Source: Moheibacter sediminis (GTDB lineage Bacteria > Bacteroidota > Bacteroidia > Flavobacteriales > Weeksellaceae). From it: 64,000 nucleotides of DNA. The translations under genes and the position numbers were made by a program. Location of the stretch: assembly GCF_900176425.1 (NCBI RefSeq), contig NZ_FWXS01000001.1:558001-622000 (forward strand), in the 5' to 3' direction. Below the pieces are notes generated by a model. It made no database searches. It had not been told where the DNA came from and was given only the letters and a program-made list of their open reading frames with translations. The first letter of the stretch is position 1, and every line of letters starts with the position of its first letter. Shown here piece after piece: positions 1 through 64,000 of this stretch.

Positions 1-1057
1 AGAAGAAAATATTCGTAGGATTTTGCCCTAATGAAGGAACCGCAATATTTTCGATGTAGTCAATCGGATAACTTACACGTGTATTTTCTGTGATAGATTT
101 ATTTTCATAATCGACTTCATTCGTTCCCGGCTTGAAAACACAGTTTTCCAATAAAGAACCTTCTTTGATTGCACCGTAAATTTCAGGTTCACCTTCAGCA
201 GAAAGGTTAATTACTTTAGCATAACAACCACCTTCGAAGTTGAAAATCACATTGTCTTCAGTCCAGCCGTGCTCATCATCCCCGATCAATCTTCTGTTTT
301 TATCAGCAGATAAAGTCGTTTTTCCTGTTCCTGAAAGACCGAAGAACATCGCTGTGTCACCTTTTTCTCCCATATTTGCAGAACAGTGCATCGGCATTGT
401 GTTTTGGTAAGTCGGAAGGATAAAATTTAAGGCAGAGAAAATTCCTTTTTTCATTTCCCCTGTGTAACCTGTTCCACCAACCAAAGCAATTTTTCTGGTG
501 AAATTTAAAATTGCAAAATTTTCCTGTCTCGTTCCGTCTACTTCCGGGTCAGCTTCAAAACTTGGCGCGCTTACGATCAACCAATCCGGCTCTCCAAAGC
601 TTTTCAATTCTTCTTCCGTTGGTCTGATAAACATGTTGTAGATGAATAAGTTTGATGACGGCATTTCGTTGATTGCTCTGATTTTCAATTTGTGACGTTC
701 ATCAGCACAAGCAAAAGCATCACGAACAAAAAGTTCTTTTCCGCTTAAATGTTTGGTTACTTTGTCGTAGAGTTTGTCAAATTTTTCAGAATCAAACGGA
801 AGATTTACTTTTCCATCCCACCAAACAGTGTTTTCTGTAACGGCATCTTTCACGATGAAACGATCCTGAGGAGAACGTCCTGTAAATTTGCCCGTCATTA
901 CATTGATGGCTCCCGAAGAAGCTTTTTCAACTTGATTTTTTTCCAATGCGGTTTTGATGAGTTCCTCTGCCGAAAGCTGCCATTTGACATCTGCAGACTC
1001 AATCCCGTAGGTAATTAATTTTGAATCCATTGTTAAGTTTGTTGTTGCGTGTGACAT
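1..1057 (-). CDS. pckA: Phosphoenolpyruvate carboxykinase (ATP), 3' end cut by window
   Basis: This gluconeogenic enzyme converts oxaloacetate and ATP to phosphoenolpyruvate, CO2 and ADP in the cytosol. Reading the minus strand from the ATG at 1057-1055 gives an uninterrupted frame to the window edge (about 352 residues of a family normally 530-540 long). Visible family landmarks are the GRSPQDRFIV stretch near residue 60, the PCK-specific LVGGTGYTGEMKKG near residue 195 and the ATP-binding FFGLSGTGKTTLSAD near residue 240. A second in-frame ATG lies nine codons downstream (1030-1028), so the start could be either; I chose the outer one. The gene diverges from acpP. The C-terminal part lies outside the window. 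Confidence 0.96.
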   Translation of the reverse strand, partial: MSHATTNLTMDSKLITYGIESADVKWQLSAEELIKTALEKNQVEKASSGAINVMTGKFTGRSPQDRFIVKDAVTENTVWWDGKVNLPFDSEKFDKLYDKVTKHLSGKELFVRDAFACADERHKLKIRAINEMPSSNLFIYNMFIRPTEEELKSFGEPDWLIVSAPSFEADPEVDGTRQENFAILNFTRKIALVGGTGYTGEMKKGIFSALNFILPTYQNTMPMHCSANMGEKGDTAMFFGLSGTGKTTLSADKNRRLIGDDEHGWTEDNVIFNFEGGCYAKVINLSAEGEPEIYGAIKEGSLLENCVFKPGTNEVDYENKSITENTRVSYPIDYIENIAVPSLGQNPTNIFF

Positions 1058-1077
1058 TTAACTTTAAATTAAAGGGA

Positions 1078-1085
1078 CAAATGTA
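1078..1085 (-). promoter_or_regulatory. Possible -7 box for pckA
   Basis: On the minus strand this reads TACATTTG, a match to the Bacteroidota -7 consensus TAnnTTTG, about 20 bases ahead of the pckA start. No TTG -33 element is seen at the proper distance, so this is a weak call. Confidence 0.4.
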
Positions 1086-1150
1086 TGTCTTTTTGTGCTT
1101 GAATGTGTTGATTTATATCATTTTAGAATGATTCAATTATTTTAATATAT

Positions 1151-1179
1151 TTGTAAGGTTTGAACAGAAACTATGTTTG
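1151..1179 (+). promoter_or_regulatory. Promoter of the acpP operon (TTG-N18-TATGTTTG)
   Basis: A TTG at 1151-1153, 18 bases, then TATGTTTG at 1172-1179 match the Bacteroidota -33/-7 promoter. This predicts a start of transcription near 1186 and a 5' leader of about 65 bases before acpP. Further TAnnTTTG matches at 1146-1153 and 1215-1222 lack a well-spaced -33 box. Confidence 0.65.
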
Positions 1180-1251
1180 CATTATAAAAATGCACAACTT
1201 TGGTTAAAGTTTTTTATTTTTGCCAAATCAAAAACAATTAAAACAATTATT

Positions 1252-1488
1252 ATGTCTGACATTACATCAAGAGTTAAAGCAATTATCGTTGACAAGTTAG
1301 GGGTTGACGAAAGTGAAGTAACATTAGAAGCAAGCTTTACAAATGATTTAGGAGCCGATTCATTGGATACGGTAGAATTAATTATGGAATTTGAAAAAGA
1401 ATTCGACATCCAAATCCCAGACGATCAAGCTGAGAAAATCGGAACAGTTGGTCAAGCGGTTCAATACATCGAGGACTTAAATAAGTAA
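1252..1488 (+). CDS. acpP: Acyl carrier protein
   Basis: Cytosolic carrier of growing acyl chains in type II fatty acid synthesis. The 78-residue acidic protein starts [10 protein letters not shown] and contains the phosphopantetheine attachment motif [10 protein letters not shown] with the modified serine at residue 37. I use the ATG at 1252 rather than a longer upstream extension of the frame, because 78 residues is the normal family length and the extension would cover the promoter region. It is followed 18 bases later by fabF, the usual acpP-fabF arrangement. Confidence 0.97.
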
Positions 1489-1506
1489 AAAATTCATTCC
1501 AATTCT

Positions 1507-2754
1507 ATGGAATTAAAAAGAGTTGTAGTAACAGGTATAGGTGCGATCACGCCCATAGGTAATACGTTCCAAGAGTATTGGAACGCTTTGACAAATGGAG
1601 TTAGCGGGGCAGCACCCATAACCCTGTTTGACCCGAGTTTGTTTAAAACCCAGTTTGCATGTGAAGTGAAAAACTTCAACGCTGAAGACCATTTTGACCG
1701 CAAAGAAGCGAGAAAAATGGACAGATGCGGGCAGTTGGGAATTGTCGCGGCTCGAGAAGCCGTAGCACACAGCGGGATTTTAGAATCCAATGTGGACAAA
1801 CAAAGAGTAGGCGTTATTTGGGGATCAGGTATCGGAGGTATCAAAACTTTTGAAGAAGAGGTTTCTGCTTATGCAACCGGAAATGGAATCCCGAGGTTCA
1901 ATCCTTTTTTCATTCCGAAAATGATTGCCGACATCACGCCGGGACATATTTCTATGGAATTTGGATTTATGGGACCTAATTATACTACCGTTTCTGCCTG
2001 TGCATCTTCGACGAATGCATTGATAGACTCCTTGATGTTAATCCAGCTTGGGAAGGCCGATGTAATTGTAGCAGGTGGCTCAGAAGCCGCTGTGACGGCA
2101 TCGAGCATTGGTGGATTTAATTCCATGCATGCACTTTCTGTCAGAAATGACGACCCTAAAACAGCGTCAAGACCTTTTGATAAAGACCGTGACGGATTTG
2201 TAATGGGAGAGGGGGGTGCTTCAATTATTTTAGAAGAATACGAACACGCCAAAGCCAGAGGTGCAAAAATTTATGCAGAACTCATAGGCGGTGGAATGTC
2301 AGCAGATGCTTACCATCTTACAGCACCGCATCCGGAAGGTTTAGGTGCTTATAATGTAATGAAAAATGCATTGCAGGATGCCGGAATTGGTTTAGAAGAA
2401 GTGGATCACATTAATATGCATGGGACATCTACGCCATTGGGAGATATTGCTGAATCAAAAGCCATCCAAAAATTATTTGGAGAACATGCTTATAAAATCC
2501 AGATCAATTCTACCAAATCTATGACCGGACATTTGCTAGGTGCTGCCGGAGCAGTTGAATCGGTTTCAGTTGTGGGAGCTATCATGCACAATTTGGTGCC
2601 ACCGACAATTAACCATTTTACGGATGACGAAAATTTGGACTCACGACTAGATTTTACTTTTAACCATGCAAAGAAACGTGAGATCAATATAGCCATGAGC
2701 AACACATTTGGATTTGGAGGACACAACGCTTGTGTGGTGTTCAAGAAAATATAA
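1507..2754 (+). CDS. fabF: 3-oxoacyl-ACP synthase II (KAS II)
   Basis: Condensing enzyme that elongates acyl-ACP with malonyl-ACP. The 415-residue length fits the family. The catalytic Cys-His-His triad is visible: C165 in VSACASSTNA, H305 in MHGTSTPLGD and H342 in TGHLLGAAGA. The glycine-rich C-terminal FGFGGHNA is also present. It lies between acpP and rnc on the same strand with tight spacing, so the three are probably co-transcribed from the promoter ahead of acpP. Confidence 0.97.
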   Translation: MELKRVVVTGIGAITPIGNTFQEYWNALTNGVSGAAPITLFDPSLFKTQFACEVKNFNAEDHFDRKEARKMDRCGQLGIVAAREAVAHSGILESNVDKQRVGVIWGSGIGGIKTFEEEVSAYATGNGIPRFNPFFIPKMIADITPGHISMEFGFMGPNYTTVSACASSTNALIDSLMLIQLGKADVIVAGGSEAAVTASSIGGFNSMHALSVRNDDPKTASRPFDKDRDGFVMGEGGASIILEEYEHAKARGAKIYAELIGGGMSADAYHLTAPHPEGLGAYNVMKNALQDAGIGLEEVDHINMHGTSTPLGDIAESKAIQKLFGEHAYKIQINSTKSMTGHLLGAAGAVESVSVVGAIMHNLVPPTINHFTDDENLDSRLDFTFNHAKKREINIAMSNTFGFGGHNACVVFKKI

Positions 2755-2757
2755 CTT

Positions 2758-3519
2758 ATGCTCTTTTGGGATAAATTAAAAGTATTTAATAGAAAAAAAG
2801 GTACAAATAACACAGATTCAGAAGATTCTGAATTCCGTGATTATCTGACCCGTATTTTAGGTTTCTCTCCGGAAAATTTACAAGTTTACAAAGAAGCATT
2901 TATCCACCGTTCTGCGCAAGTAAAGGATGAAAATGGAAATGACATCAACTTTGAAAGACTTGAATTTTTGGGAGATGCTGTTTTGGGTCTGATCATAGCA
3001 GTTTTTATTTTTCAGGAAGCGCCGGACAAACAAGAAGGCTACCTTACCAAAATGCGTTCAAAAATTGTTTCCCGAAATCAATTGAATGAAATTGGAAAAC
3101 AATTAAAATTACAACAGCGATTGCAGCCTGCAGCAAATCCAAATCTGGGAGAAGACATCAATGGAGATTTGGTTGAAGCTTTGATTGGTGCTGTTTATTT
3201 AGATCAGGGATACAACAGTACTGCGCAGTTTATCTTTAAAAAAATAGTTGAGAATCATGTGGATTTGGACAGATTAGAAAAAACAATCGCGAGCCACAAA
3301 AGTTTGATTCTCGAATGGGGTCAGAAGACCAAAAACAGAATTAACTTCAACACATTTGAAGAAGAAAATGCCGAAGACCTTACCGTTTTTGTTTCTGTAG
3401 TGAGGATGAATGACAAAGTGATAGCAAAAGGAAGAGGAACTTCCAAAAAACGGGCAGAAGAAAACGCATCTAAAAGAGCATTCTATTTCCTGCAAAATAA
3501 GATGGAAAATGTGCTTTAA
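2758..3519 (+). CDS. rnc: Ribonuclease III
   Basis: Double-strand-specific endoribonuclease that processes rRNA precursors and structured RNAs. The 253-residue protein has the RNase III signature ERLEFLGDAVLG (about residues 65-76), the second acidic motif VEALIGAVYLDQG near residue 140, and a C-terminal double-stranded RNA-binding domain (about 180-250, ending in a KKRAEENASKRAF helix). It starts 3 bases after the fabF stop and its stop codon directly abuts the ATG of the next gene, which indicates translational coupling. Confidence 0.96.
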   Translation: MLFWDKLKVFNRKKGTNNTDSEDSEFRDYLTRILGFSPENLQVYKEAFIHRSAQVKDENGNDINFERLEFLGDAVLGLIIAVFIFQEAPDKQEGYLTKMRSKIVSRNQLNEIGKQLKLQQRLQPAANPNLGEDINGDLVEALIGAVYLDQGYNSTAQFIFKKIVENHVDLDRLEKTIASHKSLILEWGQKTKNRINFNTFEEENAEDLTVFVSVVRMNDKVIAKGRGTSKKRAEENASKRAFYFLQNKMENVL

Positions 3520-3975
3520 ATGGGAATTAAAACATTATTAATAGAAGAATCTGAATTCATTGATTTTCAGTTATACGGAATTGCGACCGCTTTTTCTGAT
3601 TCACCACAGTTTATTTACAATGTCAACCTAAGTTTTCACACTAGATTTGAAAGAATAAAAGATTTGGACGTGCTGATAGAGCATCAAATGGCTTATTATC
3701 CCATTTATGAATGGGAAGATAGCAGTACCCAAATTTATTACCATATAGTTAAGAATAGCGCATACACTCTCGATGCTGTTCAAAGTTTGAGTAACTTGTC
3801 ATCGCTTTTTGATGTGACACCGACATTGATTCCTCAATTCAAAGAATACAATTATTTTCTCCGAATCAGTCAGGAGGATCATAATGAAATTCCACTTCAG
3901 GAGAATTCGTTTATACAAAAAATTACACCACTTGAAGTAGCCAAAATCAAATCAATAAGCAGACTGATTTTTTAA
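3520..3975 (+). CDS. IPExxxVDY-family-like small protein of unknown function
   Basis: A 151-residue protein encoded with no gap after rnc and 12 bases ahead of pyk. Near residue 106 it has LIPQFKEYNYFLRIS, which I read as a divergent form of the IPExxxVDY motif that names a small Flavobacteriia family commonly found at this position. No signal peptide or membrane segment is seen. Its tight fit between rnc and pyk suggests a conserved cytosolic role, but no function can be assigned from sequence. The family call is by motif and neighbourhood only. Confidence 0.7.
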   Translation: MGIKTLLIEESEFIDFQLYGIATAFSDSPQFIYNVNLSFHTRFERIKDLDVLIEHQMAYYPIYEWEDSSTQIYYHIVKNSAYTLDAVQSLSNLSSLFDVTPTLIPQFKEYNYFLRISQEDHNEIPLQENSFIQKITPLEVAKIKSISRLIF

Positions 3976-3987
3976 AAAATTTAAATT

Positions 3988-5427
3988 ATGATGAATTTTA
4001 ATCCGAAATACCTAAAAAAGACGAAAATCGTAGCGACTTTAGGACCCGCTACAGATGATGAAGAGACATTGAAATTGATGATGGACAGAGGAGTTGATGT
4101 TTTTAGAATCAACTTTTCCCATGCAGATTATGACGATGTAAAAAGGAAAGTTCAAATCATAAGAGATTTGAATGAAAAATACGGCTACAATACTGCTACT
4201 TTAGCGGACTTGCAAGGTCCAAAATTGAGAATCGGTGTAGTAGAAGAAGGAGCATTTTTGAATCCGGGCGATATTTTGACTTTTACAAATGAAAAAATTA
4301 CAGGCAACAAGGAAAGAGTTTATATGACTTATAAGTTGTTTGCAAAAGATGTAAAAGAAGGTGAAAATATTTTGATCGATGATGGTAAATTGATTCTCAA
4401 AGTCATTCATACAAATGGAAATGATGAAGTAAAAGCTGAAGTTATTCAAGGAGGTCCGCTTTCTTCAAAAAAAGGAGTGAATCTGCCTAATACAAAAATT
4501 TCACTTCCGGCTCTTACAGAAAAAGACATTGAAGATGCGATTTTTGCTATCGGGCTTGATGTAGATTGGCTGGCATTGTCATTTGTAAGAACACCACAAG
4601 ATGTTTTGGATCTGAAAGCAATTATTAATCAACACTCCGATTATAAAATTCCAATCATCGCAAAAATTGAAAAACCGGAAGCACTTGAAAATATAGACGA
4701 AATCATCAAAGTTGTTGACGGTTTGATGGTTGCACGTGGAGATTTGGGTGTGGAAATGCCGATGGAAGTGGTACCTCAATACCAGAAAATGCTGGTAGGC
4801 AAAGCAAAACTGGCAAGAATTCCTGTAATTGTAGCGACACAGATGATGGAAAGTATGATTACAAGTTTGACGCCGACGCGTGCTGAAGTAAATGACGTTG
4901 CAAATGCGGTTATAGACGGTGTAGATGCGGTAATGTTAAGCGGTGAAACTTCTGTGGGAAGATATCCGGTTCAGGTAATTGAAACCATTACAAGAATTTT
5001 ACAAACTGTTGAAGATTCGGAGTATATTAATGTTCCGACATTGAAACCAAATAATAGAAATGAGCGTTTCGTAACCAAAATCGTTTGCTACAATGCTGCA
5101 AAAATGGTTAAGCTGACAGATGCAAAAGCCATTTCGACGATTACTTATTCAGGTTATACTGCCTTTCAGATTTCATCTTACCGCCCATTGGCTCACATTT
5201 TAGTATTTACACCTAATCAGAAAATCATCCGCAGATTGAATTTATTGTGGGGTGTAAAAGCTATGTACTATGATGGGAATAAAAGCACTGACGAAACTGT
5301 AATTGAAGTAAATAAATTGGCTAAAAAATTCGGATACGTAGAATTCGGAGATTATGTCATTAATTTAAATGCTATGCCGGTTTCTGAAAAGGGAATGACC
5401 AATACGGTTCGTTTGACTACAATTTAA
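3988..5427 (+). CDS. pyk: Pyruvate kinase
   Basis: Last step of glycolysis: phosphoenolpyruvate plus ADP to pyruvate plus ATP. The 479-residue protein has the N-terminal KIVATLGPATDD strand, the substrate-loop RINFSHADYDD, the pyruvate kinase signature IIAKIEKPEALENIDEII (about 225-242), the MVARGDLGVEMP segment and the VIVATQMMESMI helix. Two adjacent ATG codons (3988 and 3991) could both serve as start. It is the last gene of the acpP operon and is followed by a clear terminator at 5447. With pckA nearby, the region holds opposing enzymes of the PEP node. Confidence 0.96.
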   Translation: MMNFNPKYLKKTKIVATLGPATDDEETLKLMMDRGVDVFRINFSHADYDDVKRKVQIIRDLNEKYGYNTATLADLQGPKLRIGVVEEGAFLNPGDILTFTNEKITGNKERVYMTYKLFAKDVKEGENILIDDGKLILKVIHTNGNDEVKAEVIQGGPLSSKKGVNLPNTKISLPALTEKDIEDAIFAIGLDVDWLALSFVRTPQDVLDLKAIINQHSDYKIPIIAKIEKPEALENIDEIIKVVDGLMVARGDLGVEMPMEVVPQYQKMLVGKAKLARIPVIVATQMMESMITSLTPTRAEVNDVANAVIDGVDAVMLSGETSVGRYPVQVIETITRILQTVEDSEYINVPTLKPNNRNERFVTKIVCYNAAKMVKLTDAKAISTITYSGYTAFQISSYRPLAHILVFTPNQKIIRRLNLLWGVKAMYYDGNKSTDETVIEVNKLAKKFGYVEFGDYVINLNAMPVSEKGMTNTVRLTTI

Positions 5428-5446
5428 AAATCAAATTAATAGGAAT

Positions 5447-5478
5447 AAAAAAACCTCTGCTAAAACAGAGGTTTTTTT
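5447..5478. terminator. Bidirectional intrinsic terminator between pyk and the BNR protein gene
   Basis: Inverted repeat AACCTCTG...CAGAGGTT with a six-base loop, preceded by a run of A and followed by a run of T, so it can stop transcription from both converging genes. Confidence 0.9.
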
Positions 5479-5494
5479 GTGAGGTTAAACGAGA

Positions 5495-8017
5495 TTATTT
5501 AACCAATACTTTTTTACGGATCAGGTGTTTTTCTGATTTTATAGTAATGACATAAGTTCCTTTAGATAAACCTGAGAAATCCAAATCTGTTTGGTTGTCG
5601 ATTCTTTTCAAAGATTGTTGTTTAACCAATTTACCATCGATAGAATGTACAGTTACTTCAGCAGGCTCTTCAATCAACATACTCAATTTGGCTTTTCCGC
5701 TTGACACAGGATTTGGATAAATCAAAGCACTGTTATCATTTCCGGAAACTTCCTCAACAGACAGGCTGGTTTCGGTTACAGGAGATCTCCAAACACCGCG
5801 CCCATAAGTTGAAATCACAACATGACCTTCAACTGTGTTGATTTCCAAATCTGTAACTCTTGAGTGCGGTAAATTCGTATTAAACAAAATCCATTCTGTC
5901 AAATCATCATTTGTATACCAAACTGCATTTCGCGTAGCGATATAGAGTGTGTTGTTCGGTGAATTTTTCTGATGAGCTATTACATATTTAGTCTGAGCAG
6001 CCGGTAAATTCCTCGTTATATTTTCCCAAGTTGCACCGCTGTCTGTTGATTTGAATACTCTGGAAGCAGAAGTGACATACAAAGTAGTAGGTGTATTTTG
6101 ATTAAACTCTACACTTGTAATTGGTCCTCCCCAAACTCCCGGGCTAGGTAATGTAGTAAATTCCAAAGGATATTCATCCTGCCCTTCAGCTAAACGAACG
6201 GTGTTAGAATTTGCTACTAGAATGCGTTTGTCATTTGTTGGGTCAACTCTGATGTGATCCAGCATAGGGCTGAAAGTTGTGGACGAGGCCACTGAAAAGG
6301 CACCTCCGGTAGAACGATAAAGTCTAGAGTAGCCTGCATACAAAACATTGGTGCTTCCATATTCTAAAGGAGTAACCCAGTTTCCCTGTTCAGGACCATT
6401 TGCAGCAAGAGATCCGTTTCCTGAAGGATTACCTGCATTGAATCTATGCATTTGTCCTCCAAATTGAATGAAACCATAATACATATTTGAATTTGTGGGA
6501 TTAATTGCCGCATCCATTCCATCTGCCCCGTAGAAATTAATCCAGTTATTGTCTACGAAAGCATAACCTCCATTATCTTGTAATCCTCCTACAATTCTAG
6601 AAGACGTTTCAGGTGCTACGTCAATTCTGTAGAACTGACCTATGTTCAATCCGTTTTTAGTTTTATCTGAGAAAGTTGCACCATTGTCATCGGAAACATA
6701 AATACCTCCGTCGCTCCCAACATACAATTTATCATTGAAAAATTTCAAATCGTGTATATCTGCATGGGTATAATTCACAGCATTAGGATCGCTCCATACA
6801 GCACCACGGGTAAAGGATGTTCCGCCATTGGTAGATTTCCATACATTCAAAGTTCCTGTAAAAATCATTTCAGGATCAGTATCGGAAGCAACCAGAGCCA
6901 AATCAAACCAAGCCTGTTGGCTTCCGTCATATATATCAGTTGTACTATTTCTCACTTCAAATGTTGCTCCGGAATCTGCAGAACGCATCAATTGTTTAAA
7001 TGAATCATTTGAATTGGAAACCAAAACATATATATATTCAGGATTTGCAGCAGTTACATCAATTGCAGTTCTTCCTGAATTTGCCAAAACCTGCATGTTG
7101 GAAAAATTATTTCCTCCATCAGTTGACTTTAATAAGTTAATTGCATTTCCAACTTGTTGTACTAAATAAATTATATCTGGGTTATTTGGTTTCAATCTGA
7201 TTTCTTTGACACGACCTTCCTGAGTTTTTGTCCATGAAGCTCCTGCATCAGTGGTTTTAAATAAACCTTCTGAACTTACAACCCATAAAATATTAGAATT
7301 TGAAGGGTGTATATAAATTTCTCCCATTACAGAATTTCCGCCGGTGATGGTAGTTCCAGTCGGATTCCAGGTTGCACCTCCATCTGTAGATTTGTAAACA
7401 CCTATGCCATAGCTGTCAGAAGCATCCTCATCTCCCGTAGAGATATAAATAATGTTTGAATTATTATAATCCACCGCAATTCCAGAAACACCTAAAGACG
7501 GCAAATATTCCGTCAAAGCATCCCAACTTTGTCCGTGATCCGGAGAAACCCAAAGTCCCCCATCAGGTGCCCCTATATATATTTTGTCAGGATTGTTTGG
7601 GTCGATCAAAGTTACATTTACACGTCCTTGACCTGAGCTCCAAGAACCTTGGTTCGAATGTGTAAATGGTCCTAGCGGAGTCCAGTTACTATCGTTGGTA
7701 TTGGTAAACCTGTTATTGTTTTGGATTGAAAGCAATTCATTCCAGCTTGCAGCCAATTCCTGAGCTGTAGGAAGTGTACCATCTTCTTTCACTTCATATT
7801 TCCAAAGCTGCTGCCAGCGCTGCATTTGTTTAAATCCGCTTCCTCTCTTATTGGGGTCTTTTCCTTCCCAAAATGCATCATAAGCCGCGACTTGTTCATC
7901 AAATTGGTTTGAATTCACTTTTGCTTCCAAATGCGTGGGCGCATTCAGGGAAAGCTCCTGACCAAAAGCAATGCTCAAGGCAGAAACGGATAAAATACTT
8001 GTAAATAATTTTCTCAT
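5495..8017 (-). CDS. Secreted BNR/VPS10-type beta-propeller protein with T9SS type A tail
   Basis: An 840-residue exported protein. It begins with a signal peptide (MRKLFTSILSVSALSIAFGQ). Most of the chain is built of BNR/Asp-box style repeats, seen as SPDHGQSWD, STDGGATWN, TTDAGASWT, STDGGNNF, SADSGATF, STNGGTSF, SDDNGATF and STDSGATW, the pattern of sialidase-like or sortilin (VPS10)-like propellers. The last 80 residues, from IYPNPVSSGKAKL to the basic end RKKVLVK, are a Por secretion-system (T9SS type A) sorting domain, so the protein is expected outside the cell or on its surface. Sialidase catalytic residues are not evident, so a glycoside hydrolase activity is unproven. Monocistronic, convergent with pyk. 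Confidence 0.88.
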   Translation of the reverse strand: MRKLFTSILSVSALSIAFGQELSLNAPTHLEAKVNSNQFDEQVAAYDAFWEGKDPNKRGSGFKQMQRWQQLWKYEVKEDGTLPTAQELAASWNELLSIQNNNRFTNTNDSNWTPLGPFTHSNQGSWSSGQGRVNVTLIDPNNPDKIYIGAPDGGLWVSPDHGQSWDALTEYLPSLGVSGIAVDYNNSNIIYISTGDEDASDSYGIGVYKSTDGGATWNPTGTTITGGNSVMGEIYIHPSNSNILWVVSSEGLFKTTDAGASWTKTQEGRVKEIRLKPNNPDIIYLVQQVGNAINLLKSTDGGNNFSNMQVLANSGRTAIDVTAANPEYIYVLVSNSNDSFKQLMRSADSGATFEVRNSTTDIYDGSQQAWFDLALVASDTDPEMIFTGTLNVWKSTNGGTSFTRGAVWSDPNAVNYTHADIHDLKFFNDKLYVGSDGGIYVSDDNGATFSDKTKNGLNIGQFYRIDVAPETSSRIVGGLQDNGGYAFVDNNWINFYGADGMDAAINPTNSNMYYGFIQFGGQMHRFNAGNPSGNGSLAANGPEQGNWVTPLEYGSTNVLYAGYSRLYRSTGGAFSVASSTTFSPMLDHIRVDPTNDKRILVANSNTVRLAEGQDEYPLEFTTLPSPGVWGGPITSVEFNQNTPTTLYVTSASRVFKSTDSGATWENITRNLPAAQTKYVIAHQKNSPNNTLYIATRNAVWYTNDDLTEWILFNTNLPHSRVTDLEINTVEGHVVISTYGRGVWRSPVTETSLSVEEVSGNDNSALIYPNPVSSGKAKLSMLIEEPAEVTVHSIDGKLVKQQSLKRIDNQTDLDFSGLSKGTYVITIKSEKHLIRKKVLVK

Positions 8018-8116
8018 GTGCTAGTTTATTTTTTTTGCTATTTCGTAAAGATAATTCATTATTTTATAGTGATTAAATTAATCTAATATTTAGTGTTAAA
8101 TTTTAATTAAATAGAA

Positions 8117-8124
8117 TAAGTTTG
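8117..8124 (+). promoter_or_regulatory. -7 box of the TonB receptor gene
   Basis: TAAGTTTG, a match to TAnnTTTG, 25 bases before the ATG at 8150. A TTG -33 element is not clear; TTA occurs near 8096. Confidence 0.5.
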
Positions 8125-8149
8125 TGTTCAAAATTAACACATCATTTTT

Positions 8150-10345
8150 ATGAAAAAAAACTACTTATTGCTTTTCATTTTGATTGCAAGTTTTGCAAGT
8201 GCTCAAAATGATACAATTATCCAAATACAGTTAGACGGTGCAGTAATTTCACCCAATCGTTGGAGCAGCTCAAAATCGAATACAGTTCAGAAAGTAATTT
8301 CAATTTCTCCAAAAGATGTTCAATTACAAAATCCACAAACCGTTGCAGATTTATTGGGCGGAAATACAGAAGTATTCATTCAGAAAAGTCAATTGGGTGG
8401 TGGAAGCCCGATGATTCGTGGTTTTTCAACCAATAGAGTTTTGATTTCTGTTGACGGCGTTCGTATGAATAATGCAATCTTCAGAAGCGGAAATTTGCAA
8501 AATGTAATTGGATTGGACGCCAATGCGATTCAATCAACTGAAGTATTGATGGGACCAGGCTCACTTATGTACGGAAGTGATGCAATTGGAGGTGTTATGA
8601 GTTTTTACACTTTGACACCTCAATTTTCAACTTCTGATAAAATGTTGGTAGACGGTTCGTTGATGACACGTTATTCAACTGCCAATGATGAAAAAACTGC
8701 CCATGCGTACATCAATCTTGCAGGAAGGAAATTTTCTTCCTTGACAAGTTTTACTTTTTCCGATTTTGGAGATTTGAAAATGGGAGTACACGGACCTGAT
8801 GAATATTTGAGAAATCATTATGTGATTCGTGAAAATGGAGAAGATGTTCAGGTAACTAATGACGATCCAAGAAAACAAGTTCAAACTGGATATGAGCAAT
8901 ATAACGTAATGCAGAAATTTCGTTATGTGCCCAATGCAAACTGGGATTTGAACTATGGTTTCCATTATTCTGCGACTTCAGATGTTCCGCGTTATGACCG
9001 TTTGATCCGTTACAGAAACGAAACTTTGCGTTCTGCCGAATGGTATTACGGGCCACAAACTTGGATGATGAATAATTTATCTGTAGAAAATAAATCAGAT
9101 AAAGGCTTTTACAACAATGTGAAATTAAATCTTGCGCATCAATTCTTTGAAGAAAGCCGTCACGACAGAAATTTCGGAAGCAGCGACAGAACTGACCAAA
9201 CCGAAAAAGTAAATGTTTATTCTGCGAATTTAGATTTCTTAAAATCCATTAATTCAAAAAGTACCTTATACTATGGAGTTGAAACATTATTCAACAAGGT
9301 AAATTCTACCGGAGAAATCACCAACATCGAAGACGGAACGAAAGAAGAATTTTCTTCTCGTTACCCTGATGGGGCGACGTGGAATTCTTATGCAACTTAT
9401 GTTTCGTATGAATTTAAACCAATTGAAAAAGTGACTATTCAAGGAGGTTTGCGCTACAATCACATTTCTTCCAAATCAAAATTTAATTCTCAGTTTTACG
9501 AATTTCCATTTACAGAAGCTAAAATTGAAACAGGAGCTTTGACAGGAAACATCGGTGTAAATTATCATCCGACAAATAATACGACTTTGCGAGCCGTTTT
9601 CTCAACCGGATTCCGTGCGCCAAATATTGATGACATCGGGAAAATTTTCGAATCAGAACCGGGTTCAGTTGTGATTCCAAATCCTGATTTGGAACACGAA
9701 TATGCGTACAATGGTGAAATCGGAATTACCCAAAGAATCGGAAAATTTGCAAAAATTGATGTTTCTGCATTTTATACAGATTTGAAAAATGCGCTGGTTC
9801 GCAGAAATTTTACTTTAAATGGTCAGGATTCTATTATTTATGCAGGCGAAATGAGTCAAGTACAAGCGATTCAAAATGCCGCAAAAGCATATGCTTATGG
9901 TATCGAAGCGAATTTAGAAGTTTATTTCACCAATCAATTCATGTTGAGAAATTCTGTGAATTTCCAAAAAGGAGAAGAAGAGTTGGACAACGGTGAGACA
10001 GCGCCTTTACGTCACATTGCACCATTGTTGTTGAGAGCCGGACTTCAGTACCAAACCAAAAAATTCAGAACGGAATTCTATGTAAATTACAACGAAGAAG
10101 TTTCCAACAAAGATTTGGCGCCGTCTGAACAAGAAAAAGATTATATGTATGCAATTGATGGTGAAGGAAATCCATATTCGCCGTCATGGTACACTTTGAA
10201 TTTGAAAGGAATTTATGATATCAACTCAAATGTGAGCGTTTCTGCAGGATGGGAAAATATAACCAATCAGCGTTACAGACCATATTCTTCAGGAATTGTA
10301 GCAGCCGGAAGCAATTTGATTTTGGCGATTCGCTACAACTTCTAA
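8150..10345 (+). CDS. TonB-dependent outer-membrane receptor, haem/haemoglobin type
   Basis: A 731-residue outer-membrane protein with a signal peptide (MKKNYLLLFILIASFASAQ), a plug domain of about 60-170 residues and a 22-strand type barrel ending in the terminal aromatic IRYNF. The plug contains GGGSPMIRGFSTNRVLISVDG and MNNAIFRSGNLQNVI followed by VLMGPGSLMYGSDAIGGVM; this series is characteristic of the haemoglobin/haem/lactoferrin receptor branch of TonB receptors. No N-terminal carboxypeptidase-like domain is present, unlike SusC proteins. The iron-type binding lipoprotein at 11622 lies one gene away on the other strand, which fits iron or haem uptake. The exact ligand is inference. Confidence 0.9.
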   Translation: MKKNYLLLFILIASFASAQNDTIIQIQLDGAVISPNRWSSSKSNTVQKVISISPKDVQLQNPQTVADLLGGNTEVFIQKSQLGGGSPMIRGFSTNRVLISVDGVRMNNAIFRSGNLQNVIGLDANAIQSTEVLMGPGSLMYGSDAIGGVMSFYTLTPQFSTSDKMLVDGSLMTRYSTANDEKTAHAYINLAGRKFSSLTSFTFSDFGDLKMGVHGPDEYLRNHYVIRENGEDVQVTNDDPRKQVQTGYEQYNVMQKFRYVPNANWDLNYGFHYSATSDVPRYDRLIRYRNETLRSAEWYYGPQTWMMNNLSVENKSDKGFYNNVKLNLAHQFFEESRHDRNFGSSDRTDQTEKVNVYSANLDFLKSINSKSTLYYGVETLFNKVNSTGEITNIEDGTKEEFSSRYPDGATWNSYATYVSYEFKPIEKVTIQGGLRYNHISSKSKFNSQFYEFPFTEAKIETGALTGNIGVNYHPTNNTTLRAVFSTGFRAPNIDDIGKIFESEPGSVVIPNPDLEHEYAYNGEIGITQRIGKFAKIDVSAFYTDLKNALVRRNFTLNGQDSIIYAGEMSQVQAIQNAAKAYAYGIEANLEVYFTNQFMLRNSVNFQKGEEELDNGETAPLRHIAPLLLRAGLQYQTKKFRTEFYVNYNEEVSNKDLAPSEQEKDYMYAIDGEGNPYSPSWYTLNLKGIYDINSNVSVSAGWENITNQRYRPYSSGIVAAGSNLILAIRYNF

Positions 10346-10368
10346 CATTTAATAAATATTCAATACAT

Positions 10369-10427
10369 TGTCATTCCGAGGAACGAGGAATCTCTGAGAT
10401 TCTTCCTTCATCAGAATGACATTTTTT
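10369..10427. repeat. Inverted-repeat element, likely also terminator of the TonB receptor gene
   Basis: Outer arms TGTCATTC (10369-10376) and GAATGACA (10414-10421) enclose a second pair of arms GAATCTC/GAGATTC around 10388-10402, so almost the whole 53 bases fold into one long hairpin. A run of six T follows. Such palindromic units beginning TGTCATTC are scattered through many bacterial genomes. A second, degraded copy sits on the other side of pheS. Confidence 0.75.
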
Positions 10428-10453
10428 ATCATTATAAAATCCACAGAAAACCT

Positions 10454-10461
10454 TAAATTTG
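10454..10461 (+). promoter_or_regulatory. -7 box of pheS
   Basis: TAAATTTG fits TAnnTTTG and lies 16 bases before the pheS ATG, so the leader would be only about 10 bases. No clear -33 box. Confidence 0.5.
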
Positions 10462-10477
10462 TCGCCTTAGAAAGGTT

Positions 10478-11497
10478 ATGATAGATCAGATTAAAAAATA
10501 CATCGAAGAAGTTGAAAGTTTCACAGCACAAAATGCAGCTGAAGTGGAAGCATTTCGAATTAAGTTTTTAGGGAAAAAAGGAATTTTGAATGATTTATTT
10601 GTTGAATTCAAATCCGTTCCCAACGAACAAAAAAAAGAATTTGGACAAGTTGTAAACGAACTCAAAAATGCTGCGACCGAAAAGGTAAATTCACTCAACG
10701 AATCTTTTTCAGGAAAAGCTGAAACCAAATCTGAACTGGATTTGACACGTCCGGGAGAAATTACGGAATTAGGGTCGAGACACCCGATCAATATCACAAA
10801 AAACCGAATCATCGATATATTTTCCCGCATTGGATTTTCACTTTCCGACGGACCGGAAATCGAAGATGACTGGCATAATTTTACAGCATTAAATTTGCCT
10901 GAACACCATCCGGCGCGTGACATGCAGGATACTTTTTTTATAGAACAAAATCCTGACGTGGTTTTGCGCACGCATACTTCGTCGGTTCAGATTCGATATA
11001 TGGAACAAAATCAACCGCCAATTCGTATTTTATCGCCTGGAAGAGTTTACCGTAACGAAGCAATTTCTGCTCGTTCACACATGATGTTCCACCAAATTGA
11101 AGGTTTGTATATTGATAAAAATGTTTCTTTTGCCGATTTGAAGCAAACTTTGAGTTATTTCACAGAAGCACTTTTCGGAAAATCAAAAATCCGTTTGCGT
11201 CCGTCTTATTTTCCTTTTACAGAACCGAGTGCAGAGGTTGATGTGTATTGGGGACTGGAAACTGAAACTGATTACCGCATGACCAAAGGAACAGGATGGT
11301 TGGAAATCATGGGTTGCGGAATGGTGGATCCGAACGTTTTGAAAAATGTAAACATCGACCCGGAAGAATATACGGGATTTGCTTTCGGAATGGGTATTGA
11401 GCGCATCGCACTTTTGCTTTACCAAATTGGAGATATCCGACTTTATACTGAAAATGACATTCGTTTTCTGGAGCAGTTTAAGGGGGAATTCTTTTAA
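10478..11497 (+). CDS. pheS: Phenylalanine-tRNA ligase alpha subunit
   Basis: Catalytic subunit of the (alpha-beta)2 class II synthetase that charges tRNA-Phe. The 339-residue length is typical. The N-terminal 90 residues form the coiled-coil tRNA-binding arm; motif 2 is [19 protein letters not shown] (about 189-207) and motif 3 is [19 protein letters not shown] (about 305-323). The pheT partner is not in this window, so the two subunits are encoded at separate loci, which is common in this phylum. Flanked on both sides by TGTCATTC-type repeats. Confidence 0.96.
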
Positions 11498-11504
11498 ATC
11501 ACTT

Positions 11505-11563
11505 TGTCATTCTGAGCATTTGAGATTAAGATTTATAAAGAATAGCCGAAGAAGAATCTGAAT
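11505..11563. repeat. Degraded copy of the TGTCATTC inverted-repeat element
   Basis: Starts TGTCATTCTGAG, contains GAGAT and ends near AAGAAGAATCTGAAT, resembling the element upstream of pheS but without the matching outer right arm. Probably an eroded copy; it starts just after the pheS stop. Confidence 0.4.
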
Positions 11564-11621
11564 ATTTTGTTTAGATTTTAGATTTCTCCTGTCATCGAAA
11601 TGATAAAAAGGTTGATATACC

Positions 11622-12683
11622 TTATTTCAACATCTTATAAAACATCAACTCATAATTTGGAAACAATTCCGGATGAAAAATTGCTGCCAAATCCTTCAAA
11701 ACCAAATCCGGTCTGGCTGTTCCCGTTTCGAAATAATCATTGGCGCCTTTTGCTGTAATTCTCTGATTCCAATTGTAAATATTTCCGTTTTTAAAAGTAG
11801 AAAACCATTCATAATTTTTATAACTAGCCAGCAAAGTAGCTTTGTCAGGAAAATCACCAGCATTAATCCAAATATCAGCATCATTTGCCTTTTCAAAAAC
11901 GGATTCAAACGATAAATTCAAAGTCCCTGTTCCATCATCGGATTTCCATAAATAATTCCCGCCCGCATCTTCTATTAATTTTGCCTGAAAACTCTTTCCA
12001 CCCGGCATGTACCAAATATCACCATAGATTTGATTGGCAAAAATAGTTGGATTTTCTGCTTTTTTTTTCTCAGCCAAAGTTTTGATATCGGTATAATTTT
12101 TTTCAATTTGACGGAATAATTCATTTGCTTCTTTCTTTTTCCCGAAAAGGATTCCGAATATTTTTACATATTCAGCACGAGCCAACGGATTCAATTCTTC
12201 GTACTCATCGATATAAATGACTTTGATGTTTTCTTTTTCCAATTGCTCATGAAATTTAGCCAAAGTCGGGCTCGAAGTCGAGATGAAAATGTCAGGTTTG
12301 TTTGTGAGAATTTTCTCAAGAAAAATTTCATCGAACGAACCAATTGTGCTGATTTTATTTTTGTTAATTAATTCATGAATTTTAGGATTGAAAATAAAAT
12401 CAGGCTGACTGATTCCCGTAATTTTTTCGATTAAATTCAATTCTTCCATATAAGCAATTGCAGAAGTTGGAACAACCATTACGGTTTTTAGTGGCAATTC
12501 ATTTTCTTGAAAATAAATAGTTTTTCCGCCGGAATTGATTTCAATTTTTCCATCTTTTTCTTTCAGCTCAATTTTCGTAATGAATCTTAAATCATTGTCA
12601 GATTTTACATTAGATTCTTTAAAATCATTTTTACATGAAATAACGGACAAAAATAAAATTGGAATTAAATAAGATATTTTCAT
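11622..12683 (-). CDS. Periplasmic binding lipoprotein of an iron-siderophore/cobalamin type ABC importer
   Basis: A 353-residue lipoprotein: the N-terminus MKISYLIPILFLSVISC ends in a lipobox cysteine at residue 17. The body has the TroA-like two-lobe layout of the FepB/BtuF family (PF01497): MVVPTSAIAYMEELNLIEKI near residue 70-89, a KPDIFIST segment, the long interdomain helix, and IWYMPGGKSF in the second lobe. It would capture a metal complex in the periplasm and pass it to a permease. No permease or ATPase gene is adjacent, which makes it an orphan here. Vicinity to a haem-type TonB receptor suggests an iron-related substrate; that is inference. Confidence 0.85.
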   Translation of the reverse strand: MKISYLIPILFLSVISCKNDFKESNVKSDNDLRFITKIELKEKDGKIEINSGGKTIYFQENELPLKTVMVVPTSAIAYMEELNLIEKITGISQPDFIFNPKIHELINKNKISTIGSFDEIFLEKILTNKPDIFISTSSPTLAKFHEQLEKENIKVIYIDEYEELNPLARAEYVKIFGILFGKKKEANELFRQIEKNYTDIKTLAEKKKAENPTIFANQIYGDIWYMPGGKSFQAKLIEDAGGNYLWKSDDGTGTLNLSFESVFEKANDADIWINAGDFPDKATLLASYKNYEWFSTFKNGNIYNWNQRITAKGANDYFETGTARPDLVLKDLAAIFHPELFPNYELMFYKMLK

Positions 12684-12723
12684 CTGTGCAATTTACGAAT
12701 TTGGTCAAAACAGAAAAAATGTA

Positions 12724-12731
12724 TATATTTG
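12724..12731 (+). promoter_or_regulatory. -7 box of the tRNA-Arg gene
   Basis: TATATTTG matches TAnnTTTG and lies 15 bases ahead of the mature tRNA 5' end. Confidence 0.6.
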
Positions 12732-12745
12732 CAGTCCAATTTAAA

Positions 12746-12819
12746 GGCCTCGTGGCGCAACTGAATAGCGCATCTGATTACGGCTCAGAAGGTTACAGGT
12801 TTGAATCCTGTCGAGGTCA
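12746..12819 (+). tRNA. tRNA-Arg (anticodon ACG)
   Basis: A full cloverleaf can be drawn. Acceptor arm GGCCTCG pairs with CGAGGTC (one G-U), the anticodon stem is TCTGA/TCAGA with loop TTACGGC, giving anticodon ACG at 12780-12782, and the T arm is ACAGG/CCTGT around TTTGAAT. The discriminator base is A at 12819; CCA is not encoded. The last 13 bases are part of the direct repeat that bounds the integrated island, so the 3' end has been rebuilt by the element. Confidence 0.95.
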
Positions 12820-12820
12820 C
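12807..12820 (+). repeat. attL: 14-bp core in the tRNA-Arg 3' end
   Basis: CCTGTCGAGGTCAC, identical to 21492-21505. It covers the end of the T arm and the 3' acceptor strand of tRNA-Arg, the classic target of tyrosine integrases. Confidence 0.85.
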
Positions 12821-12854
12821 AACTTCTAAGAATAAATATTCAAGAAAAGATAAG

Positions 12855-12880
12855 AAACCCGCTATTTTAGTGGGTTTTTT
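12855..12880 (+). terminator. Terminator after tRNA-Arg, carried by the island
   Basis: AAACCCGCTA/TAGTGGGTTT stem with a 3-base loop and a T-run. It lies inside the island, so it replaces the native terminator now displaced to 21507. Confidence 0.85.
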
Positions 12881-12927
12881 CTTTTTCTCTAAGAGGGAGA
12901 GTTAGACAATATTTACCCAAATCTATT

Positions 12928-12945
12928 CCCCCTATATCGCCCCCT
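12928..12945 (+). repeat. CCCCCT-N6-CCCCCT motif, left copy
   Basis: CCCCCT, six bases, CCCCCT, in direct orientation with a second copy at 21415-21432 near the other end of the island. Function unknown; could be a binding site used in excision or integration. Confidence 0.55.
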
Positions 12946-12963
12946 CTTGTAAAATTGATGATT

Positions 12964-13197
12964 TTATAGACCTTTGAAAAATTCTTCCAGACTTATTTTA
13001 TGGATGTCCAAAATCTTGAGTAACGTCTTTATTGTTACGTTTTGACCCTTTTCTACTCTCCAATACTGTACTCGATTTAAATTTTTATCGAAAGCAAAAG
13101 TTTCATAGCTTGTGTAGCCACTATCCTTGCGAAGCTGTTTAATCTTCTGGGCTATCTGCTCTATTTTAAAATCTATTTGTTCGTCTGAGATTTCCAT
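12964..13197 (-). CDS. XRE-family helix-turn-helix regulator
   Basis: A 77-residue DNA-binding protein. The frame has a helix-turn-helix of the XRE/Cro class: IAQKIKQLRKDSGYTSYETFA, a recognition helix region NRVQYWRVEKG, then TIKTLLKILDIHKISLEEFF. It is the first gene of the island and is transcribed away from the rest, the usual place for an element repressor. Targets are not known. It could alternatively be an orphan antitoxin-like regulator, but no toxin partner is adjacent. Confidence 0.85.
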   Translation of the reverse strand: MEISDEQIDFKIEQIAQKIKQLRKDSGYTSYETFAFDKNLNRVQYWRVEKGQNVTIKTLLKILDIHKISLEEFFKGL

Positions 13198-13286
13198 TCA
13201 GAACGAAATTCCGAACTGTACAGCATTAAATTTACCGCTTATATGATACATTTATTTTATATTCGCTTTGTAAAACTTATTAACGC

Positions 13287-13832
13287 ATGAAAAAACTACT
13301 TTTAATTCTAGGGCTTTTGCCTCTATTCTTGGATGCCCAAATCACTACTTTTGATGACTTTTTGAGATTTGATAGTATGAATGCTAAAGACGCTGTTAAA
13401 TTTTATAAAAGTAAAGGTTGGACTACTGGAATTAGTGAAGATACTCAGCTTATTGATACTAAAACAAAAGAAGTTTTAAGTAGAAACATGGAGTATTATT
13501 TTTTACCTCCCCCTGATAAATCTGGTATTGTTAGTCAAAGAATTGCGAGAAGAATAAGCTATGGTAGAGGAAATATTACTAAAACTGATATTTTATGCGA
13601 CGAATACTCTACTGTATATGAGTTAGGTAAAGATGTTGTAATTAAAATTGCTGAGAGTCTAATGGAATATGGATACGAAATATTACAAAGTAATGAAAAG
13701 GATGCAGAACTCTATTCAAAAACTATAACTATCTACGATTCTAAGGGAGATGAATTTATTATTGAGTTAGAATTAAAAATGTATAAGGACTATGGTTGGT
13801 TTGTAGTCGAAAAATATGTTGAAATACCTTAA
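13287..13832 (+). CDS. Exported hypothetical protein on the island
   Basis: A 181-residue protein with a signal peptide (MKKLLLILGLLPLFLDAQ) and no family I recognise. The mature part is mixed charged sequence without membrane helices, ending in a beta-like stretch. It diverges from the XRE gene and is followed 23 bases later by the next small gene, so the two may be co-transcribed. Role on the element is unknown. Confidence 0.7.
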   Translation: MKKLLLILGLLPLFLDAQITTFDDFLRFDSMNAKDAVKFYKSKGWTTGISEDTQLIDTKTKEVLSRNMEYYFLPPPDKSGIVSQRIARRISYGRGNITKTDILCDEYSTVYELGKDVVIKIAESLMEYGYEILQSNEKDAELYSKTITIYDSKGDEFIIELELKMYKDYGWFVVEKYVEIP

Positions 13833-13855
13833 CAGTAAAATAATTAGTTTAATTT

Positions 13856-14233
13856 ATGAATAGAAATCTCAACACCGTAATTATCTCTTGTTTTTCAGCC
13901 TTAATTTTGGTTATTACGAATCCTAAAAGAGAAGATCATATTTCTCAAATGAATTTTACTTTTCAAGAATATTTAGCTTCTAATGTTGATGAAGACTGGC
14001 AAGAGATAGTTCAGTTCTTCTTAGGAAATACTATTGGGCAGAATTTAATTGGTCGTCATGTAAAAACCGATAGCTTTTTATTTTTCTCTGCTTCAAAAGC
14101 CAAAATCGATGGAAAAAATCAATACGTAAGTATCGGAATTATGGGCAATGTATTTCTATTCTTTGATAATGAAGATGTGAAATATATAATTTCTCAAATG
14201 CAAGATGAATCTAAAAATAATACAGGGGAATAA
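13856..14233 (+). CDS. DUF4359-like small protein
   Basis: A 125-residue protein with one N-terminal membrane or signal segment (about 7-22) followed by a TNPKREDH motif, then FFLGNTIGQNLIGRHVKTDSFL and a beta-rich FSASKAK...IGIMGNVFLF end. The layout of a TNP motif after the leader and a V.TD.yLlFS...GNVF stretch resembles proteins annotated as DUF4359. Function is not known. Family assignment is from memory of the pattern and should be treated as tentative. Confidence 0.6.
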   Translation: MNRNLNTVIISCFSALILVITNPKREDHISQMNFTFQEYLASNVDEDWQEIVQFFLGNTIGQNLIGRHVKTDSFLFFSASKAKIDGKNQYVSIGIMGNVFLFFDNEDVKYIISQMQDESKNNTGE

Positions 14234-14270
14234 AGTCAAATACTGTCTAATATAGTCCAATAAGTCTAAA
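14231..14270 (+). repeat. Four helically phased 10-bp GTC repeats upstream of the integrase
   Basis: GTC occurs at 14235, 14245, 14255 and 14264 in units of the form TAnnGTCnAA, i.e. about one per helical turn. An inverted copy, TTAGAC, follows at 14274, and the 12-mer TTAGACAATATT is present both at 14274-14285 and at 12902-12913 near attL. This is what arm-type recombinase or excisionase binding sites look like, but no binding is shown. Confidence 0.6.
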
Positions 14271-14330
14271 ATATTAGACAATATTCCCCATTTAGAGAGG
14301 GAAATCTAATAAAATCCTATTAAAATTAAA

Positions 14331-14347
14331 TTGCTGAATATCAGCAA
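14331..14347. promoter_or_regulatory. Operator-like palindrome upstream of the integrase
   Basis: TTGCTGA-ATA-TCAGCAA, a 7-bp inverted repeat around 3 bases, about 150 bases before the integrase start. Possible repressor site, for example for the XRE protein; inference only. Confidence 0.45.
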
Positions 14348-14494
14348 AGTAAAATTATGTCCTTTTTTTAAAAGTTAATATTTTGTTAAAATATTTTCCC
14401 TATTGCTCTGAAACCCTCTGTTTTTGTTTTTGAAAAAACGAAAAAAAATGGCTTCGGGAGTTTATATAAGTAAATAAATAAAAAAAATATAGTC

Positions 14495-15733
14495 ATGAAA
14501 AACTCTTACTCAGTAAAAGTCGTTATTAGAAATGAAGAAGAAAAACGAAAAGGAAACGGAACTTATCCGTTGTATTATCAAGTAATCGTAAATTCTAAGA
14601 AGACCAAATTTTCTTCTGGTCATTCTTTGCATTTATCAGATTGGGATTTTAAAAAGTCCTTACCTAAAGGATTGTCTAATGCTACCCTAAGAAAAAAATT
14701 AGAACAAGAAGTCAGAAAATTAGAAAACATTTTACTCGAAATTGATATTTCAGGAAAACCTATGACCAGAGAATTGATTAGAGAAAAGTATCTTGGAACA
14801 GACGATGGTAAAAATACAAGAGATTTTTATTACCATTTCGACGAATTTTGTAATAAGAAGTTTCTGGAAATTTCCAAAGGAACGAGTAACCATTACGCTT
14901 TGTTGAAGAAACAATTGAAAGAGTATAAGCCAAACCTATTACTTGAAGAAATGGATTATAAATTCTTTAAAGATTTCTTTCATTATCTGCGTACGATAAA
15001 AGGAATTGGTAAAAGCGGTATTGGCACCCGAAGAAAAACGTTGGTTTGTACATTTAATGAATTTAAAAGATTAGGTTTGGTAAAAGAGAATCATTGTCAG
15101 GAAATTGAGAGACCAAAGGAAAATAAAGTTGATGTATTTCTTACGGAGAAAGAAGTCCAAGACATCGTTGATGCTGATTTGAATATAGGAGCATATACTT
15201 ATGGATTGAAACTTACCAGAGACTTATTTTTATTTAGTTGTTTTACTGGACTTCGCTTTGGGGATGTAATGAACTTAAAAAGAGAAAATATTTTTGATAA
15301 CGGTTCGAAAATTATCATAATATCGCAGAAAATGAATAGAAAATTGGAGATACCAATTAATCGTGATGCGAAATTAATTCTAATGAAAAATAAGTACATG
15401 ATAAAAAAAGGATTAATATTTCCACGAAGAACGAATGTTTCGGTAAATCGTGATTTAAAGATAATTGCCTCAATTGCTAAAATTCCTAAGAAGGTAACTT
15501 TTCATACTGCTCGTCATAGCTTTGGTTCTATCTTGGCGAAAAAAGGTACTCAACCCTATTTTATTATGAAACTGATGGGGCATACTGATATTAAAATGAC
15601 TTCTCGTTACGTGAATTCTGATGAAGAAACTTTAAAAGAAATTATTTTTAACGTAAACTTTAAAAACTATGAAAAACCAAGAACGAATCAAAGAACTGGA
15701 GAAGGAAATAAAAAGACTGGAAAGACTAAATAA
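14495..15733 (+). CDS. Tyrosine site-specific integrase of the island
   Basis: A 412-residue Bacteroidota-type phage integrase that would catalyse integration and excision at tRNA-Arg. Residues 1-90 resemble the arm-DNA-binding domain of this group, 100-210 the core-binding SAM-like domain, and 215-390 the catalytic domain. Catalytic residues visible are R254 in CFTGLRFGDVM, H337 and R340 in FHTARHSFG, H363 in LMGHTDIKM and the nucleophile Y372 in SRYVN. All are intact, so the enzyme is probably active. The next gene overlaps its 3' end by 65 bases. Confidence 0.95.
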   Translation: MKNSYSVKVVIRNEEEKRKGNGTYPLYYQVIVNSKKTKFSSGHSLHLSDWDFKKSLPKGLSNATLRKKLEQEVRKLENILLEIDISGKPMTRELIREKYLGTDDGKNTRDFYYHFDEFCNKKFLEISKGTSNHYALLKKQLKEYKPNLLLEEMDYKFFKDFFHYLRTIKGIGKSGIGTRRKTLVCTFNEFKRLGLVKENHCQEIERPKENKVDVFLTEKEVQDIVDADLNIGAYTYGLKLTRDLFLFSCFTGLRFGDVMNLKRENIFDNGSKIIIISQKMNRKLEIPINRDAKLILMKNKYMIKKGLIFPRRTNVSVNRDLKIIASIAKIPKKVTFHTARHSFGSILAKKGTQPYFIMKLMGHTDIKMTSRYVNSDEETLKEIIFNVNFKNYEKPRTNQRTGEGNKKTGKTK

Positions 15734-15995
15734 AAATTTAGTAAAAAAATATAAAGACCTTCTTTCTTCAAAAAATATAGATATCAGAAATTTAAAAAAG
15801 AGAGTGGAATTATCTGGTAGGAATCCTGAAGAGAAATTGACTATTGCAGAACTTATGGATCAATATCCTGTTAGTCGTAAAACGATTGATAGGATGAGGA
15901 AATCAAAAGGACTTTACCCTCCCATTGAATCTAATAAAAAGGGAACTGTTCATATTGTTAGAAAAGATTTTGAAGCATTATTTTATGATAGATAA
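15669..15995 (+). CDS. Coiled-coil / helix-turn-helix protein, excisionase-like
   Basis: A 108-residue protein whose first 50 residues form a charged coiled coil (KELEKEIKRLERLNKNL...) and whose C-terminal half has a MerR/excisionase-like helix-turn-helix, IAELMDQYPVSRKTIDRMRK, followed by a wing-like VHIVRKDFEALF. It overlaps the integrase gene by 65 bases in another frame and the following rep-like gene by 11 bases, so all three are translated as one unit. Position and fold suggest a recombination directionality factor or a replication accessory protein; neither is demonstrated. Confidence 0.75.
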   Translation: MKNQERIKELEKEIKRLERLNKNLVKKYKDLLSSKNIDIRNLKKRVELSGRNPEEKLTIAELMDQYPVSRKTIDRMRKSKGLYPPIESNKKGTVHIVRKDFEALFYDR

Positions 15996-16980
15996 TATAA
16001 AAATAATAGTAACTAATTATTCAAATAAAGATAAATTAGAATGGAAGCCTTCTGATAAAGATAATTCCAATTGTCCCCATAAAACCTTTCAGGAAATTAA
16101 ACTATTTAATAGTAAGTTTAAAAGGAAAAAACATTCCATGAAAATATTACATACCGCTGATGATAAAAAAGAAGAATATTCATTATCCATTAGCGGAAGT
16201 ATTAGGAAATGGTACTATCAAGAGAATTCGAGAAAGGATTTGAACTATGCCGAATTTATTGATTGTATAAGTCTTCTTGCTCGTGAAATTGGTATGAGAG
16301 AAAGTGAGCTTTGGAATGCTAAAGTAACAAAAGTAGAGGTTGGCGTAACGCTTTTGGTTGATAAGAAATTCAAAGGAATAAAGGATTGTTTTGTAAGATA
16401 TAGAAACGCTTCCAGATACGAGATGGGCGATGAAATAATGACCGTTTATTTCGGGTTTGAAAATTATAAACTCAAGATTTATGATAAATACTTTGAGATG
16501 AATAAGAGGAAGAATTTGGAGAGCTATCCATATAAAGAAGTAAACGAACGGCTTCATTTCCCAAGATTGGAAATTGTTGTAAATAAAGTTTCAGGAACGC
16601 CTTTCTTTAAAAGTAAGGCAAATACTTTGAGAAAAATAGAAGAAAACTGGGACGAAATTTTAAAAGAATTTAGAAAACGTTTCGGGAATATAAATTTTGT
16701 AAATGTTTTAGCCGATGAAAATAGATTGCGGGAAATAAGTTCATATTCAGATTTTAGAGATTTTTTGGCGTATGAAGGTATAAATAATTATGGATTATCG
16801 GAATGTTTGGATTGTTTAAACCATACGGGAATCTTAAACAATAACAAAACGAAGTACATGAGCGATTTAAGTAAACTTTTTGAATCATTTAGGGTAAAAG
16901 ATGACCAATTGAAATCGGAGTTTTTCGAACGTTTTGAGAAAAAACTTAATAGATTATATAATAAGGGTAATATTAAATAA
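15985..16980 (+). CDS. Phage/plasmid-type replication initiator-like protein (gpII/X-like)
   Basis: A 331-residue protein. I chose the ATG at 15985, overlapping the preceding gene, over a longer TTG-started reading. The pattern MIDNIKIIV at the start, KVTKVEVGVTLLV around residue 120, LKIYDKYFEM around 170 and HFPRLEIVVNKVSG around 200 follows the layout of Phage_CRI (PF05144), the rolling-circle initiators of filamentous phages and some plasmids. If correct, the island can replicate after excision. The active-site tyrosines cannot be assigned by eye. It could instead be a relaxase-like mobilization protein. Confidence 0.6.
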   Translation: MIDNIKIIVTNYSNKDKLEWKPSDKDNSNCPHKTFQEIKLFNSKFKRKKHSMKILHTADDKKEEYSLSISGSIRKWYYQENSRKDLNYAEFIDCISLLAREIGMRESELWNAKVTKVEVGVTLLVDKKFKGIKDCFVRYRNASRYEMGDEIMTVYFGFENYKLKIYDKYFEMNKRKNLESYPYKEVNERLHFPRLEIVVNKVSGTPFFKSKANTLRKIEENWDEILKEFRKRFGNINFVNVLADENRLREISSYSDFRDFLAYEGINNYGLSECLDCLNHTGILNNNKTKYMSDLSKLFESFRVKDDQLKSEFFERFEKKLNRLYNKGNIK

Positions 16981-17203
16981 ATAATTACCTAATTAAATAC
17001 TAAGTAATAGAAAAGCTAATAAATAAATACGACCAAATTCATCAAGCGGAGAAATTTTTAAATCAAGCGAATCCTTAATTTTGATTAAGTAAAATTGGTT
17101 AAATCAAGTTTGATTTGATAGATTTAAGAACTGCTTGATTTTATAATAGGGATTTTGTAAAAGATATGGAGAGTCAAGCTAAAAGTGATTACTTTTGTTT
17201 CAA
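16981..17203. other. AT-rich intergenic region with repeated TCAAGC/TCAAGT motifs
   Basis: Contains ATCAAGCGGAG, AAATCAAGCGAAT, AAATCAAGTTTGATT and the inverted GCTTGATTT, plus GTCAAGCT. The clustering of one short motif in both orientations after a rep-like gene is what an iteron-like origin or an operator region for darT might look like. No gene is seen. Confidence 0.4.
17190..17197 (+). promoter_or_regulatory. -7 box of darT, predicting a leaderless mRNA
   Basis: TACTTTTG fits TAnnTTTG and ends 6 bases before the ATG at 17204, so transcription would begin at or within a base or two of the start codon. No good -33 box is seen. Confidence 0.45.
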
Positions 17204-17827
17204 ATGGCAGATTTAAGTAAAATACGTTTGTTTAGAATGGTGCATGTAGAAAATGTACCTCATATCTTGGCGAATGGATTGACTTTAGCTCATTCTGAAA
17301 AAGCGAATGATAACTATGTTCCAATAGGAAATATGAATATTATTGGTAAGCGTAGTTTAAGAAATGCTCCAAATGGCAAAACCCTAAATGAATTTATTCC
17401 TTTTTATTTTTGGTATAAAATGCCCATGCTATTAGTTATTCAGACGGGATATGATGGAGTTCCTGTTCAAAATCCTGAAAATATCGTATATTGTATAACT
17501 AATGTTGAGAGAATTATTCAGTCCCAAATTCCTTTTTTTTTTACGAACGGACATGCTCTTATTCAAATTAGCGAATTCTTTGGAAGCGATAGTGCTTATT
17601 TAATGGAAGAAATTTTAGACTTTGAAGCTATAAAAAGATTAAAGTGGGTTGATGAAAGTGATTTAGATTTGAAAAGAAGAAAGGAAGCAGAATTTTTGGT
17701 AGAAGGAGATATTCCTTCGAATGTTATCTCAGGATGGGTTGTTTATAATGAAAAAACTAAGGGAAGATTAATTGAGTTTGGTATCCCAGAAGAATTAATT
17801 GTAATTCGTGAAAATTTTTATTTTTGA
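17204..17827 (+). CDS. darT: DarT toxin: DNA ADP-ribosyltransferase (DUF4433 family)
   Basis: Toxin that uses NAD to attach ADP-ribose to bases of single-stranded DNA, blocking replication. The 207-residue protein has the family pattern: RMVHVENVPHILANGL at the N-terminus (His14), PFYFWYKMPMLLVI near 66-79, the IVYCITNVERI strand near 94-104, FFTNGHA near 112-118, and RRKEAEFLV near 158-166, whose E163 I take as the catalytic glutamate. ATG 17204 is preferred over a TTG three codons upstream because the latter overlaps the -7 box. It is followed 3 bases later by its antitoxin gene, the normal darT-darG order. Confidence 0.9.
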   Translation: MADLSKIRLFRMVHVENVPHILANGLTLAHSEKANDNYVPIGNMNIIGKRSLRNAPNGKTLNEFIPFYFWYKMPMLLVIQTGYDGVPVQNPENIVYCITNVERIIQSQIPFFFTNGHALIQISEFFGSDSAYLMEEILDFEAIKRLKWVDESDLDLKRRKEAEFLVEGDIPSNVISGWVVYNEKTKGRLIEFGIPEELIVIRENFYF

Positions 17828-17830
17828 TTG

Positions 17831-18883
17831 ATGATTAAGTACGTTGAAGGAAATTTATTGGAAAGCGATGCGGAAGCATTGATAAATACCGTAAACACTG
17901 TTGGGGTTATGGGTAAAGGAATTGCCCTGCAATTCAAGAACGCTTTTCCTAATAATTATAAAATTTACCGTAAAGCGTGCGATAATGAAGAATTAAGTGT
18001 TGGAAAGCTACTAATTACCACTGAAGAAAATCTTGTTTCTGGAAAAAAGATAATCATCAATTTCCCGACGAAAACCGATTGGAGAAAACCCTCAGAGTAT
18101 AGCTATATTGAGGACGGGCTTGTCGAATTAAGAAAATATATAATAGAAAATAATATTAAATCTGTCGCTCTTCCACCTCTCGGTGCTGGTAACGGTGGTT
18201 TAGATTGGCAGAAGGTAAAAGAACTTATCGAAAAATATTTAGTTGATTTAAATGCCTCTATTTTGGTGTATCAACCGAACGCTAAAATAAAAGAGGTTCT
18301 CAAAAAAGAAAGAGTAAAATTAACTCCTGCTCGAGCGATGCTTTTGGCGGTTTTATATGATTTGGTAAAAAACGGAGAATTTGTATCCGAATTTTCTGCT
18401 GAAAAAATAGCTTATTTCTTACAACGTTTCGGTGCGAAAGACCTTTTTAAATTGGAATATAAACCGAATTTTTATGGACCATATTCGGGAAAGGTAAAGC
18501 ATCTTTTGTATTACCTCAATGGAAGCTATATCTTGGGATATAGTTCTAAAGATAAAAAACCTTTTGAAGAAATCGGTTTGGTAATGGATACCGAAAACGA
18601 GGTTTTGGAATACTTGAAAAACTTACCCAATCAGGAATATTTAGAGATAATTGAAAAAACCAAAAACTTCTTGGAAGGCTTCTATTCTCCTTTTGGATTG
18701 GAATTACTTTCTACTATTGGATATATTTCTGAAAAAGAAAATACGAATGATTCTGATGTTATCATTGCTAAACTGAACGATTGGAGTAACCGAAAAACGG
18801 AATTGTTCTCTAATAAATTCTTTATAGATACTGCTTTGGAAAGAATCAATAATTTCTCTGATTCTTTAGAGCTCATAAAATAA
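17831..18883 (+). CDS. darG: DarG antitoxin: macro-domain DNA ADP-ribosyl glycohydrolase
   Basis: Antitoxin that removes ADP-ribose from DNA and binds DarT. The 350-residue protein begins with a macro domain (about 1-155): YVEGNLLESDAEALINTVNT, GVMGKGIALQFK, FPTKTDWRKPS and LPPLGAGNGGLDW are its nucleotide-binding loops. The C-terminal half (about 160-350) is the helical DarG-specific region that neutralises the toxin by direct binding in characterised homologues. ATG 17831 is used instead of the TTG just before it. The intact macro loops suggest an active hydrolase. Confidence 0.9.
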   Translation: MIKYVEGNLLESDAEALINTVNTVGVMGKGIALQFKNAFPNNYKIYRKACDNEELSVGKLLITTEENLVSGKKIIINFPTKTDWRKPSEYSYIEDGLVELRKYIIENNIKSVALPPLGAGNGGLDWQKVKELIEKYLVDLNASILVYQPNAKIKEVLKKERVKLTPARAMLLAVLYDLVKNGEFVSEFSAEKIAYFLQRFGAKDLFKLEYKPNFYGPYSGKVKHLLYYLNGSYILGYSSKDKKPFEEIGLVMDTENEVLEYLKNLPNQEYLEIIEKTKNFLEGFYSPFGLELLSTIGYISEKENTNDSDVIIAKLNDWSNRKTELFSNKFFIDTALERINNFSDSLELIK

Positions 18884-19227
18884 AAGACTGACATTTTTAG
18901 AAAGACTGCCACGAAAGTGATTTATTTTTGTCAGGATTTAAAATGCTGTACTTGAATGATTTAACAGAAAATTTACTTTTTGTTAGGTTATGATTATGAC
19001 AAAATAACCGAAAAAACTGATTGGCACTATTTTGGAAATTAAAAAAGGGCTCAAAATTTCGACGTGGAGAGCCCCTAATATGTTTAAAAAAGATAGACTT
19101 AGAAGAATCTATCCATTTTATTATTTGTTGTAAAAGTATCATCTTTTTTCTTATCTCCAAATGATTTTTGTTAGTCTTCTCAGAGAAATCCCTTCTGTAA
19201 ATAGGGTGTAATAATAAATATTTGAAA
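18884..19227. other. 344-bp intergenic region between darG and the small gene
   Basis: No convincing gene. It contains an inverted repeat GGGCTC (19047-19052) and GAGCCC (19069-19074) preceded by six A, which on the minus strand would be a hairpin with a T-run. A minus-strand reading frame at 18897-19160 exists but crosses this hairpin, has no homology I recognise and unusual composition, so I do not call it. The region may hold promoter signals for the CBASS unit. Confidence 0.5.
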
Positions 19228-19359
19228 ATGGCAAAAAAAGTTACCTCTTCGAAGGTTGCTTCGACCGCTTCAAAAATTTTGGGAGATAATAGATATGGTA
19301 CGGCAGCGAAATCTGTTGCCGGAAGTGCATTATCCCAAACTGAGAAGAAAAAGAAGTAA
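19228..19359 (+). CDS. 43-residue basic small protein upstream of CBASS
   Basis: ATG at 19228, TAA at 19357-19359. The product is rich in Lys, Ser and Ala: an N-terminal KKVTSSKVASTASKILGD, an AAKSVAGSALSQTEK helix and a lysine-rich end. I recall short unnamed proteins of this style, ending in an AGSALSQ-like motif, in many bacterial accessory regions, but they have no known function. It has its own terminator immediately downstream and lies 52 bases before the CD-NTase start. Could be a regulator, a small DNA- or RNA-binding protein, or unrelated cargo. Confidence 0.65.
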   Translation: MAKKVTSSKVASTASKILGDNRYGTAAKSVAGSALSQTEKKKK

Positions 19360-19366
19360 AAGAGTG

Positions 19367-19394
19367 AGAGGGCTAAAAGTTAGCCCTCTTTTTT
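19367..19394 (+). terminator. Terminator or attenuator between the small gene and cdnE
   Basis: AGAGGGCTA/TAGCCCTCT, a perfect 9-bp stem with a 5-base loop and T-run, 7 bases after the small gene and 17 bases before the cdnE ATG. Because no promoter is visible between it and cdnE, CBASS expression may depend on readthrough. Confidence 0.85.
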
Positions 19395-19411
19395 AATTAA
19401 AATTAATTAAT

Positions 19412-20494
19412 ATGAGAAATTACGATGAACTCGTACGTGAAGTAAAATCAAGAACAAATCCTGAATCTATTTCTGAGAGAAGATTATTCGGGGAAAATTA
19501 TGAACATGAATTTAAGGTTCAAGCTCCAACTTTAGTATTAGAATATATTAAAAGAGCTATGGATGGTGTTGGAGAAGATTACACCCGCAGAAGTAAGGAG
19601 GCTGGGGAAGCTGTAAAAAATCACCTTAAAGCATGTCTGTCGAATGTAGATTATGAATATCAGGGGTCTGTAATGACCAATACCCATATTAGGGGAAATA
19701 GCGATATAGATTTATTAGTAATATCAAATTTATTTCATTTCAATGATTGGAGTGGTGTTGATTCTGTACTAAATAATAGTTTAGAAAAATTGTTGTTAGA
19801 AAGTTATCAATTGACGAATCTAAGATATGCAAGAGAATCTAGTACTTCCTATCAAGGAAATTTTCTTGCGGATTTAAAAAGAAATAGAACTGAATCTGAA
19901 AATAAGTTAACTAACGAATATGACGAATGTAATATTTCCAAGCCTAAAGCAATTCGTCTAAAAAATAAAAATCTTCATAGAGAAGTAGATGTTGTTATTG
20001 CCTGTTGGTATAGAACTGTGCAAGCTATAAAAGAAAATGAAAAAAAGTTTCGAAGCATTCAAATTTATGATAAGAGTGAAAATTCGATTGGACGTGTGGA
20101 ATCTCCTTTTGTTAGTATTGATCGAATAAACTCTAAGGATAATTCTGTAAATGGTAGGTTGAAAAAAATGATTCGATTTTTAAAGAATTTGAAAGTAGAT
20201 TCAGGAACAAAAATTAATTTAAATAGTTTCGATATAAATGCCATCTGCTATAAAATAGATATCAATAATTATAGTGGAAAAAAATACTATGAATTGGTGC
20301 CAGTTCTTGTTGATGAATTTTATCGTTTAATATCGAACGAAAGTTACCGTAATTCTGTAAAGTCCGTAGATGGTTCTGAATATATTTTTTATGGAAAACC
20401 AGACAAGGTTAAAGCTCTTCGAGAACTTGAAGAAGAGCTAGGGAAGGTATTCGGTGATTTTCAATTAATACCTAATTTTAATTATTCATTATGA
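19412..20494 (+). CDS. CBASS CD-NTase (CdnE-like cyclic dinucleotide synthase)
   Basis: A 360-residue cGAS/DncV-like nucleotidyltransferase. The pol-beta catalytic signature is GSVMTNTHIRGNSDIDLLV, with G85-S86 and the metal-binding D98 and D100; the third Asp is D193 in REVDVVIACWY. It is expected to make a cyclic dinucleotide on phage infection. The downstream gene encodes a TIR-STING receptor and overlaps by 4 bases (ATGA), so product and receptor are translationally coupled. In characterised STING-containing CBASS the synthase is a CdnE and the messenger is c-di-GMP; that assignment here is inference from the neighbour. Confidence 0.92.
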   Translation: MRNYDELVREVKSRTNPESISERRLFGENYEHEFKVQAPTLVLEYIKRAMDGVGEDYTRRSKEAGEAVKNHLKACLSNVDYEYQGSVMTNTHIRGNSDIDLLVISNLFHFNDWSGVDSVLNNSLEKLLLESYQLTNLRYARESSTSYQGNFLADLKRNRTESENKLTNEYDECNISKPKAIRLKNKNLHREVDVVIACWYRTVQAIKENEKKFRSIQIYDKSENSIGRVESPFVSIDRINSKDNSVNGRLKKMIRFLKNLKVDSGTKINLNSFDINAICYKIDINNYSGKKYYELVPVLVDEFYRLISNESYRNSVKSVDGSEYIFYGKPDKVKALRELEEELGKVFGDFQLIPNFNYSL

Positions 20495-21414
20495 AAAAAC
20501 CTCGACTGTTTATAGGTAGTTCCTCTGAAGAAATAGGAACGGCAAGAATTGTAGAAAAGTTATTAGAAAATGATTTTGAGGTCACCATTTGGAATGAGAA
20601 CTTATGGGACAAATCAGTTTTTAAGTTAAATAATAATTTTTTACACGATTTGCTAAAAGCACCTTTGAAATTTGATTTTGGAATTTTAATAGGTTCGCCC
20701 GACGATAAAGTTGAGGTGCGAGGGAAAGAATATTTACAAGCCCGTGATAATATATTGTTTGAATTGGGTTTGTTTATTGGAAGATTAGGTGTTAAACGAA
20801 GTTTCTTTTTAGTCCATGAAAATGTGAAAGAATTAAGCGATTTAAGCGGAATCTTTGTATCTAAATTTAATAATAAAAACTTAATAGATAAAGTTGACGA
20901 AATTAAACGAGCTTTTTTGTCAGTCGAACTCGATACGTTTAATTTTTTTCCGTCTAACACATTAGCTTATGGGTATTTTGAGAATTTCATTAAAGCGTTG
21001 TGCGTTAAAATTGTTCAAGATGGAAAACTGAAAATTAAAGATGCGGAATATGATAAGTGTAAATTTCAAATAATTATTCCTAAAAAAATTGATGAAGATA
21101 TAAACCTTCAGTTTGAAAAAATAAAAAGAGAAACTGGAGTAGAACAAGTTCAAATTGAGTGTTTAGGAAGACCGAGACCATTTCAGGTTAATAGTAAATT
21201 ATTGGAGACAGGAGAATTATTGATTATAGATTTTCCTTCTACTTTGACTGGGATTAACTATGCTATTCGAGAATTACTTCCTGAAGAATATAAAACATTC
21301 GGAGATGAATATGAAAATATTCTTAATAGGGAATTAGAAAAATTCGTTTATACATTGAATGGTTTAATAAAGAAAAACTCATTTGACGATTTTATAGAAA
21401 TTGTAAGAGTTTAA
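20491..21414 (+). CDS. TIR-STING CBASS effector (CAP12)
   Basis: A 307-residue fusion. Residues 1-140 are a TIR-like domain of the PF10137 type: RLFIGSSSEE at the N-terminus, FGILIGSPDD, and the hallmark ARDNILFELGLFIGRLG with the likely catalytic E91 for NAD cleavage. Residues about 155-307 fit a prokaryotic STING domain: LAYGYFENFIKAL, then CLGRPRPF (R227, R229) and LLIIDFPSTLTGINYAI (D247). By eye, R229 and D247 are 18 residues apart, matching the spacing of guanine-contacting residues I recall from bacterial STING structures. It should filament on binding cyclic dinucleotide and deplete NAD, killing the infected cell. No membrane helices are present, unlike animal STING. Confidence 0.88.
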   Translation: MKKPRLFIGSSSEEIGTARIVEKLLENDFEVTIWNENLWDKSVFKLNNNFLHDLLKAPLKFDFGILIGSPDDKVEVRGKEYLQARDNILFELGLFIGRLGVKRSFFLVHENVKELSDLSGIFVSKFNNKNLIDKVDEIKRAFLSVELDTFNFFPSNTLAYGYFENFIKALCVKIVQDGKLKIKDAEYDKCKFQIIIPKKIDEDINLQFEKIKRETGVEQVQIECLGRPRPFQVNSKLLETGELLIIDFPSTLTGINYAIRELLPEEYKTFGDEYENILNRELEKFVYTLNGLIKKNSFDDFIEIVRV

Positions 21415-21432
21415 CCCCCTCTACAGCCCCCT
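21415..21432 (+). repeat. CCCCCT-N6-CCCCCT motif, right copy
   Basis: Same spacing and orientation as 12928-12945. Lies directly after the effector stop and 60 bases before attR. Confidence 0.55.
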
Positions 21433-21491
21433 TTAATGAATTTGAATTTAGAAACTGTTTATTAGAGCGGAATGTAGAGAAAAGTTACGAC

Positions 21492-21505
21492 CCTGTCGAG
21501 GTCAC
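21492..21505 (+). repeat. attR: 14-bp tRNA-Arg 3'-end remnant
   Basis: CCTGTCGAGGTCAC, identical to the tRNA-Arg 3' end at 12807-12820. No tRNA body precedes it, so it is the scar left by integration. Confidence 0.85.
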
Positions 21506-21506
21506 G

Positions 21507-21537
21507 AAAATCCCACAAGCAATTGCGGGATTTTTTT
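21507..21537 (+). terminator. Displaced native tRNA-Arg terminator
   Basis: AAAATCCC/GGGATTTT stem with T-run, one base after the attR core. Before integration it would have directly followed tRNA-Arg. Confidence 0.8.
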
Positions 21538-21610
21538 ATGGATTTAACTTGAGAATCCTCCTCACAAAATGAGTGAATTGCTTACTTTTGCTCATTGAAA
21601 TTTTTGAATT

Positions 21611-22648
21611 ATGCATTTCGTAAACCCTGAAGAAACTTTTGACCTTGTCATTCACCGCGTTGGAAATAAATCCACCGATGAAGGAACGCATTTGTCTAAA
21701 ACCCTTACTTTTTATCCGTCCGAAATGTCGGAAACTTTGTACGGATTTTTTACAAAACCTTTCAAAACGGATGAATATTTCAAATTTGCGGAGAATGACG
21801 GACTTGAAGCCAACACAGTTTACGCGGCAGTTAAAAGCATTTTCGAAGAACCTTCACAGCTTTTGCACAATTCAGTTCACCTTGCCAACCATTTGTACAA
21901 TGTGAGCTTTAATCCGAAGGTGAGAGGCGGAGATTTGTTTGTGGTTTATTTTCCCGATGCGATTGTGGAAGGGGAACATGCCAAGGCAGTCGGAATTTTT
22001 AAATCCGAAACCAAAGAAAGAATTTTAAAAGCAACGCCTACTGAAAGTTCTTATGACGTAAATATCGAAGAAGGAATTTTGCTTTCAAAAATTGACAAAG
22101 CCTGCATGATTTTTAATGTAGAGGAAGATGAAGGTTTTGTGGTGGCAAATTATGACAACAGTAAAGGAGACGAAATTGGTATTTGGACAGATGATTTTTT
22201 AGGTTTGATGAAGCGTGAAGATGAATATTTTGATACGGAAAATACACTGAACCTTTGCAAAAGTTATGTATTGGATAAATTACCAGAGGATTTCGAAGTA
22301 AAAAAAGTTGACCAAGTAGATTTACTGAATAAATCTGTAAATTTTTTCAAAGAAAATGAAGAATTTAAATTAGCTGATTTTGCTGAAAAAGTTTTGGTTC
22401 AGGATGAATTGAAGCAAAGTTTTGAAGATTACAAAAAACATTACGAAGATTTATACGAAGTCGAATTAAATGACCAGTTTGAAATCTCTAAAAATGCAGT
22501 TAAAAAGCAAGCCAGATTTTTCAAAAGTATCATTAAACTCGATAAAAATTTCCACATTTACGTTCATGGTGACCGTCAGAAAATCGAGCAGGGAACGGAT
22601 GATGAAGGTAAGAAATTTTACAAATTGTACTATGAAGCAGAGAATTAA
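21611..22648 (+). CDS. Nucleoid-associated protein, NdpA/37-kDa family
   Basis: A 345-residue soluble protein that fits the NA37/NdpA family (PF04245): an N-terminal IHRVGNK segment, FYPSEMSETLYGFFTKPF near 40, LAxHLY-type LANHLYNVSFNPKV near 95, GDLFVVYF, and a C-terminal KFYKLYYEAEN. Characterised relatives bind DNA and the nucleoid; the biological role is poorly defined. It is the first backbone gene right of the island. Its stop overlaps by 4 bases the stop of the convergent gene. Confidence 0.8.
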   Translation: MHFVNPEETFDLVIHRVGNKSTDEGTHLSKTLTFYPSEMSETLYGFFTKPFKTDEYFKFAENDGLEANTVYAAVKSIFEEPSQLLHNSVHLANHLYNVSFNPKVRGGDLFVVYFPDAIVEGEHAKAVGIFKSETKERILKATPTESSYDVNIEEGILLSKIDKACMIFNVEEDEGFVVANYDNSKGDEIGIWTDDFLGLMKREDEYFDTENTLNLCKSYVLDKLPEDFEVKKVDQVDLLNKSVNFFKENEEFKLADFAEKVLVQDELKQSFEDYKKHYEDLYEVELNDQFEISKNAVKKQARFFKSIIKLDKNFHIYVHGDRQKIEQGTDDEGKKFYKLYYEAEN

Positions 22649-23652
22649 AAAGGATTTTTTTCTTCAACTTTTTCATAAATATTTTCGACTTTTTTCGGTG
22701 GATTAAATCTGTATCCAACGAAAATTAATCCATACAAAGAATTGTCTGTAAATCTGTTTTCATCTGGTTTGTAATTGAATGAAGCATAATTAAGCCTTCC
22801 GCCAAACAGGAACTTATCAGAATTAAACCCAAGATAAATGCCTGTGCCGAATTCATAAGTGAAATATTTATTTTTTTCTACGGAGTTTATTTCACCTTGC
22901 TGACGGTATTTTGTAAAACGAACTCCAGCACCCGTGTAAGCATACGGCGCAACAGTAAATTTTTCTGCGATTACCCAATTGTAATAATAAGCCAAGTCTA
23001 AACTCAAATCCAATTCTCTTTCTGTTCCCGTAAAAGTCCCAAAATCGTCGGTCAAAAATGTCAAATCATAATTAACAGAAGGCACCAAACTCCCTGCGCT
23101 GTATTTCTGCCATTCACGCTGATAAAGCAAGCTTTTGAGTGAAAATTCCGGCCTGAAAACAAATGAAGTTGAACCGCCAAATGTTGTGCTTTTCAAATCT
23201 GGGAATTTTAAATAAGTATTATTTTCTTCTTGCCAATTTGCGATGAATTCACGAGTGTTTTTCAGATAAAATCCTTTTAATCTTTTGTAATGAAAAGTTT
23301 GAATGAATCTTCCAGGGAAAAATCTGAATTTCAAATCAGTAAAAGAACTTTTACCTTTTGATTGATCATCATTATTGCCTGGTAAGAAATTCGGTGTAAA
23401 TGAGATAATTGCACTTATAAATTCATAATCTATGGAAAGACCCAACTTTATTTTGTTGTTCAAAGCCAATTTGTAAATGTCATTTTGATTACTAAGAACA
23501 AATTCTTCTGTTTGTGTATCCAGATTGACCTTCAGCATTATTTTTTCTTTGTAAGAAATAAATTTTATTGAATCTGAATTTTGAGCATAAACAATGGAAA
23601 TTAAATTTATTTGGAGAATTAATGCAAAAATGGATTTTGAGAAGTAATTCAT
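22645..23652 (-). CDS. Exported DUF4421-like outer-membrane protein
   Basis: A 335-residue protein with a signal peptide (about 1-23, ending VYAQ) and alternating beta-strand sequence to a C-terminal barrel-like end. KIMLKVNLDTQTEEFVL, LGLSIDYEFISAIISF and PNFLPGNNDDQSKGKSS resemble DUF4421 proteins of Bacteroidota, which are predicted outer-membrane barrels of unknown function. The last residues overlap the convergent ndpA-like gene. Confidence 0.7.
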   Translation of the reverse strand: MNYFSKSIFALILQINLISIVYAQNSDSIKFISYKEKIMLKVNLDTQTEEFVLSNQNDIYKLALNNKIKLGLSIDYEFISAIISFTPNFLPGNNDDQSKGKSSFTDLKFRFFPGRFIQTFHYKRLKGFYLKNTREFIANWQEENNTYLKFPDLKSTTFGGSTSFVFRPEFSLKSLLYQREWQKYSAGSLVPSVNYDLTFLTDDFGTFTGTERELDLSLDLAYYYNWVIAEKFTVAPYAYTGAGVRFTKYRQQGEINSVEKNKYFTYEFGTGIYLGFNSDKFLFGGRLNYASFNYKPDENRFTDNSLYGLIFVGYRFNPPKKVENIYEKVEEKNPF

Positions 23653-23763
23653 TTAGAATTATATTTTTTCAATTGAAAGCCTCGACATTTCTGTAAATTT
23701 AAATTATTTAATACATAAGAAATAAATTTTTTTTCTTGTCAATTATGCCTTTATTTTACAGTC

Positions 23764-24522
23764 ATGGAAACATACTACATCAAATCTGACATAAGAAATA
23801 ATATTGCAACTGTCGAATTTCATCACCCGAAAAGCAACTCTTTTCCGAGTACACAATTGCGTGAATTAATTAGAATTATAAATGAATTGGGACAAAATGA
23901 CGAAGTCAAAATCATCATCTTAAAAAGTGAAGGCGACAAAGTTTTCAGTGCAGGCGCTTCGTTTGACGAATTGTTGACCATTTCTGAATTTGAAACCGGC
24001 AAGAATTTTTTCATGGGATTTGCAAATGTGATCCTAGCGATGCGAAGCTGTCCGAAATTCATCGTAGGTTGCATCACAGGAAAAGTTGTTGGCGGTGGAG
24101 TAGGGCTGGCAGCGGCTTGTGACTATGCCTTGGCAGATGTAAATGCTTCCATTCGTTTGAGTGAATTGTCCATCGGCATCGGTCCGTTTGTGATCGAACC
24201 TGCGATTACCCGCAAAATCGGAATTGCTTCTTTTTCTGAATTGACGATGAATCCGACCGAATGGAAATCGCCGGAATGGGTCAAAGAAAAAGGTTTGTAT
24301 TCGCACATTTTGCCTGATGCCGCATCATGTGAAAAAGCCGTTCAGGAATTCGCTGAAAACCTTTCGGTTTATAGTCTGGAAGCGATGCGTGATTTGAAAT
24401 CGATTTTCTGGCAAGGAACAGAGCATTTGCCTGAATTGATGCAGAAACGTGCCGAAATGAGCGGCCGTTTGGTGCTTTCTGATTTTACAAAAGAAACTTT
24501 GAACAAATTCAAATCGAATTAA
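23764..24522 (+). CDS. Enoyl-CoA hydratase/isomerase family protein
   Basis: A 252-residue crotonase-fold protein. It has the oxyanion-hole segments KVFSAGASFDELL (about 60-72) and GKVVGGGVGLAAACDYALAD (about 104-123). The acidic residues used by true enoyl-CoA hydratases are not both evident: the second-loop position reads LSELSIGIGPF. It may be an isomerase, decarboxylase or divergent hydratase. Followed by a HAD gene after 3 bases and a GNAT gene, all likely one operon. Confidence 0.85.
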   Translation: METYYIKSDIRNNIATVEFHHPKSNSFPSTQLRELIRIINELGQNDEVKIIILKSEGDKVFSAGASFDELLTISEFETGKNFFMGFANVILAMRSCPKFIVGCITGKVVGGGVGLAAACDYALADVNASIRLSELSIGIGPFVIEPAITRKIGIASFSELTMNPTEWKSPEWVKEKGLYSHILPDAASCEKAVQEFAENLSVYSLEAMRDLKSIFWQGTEHLPELMQKRAEMSGRLVLSDFTKETLNKFKSN

Positions 24523-24525
24523 TAA

Positions 24526-25125
24526 ATGATCAATACTATAATATTTGATTTCGGTGGCGTTTTGGTAGATTGGAATCCGCGATATGTATACCGCGACCAT
24601 TTTCAAAATGATGAAAAAATGGAATGGTTCCTCGAAAATATATGCACTGATGACTGGAATATTCAACAGGATTGCGGAAGAGGTTTGGAAGAAGCAACGA
24701 ATCTTTTGCTGGAACAATATCCCGAACATCAAAACGAAATTAAAATGTATTACGGAAAATGGGAAACCATGCTCAAAGAGATGATTCCTGAATCTGTGGA
24801 AATTTTGTATGAACTGAAAGGAAAATATCCGCTTTACGGGTTGACAAATTGGTCGGCGGAAACCTTTCCGATTGCGTTGAAAAGATTTGATTTCTTTCAG
24901 GCTTTTGACGGGATTTTGGTTTCAGGAGAAGAAAAATTAATCAAACCGGACCGAAAAATATTTGAATTAATGATGGAAAAATTTTATTTGAAACCTGAAA
25001 ATTGCCTTTTCATCGATGACAATTTGAAAAATGTGGAAGCTTCACGAGAATTTGGAATTGAAACCATTCATTTTACCAATCCTAAAGATTTAAGAGAAAA
25101 ATTGGTGGAAATAAAACTGCTTTAA
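24526..25125 (+). CDS. HAD-superfamily hydrolase (YihX-like)
   Basis: A 199-residue cytosolic phosphatase-like protein with all four HAD motifs: IIFDFGGVLVDWN (nucleophile Asp near residue 8), LTNWSAETFP (motif 2 near 106), KLIKPDRKIF (motif 3 lysine near 141) and LFIDDNLKNVEAS (motif 4 near 165). The pattern is that of alpha-D-glucose-1-phosphatase-type members, but substrates cannot be assigned. Located between crotonase and acetyltransferase genes. Confidence 0.9.
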   Translation: MINTIIFDFGGVLVDWNPRYVYRDHFQNDEKMEWFLENICTDDWNIQQDCGRGLEEATNLLLEQYPEHQNEIKMYYGKWETMLKEMIPESVEILYELKGKYPLYGLTNWSAETFPIALKRFDFFQAFDGILVSGEEKLIKPDRKIFELMMEKFYLKPENCLFIDDNLKNVEASREFGIETIHFTNPKDLREKLVEIKLL

Positions 25126-25130
25126 ATTCA

Positions 25131-25589
25131 ATGTCAGATAATTTAATTATCCAAAGAACAAATTCAGAAAATAAAGATTTCCAAAAATTGGTTTCTGAAT
25201 TAGATGCTTATTTGGCGATTCGAAACGGAGATGAAAATGATTTTTTTGTTCAATTCAACCAAATAGATTTACTGAAGCATGTTGTTCTTATTTATCAAAA
25301 TGAAATTCCAGTGGGTTGTGGTGCAATCAAAGAATACTATTCCAATGTAATGGAAATCAAGCGGATGTTTGTTCCGCAAGAATTTCGTGGAAGAGGAATT
25401 GCACAATTGGTTTTGAAAGAATTGGAAAATTGGGCAAAAGAATTAGGATTCGAAAAGTGTATTTTAGAAACTGGCGAGGACATGAAAGATGCAGTTGGGT
25501 TGTATCAAAAAAGCAATTACAAAATCATTCCAAATTATGGACAATACAAAGACGTGGAAACAAGCATTTGTTTTGAGAAAATACTTTGA
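25131..25589 (+). CDS. GNAT-family N-acetyltransferase
   Basis: A 152-residue protein with the acetyl-CoA binding motif VPQEFRGRGIAQLVLKELE (about 81-99) preceded by the beta4 strand VMEIKRMFV, and followed by LGFEKCILETG. The substrate is unknown. Last gene of the small operon; a bidirectional terminator follows. Confidence 0.9.
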   Translation: MSDNLIIQRTNSENKDFQKLVSELDAYLAIRNGDENDFFVQFNQIDLLKHVVLIYQNEIPVGCGAIKEYYSNVMEIKRMFVPQEFRGRGIAQLVLKELENWAKELGFEKCILETGEDMKDAVGLYQKSNYKIIPNYGQYKDVETSICFEKIL

Positions 25590-25612
25590 TCTAAATAGAA
25601 ATTTTGAAATAA

Positions 25613-25644
25613 AAAAAGACTTAAGTTAAATCTAAAGTCTTTTT
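25613..25644. terminator. Bidirectional terminator
   Basis: AAAAAGACTT/AAGTCTTTTT stem with a 12-base loop between the convergent GNAT and DedA genes. Confidence 0.8.
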
Positions 25645-25664
25645 CGTTTTATATTTTATTGAAT

Positions 25665-26315
25665 TTAAACCGATTCTTTTTTGGAGAATTTAACTTTTAT
25701 AAATTCTATAACAATTGGTAATAAAGAAATTACAATGATTACCATGACGATTTTAGAGAAATTATTTTGAACCCATTCAAAGCTTCCCAAAAAGTATCCG
25801 GCCAATGTGATTCCAACTACCCAAAGAATAGCTCCGATGACATTGTAAGTGATGAATGTTCCGTAATTCATTTTTCCGATTCCCGCTACGAAAGGAGCCA
25901 AAGTTCGTACAATCGGTACAAAACGTCCGATAACGATGGTTTTGCTGCCGTATTTTTCGTAGAAAGAATGCGTTTTATCGATGTGTTCCGGTTTTACGGG
26001 TTGTTTTCCAAAAAGTTTAATTCTTGTGACACGCATCCCGAATTTCTTTCCGATTGAATAATTGAGTGAGTCACCCGCGATGGCAGCGATCAGGAGTAAA
26101 CCAATGACGATCCAAACGTTTAATCCGTTATCAGGATTCGCAGCCAGCATTCCCACTGCAAAAAGCAAAGAATCTCCAGGTAAAAACGGCATCACAACTA
26201 CGCCGGTTTCTACGAAAATGATCAGAAATAAAATCGCATAAATCCACAATCCATAATCTTGGATAAACACGTTTAAATGCTGGTCTATGTGCAGGATGAA
26301 ATCAATTAGTTCCAT
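25665..26315 (-). CDS. DedA-family membrane protein
   Basis: A 216-residue inner-membrane protein of the VTT/SNARE-associated family. Visible are FVETGVVVMPFLPGDSLLFAVG (re-entrant loop region, about 35-55) and the signature GRFVPIVRTLAPFVAGIGKM (about 130-149), with a C-terminal membrane helix. Bacterial DedA proteins are lipid flippases/transporters needed for envelope homeostasis; the particular lipid is not known here. Confidence 0.92.
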   Translation of the reverse strand: MELIDFILHIDQHLNVFIQDYGLWIYAILFLIIFVETGVVVMPFLPGDSLLFAVGMLAANPDNGLNVWIVIGLLLIAAIAGDSLNYSIGKKFGMRVTRIKLFGKQPVKPEHIDKTHSFYEKYGSKTIVIGRFVPIVRTLAPFVAGIGKMNYGTFITYNVIGAILWVVGITLAGYFLGSFEWVQNNFSKIVMVIIVISLLPIVIEFIKVKFSKKESV

Positions 26316-26346
26316 TAGGAAAATTTTTTCGCGAAGTTAGGGTAAA

Positions 26347-26547
26347 TTACAAGAATATAGATAATCGAATTGCAATTTGAATGGTCAAAATATAACTTAT
26401 TGGAAAAATAATTAATGCTGAAATAATCAATATAAATGTTAGATGAAAATTGCTGCCAAGTTTCAATTTTTTACTTAAAACATGATATATAACTATTAAA
26501 AATATTACGCTAAGACAACTTGATAAAGTTAATGATATTGCTAACAT
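26347..26547 (-). CDS. Possible small two-helix membrane protein
   Basis: A 66-residue frame starting at the ATG 26547-26545, after the creD terminator, with two hydrophobic segments (about 3-24 and 38-60). A longer version from 26628 overlaps the creD stop and crosses the terminator, so I prefer the short start. No homology recognised; hydrophobic AT-rich frames can arise by chance. Confidence 0.4.
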   Translation of the reverse strand: MLAISLTLSSCLSVIFLIVIYHVLSKKLKLGSNFHLTFILIISALIIFPISYILTIQIAIRLSIFL

Positions 26548-26573
26548 AAAATAATTTGTGAAATTGAATAAAA

Positions 26574-26602
26574 CCCTGCCGGATTTAGAATCCTGACAGG
26601 GA
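26574..26602 (-). terminator. creD terminator
   Basis: On the minus strand CCCTG...CAGGG inverted repeat with an extended GGATT/AATCC inner part followed by TTTTA. Confidence 0.7.
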
Positions 26603-26618
26603 ATTTTCGGGAATGAAA

Positions 26619-27977
26619 TTACTTCCATTCCACTTTTCGGGAAATGAACATAACAATTCCGAGGATGATGAATAATCCAATGCTTCCAGCCAGCAGAGCG
26701 TAGTTTTCCAATTGGATGATCACATATATAAATGAATAGAGAGCGGAAAGTGAGGCGGCTATGAAAACTGCAAATTTTGCTTTTTTGAGTACCGAAGATG
26801 TGTACAATGAAATCAATGCGATGACTGAAATCGCTGCGATCAAATAAGCATACAAAAAGTTACTGTGTTCAGAAATTGAAATCAGTAAAGTATAAAACAT
26901 CACCAATGCCAATCCGATCAATAAATACTGAAAAGGATGAATGTTTACTTTGTTAACCGCCTGAATCAGAAAGAAAAATAAGAATGTAAATGAAATCACG
27001 AGATAGCCATATTTAGCAGAACGTTCACTTTTTTGGTACTCATCAACCGGAACCAAAAGATTTACACCAAATGAATATTCATTCAAATTAGGCAATCCAC
27101 CGAAAAAGCTTTGGGAAAAAGGACGGTTGTAATAAAGGATGTCCCAGTTTGCATCAAATCCGTCTTTCGAAACTTTTTCGTCTTCATTTTTTGGGAGATA
27201 TTCACCCACAAAACTCGGAGAAGTCCAGTTGGATTTCATGTTGAGTTTGGTTTCTTTTGCAATTGGAATGATGCTGAAACGCTCGCTTCCATTGAGGTCA
27301 AGTTTGAATTGGAAATCAAGAGAATTTAATTCTCTGAAATCAAAATATTCGCTCTGAAGAGAATGTAAATCTTTAGATGATTCGTTTTGCTGAACAAATT
27401 TCGGGGAAAGCGAAAGGTTTTTATTTCCGATTTTTACGGAAAGATTGTTTTTAATTCCTTTCAGGTTTGAAGTTTGAATTACAATCGAAGCCTTGTCCCA
27501 TTGTACATCTTCCTCTTTGATGTCTTCAGTTTTGAAATCAGGTCTTGCCAACTTTCCATTCATGACAATTGAACCTTCATAAACCGCAGATTTATAAATA
27601 CTTCGTTGAAGCGTTTTCACATCCAGATTGGTTTTTCCGTTAATTTCGTCAGGAGAAAAATAAGCGTAACTTGTTGAGTACTGCGTACTGGTTTTGACTT
27701 GTTTTGAATTGGGGTCGGTGTAATTGGAAGTCGTTCTTTTTATATAAGGAATTTTGATGAACGGACCGGAAATGATGTGTTCTTTTCCCCATTTTTCATT
27801 GATTTCAGAGATTACTTCCTGCTGCCGTTGAGCTCTCTCAGCAATCAGACTTTGAACATATACGAGAGGAATGAGCAGTATGAGAATGAGGAATCCGATG
27901 ACAGCCATTTTTACCGTCAATGATTTGTTTAGCCAGTTGAAAAAGCTGTTTTGTTGGGATTGAATTTGATTTTCCAT
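26619..27977 (-). CDS. creD: Inner-membrane protein CreD
   Basis: A 452-residue membrane protein of the CreD family. It has an N-terminal membrane helix (about 20-42), a large extracytoplasmic region starting QRQQEVISEINEKWG and FIKIPY, and a C-terminal cluster of five or six helices (about 320-445) after DILYYNRPFSQSFFGGLPN. In enterobacteria creD is a CreBC-regulated inner-membrane gene linked to envelope integrity and colicin/beta-lactam responses. Here the cluster instead contains a winged-helix regulator gene and palindromic operators. Confidence 0.9.
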   Translation of the reverse strand: MENQIQSQQNSFFNWLNKSLTVKMAVIGFLILILLIPLVYVQSLIAERAQRQQEVISEINEKWGKEHIISGPFIKIPYIKRTTSNYTDPNSKQVKTSTQYSTSYAYFSPDEINGKTNLDVKTLQRSIYKSAVYEGSIVMNGKLARPDFKTEDIKEEDVQWDKASIVIQTSNLKGIKNNLSVKIGNKNLSLSPKFVQQNESSKDLHSLQSEYFDFRELNSLDFQFKLDLNGSERFSIIPIAKETKLNMKSNWTSPSFVGEYLPKNEDEKVSKDGFDANWDILYYNRPFSQSFFGGLPNLNEYSFGVNLLVPVDEYQKSERSAKYGYLVISFTFLFFFLIQAVNKVNIHPFQYLLIGLALVMFYTLLISISEHSNFLYAYLIAAISVIALISLYTSSVLKKAKFAVFIAASLSALYSFIYVIIQLENYALLAGSIGLFIILGIVMFISRKVEWK

Positions 27978-28006
27978 AATTTTTTTGATTTAATTAAACT
28001 GAAATT

Positions 28007-28486
28007 TTAGATGAATAAAAAGTGGTTAGAGAAAATACCCGCTTGCAGATGAATTAAGTTGGCATCAAGTAATTCTTTGAATTGCATATCGTGAAACCTT
28101 ACCATCGATTTCCCTTTTTTTATGGATTTTAAATAATAAAAAATGAATTCCGGATAAAGTGCCGTCCCGATGCCGATCATCGCAAACATATACAAGCTGA
28201 TTTTACCGTTTCCCAATAACAAATATTGCATGGCAATTTCATCTTGTATTTCCGTTCCGGTTTCGGTTATGACATGAAAGGCATCGTGGTTTTCCAATTT
28301 TGGCATAACTGAAAATCCTTTTTCATGGTAAAATTCCCCCATGGCTTTGCCTAAAGTTCCTTCGGGATAAAGCAGAAATTCCGATTTAGAAATGCCCCAT
28401 ACTTCTTTGTTTTGTTTGAATAGTTGTGTGTAAACGATTTGTGACCAATCGTACAGCCACAACATGAATTTTAATCTGTAATTCAT
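28007..28486 (-). CDS. Coq4-like protein
   Basis: A 159-residue protein resembling the Coq4 family (PF05019): LLYPEGTLGKAMGEFYHE near 37-54 matches the conserved PEG...G.A.G/F block, and NHDAFHVIT near 66-74 carries the HDxxH metal motif. Coq4 takes part in ubiquinone biosynthesis in eukaryotes and alphaproteobacteria; Flavobacteriia use menaquinone, so the role here must differ or be undefined. It lies between creD and the small membrane gene, and its upstream region holds the CTTTGnAnTnCAAAG palindrome. Confidence 0.7.
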   Translation of the reverse strand: MNYRLKFMLWLYDWSQIVYTQLFKQNKEVWGISKSEFLLYPEGTLGKAMGEFYHEKGFSVMPKLENHDAFHVITETGTEIQDEIAMQYLLLGNGKISLYMFAMIGIGTALYPEFIFYYLKSIKKGKSMVRFHDMQFKELLDANLIHLQAGIFSNHFLFI

Positions 28487-28504
28487 TTTTATTATTTTAA
28501 AGTT

Positions 28505-28519
28505 CTTTGAAATTCAAAG
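28505..28519. promoter_or_regulatory. Palindromic operator upstream of the Coq4-like/creD genes
   Basis: CTTTGAAATTCAAAG, an inverted repeat 19-33 bases upstream of the start codon of the Coq4-like gene. A near copy is at 31138-31152 before the winged-helix regulator operon, suggesting one regulator for both. Confidence 0.55.
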
Positions 28520-28536
28520 TATAATGATAAAAAATT

Positions 28537-28839
28537 TTAATTTCCAGCGAATGGTGTTCCGAAAATTCCAACTGCCAATTCTACCCAGATTAACAATAAA
28601 GCACCTAAAGCAAAAACGCATAAAATAATTGTTGATTTAAAACTCTTTACATTTCTGATTATGAATTCGATAATTAAAGCCGTTCCAAAAAGTAAAATTC
28701 CCATGACGATAAAGTCGAACAAGCTCCAGTCTACTTCAGTTGTAAATTGCATCGCGATGAGCGGAATAGATAAAATCAAGGCCGCAGCTGAAATCAGCAG
28801 CATCAATCTTTTGTTTTCTTGGTTTGAATTTGTTTTCAT
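28537..28839 (-). CDS. Small membrane protein of unknown function
   Basis: A 100-residue protein with three hydrophobic helices (about 12-30, 40-62, 70-92) and a short lysine-rich cytoplasmic start. No family recognised. Starts 12 bases after the metallophosphoesterase gene stop, so it is in that operon. Confidence 0.75.
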   Translation of the reverse strand: MKTNSNQENKRLMLLISAAALILSIPLIAMQFTTEVDWSLFDFIVMGILLFGTALIIEFIIRNVKSFKSTIILCVFALGALLLIWVELAVGIFGTPFAGN

Positions 28840-28851
28840 AATTTATTGATT

Positions 28852-29700
28852 TTAAGTTAAAATTTTATCTAATTCAAAAATGGTAATTTCAGGTCGTACA
28901 TTGAATCTTATCTGAAATGAATGCCCGATGGCGCGGTTGATGTAAAGGGTTCTTCCATCTTCCAAATCAATTTCTCCTGCCGAGTATTTTCTATTTTTTA
29001 CCGGAATAATTGGAGCCGGAAGCCAAGGCAGTTTAACTTGTCCGCCGTGCGTATGTCCCGCCAAAATCCAACCTTTGTAACCGTTCCAAACATCATCGTC
29101 GCAAGCGTCGGGATTGTGGCACAAAACCAAATTCGCTTTTGCGGAATCGTATTGAATCATCACTTTTGAAGGGTTAAATTTCGGAGACCAATAATCATCA
29201 AATCCAATGAAATTCAGATTCTCAATTGAAATCTGTTCATTCCGTAAAATCCTGATTTCTTTAGCTTTCAATAAAGAAGTGATTTCATCTGCAACATTTA
29301 ATTCTGACCAGTTTTTACCGTAATCATGATTTCCCAAAACGCCGACAGTTCCCAGTTTTCCTTTGATGAAATGCGGCAAAACTTCTTTTAATTGTTTGAT
29401 TTGTTTTTTGGATTTATAGTGCGAAAAATCTCCGGTGTAAACCACAAAATCGGGATGGAATTTTTCTGCTTTTTTGAAAGAATCAATGATGAATTGATAA
29501 TCAAATCTATCGCCGATGTGGATGTCGCTGATCTGCATTAAAGTTTTACCAATAAGGTTTTCAGGAAGATGATGAATCGGCATTTTTTTCTTGACAAATT
29601 CCAAATTGAAAGGCTCTATTTGCCATGAATACAAACCCGCCAGAAACCCTAACCCCAAGGTTCCCAAAGTTGTGTTTTTTATGAATTTTCGGCGGTTCAT
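28852..29700 (-). CDS. Metallophosphoesterase (YkuE/YaeI type)
   Basis: A 282-residue enzyme with the dinuclear-metal motifs in order: QISDIHIGD, YTGDFSH, LGNHDYG, CHNPD and LAGHTHGGQVKLP. The N-terminus MNRRKFIKNTTLGTLGLGFL looks like a twin-arginine or membrane-anchor leader, so the enzyme probably acts at the outer face of the inner membrane. Relatives (YkuE, LpxG-like) act on lipid or cell-wall phosphoesters; substrate unknown. Its start overlaps the preceding gene stop by one base (TAATG). Confidence 0.9.
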   Translation of the reverse strand: MNRRKFIKNTTLGTLGLGFLAGLYSWQIEPFNLEFVKKKMPIHHLPENLIGKTLMQISDIHIGDRFDYQFIIDSFKKAEKFHPDFVVYTGDFSHYKSKKQIKQLKEVLPHFIKGKLGTVGVLGNHDYGKNWSELNVADEITSLLKAKEIRILRNEQISIENLNFIGFDDYWSPKFNPSKVMIQYDSAKANLVLCHNPDACDDDVWNGYKGWILAGHTHGGQVKLPWLPAPIIPVKNRKYSAGEIDLEDGRTLYINRAIGHSFQIRFNVRPEITIFELDKILT

Positions 29701-30155
29701 TATTCGTCAATTTCAATAAATCTTAATTCATTTTCTTTTATGTCAACTACATACAGAAGTTCAGTAACTTGAGTAGAGGAATCTTTATAATCGTTTGTCG
29801 ATTTTATTTCTTTGACAATCTGTTTTTTATCATTTTCAGAAATTGATAAAGTGAAACTGTGATGATAATCTCCAATTGCCCAACTTGAAGAATTTTCCTC
29901 TAATTTGAAATCATCATTTAAATGAATTTTTTGTTCTTCAAGTAATTCAATAGCATCATTTTTAGAAAACAATTCATCTTCAAAAATCATAGCAATAACA
30001 GCATAAACGAAGAAACAACAAGCCAACGTACCAATTATTTTTCCTGCTTTTGGAAATCCCAATTTTTTTGGTAACCAAAAACTAAGAAAGATTATTCCAA
30101 CTACAATTAATATGGGGACTAATAAAACTAAAAACACAAAAAGAAATTCATTCAT
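29700..30155 (-). CDS. Small membrane-anchored hypothetical protein
   Basis: A 151-residue protein from the ATG at 30155: two hydrophobic helices (about 4-26 and 36-58) followed by a soluble, acidic C-terminal domain of about 90 residues. A longer reading from 30284 would overlap the regulator gene and is rejected. No known family. Coupled to the downstream metallophosphoesterase by a one-base stop/start overlap. Confidence 0.7.
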   Translation of the reverse strand: MNEFLFVFLVLLVPILIVVGIIFLSFWLPKKLGFPKAGKIIGTLACCFFVYAVIAMIFEDELFSKNDAIELLEEQKIHLNDDFKLEENSSSWAIGDYHHSFTLSISENDKKQIVKEIKSTNDYKDSSTQVTELLYVVDIKENELRFIEIDE

Positions 30156-30165
30156 AAATTTCGAA

Positions 30166-30456
30166 TTAATTACCCAGCAGTTTCTCCAAAGCAGCCAAAT
30201 GTCTTTGAAAAGCTTCGCGTCCTTTTTGCGTGACACGGTAAGAAGTTTTCGGTTTTTTTCCGACAAATTCTTTTTTGATCTCAATGTATTCCACTTTTTC
30301 CAAAGCGGAAGAATGGCTTGCCAAATTCCCGTCCGTCACGCTCAAAAGTTCTTTCATTTCGGTAAAGTCCACCCAATCATTGACTAGCAAAACCGACATG
30401 AGTCCGAGCCTGACTCGGTTTTCAAAATTCTTATTTAGTCCTTCGATGATGCTCAT
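30166..30456 (-). CDS. Winged-helix transcriptional regulator (HTH_34-like)
   Basis: A 96-residue winged-helix DNA-binding protein: NRVRLGLMSVLLVNDWVDF, EMKELLSVTDGNLASHSSAL as the recognition helix, then KKPKTSYRVTQKGREAFQRH as the wing and C-terminal helix. This is the PF13601-type layout that is common next to creD in Flavobacteriia. The ATG at 30456 overlaps the upstream gene stop by one base. It is the best candidate to bind the two CTTTGnAnTnCAAAG palindromes. Confidence 0.88.
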   Translation of the reverse strand: MSIIEGLNKNFENRVRLGLMSVLLVNDWVDFTEMKELLSVTDGNLASHSSALEKVEYIEIKKEFVGKKPKTSYRVTQKGREAFQRHLAALEKLLGN

Positions 30457-31127
30457 TACTTGTATCTTTTTTGCATCAAAATCCCATAAATGATATGTAA
30501 AATTCCAAATCCAATAGACCAGAAAATCAAGCCCCAACCTATGAACAGCAAGGAAATTACGCCCAATCCAATTTCACAAAGTGCGAGCGAATGAAACTCT
30601 TTCATCGTGTATTTGCTTCCGTTGAGTAGCGCCAATCCGTAAAAAATGAGCATTGCTGGAGCAATCAGTCCTGCATGTCCATAATATAAAAGGGCGAGGC
30701 AGAAAACACCGCCGGTTGCCAGCGGAATGGCGACTTGAATGAATAATCTTCGTGTGGTAGAGTTCCACAATTTTACACCTTGTTGTTTGCTTACGACAGA
30801 AGACTGGTGAAATGCAGTGACTGTGGAAAGTAAAATTACCGCAATTGCAATCAGAAACAAATAAATATTTTTCTCAGAAAATAATTCTGTCAATCCATTG
30901 GAGTAATTGTAATGAATTACCCTTCCGGAACCATATGTTTCAATGGGTTCTTGGAGTACTTGTTCTGTAAATTTCATTTTGAAAATCACAAAATACGCTG
31001 CAATTGCGCCAATGAGCGAATAAATTCCTGCCATGATTCCCGTCCAACCGCTAAGCGACATAAAGCGAGAACTTTTTTCCATCAGTGAACGGATTTCTTT
31101 TAATTGATCGTGTGGGTTTTGATTCAT
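30456..31127 (-). CDS. Multi-spanning membrane protein of unknown function
   Basis: A 223-residue protein with an N-terminal amphipathic RSLMEKSSRFMSLSGWTGI segment and about six membrane helices (about 24-44, 84-104, 122-140, 145-165, 180-198, 200-216). It is first in the operon with the winged-helix regulator and may be a sensor or effector of envelope state. No family name can be given. Confidence 0.8.
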   Translation of the reverse strand: MNQNPHDQLKEIRSLMEKSSRFMSLSGWTGIMAGIYSLIGAIAAYFVIFKMKFTEQVLQEPIETYGSGRVIHYNYSNGLTELFSEKNIYLFLIAIAVILLSTVTAFHQSSVVSKQQGVKLWNSTTRRLFIQVAIPLATGGVFCLALLYYGHAGLIAPAMLIFYGLALLNGSKYTMKEFHSLALCEIGLGVISLLFIGWGLIFWSIGFGILHIIYGILMQKRYK

Positions 31128-31137
31128 TTTTAAAGAA

Positions 31138-31152
31138 CTTTGAATTGCAAAG
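31138..31152. promoter_or_regulatory. Palindromic operator upstream of the winged-helix operon
   Basis: CTTTGAATTGCAAAG, an inverted repeat 11-25 bases upstream of the start codon of the membrane-protein gene at 31127. It shares CTTTGnAnTnCAAAG with 28505-28519. Confidence 0.55.
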
Positions 31153-31231
31153 TAAAATTAAAAAAATGAAATTGCCAAAATTTTTTATTCGATTTCTTAA
31201 TCCTTATTTTTAACTCAAAATTATTTTAAAT

Positions 31232-32002
31232 ATGTCATATCAGAATTTAATCGTAGAAATAGAAAATAAAATTGCATTGGTAACGCTAAATCGTCCGCAG
31301 GCTTTGAATGCGCTGAACAAAGAATTATTGGGAGAAATCAGTTCCTTCCTGGACGAATCGGCTGGAAATCCAGAAATCCGAGTAGTGATTTTGACCGGAA
31401 GCGGCGAAAAATCATTTGTTGCAGGAGCCGACATCAAAGAATTTAGCGATTTTGCAGGTACACAAGGAGAGGAATTGGCAAGAAAAGGGCAGGAGCAGGT
31501 TTTTGACAAAATGGAAAACTTTCCAAAACCGATTATCGCAGCGGTGAACGGATTTGCATTGGGCGGCGGATTGGAATTGGCAATGTCGGCACATTTCAGA
31601 ATTGCTTCGGACAATGCAAAGCTAGGATTGCCGGAAGTAACTTTGGGGTTAATTCCAGGATATGGCGGAACCCAGCGTTTGCCAAAATTAATCGGAAAAG
31701 GAAGAGCTTCGCAGATGATTTTCACGGCAGAAATGATTTCAGCAGAAAGAGCGTATGAAATCGGTTTGGTTAATGAAGTGGTTGCTCAAGCGGAATTATT
31801 GGAAAGAGCCAAAGCCATTGCTTCAAAGATTGTAAAAAATTCATCTGTTGCCATCGCAAAAGCCATTCAGGCGATTAACGCGAGCGATGCCAAAGAAGGT
31901 TTCGATATCGAAATCAAAAGTTTCGGAGAATTGTTTGACGAAGCAGACTTCAAAGAAGGAACGGCAGCTTTTATGGAAAAGAGAAAACCGAATTTTAAGT
32001 AA
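31232..32002 (+). CDS. Enoyl-CoA hydratase (short-chain, crotonase type)
   Basis: A 256-residue hydratase that adds water to trans-2-enoyl-CoA in fatty-acid or amino-acid degradation. The pattern is canonical: RPQALNALN near 20, FVAGADIKEFSDF (oxyanion hole), NGFALGGGLELAMSAHFRIA with a catalytic Glu, and LGLPEVTLGLIPGYGGTQRL with the second catalytic Glu. Divergent from the membrane-protein operon. Confidence 0.93.
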   Translation: MSYQNLIVEIENKIALVTLNRPQALNALNKELLGEISSFLDESAGNPEIRVVILTGSGEKSFVAGADIKEFSDFAGTQGEELARKGQEQVFDKMENFPKPIIAAVNGFALGGGLELAMSAHFRIASDNAKLGLPEVTLGLIPGYGGTQRLPKLIGKGRASQMIFTAEMISAERAYEIGLVNEVVAQAELLERAKAIASKIVKNSSVAIAKAIQAINASDAKEGFDIEIKSFGELFDEADFKEGTAAFMEKRKPNFK

Positions 32003-32009
32003 TAACTGC

Positions 32010-32489
32010 ATGAAGCTTCAATTATTCAAATACAAATTTATTTTGATCTTAATTATTTTGAATTCATGTCAGAATAATATAAAAGAAATATTTGTTGATG
32101 ATAAAATTGAAAAACTTTTTGTTGAATATTTGAAAGAAGTTGAGGCAAGTGATTATAGAGATGGAGATAAAATTTTTATTAAAGTTTATTCAAAAAAATC
32201 CAATGAAGATTGGTGTATGAGTTTTATCAACTCTGAGTTTTATTCTTCAGAAGATAATTATAGAAAGTTTAATTACAAAGGTTTTAAAGTTTATGTAAAT
32301 CAAAATGTACCACAATCAATAATTTCTCTTGATGATTATAAAGAAAAAGTGAAGTTTAAATTTGAAGGAATTCCATCCAAGAAAGAATTTTTAAAAACAT
32401 ACATCTGTTTTGAGCGAGATTCAACAATTGTTCAAAGAGTAAATTTTGAGAAGAAAGAATATTTAAATACCTGGAAAAAACTAGAATAA
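32010..32489 (+). CDS. Hypothetical lipoprotein
   Basis: A 159-residue protein from the ATG at 32010, with a leader MKLQLFKYKFILILIILNSC that ends in a lipobox cysteine at residue 20. The mature chain is charged and beta-rich with no family I recognise. A longer open frame begins inside the preceding crotonase gene and is not used. Starts 7 bases after the crotonase stop, so it may be co-transcribed. Confidence 0.75.
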   Translation: MKLQLFKYKFILILIILNSCQNNIKEIFVDDKIEKLFVEYLKEVEASDYRDGDKIFIKVYSKKSNEDWCMSFINSEFYSSEDNYRKFNYKGFKVYVNQNVPQSIISLDDYKEKVKFKFEGIPSKKEFLKTYICFERDSTIVQRVNFEKKEYLNTWKKLE

Positions 32490-32496
32490 TTTACAA

Positions 32497-32528
32497 CGCG
32501 AACTTCGAACCTCGAAAATCGAACTTCG
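32497..32528. repeat. TTCGAA-rich intergenic repeat
   Basis: Runs of CGAACTTCGAA, CCTCGAAAATCGAACTTCG; similar to 43853-43890 ahead of tyrS. A short dispersed sequence of unknown role. Confidence 0.4.
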
Positions 32529-32543
32529 TTTAATAAGAAAAAT

Positions 32544-33254
32544 ATGAGTTTAGAAAATAAAGTTGCCTACATCACAGGCGGCACAAAAGGAATCGGTTAT
32601 GGAACGGCAAAAGTCTTATTGGAAGCCGGAATGCGCGTTGCCATCAGCGGAAGGAAATTGGAAGATGCGCAACATGCAGCTAAATCTTTAGGGAATGAAT
32701 CGAAAGTGATTGGAATCCAATCGGATGTAACGAATTTCGAAGATGAACAAAAAGCAATTCAGCAGACAATTTCACATTTCGGACAAGTAGATGTGGTTTT
32801 GGCAAATGCAGGTCTGGGCGTTTTTGCGCCGGTCGATGAATTGTCTTTGGAAGATTGGAATAACATGATTAACACCAATCTTAATGGCGTTTTCCATACG
32901 TTGAAAGCTTCCGTAGATGCATTGAAAAAATCGAAAGGATATTACATCACTTTGGCAAGTTTGGCGGGGACTAACTTTTTTGAAAATGCTTCAGGTTACA
33001 ATGCTACCAAATTTGGTGTGGTTGGTTTTACGCAGGCAGCGATGTTGGATCTGAGAAAATATGATATCAAAGTTTCTACCATCATGCCAGGCTCCGTGGC
33101 GACGAATTTCAACAACCATATTGCATCTGACAGTGACAAATGGAAAATACAGCCTGAAGACATCGGTCAATTGGTGTTGGATTTGTTGAAAATGAATCCG
33201 CGAACTTTACCAAGTAAAATCGAGGTTCGTCCGACAAGACCGGACTTGAAGTGA
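32544..33254 (+). CDS. Short-chain dehydrogenase/reductase
   Basis: A 236-residue SDR of classical type. The NAD(P)-binding TGGTKGIGYG lies at residues 10-19, the NAG structural motif at LANAGLG (about 86-92), the catalytic serine in LASLAGTN and the YxxxK motif as YNATK (about 153-157). The substrate is unknown. It is followed by a bidirectional terminator. Confidence 0.92.
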   Translation: MSLENKVAYITGGTKGIGYGTAKVLLEAGMRVAISGRKLEDAQHAAKSLGNESKVIGIQSDVTNFEDEQKAIQQTISHFGQVDVVLANAGLGVFAPVDELSLEDWNNMINTNLNGVFHTLKASVDALKKSKGYYITLASLAGTNFFENASGYNATKFGVVGFTQAAMLDLRKYDIKVSTIMPGSVATNFNNHIASDSDKWKIQPEDIGQLVLDLLKMNPRTLPSKIEVRPTRPDLK

Positions 33255-33280
33255 AATTTAATCTGAATTAAATATTTTAT

Positions 33281-33312
33281 AAATCTCATGGAAATTGACT
33301 TCCATGAGATTT
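33281..33312. terminator. Bidirectional terminator between SDR and T9SS protein genes
   Basis: AAATCTCATGGA/TCCATGAGATTT, a perfect 12-bp stem with an 8-base loop between convergent genes. Confidence 0.8.
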
Positions 33313-33319
33313 ATATTTT

Positions 33320-36070
33320 CTAATAATTTCTCACAGCAAGTGTTCCTACATATTTTCTGCCATCTGTAGTTTTTATAATGTACCAGTAAGTGCCTGTATG
33401 TACAGTGCGTCCCAAGTATTTACCATCCCAAACTTCTGAATTGTTGTGATTCATTCTGTCCACAAATAATTTTCCGTTTCGGTCAAAGATTTGTATGTGA
33501 ACATCTTCGTAATTTGAAATTCCCCGAATTGACCAGGTATCATTGTATCCATCGCCATTGGGAGAAATAAAATTAGGGATTTCGAGGATTCCAAATCCTT
33601 TAGTATCTGAAATGCAACCTTTGCTGTCTCTTACATATGCAATATAATCTCCGGGTGGTAAATTGGTAAATTGATTGGAAGATTGCCACAAAACGTTGTT
33701 TAAGCTATATTCAAACGGAAATTCTCCAATAGCTATAATTTCTACAGTTCCGGATTCTGAAATAATTATTTCAGAAATGACAGGGTTTACAGAATTTGTG
33801 ATTGTAAACGAATCTCTGAATTGACAACCCTTATCGTCCCATACAGTTATAAAATATGAGCCGGGTTGTGTAATTGTAATTGTAGGCTCATTATTAGGCT
33901 GATTCAAATCATTTCCTTGCATCCCTTCCCATAAATAAGTGGTAAAACCTGTTCCGGCATCTAATGTTATGATTCCGTTTTGAGGACAAATCGTATTATC
34001 TTCAATATTTATAAATGGAAGCGGATTGAGTATCAAATCAAAAGCTATAACTTCAAAACATGAATCGGTTTCTACTCTTGCATAAATGGTTTCCGGATTG
34101 GAGTTATTAGTATAATTTAAATTAAGTGGATTGAGTCCAAATTCTGCTTCTGTAATTGTTTTATGGTAAGAAAGAATGGTAATAGGGTCAGTATATAAAC
34201 TGTTGATAATGTTTTGATTTTGAGTTAAATTAAATGTTTCTACTCCATCGCTATTTTCATCACAAAGTTCAATGTCTGGCACAATCTGTATGGTATTTAG
34301 AGAAGTTGATAATTCTAATTCGGAAAAAGAAAGGCAGCCAAATTCATTTTCTACCCTCACATAAATAATCTGAGGATTTGAAGTATTGGTATAAACATTT
34401 GGTAAATTATCCTCTCCTGATATAGCATCTTCTGGTGATTCGTGGTAAGTGATCGTGATGTTGGAGTCGCCGGAAACCAAGTTGTCAGCATCGTAAATTT
34501 CAAATAAAGCCAATCCGTCTCCATCGTAGTCACATTTAACTAATTCAACATCTTGGACATTGGGTAAAGAATGGATGGTTACCTGACGCGTTACAGGAAC
34601 GGTTTCTTCATCGGTAGTTACAGTTGCAGACACCGTATATGTTCCCGGATTGGAATAAGTATGAGAAGGGGCTAATAAATTGGATGTATTCCCATCACCA
34701 AAATCCCATAATATATTTAAAACAGGGCTATTGGCAATAACCGAAAAGTTTAAAGCCTCTCCTAAACAAGCTTCAGATCCAGAAATTCCACCATCAAAAA
34801 CTATCACTGCATTGAAGAATGATGTAATGAATGGAGGCAGTCCGTAAGAAGCCTTATGATTTGGATTTGCGGCATCATTTAGTCTAAGTGCATTGTATTC
34901 AAAATTTGAAGCAGCGCCTTGCAAGTGCGGGGAATGGATGATCGATAAATAATCACCTAAATAAACAATTCCCCATGCATTAAAAGTATAGTAGGTGTGT
35001 GAATAGTAAATTTTATTATCTAAAGCCAATTGCAGAGCACCACGTGCTTGAAAAGAACCGCCATTAAAAATGAAATCATCAAATATCACTAATTTAGATG
35101 CCGGAATATCTGTTGCTGATAAATCATATTGAGCTAATTCTCCATTCGTCCAATTATAATTTTCGTCATGATAGTCAAATTCAAAATATGCAAATTTAGA
35201 ATCGAATGAAAATTCAACACCGTAAGGGCTCCCTTCATCTGAAATGACTATTTCATTTGACACTAAACCGGTTTGGTCATCAAAATCATACAAAGCGGCA
35301 TGACCGTCATAAGTATTTGCAAAAGTACTATTAGGTACGTTTCCTCCCAATTCTGAAAGAGGCAGATTGCTTAAGTGGGCTATAGCTATTTTTTTCCCGT
35401 TAGGAGCAGCTTTTATATAACCTCTTGAATTTACAGGATATACCAATGGATCTATATAAGGGCCAATTTGTGAAACGACAGGAGTAGTGTTTAAACCCGT
35501 GGAAGTCACCAAATAGCTATAAAACTTATCTTCAAAATGTGTGATTACCCAAATATCATCATTGTTTTTGTGAGCGACTGCGGTAACTTTTTCAGATGTA
35601 AGTGGTAAAAGGTTGTTGTTGGGAGTATCTACCATTCCACCTAAACCACCATTTAGAGTCATATCGACAAGATAGAAATGAAATCCTTCATTGGTTGTAC
35701 TTCCCGGTTGTGCACCATCATCTGCATCAACAGTAAAAATATAATACAAATCAGTATTTCCCGGATAGGGAACAATTATAGCTGATTGTGTGCTGGAAGA
35801 GTCCCCTTTTAAATTTACAGTATTTAATTGTTGATGATTTCTATTAAATACAGTAGTTCCGTCAGTATAAAAAAGAAGATTACCATTTATATCCGAAATT
35901 GATGCGCATCCTTCACCTGTATCTAGCTGGCCGTTATAAACAACCTGAGGAGACCCGCTGCTAAAATCAAGTCCTGAATGTGCTCCAAAATACCAATGTG
36001 AAGATTCTAATTGTGCAAAAGCATACTGATAAGAAGTTATAAATATAAAAAAAAATAGAGTTCTCTTCAT
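33320..36070 (-). CDS. Large secreted PKD-domain protein with T9SS type B (gliding-motility-associated) tail
   Basis: A 916-residue exported protein. It has a signal peptide (MKRTLFFFIFITSYQYAFAQ), an N-terminal half resembling beta-propeller lists (YFGAHSGLDFSSG..., repeated FYTDGTTV-type strands), a PKD domain around residue 430-500 (ILWDFGDGNTSNLL...HTYSNPGTYTVSA), several Ig-like repeats, and the type B C-terminal domain from NFISPNGDGYNDTWSIRG to TYWYIIKTTDGRKYVG. The tail marks it as T9SS cargo displayed or released at the surface. Function (adhesion or gliding-linked) is inference. It faces a second T9SS cargo gene across a 138-base divergent region. Confidence 0.9.
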   Translation of the reverse strand: MKRTLFFFIFITSYQYAFAQLESSHWYFGAHSGLDFSSGSPQVVYNGQLDTGEGCASISDINGNLLFYTDGTTVFNRNHQQLNTVNLKGDSSSTQSAIIVPYPGNTDLYYIFTVDADDGAQPGSTTNEGFHFYLVDMTLNGGLGGMVDTPNNNLLPLTSEKVTAVAHKNNDDIWVITHFEDKFYSYLVTSTGLNTTPVVSQIGPYIDPLVYPVNSRGYIKAAPNGKKIAIAHLSNLPLSELGGNVPNSTFANTYDGHAALYDFDDQTGLVSNEIVISDEGSPYGVEFSFDSKFAYFEFDYHDENYNWTNGELAQYDLSATDIPASKLVIFDDFIFNGGSFQARGALQLALDNKIYYSHTYYTFNAWGIVYLGDYLSIIHSPHLQGAASNFEYNALRLNDAANPNHKASYGLPPFITSFFNAVIVFDGGISGSEACLGEALNFSVIANSPVLNILWDFGDGNTSNLLAPSHTYSNPGTYTVSATVTTDEETVPVTRQVTIHSLPNVQDVELVKCDYDGDGLALFEIYDADNLVSGDSNITITYHESPEDAISGEDNLPNVYTNTSNPQIIYVRVENEFGCLSFSELELSTSLNTIQIVPDIELCDENSDGVETFNLTQNQNIINSLYTDPITILSYHKTITEAEFGLNPLNLNYTNNSNPETIYARVETDSCFEVIAFDLILNPLPFINIEDNTICPQNGIITLDAGTGFTTYLWEGMQGNDLNQPNNEPTITITQPGSYFITVWDDKGCQFRDSFTITNSVNPVISEIIISESGTVEIIAIGEFPFEYSLNNVLWQSSNQFTNLPPGDYIAYVRDSKGCISDTKGFGILEIPNFISPNGDGYNDTWSIRGISNYEDVHIQIFDRNGKLFVDRMNHNNSEVWDGKYLGRTVHTGTYWYIIKTTDGRKYVGTLAVRNY

Positions 36071-36208
36071 TGCGTGTTTAGTGAAATTTTAGCACTCTAA
36101 ATGTAGTCATTAATTTAATTCAAAATTTATTTCAATGAATTGAACGTTAGAAAATTGTATTTGAGAATCTAATTAAAATCCTTAATTTCATCACGAAAAT
36201 CAATTACC

Positions 36209-37774
36209 ATGAGAAATTTTTTATTCATTTTACTTTTTATTTCGATTATTTCAAATGCTCAATATGGAGTTTTAGATCCGAGTTTTGGAAATAACGGAAT
36301 TTCAATCCAGGAAAATAATTTACCAGAAGAGGTAAATGCTCGATGGAGCAGGGCGATGACACTCGATCAAGATCAAAATATTTACACAGGGACAAATTAT
36401 AATTATAACTCTGATTTAACGGCTTACAACGATAATATACTTATCTCTAAATTTAGCTCAACCGGAGAATTAGATAATTCTTTTGCAGAAAATGGCTTCA
36501 AGAAAATCAACATAGAGAATGGTTCTCTATACGTTTATGATATGTTGAATTCTCATGATAATTACATTTATGTATTGGGCGGTGTTTTTTTGAATTCAAC
36601 CAATGAAAGAAAAACTATGGTTGTCAAATTGGATCGTGATGGAAATTTTATGTCTGATTTTGGGGATGATGGAATAGCTCTTTTTTCAGTGGAAAGAGGT
36701 AGCAGTGGAGCAGTAATTGTCGAAACAACTCAAAATGAATTTTTGATTGGAGGAAATTATTTCCGAAATGATAATTCAAATCCCGGATTGCTTCTAATGA
36801 AGATGGATGCTAACGGAGCGCCTGTTTCATCATTTGGAAATGCCGGATTTTTAAAACATAATTATTCTGATTTTGATGTGCTAAGAGATTTGAAATTATA
36901 TGAAGATGGAGGATTTCAGGTGTTGGATTTTAATTCTGATAACTTGATGGAATTCAATTATATTTTGATGAAATTTAATTCGGATGGAACTTTGGATACG
37001 TCATTTAATCAAACAGGCACTAAGGTAATTCCACTTTCAAATGATAATTTATATGATTTCAGCTCTATCGAATTGAAAAATAATGAAAACATTATTCTCT
37101 CATCCAACGGATTTGACGGCGGCTTTTATTATATGAACCTCACGGAATATCTTTCTAACGGAAATATAAATGCAAATTTTGGAAATAATGGCTCAATTTC
37201 CACTTATCTCAACAACATCTTTTCCGGTTCCTATTTACATCTCCAAAAAACCTTTATGCTGACACCCGATGATCAGAATATAATTCAGATTGGTTATGCT
37301 TTTGAAAATCAGGATCCATTTGCAAAATTTGCCTTAGTAGCCTTTGATGGCTCGGGAAATTATGATAATCAGTTCGGAACAAATGCAGTCTCAATTGATA
37401 AAATTCATCCCTCTTTAAATGATGAACCCACTAAAGCACTTTTTATGGGAAATGACCATTTGCTTATATTGAATGGGACACATTTGAGTCTCGTTCGTTA
37501 TACCATTTATGACGGACTTTCTATAGAAGATATCTCAAAAGATTCTAAAATTCAGATTGCGCCTAATCCTGCTTCCAATTCGTTTATAATTAATGGATTA
37601 AATGGAACCCTAAATCAAGTTTATATTATAGATTTAACCGGAAAAACCATCCTCGAATTTTCTTCAGTTCAAAATAATCAAACTTTAAATTTAGGTTCAA
37701 TTCCAAAAGGAATTTACATCATAAAAATCAATTCAAAAAACAAAACAGAAACGAAAAAGCTAATTGTGAAATAA
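36209..37774 (+). CDS. Secreted delta-60-repeat protein with T9SS type A tail
   Basis: A 521-residue exported protein. Signal peptide MRNFLFILLFISIISNAQ is followed by repeated units of the form LDPSFGNNGI, LDNSFAENGF, MSDFGDDGI, LDTSFNQTGT and INANFGNNGS, the delta-60 repeat pattern that builds a beta-propeller. From about residue 450, IQIAPNPASNSFIING to TKKLIVK is a type A sorting domain. Divergent from the type B cargo gene. Ligand unknown. Confidence 0.9.
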   Translation: MRNFLFILLFISIISNAQYGVLDPSFGNNGISIQENNLPEEVNARWSRAMTLDQDQNIYTGTNYNYNSDLTAYNDNILISKFSSTGELDNSFAENGFKKINIENGSLYVYDMLNSHDNYIYVLGGVFLNSTNERKTMVVKLDRDGNFMSDFGDDGIALFSVERGSSGAVIVETTQNEFLIGGNYFRNDNSNPGLLLMKMDANGAPVSSFGNAGFLKHNYSDFDVLRDLKLYEDGGFQVLDFNSDNLMEFNYILMKFNSDGTLDTSFNQTGTKVIPLSNDNLYDFSSIELKNNENIILSSNGFDGGFYYMNLTEYLSNGNINANFGNNGSISTYLNNIFSGSYLHLQKTFMLTPDDQNIIQIGYAFENQDPFAKFALVAFDGSGNYDNQFGTNAVSIDKIHPSLNDEPTKALFMGNDHLLILNGTHLSLVRYTIYDGLSIEDISKDSKIQIAPNPASNSFIINGLNGTLNQVYIIDLTGKTILEFSSVQNNQTLNLGSIPKGIYIIKINSKNKTETKKLIVK

Positions 37775-37822
37775 TTTTCTCTAATTATTAGCTCTAAAAT
37801 CCAAATTCTAAATTCTAAACTT

Positions 37823-37830
37823 TAAATTTG
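37823..37830 (+). promoter_or_regulatory. -7 box of serS
   Basis: TAAATTTG, 18 bases before the ATG; matches TAnnTTTG. Confidence 0.5.
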
Positions 37831-37847
37831 CTAAAAATTTAACCAAA

Positions 37848-39116
37848 ATGTTAGTCGTAACTGCTATTCAGGAAAACAAAGAGAGAGTCATCGAAGGACT
37901 CAAAAAGAGAAATTTCAAGCAATTGGAATTGGTAGACGAGGTAATCAATGTAGATGAACTCCGCCGTAAAACCCAATTTGAATTAGATACCCTTTTAGCA
38001 GAGTCGAACAGATTGTCCAAAGAAATCGGACAATTATTTCAACAAGGAAAAGCCGATGAAGCCAATACTTTGAAAGAAAAAACGGCTGAGCAAAAAGTTC
38101 AAACCAAAGAATTACAGGATTTATTGACGAAGTACGAAGAATCTTTGAAAGCTTTGCTTTATCAAATCCCAAATGTTCCGCACGAAAGCGTAGTGGCCGG
38201 AGTGAGTGCTGATGATAATGAAATTGTTTTCACAAAAGGAGATGCCAATCCGAAATCGGACGCATTGCCACATTGGGAAGTTGCCAAAAAATTCAATTTG
38301 ATTGATTTTGAACTGGGTGTTAAAATCACAGGTGCTGGATTTCCGGTTTACATTGGGAAAGGAGCGAGGCTGCAACGTGCTTTGATTCAATATTTTTTAG
38401 ATAAAAATACTGAAGCAGGTTATACCGAAATCATTCCTCCGTTTGTGGTGAATGAGGCTTCAGGTTACGGAACAGGACAATTGCCGGACAAAGAAGGCCA
38501 GATGTATTTTGTGAACGAAGATAATTTGTATCTGATTCCAACTTCGGAAGTACCGGTTACCAATATTTACAGAGATGAATTGTTGAACGAATCTCAATTA
38601 CCAATTCAAATGACTGCTTATTCGCCTTGTTTCCGCCGCGAGGCAGGAAGTTATGGGAAAGACGTCCGTGGATTGAACCGTTTGCATCAATTTGAAAAAG
38701 TGGAAATCGTTCGCATCGAAAAACCTGAAAATTCTTATGCCGCTTTGGATGAAATGGTGAGTCATGTAAAAGGTTTGTTGGAAGATTTGGAATTGCCTTA
38801 CAGAGTTTTACGTTTGTGCGGTGGTGATACAGGTTTTGCTTCAGCTTTGACATATGATTTTGAAGTGTTCTCTGCTGCTCAGGAAAAATGGCTGGAAGTA
38901 AGTTCAGTTTCCAATTTTGAAACTTTTCAGGCTAACCGTTTGAAACTTAGATTTAAAAATAATGAAGGTAAAAATGAATTTTGTCACACATTGAATGGAA
39001 GCGCTTTGGCATTGCCGAGGATTTTGGCTTGTATTTTAGAAAATCACCAGCAGGCTGATGGTTCTGTCAGGATTCCAGAAAAAATCCGTGCTTATGCAGG
39101 ATTTGAATCTATTTAA
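37848..39116 (+). CDS. serS: Serine-tRNA ligase
   Basis: Class II synthetase charging tRNA-Ser. The 422-residue protein has the N-terminal antiparallel coiled-coil arm (about 25-110), class II motif 2 around CFRREAGSYGKDVRGLNRLHQ (about 263-283; arginine loop) and motif 3 NGSALALPRILACILENHQ (about 382-400). Length is typical. Followed by a terminator shared with the convergent cpsB-like gene. Confidence 0.96.
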   Translation: MLVVTAIQENKERVIEGLKKRNFKQLELVDEVINVDELRRKTQFELDTLLAESNRLSKEIGQLFQQGKADEANTLKEKTAEQKVQTKELQDLLTKYEESLKALLYQIPNVPHESVVAGVSADDNEIVFTKGDANPKSDALPHWEVAKKFNLIDFELGVKITGAGFPVYIGKGARLQRALIQYFLDKNTEAGYTEIIPPFVVNEASGYGTGQLPDKEGQMYFVNEDNLYLIPTSEVPVTNIYRDELLNESQLPIQMTAYSPCFRREAGSYGKDVRGLNRLHQFEKVEIVRIEKPENSYAALDEMVSHVKGLLEDLELPYRVLRLCGGDTGFASALTYDFEVFSAAQEKWLEVSSVSNFETFQANRLKLRFKNNEGKNEFCHTLNGSALALPRILACILENHQQADGSVRIPEKIRAYAGFESI

Positions 39117-39147
39117 GAATAAAATTAATTCAGAACTAAAAATAAAA

Positions 39148-39184
39148 AAAACCGGGAAATCCATCAAAAGATTAGCCCGGTTTT
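39148..39184. terminator. Bidirectional terminator after serS
   Basis: AAAACCGGG/CCCGGTTTT inverted repeat with A and T tracts on either side. Confidence 0.8.
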
Positions 39185-39201
39185 CAATATAGATTAATAC
39201 A

Positions 39202-39957
39202 CTATTTTAATTGATGGTTGTTGTAGATAATCGGTGTTACCATTTCCATCATATTTTTTCTTGTTACTACTGATTCGATTACTTCCATGTGTCTCATGTG
39301 GTGCAGGTCTGAACCTATAAAATCAATCATATTGTTACGTAAAAGCCAAATCGCAGATTCGTGAACATCTTTACCATAATAGTTAGACAACGAGATCATA
39401 TTTATCTGAAACATACATCCCGCAGATTTTAACCGCTGATAAACCCCTAAATCTTGATGAAATGATTTGTATCTTTCCGGATGAGCCAAAATAGGAACAA
39501 AACCTTTAATCTGAATTTCAGCAATGGTTTCAAATAAATTTGCAGGAGGTGCCAGATAAGACATTTCCACCAAAATTTTATTGTCTTTAATAGGAAGAAA
39601 ATCTTTGTTTTCAAGTAATTTCTGGAAATTTTCATCCATCATGTATTCGGCTGCCACACGGATATTTATTTCTTTCAGATTTGGTGTTTGTTCTACAACA
39701 GCATTTAGTTCATTAAAAGTAGAAAGAATTTTTTCTGTAGAATTTTCCCAAACGCCTTCAATTACATGGGGTGTACAAACAAAATTTCTAATTCCTAATT
39801 TGTACATATTTGTCAATAACTCAATGGAATGTCCCATAGTTTTGGCCCCATCGTCAATTCCAGGTAAAATATGTGAGTGAATATCAATGAAATGTTCAGT
39901 AAAATTATTCATTGCAGGATTTATTCTTTTCTTAGGTTTAAACAGGTCAATTATCAT
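39202..39957 (-). CDS. CpsB/CapC-type tyrosine-protein phosphatase (PHP fold)
   Basis: A 251-residue metal-dependent phosphatase. After a short basic start, IDIHSHILPGIDDGAKT (about 26-42) is the PHP metal-binding signature; FVCTPHVIEG, AEYMMDENF, LAHPERY and GSDLHHMRH supply the remaining metal ligands. Relatives (CpsB, YwqE) dephosphorylate the autokinase that controls capsule or exopolysaccharide chain length. The kinase is not in the window. An internal ATG at residue 16 is an alternative start. Confidence 0.88.
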   Translation of the reverse strand: MIIDLFKPKKRINPAMNNFTEHFIDIHSHILPGIDDGAKTMGHSIELLTNMYKLGIRNFVCTPHVIEGVWENSTEKILSTFNELNAVVEQTPNLKEINIRVAAEYMMDENFQKLLENKDFLPIKDNKILVEMSYLAPPANLFETIAEIQIKGFVPILAHPERYKSFHQDLGVYQRLKSAGCMFQINMISLSNYYGKDVHESAIWLLRNNMIDFIGSDLHHMRHMEVIESVVTRKNMMEMVTPIIYNNHQLK

Positions 39958-40152
39958 AGTTAAAGTTATGTTAGTACCAAAACTTTCACAAAGAGTGTAC
40001 CAAATACGTTATGAAAATTTAATAATAATTTAATTTAACAGTTTTAGCTTTGTATAGATTCTAAAATTAAGTGGATTATTTTTTCTTAAAAAATAAATTC
40101 AAATTAATTGTATAAAAAAAGAGAACCAATTTCTTGATTCTCTTTTCAGTTG

Positions 40153-40225
<73 letters not shown>

Positions 40226-40268
40226 ATTTAGACTACAAAGATATAACATATATTTCATTCTACAAAAT

Positions 40269-41417
40269 TTATACCATAATTGGTGGGTTATTTTCTATGA
40301 ATTCAACTGCAAGCTCCGAATCATCAGTCAGATACAATAATTCTTTATAAGGCATCCCGATTGCCAATTGATGCACAACTGAATAAAGTGATGTGTCTTC
40401 CACATACCTTTTCTTTCCTAAAAACACCATCGGACTGTAATATCCGAACGTTCCATAATGATTTTGCGCTGCTTCCTGGAAAATTTCCTGCGTCGTTCCC
40501 GCACTTCCCGGAGCATAAATAATCCCATACAGACAAATTGCCAGTAAAGTATCTTCGCGAATACTGTTAGAGAAATATTTAGCAATGTATGATGCAAATA
40601 AATTACTCGGCTCATGTCCGTAGAACCAAGTCGGAATGGCTAAATTCTCCGCTCCGTTGGGATAAAGCTCCAATACTTTCTTCGATTGAGAAATATAATT
40701 TTTAGCAAAATAATCACGTTGGTTTTCTGCGGTAAAAATTAAATCGGATAAAATTTCAATTGCATGCATCAAATCATCATCCGATTTATTTCCGAAATAA
40801 GCCCCTAAATTTGCGGCTTCCATGATTCCCGGACCGCCGCCAGTTGCCACAAAATACCCTTTTTCAGAAAGTCTTTTCGCAGCCAAAGCAACTTTAGTAT
40901 AATATTCAGACCCACGTTTGGTAGAGTGACCTCCCATGAAACCCACGACTTTTCGTTCGCTCATGCCAAATTCATCAAATTCCAGAATATTTCTCAGCGC
41001 AACATCGATTCCATAATCGTGAATCCTTTCTGCAAGAGCTTCTTCCATCGGTGGATTGTATTTGTGCTTTACGAAATGATTGTAAATTTTCAAATCGACA
41101 CTTTCGTCCATTTCTTCCGAATATCCATCCATCAATTCCTGCCAATCATATAATTTTTTACGATGCGGAGAAAATGGATATCCGGTAAATTTCGGATAAA
41201 CAAACGCGCCCTGACTGATGAGGTAAATAGCATCATCTTTCTTGAAATCACAGCCCAGAAATGTGGTTCCTTGTATTTTTAGCGATTTCCAATCAATATT
41301 TTCTTCAGTGAAATTCAGGTTTTGAATGACTTTTTTGCGAAGGTCATCGGTTGACTGAATGAGTTTATTAAATTCTTTTTTTGTGGTAATCAGGTTAGAA
41401 AATTTTTTCAACGACAT
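40269..41417 (-). CDS. LOG-family nucleotide-binding protein with long N-terminal extension
   Basis: A 382-residue Rossmann-fold protein. The LOG (lysine decarboxylase-like) core spans about 155-370, with FMGGHSTKRGSEYY, TGGGPGIMEAANLGAYFG and APGSAGTTQEIFQEAAQ (the PGGxGTxxE-type motif). LOG enzymes release bases from nucleoside monophosphates. The first 150 residues and overall length are about twice the usual 180-220 residues, as in the large bacterial LOG/PpnN-like branch. The precise substrate is not known. Confidence 0.85.
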   Translation of the reverse strand: MSLKKFSNLITTKKEFNKLIQSTDDLRKKVIQNLNFTEENIDWKSLKIQGTTFLGCDFKKDDAIYLISQGAFVYPKFTGYPFSPHRKKLYDWQELMDGYSEEMDESVDLKIYNHFVKHKYNPPMEEALAERIHDYGIDVALRNILEFDEFGMSERKVVGFMGGHSTKRGSEYYTKVALAAKRLSEKGYFVATGGGPGIMEAANLGAYFGNKSDDDLMHAIEILSDLIFTAENQRDYFAKNYISQSKKVLELYPNGAENLAIPTWFYGHEPSNLFASYIAKYFSNSIREDTLLAICLYGIIYAPGSAGTTQEIFQEAAQNHYGTFGYYSPMVFLGKKRYVEDTSLYSVVHQLAIGMPYKELLYLTDDSELAVEFIENNPPIMV

Positions 41418-41501
41418 AATTCAATTCATTTTTTGGAAAGATAATAGATTAATTTGAAATTGTAAAAATGAGTTAATTTGACATAAACATAAAAATATTT
41501 T

Positions 41502-41603
41502 GGGCAGCCATTTCCGTCCTCCGTTCCCGCTTTTTTCCTATAAACATACCTTTACAATACAAAATTAGAGAAAGGAAAAAGAGCTCCACTCAGGCCGGGC
41601 TGC
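41502..41603. repeat. Long imperfect inverted-repeat element overlapping the 3' end of the ydcF-like gene
   Basis: Begins GGGCAGCC and ends GGGCTGC (outer arms GCAGCC/GGCTGC), with a CCGTTCCCGCTTTTTTCC core and GGAAAAAGAGCTCC on the other side (inner arms TTTTTCC/GGAAAAA). It resembles a common intergenic element of Flavobacteriia genomes. The last four residues and the stop codon (41590-41592) of the ydcF-like gene lie inside it. Confidence 0.5.
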
Positions 41604-42177
41604 AAATTTTGTAACCTATATAAAAGAAAGTTTCCCTCAACACAAAACCGATTTTACTTTTAAATGAAATATATCTGCTGGTTTGGGTAGGAGAAGAAAA
41701 AGCGTTAATATGGTGGTTCTTGGCCATGGCCATTGAGCGTTTCATGTGCAAAGGATCACTCACAATCAGAATTTTAGAAAAACCCTTTTCTTCAACAATT
41801 GCTTTTGCAAACTTTAAATTCTCATCAGTTATCTTAGATTTCTCTTCTATAAATATTTTGTTTTCAGGAATTCCGTTTTCGATTGCATATTTTTTACCGA
41901 TTTCAGCCTCAGAATATTTTTTTCCTTCTCCAATTCCTCCTGTAAAAATTAAATAATCTACAGAATCCCTTTTGTACAAAAGTATTGCATGATTTATTCG
42001 CTCCTTAAAAACCGGAGAAGGTTCACCATCCCAAACAGCAGTACCTAATATGATTGCAGCATCGGCTTTGGTGGTTTCATCGATTTTTGAATATGAATAG
42101 ATTTGTAAAGCAGTGATGAAATAAAAGATTAAAATCAGTGAAAAAACTGCGAATGTTATTTTTTTTAATCTCTTCAT
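41590..42177 (-). CDS. YdcF/SanA-family envelope protein (DUF218)
   Basis: A 195-residue protein with one N-terminal membrane helix (about 8-27) and a DUF218 domain: ADAAIILGTAVWDGEPSPVF, LIFTGGIGEGKKYSEAE and ILIVSDPLHMKRSMAMA. SanA/YdcF proteins are involved in envelope integrity and vancomycin tolerance in enterobacteria, with unknown chemistry. The last residues are encoded inside a palindromic repeat. The start abuts the DUF2233 gene stop. Confidence 0.85.
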   Translation of the reverse strand: MKRLKKITFAVFSLILIFYFITALQIYSYSKIDETTKADAAIILGTAVWDGEPSPVFKERINHAILLYKRDSVDYLIFTGGIGEGKKYSEAEIGKKYAIENGIPENKIFIEEKSKITDENLKFAKAIVEEKGFSKILIVSDPLHMKRSMAMAKNHHINAFSSPTQTSRYISFKSKIGFVLRETFFYIGYKICSPA

Positions 42178-42914
42178 TAATTAGGTTTAATTGCACCAAT
42201 TATAACTCCAAAATCACCATCAATTTGTTCCCAGTTTTCATCAGGGAAATACGTTCTTGAAACAAATCCGTCCAGATATAAAGCATTTTTACAACCTTGT
42301 TTCTGAAAGAATTCAGCAAAATCATAAAGATTAATTTCATTTTTGGACATGGCAAAAATTACTTTATCATCGTCTATGATTCCTACGCCATTTCGAATGT
42401 TGATGTTTTTTGAACCCTTTTTGAATTCCGGGTGAACTTTACCATTTATAATTAACATAGGTCCGGATTGTGTTGCGAATTGAATGTTTTCTTTTTGAAT
42501 AAATTCTTTAGTTTCCACTATAAAAGCATTCTTGTCAAAATTGATGTAAAAAATGCCATTTGGTTTGAGATAAAAATTTCCTTCTCCATTTAAAGTGTCG
42601 ATTGGATTTAGAATTTTTCCGTTTTCTATGTATAATCCTTGTGGTGAAAAATCTTGACCAAACATTCCTCCATTCATGCCAAATAATAGCGTGTTGTTTT
42701 GTTCTTCAATAAAATTTTGCAAATTACCTAAGCTTCCGATCCTTTCTCCATTAGGTTTTTTCCAATAAAAATTAATTTCTTCTTTCTTTGGGTTTAATAT
42801 TTCGCTCAATATATTTTCATCTTTTGGCTGTTCATTTAAAAAGAATTTAAAATAAACCACAAATCCTCCAATGAGAACAATTAGTATAAATATAATTAGG
42901 GACTTTAGTCTCAT
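42177..42914 (-). CDS. Phosphodiester glycosidase family protein (DUF2233/NAGPA-like)
   Basis: A 245-residue protein with a single N-terminal membrane segment (about 5-27) and the NAGPA-like domain: FGMNGGMFGQDFSPQGLYI, SGPMLIINGKVHPEF, NIRNGVGIIDDDKVIF and NALYLDG. Relatives cleave N-acetylglucosamine phosphodiesters or act on cell-wall or exopolysaccharide phosphodiesters. It overlaps the CorA gene stop by 4 bases and abuts the YdcF gene, so the three form an operon. Confidence 0.85.
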   Translation of the reverse strand: MRLKSLIIFILIVLIGGFVVYFKFFLNEQPKDENILSEILNPKKEEINFYWKKPNGERIGSLGNLQNFIEEQNNTLLFGMNGGMFGQDFSPQGLYIENGKILNPIDTLNGEGNFYLKPNGIFYINFDKNAFIVETKEFIQKENIQFATQSGPMLIINGKVHPEFKKGSKNINIRNGVGIIDDDKVIFAMSKNEINLYDFAEFFQKQGCKNALYLDGFVSRTYFPDENWEQIDGDFGVIIGAIKPN

Positions 42915-43813
42915 AGAAACTTCTTCCGTTTAAACCAGGAAAAAATTACAATGACAATCACCAACATCACTCCCAAAGTGATGAAATAACCCCATTTGTA
43001 GCCCAATTCCGGCATGAAGTCGAAGTTCATCCCATAAATTCCGGCAATGAAAGTCAGCGGTAAAAAGAAAGCTGAAAATATCGTCAGGATTTTCATGACT
43101 TCATTTGCGCGAAGATCTGACATAGAAAGCGTTAGGTTGAATAAATTGTGCAAATCATCATTGTTTTGGCTATGCAAATGCAATAGTTTTGCATTGAACT
43201 CCTGCAAATCTTTAATGGAAGAAACGCTCTTGACATACGCTCTGTATTCGGTCAAAACATCACGCATCAACACCAAAAGTTTGGAACAAGTTGCCGATTC
43301 TCTTTTGAGTTTATACAATTTTTTCAAATCCAATTTTGAATTCTGACGCGTAAAAAGTGCATTCTCATACACATCTATTTCCTGCGAAATCTTCACTGCA
43401 GGCTGATAATAGGTATTTAATGTCTTTTTGAAAATTTTGTAAAATAATTGTTTCGGAAGTAGATTTTCCCGGTTTTTGTCATTTTCAATTTCATCTTGAA
43501 TTTCTTCCAAAAAAGGAATTGGTCGCTGTCCGATTGTGATCACGAAATCGTTTCCGATGAAAATTCCAATCTTGTGGCTGAATTCACGGATGATATTGGT
43601 ATAACTTCTCGCTTCTTTTCCATAAAAACGAATCAAAATGAAATCAAAATCTTCCTGATGTTCAAACTTCGGCAAGTGTCCGGCTTCCAACGCATCCTGA
43701 ACGGTAAATGTGCTCAGTGAAAATCTTTTCAAGTATTCCGAAACAGTAGTCTCGTCCGGATTTTCCAGATTGTACCAGGTAAAACAATTGTTTTTAAAGA
43801 AAATATTTTCCAT
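42911..43813 (-). CDS. CorA-family divalent cation transporter
   Basis: A 300-residue inner-membrane Mg2+/Co2+ transporter. It has an N-terminal cytosolic domain with long helices and two C-terminal membrane helices; the pore signature YGMNFDF (GMN, about residue 263) is at the end of the first helix. The C-terminal WFKRKKFL is basic as in the family. First gene of the operon with DUF2233 and YdcF proteins. Confidence 0.93.
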   Translation of the reverse strand: MENIFFKNNCFTWYNLENPDETTVSEYLKRFSLSTFTVQDALEAGHLPKFEHQEDFDFILIRFYGKEARSYTNIIREFSHKIGIFIGNDFVITIGQRPIPFLEEIQDEIENDKNRENLLPKQLFYKIFKKTLNTYYQPAVKISQEIDVYENALFTRQNSKLDLKKLYKLKRESATCSKLLVLMRDVLTEYRAYVKSVSSIKDLQEFNAKLLHLHSQNNDDLHNLFNLTLSMSDLRANEVMKILTIFSAFFLPLTFIAGIYGMNFDFMPELGYKWGYFITLGVMLVIVIVIFSWFKRKKFL

Positions 43814-43852
43814 TTTTTGGATTAATGCAAATCGAATTTAGTCAGAATAATC

Positions 43853-43890
43853 CGAATTTCGAATTTCGAGCCTCGAATTTCGCAATTCGA
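43853..43890. repeat. TTCGAA-rich intergenic repeat ahead of tyrS
   Basis: CGAATTTCGAATTTCGAG...CGAATTTCGCAATTCG, similar to 32497-32528. Confidence 0.4.
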
Positions 43891-43894
43891 TTCC

Positions 43895-43902
43895 TATCTT
43901 TG
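43895..43902 (+). promoter_or_regulatory. -7 box of tyrS
   Basis: TATCTTTG, matching TAnnTTTG, 20 bases before the ATG. Confidence 0.5.
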
Positions 43903-43921
43903 CACCCAAAATTTAGTAAAA

Positions 43922-45217
43922 ATGAGCGGATTAATCCAAGAATTACAATGGCGGGGGCTGATTCATACCATCATGCCCGGAACGGAAGAGCAACTGGGAA
44001 AGGAAATGACGACCGGTTATTGTGGATTTGATCCGACTGCAGACTCGCTTCACGTGGGCAGTTTGGTGCCGATTATTTTGCTGATGCACATGCAGCGCCA
44101 CGGGCACAAACCAATTGCTTTGGTGGGTGGTGCCACAGGAATGATTGGTGATCCGACTGGGAAATCTGCAGAAAGAAATCTTCTGGATGAAGAGACTTTA
44201 GATAAATTCATCAAAGGAATTCACGGTCAGCTGGAAAGGTTTTTGGATTTTGATGAATCGAAGCCCAATGCTGCGGTGATGGTCAATAATTACGATTGGA
44301 TGAAAGAATTTTCATTCATCGATTTTGCCAGAACTGTAGGTAAACACATCACGGTCAATTATATGATGGCGAAGGATTCCGTGAAATCTAGGCTCGGCGC
44401 AGATTCTACTGTGGGGATGTCTTTCACAGAGTTTACGTACCAATTGATTCAAGGGTATGATTTCCTGCATTTATACAAAACAATGGGTGCCAAATTGCAG
44501 TTTGGCGGTTCGGACCAATGGGGAAATATCACGACCGGAACGGAATTAATTCGTAGAGTTGAACAAGGCGAAGGTTTTGCTTTTACCTGCCCTTTGACCA
44601 CAAAAGCAGACGGTACGAAATTCGGGAAAAGTGAAGGCGGAGAAAACGTTTGGTTGGATAGCAACAGAACTTCTCCCTATAAATTTTACCAATTCTGGTT
44701 AAATCAATCGGATGATGATTCTGAAAAATACATTAAGATTTATACTTTTTTAAATCAAAATGAAATCGAAGAATTAGTTCAGAAACATAAAACTGAACCG
44801 CATTTGCGTCAGCTTCAGAAAAGATTGGCAGAAGAATTGACGATTTTGGTGCACGGAAAAGAAGAATTGGACAATGCCATCAAAGCATCTGAAGTTCTTT
44901 TTGGGAAATCAACAACGGAAGATTTGAAATCTTTGAATTCCAATACATTTTTAGCTGTTTTTGAAGGAGTTCCGCAAGCTATTATTTCAAAAGAAGAATT
45001 GAATTCGGGCATAAATATAATTGATGTTTTATCTGAGAAATCAGGATTTTTGACTTCAAAAAGTGAAGCTAGAAGAGAATTAAAATCCAATGCAATTTCT
45101 GTCAACAAAGAAAAAGTAGGAGAGGAGTTTAATTTAACTACCAATGATTTGCTTTCTGAGAAATATGTTTTGCTCCAAAAAGGAAAGAAAAATTATTTTA
45201 TTTTGATTATAGAATAA
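43922..45217 (+). CDS. tyrS: Tyrosine-tRNA ligase
   Basis: Class I synthetase charging tRNA-Tyr. The 431-residue protein has the HIGH-like motif [15 protein letters not shown] (about 38-52), the GSDQWGN tyrosine-pocket motif (about 198-204), the KMSKS-like KFGKSEGG (about 238-245) and a C-terminal S4 RNA-binding domain from about 360. The length is normal. Terminated by the hairpin at 45242. Confidence 0.96.
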
Positions 45218-45241
45218 CTAAAATAAAGTTCAAAATATTAT

Positions 45242-45278
45242 AAACCTCATCGATTTTCATAAATCTTTGAGGTTTTTT
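45242..45278 (+). terminator. tyrS terminator
   Basis: AAACCTCA/TGAGGTTT stem followed by a T-run. Confidence 0.8.
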
Positions 45279-45335
45279 ATATCAAAAAATTAGAATTTCA
45301 AGCTGAATACTTACATTTATAAAAAATTAACACAC

Positions 45336-46949
45336 ATGAGGAAACATTTATTTTTTACATTTTTGGGAGTTATACTTTTGGGGACTTCTTTGAAATCCCA
45401 GACTTCCTATACGATTTATGACGAAATCGTTTTTTATGACGGATATGCAGGAACAGTTGATGAGCCGGTTCCATCTGGAGTCACACGTATCAACAATGCC
45501 ACTTATACCACCAAATTATCCAATACTTTAGTTCAGAATTTATCTGCTGGGGCGTTGACGATGGATGTAAAGATTGGTGCGCTATGCGATAATTACGATC
45601 GATTAGGTCATATCTATTTAGCTTTTGTTCCAAAAGGTGCAACTACATATACACAAAGTGAAGTTGACCGAATAGAAATTGCACGCATCATCACACCGTT
45701 TATGAATAAAAATATCAATCCTACAGAAGTTCCCTATCATTTTACTTTGGATAATGTTTCTGAAATTTTTAATGATACAAGCCTGCTGAGTCAGTTTGAT
45801 ATCTGGGTTGAATTGGAAGTTTTTGGTGTTCCTTATGCTGCGCAAACTCAGGTAGCAGGCTGTTCTGGTAGAATTGATGTTTTTAAAGGAACTTTGATTT
45901 TTAATGTAGATGAAGGAACTGAAACGTACACCCATTCCAATTTCATTTTACCGCTTTCTGTAAGAAAAGATTTGAACAATTACAATGCGACGGATGTTCC
46001 GGGAGAAACGACCAGAATTATAAATTTCACTTTAGATGCTCCAATTGAAAATGCAGTATTATATTTAATTACTTCAAACCATGGTGCCAATGCAGGTGGT
46101 GAAGAGTATGAAAGAAGAAGACATTATCTTTATTTAGATGATGAATTGGTGTATGAATACATTCCTGGTGGAAAATCTTGCGAGCCATGGAGACAATTTA
46201 ACACACAAGGCAACGGAATCTACGGTGCCACTGTGAAAACAACAAGGCAATGGCTCGATTTCAATAACTGGTGTCCAGGTGATGTCATCCCAAACCGGGA
46301 AGTAAATTTAGGAAATTTAGCAGCTGGAAACCATACAATTAAATTAGATGTTCCTGATGCCGTTTTTGTAAATGGTGAAGGTTATTTCCCTATTTCAATG
46401 TATATCCAAAACAGAAAAAGCGGACAAGTATTTTGCCTGGATCCAACAAATTTGGTGATAACGGAACAAGTAGGAGATACAGTTTCTTTTGATTGGACTG
46501 AAAACGGAGATGCTACCGAGTGGGAAATTATGTATGGGAGAAGATTTGCTTATAATCAGGAAATTATAATGGATGATCTAGACGGGGAAACAGGTTTTGA
46601 AATTACAGATTTGACCAATCAATGGTACTACGAAGTGTATGTAAGGTCTGTTTGTGATGAGAATTTCACAAGTAATTGGGTGGGTCCTGTTGCAACTAAT
46701 AGAATTCTTTCAACTACAGAAAATAATCTTTCTGCATTATCTGTTTATCCAAATCCAACCAAGGATTTTGTGAATATTGATTCGAAATCTCCAATCAAAA
46801 ATGTTGTTGTATTTAATCAGGAAGGTAAAAAGATTATCGAATCTAAATCTTCTAAAATTGATTTGAAGAAATATCCAACAGGAATCTATGTCGTTGCCGT
46901 TACTTTGGAAAATGGTAAAACGGTTACTAATAAGATTGTGAAACAATAA
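45336..46949 (+). CDS. Secreted PNGase F-like glycoamidase with Fn3 and T9SS type A tail
   Basis: A 537-residue exported protein. After a signal peptide (about 1-22), residues 30-360 follow the two-domain fold of peptide-N-glycosidase F: GALCDNYDRLGHIYL aligns with the C-D-x-W-D-R block of the F. meningosepticum enzyme, placing D88 on its catalytic Asp60; WVELEV and the GEEYERRRHYLY region plausibly hold the other two acids; NNWCPGDVIPNR and the Gly-rich GQV segments also match. An Fn3-like domain (about 370-455) and an IPNPTKDF-to-TNKIVKQ type A sorting tail follow. It would remove N-linked glycans from host or environmental glycoproteins outside the cell; activity is inferred. Confidence 0.83.
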   Translation: MRKHLFFTFLGVILLGTSLKSQTSYTIYDEIVFYDGYAGTVDEPVPSGVTRINNATYTTKLSNTLVQNLSAGALTMDVKIGALCDNYDRLGHIYLAFVPKGATTYTQSEVDRIEIARIITPFMNKNINPTEVPYHFTLDNVSEIFNDTSLLSQFDIWVELEVFGVPYAAQTQVAGCSGRIDVFKGTLIFNVDEGTETYTHSNFILPLSVRKDLNNYNATDVPGETTRIINFTLDAPIENAVLYLITSNHGANAGGEEYERRRHYLYLDDELVYEYIPGGKSCEPWRQFNTQGNGIYGATVKTTRQWLDFNNWCPGDVIPNREVNLGNLAAGNHTIKLDVPDAVFVNGEGYFPISMYIQNRKSGQVFCLDPTNLVITEQVGDTVSFDWTENGDATEWEIMYGRRFAYNQEIIMDDLDGETGFEITDLTNQWYYEVYVRSVCDENFTSNWVGPVATNRILSTTENNLSALSVYPNPTKDFVNIDSKSPIKNVVVFNQEGKKIIESKSSKIDLKKYPTGIYVVAVTLENGKTVTNKIVKQ

Positions 46950-46971
46950 TTCATTCTTTATACAAAATATA

Positions 46972-47005
46972 AAATGCGGAGATAATAAAAAATCTCCGCA
47001 TTTCT
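46972..47005. terminator. Terminator after the PNGase F-like gene
   Basis: AAATGCGGAGAT/ATCTCCGCATTT, a perfect 12-bp stem with an 8-base loop. Confidence 0.8.
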
Positions 47006-47033
47006 CATTAAAAACCTAAAATTAACCTAAAAC

Positions 47034-47426
47034 TTAATTTGTTTTTTTTTCTTCTGATTTCTTCGTAGCAGTATCCATTTTTAAAGTTCCATTGTACATT
47101 CCACCCATCTCGACTTCAAGTGAATCGGCAATGATATCACCTTCAATAATACCTGTATTTTTGATTTGAAGCGTTTTACATTTAAGGTTACCTATGAGCT
47201 TGCCAAAAACAATAATCGCATCACTGTTGAGTGAACCTTTGATAATACTCTTATCGCCGATAACTATGCCTTTTTTCATATCTACATTCCCCTCGACATT
47301 TCCATCGATCCGGATGGCGGTTTCACCTTTTATATCTCCGGCAATACTTATGCCGCCAGCAATAACAGTATTTATTTGAAGCTGGTTCAGATCGTTTTTG
47401 ATTTCTTTGGTTGATTTTGTGAACAT
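47034..47426 (-). CDS. Bactofilin (polymer-forming cytoskeletal protein)
   Basis: A 130-residue bactofilin. The middle is a right-handed beta-helix built from repeats of the type GGISIAGDIKGETAIRIDG, NVEGNVDMKKGIVIGD and GKLIGNLKCKTLQIKN, flanked by short unstructured termini. Bactofilins form filaments under the inner membrane and position cell-wall enzymes. The gene starts 3 bases after the stop of the M23 peptidase gene, so the pair acts together, as in other bactofilin-M23 shape modules. Confidence 0.93.
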   Translation of the reverse strand: MFTKSTKEIKNDLNQLQINTVIAGGISIAGDIKGETAIRIDGNVEGNVDMKKGIVIGDKSIIKGSLNSDAIIVFGKLIGNLKCKTLQIKNTGIIEGDIIADSLEVEMGGMYNGTLKMDTATKKSEEKKTN

Positions 47427-47429
47427 ATT

Positions 47430-48293
47430 TTATAGATTTAGGTAGTCTTCAGGGTTAACTTTATCTCCGTTGTAAATGATTTCATAATGAAGATGCGGAC
47501 CGGTGCTCCTGCCCGTGTTTCCAAGTTTTCCGATAGCTTCTCCTACTTCGACAGATTGATTTTCTTTTACACTAATTTCTGAAAGATGTCCATACAATGT
47601 CTCGAAATTATTGGCATGTTTTATAATAACACAATTTCCGTATCCGCCTTTTTCTCCTGCAAAAATAACTTTCCCTCGAGCTGTTGATTTCACGGGTTCT
47701 CCAACATTTCCCCTGAAATCTATACCTGCATGGCTTTCTACGTTCATTCCGCCAAAAGGATTATACCTGTAACCGAACCCCGAAGTTTTTTCGCCATCAT
47801 GCGGAACTCCCAAAGGAATGTTCTCTATGAAATTTTCCATTTCTAAAATGTGTTCTGCATAAAATTCATACATCTCATTGACCTGCATCATTTCAAACTC
47901 TTCAGGACCACCGGCATTTTTTAGTTTGAAATCAGATAACCCCCGTTTCTCCATGAAAGTATTGATGCGTTTCATGCTTTGGTTTATAGACTGAAAACTT
48001 TTTTTTGCTTTATCTAGATCGATGGCACGAATGATTTGCTTTGAATGAAGTAATTTTTCATTGTAGGCTGAATGATAATAATTACGTGTTTGGGAATATA
48101 TAGAAAATCCAAGCAATCCAATTAGGAGGGAAAAAATTGCAACAATCATCAAAAGATACCTTTTCCACTTCAGTAAAATAAGTGTCGGTATCAGAATTGT
48201 CTTTTTCTCACTTCCGGTATTGTCCACGAACAATACAGAGGTTTTGTGTTTTAACATTTCTAACGGTATAGGTTTGGTAATGCTAAAATACAA
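47430..48293 (-). CDS. M23-family peptidoglycan endopeptidase
   Basis: A 287-residue protein with one membrane helix (about 44-67), a coiled-coil periplasmic stretch and a C-terminal LytM/M23 domain. Zinc ligands are visible in ESHAGIDFRG (H and D) and TGPHLHYEI (HxH), with GHL near LYGHLSE. It would cleave peptide cross-links in the wall. It is directly upstream of the bactofilin gene, forming a bactofilin-M23 shape pair. The first ATG is used; a shorter start 12 codons in is possible. Confidence 0.92.
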   Translation of the reverse strand: MYFSITKPIPLEMLKHKTSVLFVDNTGSEKKTILIPTLILLKWKRYLLMIVAIFSLLIGLLGFSIYSQTRNYYHSAYNEKLLHSKQIIRAIDLDKAKKSFQSINQSMKRINTFMEKRGLSDFKLKNAGGPEEFEMMQVNEMYEFYAEHILEMENFIENIPLGVPHDGEKTSGFGYRYNPFGGMNVESHAGIDFRGNVGEPVKSTARGKVIFAGEKGGYGNCVIIKHANNFETLYGHLSEISVKENQSVEVGEAIGKLGNTGRSTGPHLHYEIIYNGDKVNPEDYLNL

Positions 48294-48332
48294 AAAAAGT
48301 TAAAACAACAAGTAAATCAGCTTGTTGTAGAA

Positions 48333-50369
48333 TTACCCTATATTTACTCCATTGAGAGTTTCGTTCTCAGGAGCGAGGAAAGTTAATTTCCCATCTTCTT
48401 TGTCGGTCAATAAAAGCATTCCCTGGCTTTCGATACCGCGGATTTTTCTCGGGGCTAGATTAACCAAAACCGTAACTTGTTTTCCAACGATTTCTTCCGG
48501 CGTGAAACTTTCCGCAATTCCTGAAACGATGGTTCTGACATCAATTCCTGTATCTACTTTTAGTTCTAACAGTTTGTCTGCTTTTTCAACTTTTTTCGCT
48601 TCCAAAATGGTTCCGACACGCATATCGATTTTTTGGAAATCTTCGAAATTGATGGTTTCTCTTTGTGGTTCTGCGTTTGGATTTGTCATTTTATTCTGGG
48701 TTTTGCTTTGATTTAATTTATTTATTTGAAAATCAATGGTTTCGTCTTCTATTTTTGAGAAAATTAACTCTGATTCATTCAATTGATGACCTTCAGGAAG
48801 AACCTCATTTATATTTTCCAATTCATTCCAATTCAAAGAAGAAATGTTCAGCATTTTGAATAATTTGTCTGAGGTAAACGGCATGAAAGGTTCACCCAAT
48901 TGGGCTAACATTCCTGCGATTTGTGCAGCCGCATACATAATTCCTTTTACTTCTTCCGGATTGTCTTGCTTTTTCCAAGGTTCTTGACTTTGAAGGAATT
49001 GATTTCCTAAACGTGCCAAATTCATGTATTCTGACAAGGCATTTCGGTATTCGAATTTCTCCAAATAAGTTCCAATATTTTTAGCGAAATCTTTTAATTG
49101 GTTTAATTCTTCAAATTCAACTGTTTTTGCCGGAATTTTTCCGTCATAATATTTATGCGTCAAAACCATCACACGGTTGATGAAATTTCCGAAAATTCCT
49201 ACCAATTCAGAATTATTTTTGGTTTGGAAATCTTTCCAGGTAAAATTATTGTCTTTGTTTTCAGGAAGGTTCGCGGTCAAAACATAACGCAAAACGTCTT
49301 CCTGTCCCGGAAATTCATCCAAATATTCATTCCCCCAAACTGCCCAATTTCTCGAAGTTGAAATTTTATCATCTTCCAAATTCATGAATTCATTTGCAGG
49401 AACATTTTCCGGTAAAATGTAGTTACCATGCGCTTTGAGCATCGCAGGAAAAATGATGCAATGGAAAACGATATTGTCTTTCCCGATGAAATGAATCAAT
49501 TTCGTGTCCGGATTTTGCCAGTAATCTTTCCAATCTTTTCCGTTCGCTTCCGCCCATTCGATAGTGGAAGTGATGTAGCCAATCGGCGCATCAAACCATA
49601 CGTAAAGTACTTTTCCTTCGGCATCCGGCAATGGAACTTTCACACCCCAGTTGAGGTCGCGGGTCATGGCACGAGGTTTCAAACCGTCATCGATCCATGA
49701 TTTTACTTGTCCGTAAACGTTGGATTTCCAATCGCTTTTATGTCCGTCTAGAATCCATTCTTTCAAAAAGGTTTCGTATTCATTTAAAGGTAAATACCAG
49801 TTTTTGGTTTCTTTGAGAATTGGAGAATTTCCACTCAACGAAGAACGGGGATTGATCAATTCCGTTGGGCTCAAGGTCGAACCGCAGCTTTCGCACTGGT
49901 CACCGTAAGCATTTGGATTTCCGCATTTCGGGCATTCGCCCATGATGTAGCGATCCGCCAAAAATTCTTTTGCATCTTCATCATAAAATTGTTCCGAAAC
50001 TTCTTCGATGAATTTTCCTTTGTTGTATAAATTCAAAAAGAAATCTGACGAAACTTCATGGTGTTTAGGATTGGAGGTTCTGGAATAAAAATCAAACGAA
50101 ACGCCAAATCTGTAAAGGGTTTCTTTAATCAATTGATGATATTTATCTACAATCGCCTGCGGAGTTGTGTTTTCTTTTTTTGCGCGAATGGTAATGGGAA
50201 TTCCATGTTCGTCCGAACCGCCGATGAAGGCTACATCCATTCCTTTTCTTCTGAGGTATCTTGCATAAATGTCAGAAGGGATGTAAACTCCTGCGAGGTG
50301 CCCGATATGAATGGGTCCATTGGCATAAGGAAGTGCAGCAGTGAGCGTGTAACGATTGGAATTACTCAT
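48333..50369 (-). CDS. metG: Methionine-tRNA ligase with C-terminal tRNA-binding domain
   Basis: Class I synthetase, 678 residues. It has the HIGH motif [17 protein letters not shown]-type start ([16 protein letters not shown], residues 9-24), a zinc knuckle [17 protein letters not shown] (about 145-161), the KMSKS-like KISTSRNW (about 333-340) and a C-terminal EMAPII/Trbp111 domain from about 575 ([20 protein letters not shown]). It is a dimer-forming long type. Monocistronic. Confidence 0.96.
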
Positions 50370-50601
50370 TTTAAATTAAATTTTGGATTGCAAAGATAAT
50401 TCAGATGAAAGTATAATGTATAAAGTATAAAGTAAAATCTGTAATTAAGGAAAAGAAATTGATTATAAAAAATCCTCTAAATAATCAGAAGAAGAAATGA
50501 TTTTAATTGTGGCGGCTAAGAATGGCTTGTTCAAAGCTATAATAAGATTGTTTTCTGAATGATTGTTTTCTGAACACTGAGGACTAATACTAAATGTGTT
50601 A

Positions 50602-50625
50602 AAAATACCAAGATCTTGGTATTTT
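50602..50625. promoter_or_regulatory. Perfect 24-bp palindrome (operator) of sRNA locus 1
   Basis: Each half reads AAAATACCAAGA/TCTTGGTATTTT; the palindrome is exact. Its centre is about 46 bases before the predicted transcription start, a position typical for activator sites. Confidence 0.7.
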
Positions 50626-50645
50626 ATCGGAAGGATTTATTATGA

Positions 50646-50653
50646 TATATTTG
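50646..50653 (+). promoter_or_regulatory. -7 box of sRNA locus 1
   Basis: TATATTTG fits TAnnTTTG, 20 bases after the palindrome; no good TTG -33 at the standard distance, consistent with activator dependence. Confidence 0.65.
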
Positions 50654-50659
50654 CTTTTA

Positions 50660-50739
50660 TAAAGCTAATAGCTTTTCATAGGTTTAGGTTGGTTAAGGTA
50701 ATACCCTCGTTTGAAAAAGCGAGGGTATTCTTTTTTTTT
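50660..50739 (+). ncRNA. Predicted small RNA 1 (about 80 nt) with intrinsic terminator
   Basis: From the predicted start near 50660: a 5' hairpin AAAGCT-AAT-AGCTTT (50661-50675), a single-stranded stretch GGTTTAGGTTGGTTAAGG, and a terminator stem AATACCCTCG/CGAGGGTATT (50700-50729) with a run of T. No start codon or plausible peptide is seen in the transcript. Identical organisation to the second locus. A link to the Rfam Flavo-1 motif is possible but untested. Confidence 0.65.
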
Positions 50740-50742
50740 CTT

Positions 50743-50895
50743 TTATTGCAAACCTCTTGCTGAAACATCGGGTTGTTCGCCTTGCGGAACGATGAAAATG
50801 GCTTCATCATGGATGGTGTCGCCTGCATCGAAATAATAACTGCCGGTCACAGGCATGATATTGCTTGTAAATTTCCCATTTTCATATTTATTAGT
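50743..50895 (-). pseudogene. C-terminal gene remnant
   Basis: On the minus strand, 50 sense codons in frame, with GSYYFDAGDTIHDEAIFIVP and QGEQPDVSARGLQ, end at TAA (50743-50745). An in-frame stop lies just upstream (50896-50898) and no start codon is seen before the middle of the fragment, so it is the 3' piece of a lost gene. It ends 4 bases after the terminator of small RNA 1. Parent family not recognised. Confidence 0.55.
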
Positions 50896-50902
50896 TTAAA
50901 TG

Positions 50903-51268
50903 TTACTGGACTGTGATTGTTTTATTGATATCATAATCGCATTGACCATTGTTTAAGGAAACGTTCAATGTTACCGTATAAGTGCCCGGTTGATCATATG
51001 TATGTGATATAATATCTGATGATGCGGTCTGTACAGGAGTGTTGTCACCAAAATTCCAGTTAACTGTATTATCCAAAGCCATCTCTCCATAATAGCTAAA
51101 TTTAAAGTCTATATGTAGTGAATTATTTGGGTCTGTAAAACTGTTAATCTCAATCAGTAAATTTTGTCCGAAACAGTCAACAACATCTTTGACATCGTCA
51201 TCGCTGCATGATGAAAGAGCGGTAGCAGCAAAAAGTAAAGAAAGGAAGAAAATAGATAATTTTTTCAT
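50903..51268 (-). CDS. PKD-domain lipoprotein
   Basis: A 121-residue lipoprotein with leader MKKLSIFFLSLLFAATALSSC (lipobox cysteine 21) followed by a Ser/Asp-rich linker and one PKD-like domain: NWNFGDNTPVQTASS and HTYDQPGTYTVTLNVS. Probably displayed in the envelope; function unknown. It lies between the two small-RNA loci on the opposite strand. Confidence 0.8.
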   Translation of the reverse strand: MKKLSIFFLSLLFAATALSSCSDDDVKDVVDCFGQNLLIEINSFTDPNNSLHIDFKFSYYGEMALDNTVNWNFGDNTPVQTASSDIISHTYDQPGTYTVTLNVSLNNGQCDYDINKTITVQ

Positions 51269-51397
51269 GGAATGTATTTTAGTTTTAATTTTTTGAAGTC
51301 ATAAAGTTAGTTTAATTATTAACGGAATTAAATCTAACAATCAATAAATTGTAATTTGGTTTATTATTTAATCCATCAGAAATTAGTTTTATGAAAT

Positions 51398-51422
51398 AAA
51401 AAATCCTCTGAATAATCAGAGG
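51398..51422 (-). terminator. Minus-strand terminator
   Basis: On the minus strand CCTCTGA/TCAGAGG with a T-run. It would end transcripts from the methyltransferase gene after they cross small RNA 2 antisense. Confidence 0.65.
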
Positions 51423-51516
51423 AAGAAATGGTTTTAATTTTGGTGGCTAAGAGTAGCTTGCTCAAAGCTATAAAATGATTGTTCCTTAATGGATGTAATT
51501 AATGTTAAATATCACG

Positions 51517-51540
51517 AAAATACCAACATCTTGGTATTTT
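51517..51540. promoter_or_regulatory. 24-bp near-palindrome (operator) of sRNA locus 2
   Basis: AAAATACCAA-CATC-TTGGTATTTT: 10-bp perfect arms as in locus 1, changed centre. 20 bases ahead of the -7 box. Confidence 0.7.
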
Positions 51541-51560
51541 ATCGGAAATATTTATTATGA

Positions 51561-51568
51561 TATATTTG
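51561..51568 (+). promoter_or_regulatory. -7 box of sRNA locus 2
   Basis: TATATTTG, 20 bases after the palindrome, exactly as in locus 1. Confidence 0.65.
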
Positions 51569-51574
51569 CCTTAT

Positions 51575-51650
51575 AAAGCTAATAGCTTTTCATAGGTTTA
51601 GGTTGGTTAAGGTAATACCCTCGTTTGAAAAAGCGAGGGTATTCTATTTT
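51575..51650 (+). ncRNA. Predicted small RNA 2 (about 76 nt) with intrinsic terminator
   Basis: Same layout as small RNA 1: hairpin AAAGCT-AAT-AGCTTT (51575-51589), GGTTTAGGTTGGTTAAGG linker, terminator AATACCCTCG/CGAGGGTATT (51614-51643) with a T-rich end. The linker and terminator are nearly identical in both loci, pointing to selection. The transcript ends about 20 bases before the methyltransferase stop codon and faces it. Confidence 0.65.
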
Positions 51651-51670
51651 TATGTGTTTTGATATACTTT

Positions 51671-52438
51671 TTATCCTTTTCTTCCATAGAGCAATAAACG
51701 TTTGAAAGCATAGATGGCAGGAAATTTTTTGAATGATTTTTGAATTCTGGATTTGTATTCAGCAACGAAAAATTCGTGTTGATCTTCTGAAAATCTTTCC
51801 ATGTAAGGAATCAGTGCAGAACCGGAAATAAAATCAAATAGTTCTTCTACATCTTCGGCGATGAGGGGATAGACTTTTTGGACAATTTGAATGTCATTTA
51901 ATCCATCATCAAACATAATCTGCGCATATTCATCAATGCCCAACATCGTCGGTTCTCTTTTCCAGCCGTTGAGAAATTCGTTGAAAGGTTTTTCCTGAAC
52001 GAGTTCGATCAGAATTTTGTTGAGGATATTTTCTCTCTGAACGGGCATTTGAACTGCGAATTGTCCGTTTTCATTGATTTGGGAAATTAATTGTGGGAAT
52101 AATTCATCATGTTTATCTGACCATTGCAGCGCGGCATTGCTGAAAATGAGGTCATATTTTTGGTGAGATTCTGTGAATTCTTCTACCGAAGCGAGTTTGA
52201 AATATAAATTGTCACGTTCAAACTCTTTACTTTTAGCAAGCATTTCAGGAGAGGAATCGATGCCGAGGAATTTTGTTTTATCAAATTTTTGAGCAAGAAT
52301 ATGTGTTTGTTCCCCCGTTCCGCATCCGATGTCAATTGCAGTTTTAAGGTTTTCGGAAGAAATTAATTCCATCAAATCAAAAAAAGGCTGGTAACGGATA
52401 TTTTTGAACTGATTGTATGTGTCTGGATTCCAAGGCAT
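51671..52438 (-). CDS. Trans-aconitate methyltransferase-like SAM-dependent methyltransferase
   Basis: A 255-residue class I methyltransferase. The SAM-binding motif TAIDIGCGTGEQTHILAQ lies at residues 34-51, followed by LGIDSSPEMLAKS and IFSNAALQWSDKHDELFPQL. The NAALQW and GQFAVQMP segments are typical of trans-aconitate 2-methyltransferase (Tam). Substrate not proven. Confidence 0.85.
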   Translation of the reverse strand: MPWNPDTYNQFKNIRYQPFFDLMELISSENLKTAIDIGCGTGEQTHILAQKFDKTKFLGIDSSPEMLAKSKEFERDNLYFKLASVEEFTESHQKYDLIFSNAALQWSDKHDELFPQLISQINENGQFAVQMPVQRENILNKILIELVQEKPFNEFLNGWKREPTMLGIDEYAQIMFDDGLNDIQIVQKVYPLIAEDVEELFDFISGSALIPYMERFSEDQHEFFVAEYKSRIQKSFKKFPAIYAFKRLLLYGRKG

Positions 52439-52449
52439 TTTTTTAAAAT

Positions 52450-53268
52450 TTAGATTTCATCAAATTTATTTAATAATTCAGTTGGGGCATAGCCGTACTT
52501 TTTTTTGAAAGCAAATGAAAAGTGTGAAAGATTTTCAAATCCAATTTCATAATAGACATCGATAGGTTTCTTATTTTTCTCGGTAAGTTCATGATAAGCC
52601 AGTTCCAATCTTTTTTTTGTGAGCCATCGCTGTGGTGTCGTATTGAAAAATTTACTGAAATCTCTTTTGAATGTAGTTAGGCTACGACCCGTGAGATAGC
52701 TGAATTTTTCCAAAGTCATATTGAACATAAAATTCTTTTCCATAAATGCTACTAAGTCAATTTTTCCGGGTTCTTCAAAGTTATTAAGAACAGCATCTAT
52801 GTTTTCATCAATCATTCTCAAAATATTAATTGCCTCATTGATTTTTAATGAGGCAATATTTTCGGGGAAATTTTCCTGCATTTCAAAATAGGGAATGAGT
52901 GAAACAAGACAGCTTTCTAATAAAGGATGTTTGTGGAAACTGATGATTTTTTCAGTTTCAAATTTGGATTTAACAGATTTATCACTGTAAAATTCTCTAA
53001 GTCTTTCAGCTGATAAATGCATGGCAACTGCTTTGTGGGGTAAGTCATCTTTGGGATAATTGATTATGGTGGCCAATTGATTTCTGGGGATCAAAAAAGC
53101 ACTGCCCGCACCGAACACAAAACTTTCATCTGCCTGAATTATCTTTGTTTCCCCTGAAATAAGCCACACGAGCAAATGGTCGTTAAATGCAGCTTCCGTT
53201 TTAAACAGCTTACCTTCGTAACTTGAAAGTTTAATTTCGGGGTTAATGTAATTTACCTGATAATCCAT
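52450..53268 (-). CDS. AraC-family transcriptional regulator
   Basis: A 272-residue regulator from the ATG at 53268, which avoids overlap with the upstream SDR gene. The N-terminal part is a cupin-like effector domain; the C-terminal 100 residues are the AraC double helix-turn-helix, with LEKFSYLTGRSLTTFKRDF and IGFENLSHFSFAFKKKYGY. The adjacent oxidoreductase gene ends near its start and is the likeliest target. Confidence 0.9.
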   Translation of the reverse strand: MDYQVNYINPEIKLSSYEGKLFKTEAAFNDHLLVWLISGETKIIQADESFVFGAGSAFLIPRNQLATIINYPKDDLPHKAVAMHLSAERLREFYSDKSVKSKFETEKIISFHKHPLLESCLVSLIPYFEMQENFPENIASLKINEAINILRMIDENIDAVLNNFEEPGKIDLVAFMEKNFMFNMTLEKFSYLTGRSLTTFKRDFSKFFNTTPQRWLTKKRLELAYHELTEKNKKPIDVYYEIGFENLSHFSFAFKKKYGYAPTELLNKFDEI

Positions 53269-53288
53269 TTCATACAAATTTACAAATA

Positions 53289-54284
53289 TCAATCAAGGGC
53301 AAATGTCACTCCTGTCATTTTTTCGCTCAATTTCCACAATTTTTTTGCGTTGGTTTCGTCTAATGAATAAGACTTGACTCCTCCAATAATTGATATGTCT
53401 GAATTCAAAAGCGCAACATTTACATTTTCACAATAGACTCCACCTAAGTTATTCAGCATAGAGTTTGTTGCACACCAAATTGTAGTTGCTGCACCTTGAG
53501 GAATTGTTTTTAAAGAAGCTTTAACTTCAGGCAACAAATCTCCTTTAGTATCTACATAACCCAATTTTTGAAATAAATCTAATGGGGCTTCTCTTGACAA
53601 TTCTGTTTCGCCTACGGCACCAGGACATAAAGCATAGCTTCTTACATTATGTTCTTTTGCACGGGTGTCGAACTCTAGTGAAAACAGGTTGATCGCTGTT
53701 TTGGATTGTCCATAGCCTAGTAATGTTTCATATTCGCGATTGAGAAAATTTGTGTCTTCAAAATTAAAATCTGAAAACTGATGTCCGCCGGAAGATACAT
53801 TCACTACTCTTGCGCCATTTGCTTTTTTCAGTGCTGGCCATAATCTGGCAGTGAGTTGAAAATGTGCTAAATAATTTATAGCCAGTTGTGATTCAAAACC
53901 ACGATTGTCTCTTCGGAGAGGAACCCACATAATGCCTGCATTATTGATGAGCAAGTGAATCGGTCTTCCTGATTCTGAAAATTTTTCAGCAAATACGTCA
54001 ATTGAATAAGGATTGGCTAAATCCAATTCTTCTAATTCTACATTCGGAATTCCGGCGAGATTTCTTTTTGCTTTTTCGATGTCTCTAGCGGGAACAATGA
54101 CTGTTGCTCCTGCTTTGGATAAAGTTTTGACTGTTTCTAATCCGATTCCTGTATTTCCTCCGGTAACGATTGCGATTTTTCCGGAAAGGTCAATTCCTTT
54201 GATTACTTCTTCTGCAGTAGATTTCGCATTGAATTCTGAATTAATTAGTTTTTGCAATGCGCCCTGATAATTGTTTTGTGTCAT
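53289..54284 (-). CDS. Short-chain dehydrogenase/reductase (long form)
   Basis: A 331-residue SDR-family oxidoreductase from the ATG at 54284. It carries TGGNTGIGLET (about 37-47), LLINNAGIMW near 110-120, and YGQSK (the YxxxK motif, near 185-189) with NVSSGG. The family is that of WW-domain-oxidoreductase/retinol-dehydrogenase-like proteins. It is followed by the AraC regulator gene. Confidence 0.88.
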   Translation of the reverse strand: MTQNNYQGALQKLINSEFNAKSTAEEVIKGIDLSGKIAIVTGGNTGIGLETVKTLSKAGATVIVPARDIEKAKRNLAGIPNVELEELDLANPYSIDVFAEKFSESGRPIHLLINNAGIMWVPLRRDNRGFESQLAINYLAHFQLTARLWPALKKANGARVVNVSSGGHQFSDFNFEDTNFLNREYETLLGYGQSKTAINLFSLEFDTRAKEHNVRSYALCPGAVGETELSREAPLDLFQKLGYVDTKGDLLPEVKASLKTIPQGAATTIWCATNSMLNNLGGVYCENVNVALLNSDISIIGGVKSYSLDETNAKKLWKLSEKMTGVTFALD

Positions 54285-54381
54285 CTTTTTAATTTTTAAA
54301 TTGTTTGATGAGACAAAATTAGATGCTAACAGAAACAATGATTTTGTTTAAACGTCCGAATTTACTTTGTTTAAAAGTTCA

Positions 54382-54834
54382 TTAAAATTCAATCGAGGCA
54401 TTGAGCCATTCATCGTCAAATTTAGCGTTGTATTTGTTATAAAAATTGATGGCAGGTTCATTCCAGTCAAGAACTTGCCACAGCATTCCCGAATAACCTT
54501 TTTCTTTTCCGTATTGGATGGTTTTGTCAAATAAAATTTTACCTAAACCTTTTCCACGGAATTCTTCTGTCACAATTAAATCTTCGAGATATAATCTTTG
54601 ACCTTTCCAAGTGGAATAACGAATGTAAAACAACGATATGCCGACAATTTTACTTTCAACCTCTGCTACAAATGCTTTCCAAACAGGATTTTCTCCAAAT
54701 CCGGATTCGATGAAATGTTCCATGGAAACGGTAACTTCATCGGGTGCTTTTTCATACAATGCCAGTTCTTTGATTAGTTTCATCATTTGCTCACAGTCTT
54801 GGATTTCGGCTTTTCTTATGATTGGATTTTTCAT
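54382..54834 (-). CDS. GNAT-family N-acetyltransferase (diamine/spermidine acetyltransferase-like)
   Basis: A 150-residue acetyltransferase from the ATG at 54834. It has LYLEDLIVTEEFRGKGLGKIL with the acetyl-CoA binding R/QxxGxG/A core, then MLWQVLDWNEPAINFYNKYNA. This WNxPAIxFY pattern is typical of diamine/thialysine acetyltransferases. Starts 5 bases after the GT39 gene stop. Confidence 0.88.
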   Translation of the reverse strand: MKNPIIRKAEIQDCEQMMKLIKELALYEKAPDEVTVSMEHFIESGFGENPVWKAFVAEVESKIVGISLFYIRYSTWKGQRLYLEDLIVTEEFRGKGLGKILFDKTIQYGKEKGYSGMLWQVLDWNEPAINFYNKYNAKFDDEWLNASIEF

Positions 54835-54838
54835 TATT

Positions 54839-56467
54839 TTAATTAAAAGATTCATATTGAAATTTAAAAGCTTTAAACAACATCATTTTTTTTCTATCTA
54901 CATTATTTTTGGTTCCGAGTTTTTCTTCATTATCATCGAACTCTCCCCAATATTGACAGTTATATCCTAACTTCATTAATTCTTTTTCTATTTCTTCTGG
55001 GCTTTTGTTTTTAATGCTAATTAAATAAAAGCTTACTTCTTTTGGATGCGATGTAGAATCATTAGGATAAATCTCAGGAATCACTTTTCCGTATTTGAAC
55101 CAGATTTCAGGGGAATATGCATCGAATCCGTAAAGTTTCAGTCCCGAATTTTCAATCATTTCTTTTTGAGTAATAATTGATTTATGATTGGGGTTATTGT
55201 TAAAAACAGAATCAATTACTGGAATTCCCAAAATCATAGCAGATGAAACAAATGCTACCATTCCGATAAATGCTTTGTTTAAATCGAATTTGAAAGTTTG
55301 AATCAATAAATAAACTCCTATCAATAGAGAGAACAGCGAAAATGCGATAGAATAAAAAGTTATTTCCGATTTTACAATGGCAAATAACAGAACAGGAATT
55401 AAAATCCCAACGACTCCAATCAATCCAAATGAGAATTTAACGATTGATTTCTCCCAATTTTTCCAATTCTGATTTTGAAGTAAATAATATACATAAAATC
55501 CGGTCGTGGCGGTTAACGGAATCATCAATGGAAATAAATAACGTTCTTTTTTAGATGGAACTAAAGACAATAAAACGAAACAAATGATCGTCCATAAAAA
55601 GAAGAATTTATAAGGTTTAGGAAATTCTGTTTTCTTTTTGATATAAGGAAAAATCAATGAAATAAATGCGAAAACTGCCCAAACGCCCATTTGGATCGGA
55701 AAATTAAAATAACGAGTGACGGGTTTTACTTCGCGGTTAGTTCTTGCAGAAGATTCCGCTTCCATGATTGAAAGGAAAGTTTCCTGATCGTTTAGATAAA
55801 TATATCCGTACCATGAAAAACCAATAATTCCGGTAACAAATCCCATCCAGACCCACCCCGTCCATTTGATTTTTGGAAACCCATAAGTCAGCCAATAAGC
55901 AAGAAAAAAAGGCGCGCCGATGACGTAAAATCCAGTCGGTCCTTTACTCATAATCGAAAACCCAAGAAACAATCCGGCAAGAGTAAAATGGAAAAAATTA
56001 TTTTTTTCTGATTTAAATGTGAGGTAGAAATAATAAATTCCGATGAAAGCAAAGCTGTAACAAAAAATGTCCCAGGTTGCGCGTTTTCCGACGAATAAAA
56101 CCAGAAAAGAGGTAGTTAAAATTAATCCTGAAATAATTGATAAATTTTTGTCATTGGTTTCTTTCCTTAAAAATTTAAAGAAAAATAAAATCAAAACGAC
56201 ACAAGATAAAGCTGCAGGGAAACGGAGTGCCCAGACAGATTGAGTTCCGAAAATTTCTCCCATCACAGCGCTTAACCAAGTTGGCAACGGTGGCTTTTGG
56301 TAGCGTGGTTCGCCATTCATTGTGGTGAAAATCCAGTTCTTGTCCTCAACCATTTCTCTCGCAGATACAAAATTTCTGGCTTCCATGATGTCAACATAGA
56401 GGTAATTCAAATGTAAAAGAAATAGCCCTAAGCAGAGAATTAATAAGAGATTGTAGGAAATTTTCAT
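54839..56467 (-). CDS. GT39/ArnT-like membrane glycosyltransferase
   Basis: A 542-residue integral membrane protein with about 11-12 helices. It has the N-terminal acidic loop MEARNFVSAREMVED near 29-43 and WIFTTMNGEPRYQKPPLPTW near 45-64, the typical ArnT/PMT start, including the catalytic Asp/Glu loop and the KPPLxxW motif. It transfers a sugar from an undecaprenyl carrier to lipid A or other acceptors in the periplasm; the acceptor is unknown. Confidence 0.88.
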   Translation of the reverse strand: MKISYNLLLILCLGLFLLHLNYLYVDIMEARNFVSAREMVEDKNWIFTTMNGEPRYQKPPLPTWLSAVMGEIFGTQSVWALRFPAALSCVVLILFFFKFLRKETNDKNLSIISGLILTTSFLVLFVGKRATWDIFCYSFAFIGIYYFYLTFKSEKNNFFHFTLAGLFLGFSIMSKGPTGFYVIGAPFFLAYWLTYGFPKIKWTGWVWMGFVTGIIGFSWYGYIYLNDQETFLSIMEAESSARTNREVKPVTRYFNFPIQMGVWAVFAFISLIFPYIKKKTEFPKPYKFFFLWTIICFVLLSLVPSKKERYLFPLMIPLTATTGFYVYYLLQNQNWKNWEKSIVKFSFGLIGVVGILIPVLLFAIVKSEITFYSIAFSLFSLLIGVYLLIQTFKFDLNKAFIGMVAFVSSAMILGIPVIDSVFNNNPNHKSIITQKEMIENSGLKLYGFDAYSPEIWFKYGKVIPEIYPNDSTSHPKEVSFYLISIKNKSPEEIEKELMKLGYNCQYWGEFDDNEEKLGTKNNVDRKKMMLFKAFKFQYESFN

Positions 56468-56529
56468 CAGATGAGTTTCAATTATTCAAATATAAGCGAT
56501 TCATGAAAAACTTAGTTTAATTTTACAAA

Positions 56530-56652
56530 ATGAATGACCAAGTTGAAAAAACGATTTCAAATTCTCTAAACGGTTTCCAATGGATTTTGGGAGCAGTTGT
56601 TTTGATTTTAATTATTTATTTGATTTTAAAATCCAACAAAAAATCAAGATAA
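56530..56652 (+). CDS. 40-residue single-helix membrane protein
   Basis: ATG 56530, TAA 56650-56652. A short polar N-terminus (MNDQVEKTISNSLNG) is followed by one hydrophobic segment (about 17-33) and a basic tail (KSNKKSR), a textbook tiny membrane protein. No family recognised. Located divergently from the GT39 gene. Confidence 0.5.
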   Translation: MNDQVEKTISNSLNGFQWILGAVVLILIIYLILKSNKKSR

Positions 56653-56709
56653 AAATTTCATTTAATACCATTTATTAATTCAAATCCCCCGTTTATGAAA
56701 TGTGGGAAC

Positions 56710-56737
56710 TTGCTTTTTGCTTTCTGTATTAATCTTG
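56710..56737 (+). promoter_or_regulatory. Candidate promoter of the lipoprotein gene
   Basis: TTG at 56710-56712, 17 bases, then TAATCTTG (one mismatch to TAnnTTTG). Confidence 0.45.
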
Positions 56738-56763
56738 CACTATAAATATTAAAAATTATAGTG

Positions 56764-57417
56764 ATGAAAAGAAAAATGATTAGTTATTTAATGGTTGGTG
56801 TTCTAAGTTTAACTTTTTCCGCATGCAGCAGTGACGACGAGGGAGATAATGGAAACGGAAATCCAACAGAAATCCTCTTGGTGGAACATAATAATAAAGT
56901 GGTAGGTTGGGGAAAAGGCAGAGCGAATACAGATGCTTACCTGAGTTTGTCGGTTGGTGATGGACAGATACAAAGTTTCCGTACTGTTGACGATAATGAT
57001 ATCGAAACACAGGAATTAGTGGACTTGGTTTTTCCCGGAGATTGGGGAAATAATGATGGGGAATTAACAATTACCGCACCAGGCTCTTCCGGAGCAGGCG
57101 GTGCAGAATGGGAATACTGTACCAATTGGCAAAGAAAAAAAGGTACTCAATTAGGAGAACTGGATGATTTTGATTTAAGTGACTTTGAAAATGTGAAAAA
57201 TGCGGCTCAGTTGATTGCTTTGCATGAAGAGTATAGAAGTATTTATTCTTACCATGACTGGCTTGCAGGAACGGAAGTAAATATGGGCAGCTCCTTTCTG
57301 ATCCGAACTTATGAAGGAAGATTAGCCATAGCTTACGTTCAAAATGTGCAGGGAGTTTACGGTGACACTCAGGCAAAATTGACACTGAAAATAAAAGTAA
57401 TGCCTGATTTGGATTAA
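56764..57417 (+). CDS. Hypothetical lipoprotein
   Basis: A 217-residue lipoprotein. From the ATG at 56764 (a GTG lies one codon earlier) the leader ends in SLTFSAC with a lipobox cysteine near residue 21, followed by an acidic SSDDEGDNG linker. The mature part contains FPGDWGNNDGELTIT and WEYCTNWQRK but no family I recognise. Probably surface or periplasmic, function unknown. Confidence 0.75.
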   Translation: MKRKMISYLMVGVLSLTFSACSSDDEGDNGNGNPTEILLVEHNNKVVGWGKGRANTDAYLSLSVGDGQIQSFRTVDDNDIETQELVDLVFPGDWGNNDGELTITAPGSSGAGGAEWEYCTNWQRKKGTQLGELDDFDLSDFENVKNAAQLIALHEEYRSIYSYHDWLAGTEVNMGSSFLIRTYEGRLAIAYVQNVQGVYGDTQAKLTLKIKVMPDLD

Positions 57418-57439
57418 ATTATTTTGAAATAAATGAATG

Positions 57440-57470
57440 AAAATCTTCTTGAGCCAGGGAGATTTTTTTT
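57440..57470 (+). terminator. Weak terminator after the lipoprotein gene
   Basis: Imperfect AAATCTTC/GGGAGATTT stem followed by a run of T. Confidence 0.5.
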
Positions 57471-57471
57471 G

Positions 57472-58383
57472 TTATAAATAATTCAAAATCAAATACCAAA
57501 TCGCCATAGTTATAAAGGAAAGTGGAATTCCTATGCCGACCATCATCGAGCTTAATTTTGGTTTCAATCCATAAGAAGAAGCAACTATCGAAGCAGTAAT
57601 CATCGGTGCCATGGCGGCTTCCATCACGCAGACTTCAAACGGAATTCCAGATTGGTTAAAAACAAATTTATATAAAACAAAAATGACCGACGGCCAAATC
57701 AATAACTGATAAGACAATCCTAAAATCAGAAATTTCCAATGTTTGCTTTTTCTTTCTATTTTTAATTGATATCCGACCGAAACCAAAGCCAGCGGAGTAA
57801 TGGTCAATGATAATTTTTCAAAAACCAAATCCAGATTTTCAGGAATTGACAATCCTAACAAAGCGACTCCTAATCCGATGCAAAAAGCAATGAACGGTGG
57901 GAATTTTAAAATTCTGGTAGAAATTTGTTTTACATCTGTTTTTCCGCGAGAATATGCCGCCGCGGTCAAAATTCCAACGGTAGAAAGTACCATAAAAGTT
58001 CCCGGCAAATCCACCAAAACCAAAGTTTTCAATCCTTCTTTGCCGTAAAGTGCTTCAATTACGGGAATTCCCACAAACGAAGTGTTTCCTAATCCGCCAG
58101 TTAAAATCAGACAGCCAATCAAACTTTTTGACCAGTTAAATATTTTCCCTAATGTAATGAACAAGGCAGCAGCAAACAAAAATCCAATCCAGGCAACGCC
58201 GAGCGGGAATAACAATTGGGTTGAGATTTCAATTTTGGAAAGATAAAACAATGCCATCGCCGGCAATGAAATATTAATCACAAATTGATTTAATACTAAA
58301 GGAGTTTCTTTAGGTAAAATCTTTGCCGTTCGGAAGAAAATTCCCAGAAACAGACAAAGAAATAATAATATAATGCTTGACAC
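57472..58383 (-). CDS. AEC-family transporter
   Basis: A 303-residue inner-membrane carrier with about ten helices, of the auxin-efflux-carrier family (PF03547). Visible are LVLNQFVINISLPAMALFYL near 27-46, LTGGLGNTSFVGIPVIEALYG near 93-113 and a C-terminal MEAAMAPMITASIVASSYGL block. Bacterial members move dicarboxylates such as malate or other organic acids; substrate not known. Confidence 0.88.
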   Translation of the reverse strand: MSSIILLFLCLFLGIFFRTAKILPKETPLVLNQFVINISLPAMALFYLSKIEISTQLLFPLGVAWIGFLFAAALFITLGKIFNWSKSLIGCLILTGGLGNTSFVGIPVIEALYGKEGLKTLVLVDLPGTFMVLSTVGILTAAAYSRGKTDVKQISTRILKFPPFIAFCIGLGVALLGLSIPENLDLVFEKLSLTITPLALVSVGYQLKIERKSKHWKFLILGLSYQLLIWPSVIFVLYKFVFNQSGIPFEVCVMEAAMAPMITASIVASSYGLKPKLSSMMVGIGIPLSFITMAIWYLILNYL

Positions 58384-58455
58384 GGTTATAAAAAAGAGTT
58401 ACAAAGCTAACTTGAAAAATAGAAATGAATGTTTCTATACTTATAATTTAAGAAG

Positions 58456-58788
58456 TCATTTAATTTGTTCCAAAGAATCCAGATTACTAAAATCTTCCTC
58501 GATATTTGGATAAGTTTTGAAAAAACTTTCGTCTTCCATCAATTCATGCGGGCTTAGGATAATCATCACATCGCGCACTACCTCATTCTCCAAAAGAAAG
58601 AAATCTAAAATGTCGGTAGTCGCATCCGGCTCTTCTTGGGAAAGCAGTTGGCTGAGTTTATTGTCTTCTACGATTTCGTCGATTTGAGTTTCGGGAATGG
58701 CAACAATGCTGTTGAGGTAGAAAATCTTGTTGTATTTGTCAAGTGTTTCTTTGTCGATTAATTCTTCCAATGATTCTAACCAGTTCAT
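58456..58788 (-). CDS. Acidic hypothetical protein
   Basis: A 110-residue soluble, strongly acidic protein beginning MNWLESLEELIDKETLDKYN. No signal peptide, membrane helix or known motif. It stands alone between the AEC gene and a lipoprotein gene. Function unknown. Confidence 0.65.
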   Translation of the reverse strand: MNWLESLEELIDKETLDKYNKIFYLNSIVAIPETQIDEIVEDNKLSQLLSQEEPDATTDILDFFLLENEVVRDVMIILSPHELMEDESFFKTYPNIEEDFSNLDSLEQIK

Positions 58789-58872
58789 AATTTTTGTTTT
58801 TGGATTTGATGTAAAGTTAAGGAAGGAATTTATAATAAATTTTTCCAGAGTATTAAGAGTTCAGTGAATTCA

Positions 58873-59343
58873 TCAATTTTTTACCTTTTTCCAATTTATA
58901 ATTTCTTCTCTATATTTTTCTACATCTATAATGTGTTGTTTTAAAATTTTATCATTTTTTATAAATTCTCCATCGGTAGATTTTGTAAAAATTTTTATAG
59001 ATTTTTTCTTTGGTTCAATTATATAAATTGAATCAAAAGTTTCTCCGCAATTATTAAAGAAGAAATCTTTTTCAAAAATGATTTTTTCAATTTCGTTACT
59101 TTGACTTATGAAATATCTAGTGGTGATTCTTCCACATTCAGGGTTTCTAATAAATTCAAGTCCTCTTAATTTTCCATCTTTTAAATAAGCATAACTCGGA
59201 TGTAGTTTGTCATCATCACAAAGAACTGAATCAGAATTTTCAACAAACTCGTGAAACTCGGTGTCGAATTTCTTTTTAAAATTGCAATTGATAAGTATAA
59301 ATAATACGGAAATTATCATACTTACTTTTAAGAGTTTTCTCAT
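58873..59343 (-). CDS. Hypothetical lipoprotein
   Basis: A 156-residue protein from the ATG at 59343, with leader MRKLLKVSMIISVLFILINC ending in a lipobox cysteine at residue 20. A longer frame adds ten residues that would spoil the leader. The mature part is charged; a FxxNCGETFDSIYIIEPKKK segment is visible. No family recognised. Confidence 0.7.
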   Translation of the reverse strand: MRKLLKVSMIISVLFILINCNFKKKFDTEFHEFVENSDSVLCDDDKLHPSYAYLKDGKLRGLEFIRNPECGRITTRYFISQSNEIEKIIFEKDFFFNNCGETFDSIYIIEPKKKSIKIFTKSTDGEFIKNDKILKQHIIDVEKYREEIINWKKVKN

Positions 59344-59472
59344 TTTGAATAGTGATAATTGAGTTGATTTCACTTTAGTTAAATCAAACTTACTGATTTA
59401 ATTCAAATAAACTTTTGAAATAAAACCTATTTCATGCTTTCCAACATTCCTAATGTTAACAAACTTTTCGCC

Positions 59473-59480
59473 TATCTTTG
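59473..59480 (+). promoter_or_regulatory. -7 box of the ABC-F gene
   Basis: TATCTTTG, matching TAnnTTTG, 19 bases before the ATG at 59499. Confidence 0.55.
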
Positions 59481-59498
59481 CGCCCAACAAACACACGA

Positions 59499-61385
59499 AT
59501 GAATTTTCTTTCTGCCAATAATTTATCGAAATCTTACGGGATCCGAACGCTTTTCAGCAATGTTACTTTTCATGTCAACGAGGGCGACCAAATTGCGCTT
59601 GTAGCCAAAAACGGAAGCGGGAAATCTACGCTTCTCAAAATCTTGTCAGGGAAGGAAACTTCCGATTCGGGTGAGATTCTTTTCAACAAAGACGTAAAAG
59701 TTTTGTTGTTTGAGCAGTCAGATGATTTTGACGTGAATCTGAAAGCGGAAGATTACATTTACAACCATTCAAATACGGTGCTGGATATCATCCACGATTA
59801 TGAATTGATGGTGCAGAATGATCCGGGAAATCCGAAACTGATGGATTTGATGGAGCAAATGAATCAGTATGACGCGTGGCTGGTAGAATCTAAAATTCAG
59901 GAAATCATGTCTAAACTGAAAATTGATTTCCTCGAACAAAAAATTGGAAACCTATCGGGCGGACAGCGAAAAAGGATTTCTCTTGCGAAATTTTTGATCG
60001 ATGTGAGTTTGGAGTCTGGGCATTTGCTTTTGATACTGGATGAGCCGACGAATCACTTAGATATCGAAATGGTGGAATGGCTTGAATTCTTTCTCAACAA
60101 AGAAAATAAAACCATGATTTTGGTGACGCACGACCGTTATTTTCTCGACGCGATTTGTACAAAAATCATTGAAATGGAAGGTGGACAGACCTTTGTACAC
60201 AACGGAGATTATGAAACCTATGTGACCAACAAAGCCATCCGTATCGAGAACCAATCGGTAGAAATAGACAAAGCTCAAAATTTATATAAAAAAGAATTGG
60301 AATGGATGCGCCGACAGCCGAAAGCGCGTACAACCAAGTCCAAAAGCCGTATCGATGACTTTTTCGAAACGAAAGATAAAGCGCATCAGAAAATTGATAA
60401 AAGCGAGGTAAAGCTCGATATGCAGATGACGCGTTTGGGTCAGAAAATCATTGAGATGAAAAATGTTTCGAAGAAATTCGGAAACAAAATCATTTTGGAT
60501 GATTTTTCACATTTGTTTGGGCGCGGAAATAAAATCGGAATCATCGGGAAAAATGGAGTAGGGAAAACGACTTTTCTGAAAATTATTGAAAATCAGGAAG
60601 CGGTGGATTCGGGAGAAATTGAAATCGGGGAAACTTTGAAAATAGGGCATTTCCGTCAAGCGGGAATTAATTACAAAGAAGAAATGCGCGCAATTGATTT
60701 CGTAAAAGAAATTGCAGATTATTTCCCATTGTCTAACGGGAAACAAATTTCTGCAACGCAGTTCATGGAACAGTTTTTATTTTCGCCGGAACAGCAATAT
60801 ACACATATTGCAAAGCTGAGCGGTGGCGAAAAAAAGCGTTTACAGCTACTTGCCGTTTTATTTGAAAATCCAAATTTTTTGATTTTGGATGAGCCAACGA
60901 ATGATTTGGATTTGCCGACTTTGACGGTTTTGGAAAATTTCTTAAATGATTATCAGGGTTGTCTTTTGGTGGTGAGCCACGACCGTTATTTCATGGACAA
61001 AGTGACGGAAGAATTGATGGTTTTTGAAGGCGAAGGACAAATTTCCTGGTTCAATGGAAATTACACCGAATATTTCATCGATCAGAAAAACAAAGATTCT
61101 AAAAAATCTGTCGAGAAAATAGTTGAAAATGAGGTTAAATCAATTCCTGAAACGAATACTGCTCCTGCCAGGAAAATGAGCTTCAAAGATAAAAAAGAAT
61201 TCGAAGACATCGAAAAGGCACTTCCTGAATTGGAAGCTTTAAAAGAAGAACTCACAGAGAAATTGTCAGATTCTTCATTGGACTTTGAATCAATTCAAAA
61301 AATAAGTTTACATTTGGAAAACACCATCAAAGACCTGGAAACCAAAGAATCAAGATGGCTGGAACTCTCAATGCTAAATGAATAG
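59499..61385 (+). CDS. ABC-F family ATPase (Uup-like)
   Basis: A 628-residue cytosolic translation-factor-type ABC ATPase with two nucleotide-binding domains and no membrane part. NBD1: ALVAKNGSGKSTLLKIL, LSGGQRKRISLAKFL, LLILDEPTNHLDIEMVEWLE; NBD2: IGIIGKNGVGKTTFLKII, LSGGEKKRLQLLAVL, FLILDEPTNDLDLPTLTVLE. The linker contains ARTTKSKSRIDDF, as in Uup, and the C-terminus is a coiled-coil ABC-tran CTD. ABC-F proteins rescue or tune ribosomes. The ATG at 59499 fits the family start and the promoter better than an upstream in-frame codon. Confidence 0.93.
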   Translation: MNFLSANNLSKSYGIRTLFSNVTFHVNEGDQIALVAKNGSGKSTLLKILSGKETSDSGEILFNKDVKVLLFEQSDDFDVNLKAEDYIYNHSNTVLDIIHDYELMVQNDPGNPKLMDLMEQMNQYDAWLVESKIQEIMSKLKIDFLEQKIGNLSGGQRKRISLAKFLIDVSLESGHLLLILDEPTNHLDIEMVEWLEFFLNKENKTMILVTHDRYFLDAICTKIIEMEGGQTFVHNGDYETYVTNKAIRIENQSVEIDKAQNLYKKELEWMRRQPKARTTKSKSRIDDFFETKDKAHQKIDKSEVKLDMQMTRLGQKIIEMKNVSKKFGNKIILDDFSHLFGRGNKIGIIGKNGVGKTTFLKIIENQEAVDSGEIEIGETLKIGHFRQAGINYKEEMRAIDFVKEIADYFPLSNGKQISATQFMEQFLFSPEQQYTHIAKLSGGEKKRLQLLAVLFENPNFLILDEPTNDLDLPTLTVLENFLNDYQGCLLVVSHDRYFMDKVTEELMVFEGEGQISWFNGNYTEYFIDQKNKDSKKSVEKIVENEVKSIPETNTAPARKMSFKDKKEFEDIEKALPELEALKEELTEKLSDSSLDFESIQKISLHLENTIKDLETKESRWLELSMLNE

Positions 61386-61388
61386 AAA

Positions 61389-62210
61389 ATGAACTTCCTC
61401 GAAATAATCGGATATATCGGCGCACTTTGCATTGGATTGATTATGGGTCTGACGGGAAGTGGAGGTTCTATTTTGTCAATTCCTATTTTAGCCTATTTAT
61501 TTCATTTAGATGAAAAAACAGCAACGGCGTATTCACTTTTTATAGTTGGGATTACGGCTTTGGGCGGCGGAATGCGCAATCTTTTCAGCAGACAAGTCAG
61601 CCTGAAATCAGTATTGTATTTCGGCGTTCCGGCAATCGTGGGAGTTTTACTAATGAGGAGAATTATCATTCCCGTTTTACCGGAAGTGTTATTTCATATT
61701 TTTAATTTTGAAGTAACACGGCGTATGCTGATCTTCGGAGTCTTCGGGCTTCTGATGCTGGTAGCGGCTTACACAATGCTGCACAAACCGAAAGTTAGAT
61801 TAAATGAAATGGAACTAGAGAAATTTGAATTTCATCCATTAATGGTAACGGAAGGATTTTTCTTGGGGATTTTTATGGGATTAATTGGTGCCGGCGGTGG
61901 ATTTTTGATTGTTCCGGCGTTGATGTTGATTGCGAAATTATCCATCAAAAGTGCCATTTCAACTTCATTGGTCATCGTTTGTATGAATTCTCTGATAGGA
62001 TTTTTTCTGGGTGATTTTACGCATATGGAAGTGGAATGGAGTTTTCTTTTTACGTTTGTTTTAATTTCATTGATTGGAATTTTAATCGGCGGAACATTAG
62101 CGCGGAAGATTAACGGAGAACGGCTTAAGCAGTATTTTGCTTATTTCGTAATCCTCATGGCGGTGTTTGTTTTTGTGATGGAATTTATCGTCCGTACGGT
62201 TTACGTTTAA
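61389..62210 (+). CDS. TauE/SafE-family sulfite/sulfur-anion permease
   Basis: A 273-residue membrane protein with two matching halves: LCIGLIMGLTGSGGSILSIP near 15-34 and LGIFMGLIGAGGGFLIVPAL near 155-174, the twin GxxGxGGG motif of the family. Relatives move sulfite, thiosulfate or other sulfur anions. It starts 3 bases after the ABC-F stop and is followed after about 70 bases by an MBL-rhodanese gene, suggesting sulfur handling. Confidence 0.9.
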   Translation: MNFLEIIGYIGALCIGLIMGLTGSGGSILSIPILAYLFHLDEKTATAYSLFIVGITALGGGMRNLFSRQVSLKSVLYFGVPAIVGVLLMRRIIIPVLPEVLFHIFNFEVTRRMLIFGVFGLLMLVAAYTMLHKPKVRLNEMELEKFEFHPLMVTEGFFLGIFMGLIGAGGGFLIVPALMLIAKLSIKSAISTSLVIVCMNSLIGFFLGDFTHMEVEWSFLFTFVLISLIGILIGGTLARKINGERLKQYFAYFVILMAVFVFVMEFIVRTVYV

Positions 62211-62253
62211 ACTGAAACTTATCATTCTCAATTCATTTACCGATTCAATTCAC

Positions 62254-62261
62254 TAAATTTG
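62254..62261 (+). promoter_or_regulatory. -7 box of the MBL-rhodanese gene
   Basis: TAAATTTG, 22 bases before the ATG, matching TAnnTTTG. Confidence 0.5.
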
Positions 62262-62282
62262 TAATTCAAAACATTTTCAAAA

Positions 62283-63704
62283 ATGAGAATCGAACAGATA
62301 TATACCAAGTGTTTAGCGCATGCAGCGTACTACATAGAGAGCGAAGGAGAAGCGGTTGTAATAGATCCGTTAAGAGAAGTTCAGCCTTATTTGGATTTGG
62401 CGGATGAGGACAATGCAAAGATTATCTATGTTTTGGAAACGCATTTTCATGCAGATTTTGTTTCTGGACATTTGGATTTGGCAAAGAAAACCAATGCTGC
62501 CATCGTTTACGGACCAACTGCTGAAGCGAGTTTCAACTTCCAATTAATGGAAGACGGAGCAATTTTAAAAGTTGGAAAATTGACTTTTGAATTAATCCAC
62601 ACACCTGGGCATACGATGGAAAGTTCATGTTTTTTGTTGAGAGATGAAAATGAAAAACCGATTGCAATTTTTACCGGAGATACTTTATTCATCGGTGATG
62701 TAGGTCGTCCTGACTTGGCACAGCGCGTTTTTTCTGATTTGACTCAGGATAAATTGGCAGGTCATATGTTTGATTCCTTGAGGAATAAATTGATGACTTT
62801 GGCGGATGATATTATCGTTTATCCGGGGCACGGCGCAGGTTCGGCTTGCGGGAAAAACATGAGCAAAGAAACTTTTGATACGTTAGGCAATCAGAAAAAA
62901 GTGAACTATGCTTTGAATCCTGAACTGACCAAAGAAGCATTCATTACAGAATTGACCACAGGATTGACACCGTCTCCCGCTTATTTCCCAAGCAATGCGG
63001 TAATTAACCGCAAAGGATATGAGGAATTTGATTCAGTTTTGGAGAAAAATTCTAAACCATTATCTGTAAACGAATTTGAATTTCTCTCAAAAGAAAATGA
63101 TGTTTTAGTTTTGGACACGCGTCATCATGATCAATTTGTAAAAGGATTTGTTCCAAATTCTTATTTCATCGGAATTCAGGGAGATTTTGCACCTTGGGTA
63201 GGAACTGTAATTGAGAACATCAACCAAAAAATTGTATTTATTTCAGAGCCGGGAAAAGAAGAAGAAGTAATTACAAGGCTTTCAAGAATCGGATATGACA
63301 ACGTTTTGGGCTATTTGGAAGGTGGGTTTGAAGCTTGGGTAAATGCAGAAAAAGAAACAGATTCTATCGAAAGCATCAATGTTTCGGAATTTGAAAACAG
63401 ATATACACAAGATTCAGAATTGAATATTTTGGACGTTCGCCGCGCAAGTGAATTTGACAGTGAACATGTAAAAGATGCGCAGAATTTGCCTGTTGATTAT
63501 ATTCATAAAAATTTGCATGAAGCCAATTCAGACAAAAAATATTATGTGCATTGTGCGGGCGGATACCGTTCAGTGATTTTTGCTTCGATTGCAAAATCCA
63601 AAGGATATAATGATGTAATCAATGTCGAAGGTGGATTTGGAAAACTGAAACAATCAGACGTATTTCCAAAAACAGAATTCGTTTGTCCCACAACGATGTT
63701 ATAA
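62283..63704 (+). CDS. MBL-fold persulfide dioxygenase-like protein fused to two rhodanese domains
   Basis: A 473-residue cytosolic protein. Residues 1-240 are an ETHE1-like metallo-beta-lactamase fold: ETHFHADFVSGH, HTPGHTMESS, FTGDTLFIGDVGRPDL and VYPGHGAGSACG carry the metal ligands. Residues about 255-360 form a first rhodanese domain with LDTRHHDQF, but its active-site loop reads ISEPGKEE with no cysteine, so it is inactive. Residues about 370-465 form a second one with DVRRASEFDSEHV and YYVHCAGGYRSVIFA, whose Cys is intact. It probably oxidises persulfides and transfers sulfane sulfur. Adjacent to a TauE/SafE permease. Confidence 0.9.
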   Translation: MRIEQIYTKCLAHAAYYIESEGEAVVIDPLREVQPYLDLADEDNAKIIYVLETHFHADFVSGHLDLAKKTNAAIVYGPTAEASFNFQLMEDGAILKVGKLTFELIHTPGHTMESSCFLLRDENEKPIAIFTGDTLFIGDVGRPDLAQRVFSDLTQDKLAGHMFDSLRNKLMTLADDIIVYPGHGAGSACGKNMSKETFDTLGNQKKVNYALNPELTKEAFITELTTGLTPSPAYFPSNAVINRKGYEEFDSVLEKNSKPLSVNEFEFLSKENDVLVLDTRHHDQFVKGFVPNSYFIGIQGDFAPWVGTVIENINQKIVFISEPGKEEEVITRLSRIGYDNVLGYLEGGFEAWVNAEKETDSIESINVSEFENRYTQDSELNILDVRRASEFDSEHVKDAQNLPVDYIHKNLHEANSDKKYYVHCAGGYRSVIFASIAKSKGYNDVINVEGGFGKLKQSDVFPKTEFVCPTTML

Positions 63705-63729
63705 TTAATTCAAAAAATAAAAAGTTTAG

Positions 63730-63762
63730 AATCAGAGGAATTGAATTTCTCTGATTTTTTTA
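63730..63762 (+). terminator. Terminator after the MBL-rhodanese gene
   Basis: AATCAGAG/CTCTGATT stem with a T-run. Confidence 0.8.
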
Positions 63763-63894
63763 TGGTGTTAAGTTTTCTTAAACAAATTCAAGTGAGTTAA
63801 CAATTCTTTAGTGTTATAATAACTTGTAAATCTGCTATTTCCATACGATTGATTCTAATTTTGTTGAAAATATTTTTAATCAATTGTATAAATT

Positions 63895-64000
63895 ATGAAA
63901 CAAAACAACCTACTGAAATTGTCATTGATGATTTTATTAATGTTTTTTGCAGTCGCGACTTCGTGGGGGCAAACAAATCCGGCAGCACAGAGTTTGCCAT
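63895..64000 (+). CDS. Exported protein, cut by the window end
   Basis: The ATG at 63895 opens a frame to the window edge (35 residues) with a clear signal peptide MKQNNLLKLSLMILLMFFAV followed by ATSWGQ and a mature start TNPAAQSLP. The product cannot be told from this fragment. Confidence 0.7.
   Translation, partial: MKQNNLLKLSLMILLMFFAVATSWGQTNPAAQSLP

Follow-up and report, generated by a model that had tools for sequence, protein, structure and literature searches.

In Vibrio and Streptococcus, respectively, the Qrr sRNAs and the CiaR csRNAs are sets of several siblings driven by one response regulator. NarL sites have a 7-2-7 form, and in Bacteroidota transcription usually starts 5-7 nt after the -7 box. 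The small-RNA circuits of Flavobacteriia are little explored. Rfp18 of Flavobacterium psychrophilum is a trans-acting sRNA described as pairing via a third stem-loop (PMC9723704). In Bacteroides thetaiotaomicron, FopS (BTncRNA_FopS) forms a 14-member paralogous family whose RNAs have a single-stranded 5' stretch, then a Rho-independent terminator, and a UUUUCAU...UUAG...GGUUA core; they are described with canonical promoters, and a regulator is not named (PMC11697453).

Here we analysed 64,000 nucleotides of Moheibacter sediminis (contig NZ_FWXS01000001.1, positions 558,001 to 622,000; the window) containing two related loci. We consider it probable that these belong to a multicopy family of trans-acting sRNAs that act post-transcriptionally and of which seven copies are most likely under a TPR kinase/NarL-type system.

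Two predicted sRNA loci in the window

The preliminary description had depicted twin blocks in which a palindrome and, 20 bases further on, TATATTTG are followed by a 5' hairpin, then by an invariant linker and lastly by an intrinsic terminator, and we found this arrangement in both copies. The features are as follows.

50602-50625, no strand: putative palindromic operator of copy 1, AAAATACCAAGATCTTGGTATTTT, a perfect 12+12 inverted repeat
50605-50622: 18-bp core of this operator, ATACCAAGATCTTGGTAT, TACCAAG-AT-CTTGGTA, NarL-type 7-2-7 form
50646-50653, + strand: Bacteroidota -7 promoter element of copy 1, TATATTTG, 23 bp downstream of the 18-bp core
50659-50739, + strand: sRNA of copy 1, predicted transcript of about 80 nt, start predicted from the promoter
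50661-50675, + strand: 5' hairpin of copy 1, AAAGCT-AAT-AGCTTT (arms 50661-50666 and 50670-50675)
50672-50698, + strand: near-invariant core of copy 1, CTTTTCATAGGTTTAGGTTGGTTAAGG
50681-50698, + strand: linker of copy 1, GGTTTAGGTTGGTTAAGG
50700-50739, + strand: intrinsic terminator of copy 1, AATACCCTCG/CGAGGGTATT (arms 50700-50709 and 50720-50729, T-run from 50731)
51517-51540, no strand: putative palindromic operator of copy 2, one centre base unlike copy 1 (18-bp core 51520-51537)
51561-51568, + strand: -7 promoter element of copy 2, TATATTTG, 20 bases after the palindrome
51573-51651, + strand: sRNA of copy 2, predicted transcript with predicted start
51575-51580 and 51584-51589, + strand: arms of the 5' hairpin of copy 2
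51586-51612, + strand: near-invariant core of copy 2 (linker 51595-51612)
51614-51651, + strand: intrinsic terminator of copy 2 (arms 51614-51623 and 51634-51643)
50465-50552, - strand: duplicated flank, first copy, TAGCTTTG then a terminator-like hairpin
51396-51483, - strand: duplicated flank, second copy, 88 nt, 89% identical to the first

The RNA parts of the two copies (88 nt) are 95% identical and the operator/promoter parts (73 nt) 85% identical. Relative to shuffled sequence, the predicted transcripts fold with z-scores of -5.6 and -4.5. In the lowest-energy structure predicted for the window copies, another pairing replaces the AAAGCT hairpin and leaves the core partly sequestered. 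Because the next genes converge on both copies, with no downstream gene on the sRNA strand, we ruled out that these RNAs are leaders or attenuators.

The whole duplication spans about 280 bp and includes the 88-nt minus-strand flank, so conservation inside the window pair alone partly reflects duplication. This corrects the earlier argument from conservation; the stronger evidence comes from the other copies in the genome and in other genera. The minus-strand flank hairpins have z-scores of -1.7 (first copy) and -3.8 (second copy), and the TAGCTTTG elements lie upstream of metG (copy 1) and of a PKD lipoprotein gene (copy 2). This flank could possibly encode a divergent small transcript or leader.

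A predicted sRNA family in the genome and in relatives

The M. sediminis genome (G000; 3.23 Mb, 27 contigs) contains at least 13 relatives of the window RNA, seven with the palindrome and the others without it. The family is composed as follows.

Type A (5' hairpin, core, terminator): the two window copies, C21:2028xx, C14:557033, C17:56426
Type B (core at the predicted 5' end, without hairpin): C9:144161, C9:182283, C10:16950, C11:89372
Further members: C18:24959, C17:73013 and a 3' UTR copy, L020:3528-3608
Two shorter FopS-like copies: C21:203268, C15:199246

The palindrome precedes both window copies, C21:2028xx and the four type B copies, and is absent at C14:557033, C17:56426, C17:73013 and C18:24959. 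R1, a covariance model that we built on 17 type A sequences, detects family members in 30 of 198 Weeksellaceae genomes and 5 of 33 genera, including all six genomes of the Moheibacter genus (6/6); named relatives with the family are Empedobacter, Faecalibacter and Moheibacter lacus. A looser form of the sRNA is present in marine Flavobacteriaceae MAGs. Across genera, type A copies show almost no variation in the core CTTTTCATAGGTTTAGGTTRGTTA. The covariance analysis proposed at the outset showed that the hairpin and terminator covary: 90.2% of alignment cells are paired and covariation is 0.731, compared with 0.197 +/- 0.016 for shuffled alignments and at most 0.181 for slid partners, values that lean towards the model because the alignment was fitted to R1. 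The suggestion of a regulatory-RNA family is thus supported by comparative genomics, with its many copies, seven of them operator-linked, kept in congeners.

M. lacus has three tandem sRNAs with an operator at each, and operator-linked sRNAs also occur in the congeners G001 (two, diverged) and G003 (one). The C17 copy that has no palindrome is common to G001, G002 and probably G005 and is apparently orthologous, and the palindrome was not found at two g21 family copies checked in G131. Because of these palindrome-free copies, it seems that family members came under the two-component operator within the Moheibacter genus.

Other short RNA-like elements were seen in these genomes. A different multicopy sRNA, GAGTTTTCATGGTACTTAAGTTTTAGTAGAGAGG plus terminator, occurs in G005 (L258, G005:C26:18300-19500) as three tandem copies with a conserved TACTATTCTTTTCATAAGGTAGTT ahead, and also at G002:C1:99818, G001:C48:88761 and G000:C12:22254; it scores 27-31 bits with the FopS model. 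Faecalibacter loci L049 and L053 carry tandem short sRNA-like elements, TTTTTTATAGTAGTTTAGGTTGGTTAAAAAGG plus terminator, several within about 1-2 kb. Many Streptococcus genomes match the degenerate core pattern, and we took these matches as unrelated.

The putative operator and its candidate regulator

Allowing up to two mismatches, the palindrome has 11+12 strand matches in the genome versus 1+3 for a reversed control. TAnnTTTG boxes have a frequency of 0.0008 per window position, but most palindrome sites have one at a distance of 21-23 bp. This excess and this fixed distance exclude chance. Nine palindromes are exact or near-exact: seven precede a family sRNA and two precede secreted-protein genes, one beside a two-component operon and one at another secreted protein. 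At every palindrome-bearing sRNA promoter of this genome, TAnnTTTG follows the 18-bp core at a spacing of 22-23 bp. The spacing is 21 bp at one congener site, and M. lacus and G003 have TTAnTTTG as their box. In G002, some palindrome-like sites had no promoter at the right spacing. A palindrome-like site at C21:41398, apparently within coding sequence, was judged to be chance, and a 17-bp variant palindrome gave scattered single matches across the family genomes that were mostly chance-like.

A dimeric regulator had been proposed to bind at about -46. Comparative genomics supports such a regulator, but with the usual start 5-7 nt after the box the palindrome centre would lie near -43, an activator position. 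No consistent TTTG was found in the -33 region of the operator-linked promoters, which makes class-II-like activation the natural reading. At G000:C15:47224 (L025), upstream of a large secreted-protein gene, a diverged palindrome lies 22 bp from TAAGTTTG with a leader, AAACCTATGAAACC, that is antisense-like to the sRNA core; this site is a possible further regulon member.

The palindrome at C14:208422 lies between a gene for a 111-aa secreted protein and an operon encoding the following pair.

G000:C14:208.5-211.0 kb: TPR histidine kinase and NarL/LuxR-type response regulator

This operon is conserved; the response regulator has REC and GerE domains (best solved relatives VraR, ChrA, NarL and DesR) and the kinase HisKA_3. 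The palindrome stands between the secreted-protein gene and the operon in 5/5 congeners with the complete locus, and in G001, G002, G003 and G005 it is 21-22 bp from the box of the secreted-protein gene. Two other genera, represented by four genomes, have an 18-bp inverted repeat at exactly 22 bp in their orthologous locus. In G131 (g21), where the kinase orthologue is 37% identical, the site is ATACCATATTTATGGTAT; in three g9 genomes, with about 30% kinase identity, it is ATCACGG(C/T)ATTATGTGAT. TACC sites go with the regulator recognition helix TVE(T/S)HKKN, and ATCAC sites with TVETHRKN (TIETHRKN in one case), so that half-site and helix change together across genera. No such inverted repeat was found at a further distant orthologue (G105). 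The putative target promoters carry the 16-bp 7-2-7 inverted repeat at constant spacing. Given the conserved adjacency and a 22-bp repeat that changes with the recognition helix, the palindrome is best read as the operator of the kinase-linked response regulator.

A second LuxR-type protein flanks the C8 palindrome, and the type A sRNA at C14:557033 (L021, G000:C14:553-561 kb), which has no palindrome, directly follows a 7TMR-DISM kinase/NarL-type regulator operon. Because other LuxR-type or NarL-type proteins flank these two sites, we infer the identity of the regulator rather than observe it. The C14:557033 sRNA lies 0.9 kb before the window.

The two-component-linked secreted-protein gene has GGTTTAGGTTGGTTAGG plus terminator in its 3' UTR (R1 score 33.8 bits). 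This sRNA-like core is clear in G000 and G005, where G005 has two cores flanking a hairpin, partial in G002 and G003, and hardly recognisable in G001. With 3' UTR cores in several congeners, it seems that some members of the genus have this RNA module on the operator-driven mRNA as well.

Known families and search for targets

An Rfam scan, one of the proposed checks, returned no family at or above the gathering threshold. The suggestion that the RNAs relate to Flavo-1 did not hold, as that model gave no match even at E <= 5. A text search of one library of papers found neither the core nor the palindrome sequence. The other suggestion, that the family is undescribed, fits the lack of an Rfam family at threshold but is qualified by a distant resemblance to FopS. 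We did not assign the RNAs to FopS (RF04319), whose gathering score is 56 bits: the window scored 22.3 bits, C14:557 26.0 and the best match in the genome, a type C copy, 30.2. At E <= 1 RF04319 had nine matches in this genome, of which four are type A sRNAs and two are shorter copies also found by R1. Conversely, on 14 viral contigs that had been selected for carrying the FopS core, R1 gave five matches (E 0.3-1.5) that included FopS sites. FopS is bound by RbpB, an RRM-1 protein; the RbpB-type domain RRM_1 (PF00076) gave no match in six congeneric genomes, and Bacteroides ihuae was matched.

Our first idea, that the core is antisense to translation starts (UUUUCAU against AUGAAAA), was unsupported by the leaders of this genome. 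Antisense matches to complete leaders, TAACCAACCTAAACC-ATGAAAA, comprised only the sRNA copies in this genome; complementary leaders of TonB/SusC genes were not found, SusC-type mRNAs being those that FopS represses at the start codon; and ACCTAA(N0-5)ATGAAA leaders showed no excess over the reversed pattern beyond the sRNAs. Duplex energies and antisense k-mers over 617 and 605 translation-initiation regions, sampled from 40 stretches (800 kb) of the M. sediminis genome plus the window, about one quarter of the genome, revealed no excess for the G/U-rich seed; the seeds may be short. Including the part antisense to AUGAAA gave a slight excess of about 2 s.d. (about 600 sampled translation-initiation regions), as expected where such starts are common. 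By analogy, antisense pairing with mRNAs is the likeliest action, with protein titration as the main alternative.

Proposed circuit and alternatives

Our comparisons show the sequence family, its covariation, the fixed geometry of the palindrome and its conserved link to the two-component locus. From these we infer transcription, regulator binding, the sign of regulation and the mode of action, and propose the following circuit. The window blocks would be members of a multicopy, trans-acting sRNA family, seven copies of which are most likely controlled by the TPR histidine kinase and its NarL/LuxR-type regulator. When phosphorylated, the regulator would bind TACCAAG-AT-CTTGGTA as a dimer centred near -43 and activate transcription from an otherwise poor promoter. 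Its targets would be the sRNAs, the divergent gene for the small secreted protein and the sRNA-like element in that gene's 3' UTR. The released RNAs would expose a U/G-rich core, AGGUUUAGGUUGGUUA, that is largely unpaired and precedes the terminator. Their action would be post-transcriptional and would most likely consist in mRNA pairing, like that of the FopS siblings in Bacteroides.

The palindrome might belong instead to another, repressing regulator, such as the TPR-LuxR protein L015:4131-5663 or an unlinked repressor, with the two-component linkage only marking one regulon member. The LuxR-type protein beside the C8 palindrome would fit this, as would a site that abuts the -33 region and is compatible with repression. 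We think it unlikely, given that the kinase-regulator operon alone is next to the palindrome in all congeners that have the locus, and that its orthologue in other genera has a same-spacing repeat that changes with the recognition helix. Far less credible is that the copies are functionless repeats, mobile or passive, such as REP-like elements. The family is multicopy, and tandem in one congener; but promoter spacing, hairpin and terminator are kept with compensatory changes while the flanks differ, and the C17 copy is apparently orthologous in several congeners.

Two further alternatives concern what the RNAs do. They could titrate a protein as a CsrB-like sponge, the UUUAGGUUGGUUA module binding an RNA-binding protein whose free level the palindrome-controlled and 3' UTR copies adjust. 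A core nearly invariant across genera, the paired cores of the G005 3' UTR and the absence of mRNA target enrichment in the sampled regions agree with this, but most of the RNAs carry a single motif, no candidate protein was found (nor was RRM_1 in the genus) and high dosage would be needed; we regard it as improbable. Its specific version, a two-component output through a bank of siblings (seven stand-alone and one in a 3' UTR) titrating a non-RRM RNA-binding protein via the ultraconserved UUUAGGUUGGUUA, seems rather doubtful; if true, it would be a CsrB-like sponge circuit in Bacteroidota. A real possibility, somewhat short of an even chance, is that the family is the Flavobacteriia branch of FopS, homologous to RF04319 and antisense to translation starts (UUUUCAU/AUGAAAA). 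This reading is about ancestry and target mode, and it does not conflict with two-component control. The shared architecture, the four type A sRNAs among the nine RF04319 matches, the FopS-bearing sites among the few viral-contig matches of R1 and intermediates in other Flavobacteriales (G036, G038) favour it, against which type A copies reach 22-26 bits where 56 is the gathering score, the RRM partner was not found in the genus, FopS is described without a shared operator, target leaders are not enriched and type B copies have no UUUUCAU.

The system proposed here is a multicopy regulon of sibling sRNAs controlled by a two-component system, with an operator and an RNA family of its own. Our results supply a concrete family with a covariance model, point to its likely regulator and operator, and reveal that it has expanded within a single genus. 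If the proposed circuit is true, it would be a Bacteroidota case of a NarL-type two-component system with largely RNA output. FopS-like RNAs may then also form an ancient class spread across the phylum, independent of RbpB in some lineages.

Comparison with known systems

The Flavo-1 RNAs of Rfam are likewise found in Flavobacteria, but their model does not match these RNAs. Rfp18, compared by description only, is also a flavobacterial trans-acting sRNA and differs in pairing through a third stem-loop. FopS is closer in having many paralogues per genome (at least 13 here), the same architecture and a similar core; its unstructured 5' stretch directly before the terminator fits type B, whereas type A adds a 5' hairpin. 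It differs in that seven copies here share a putative NarL-type operator and RbpB-type RRM_1 was not found in the genus. It is plausible that the window RNAs work like FopS and are distantly homologous to it, and because the curated score was not reached and PF00076 was not found in the six congeneric genomes we do not file them as members. The candidate operators resemble NarL/NreC 7-2-7 operators in their TACC...GGTA arms, 16-bp inverted repeat and NarL-type regulator; here the consensus is TACCAAG-AT-CTTGGTA, in an activator position directly upstream of Bacteroidota TAnnTTTG promoters. Like Qrr and the CiaR csRNAs, the seven copies would be sibling sRNAs under one two-component response regulator; they differ in the type of regulator, and here one sibling lies in the 3' UTR of a protein gene that would be co-regulated.
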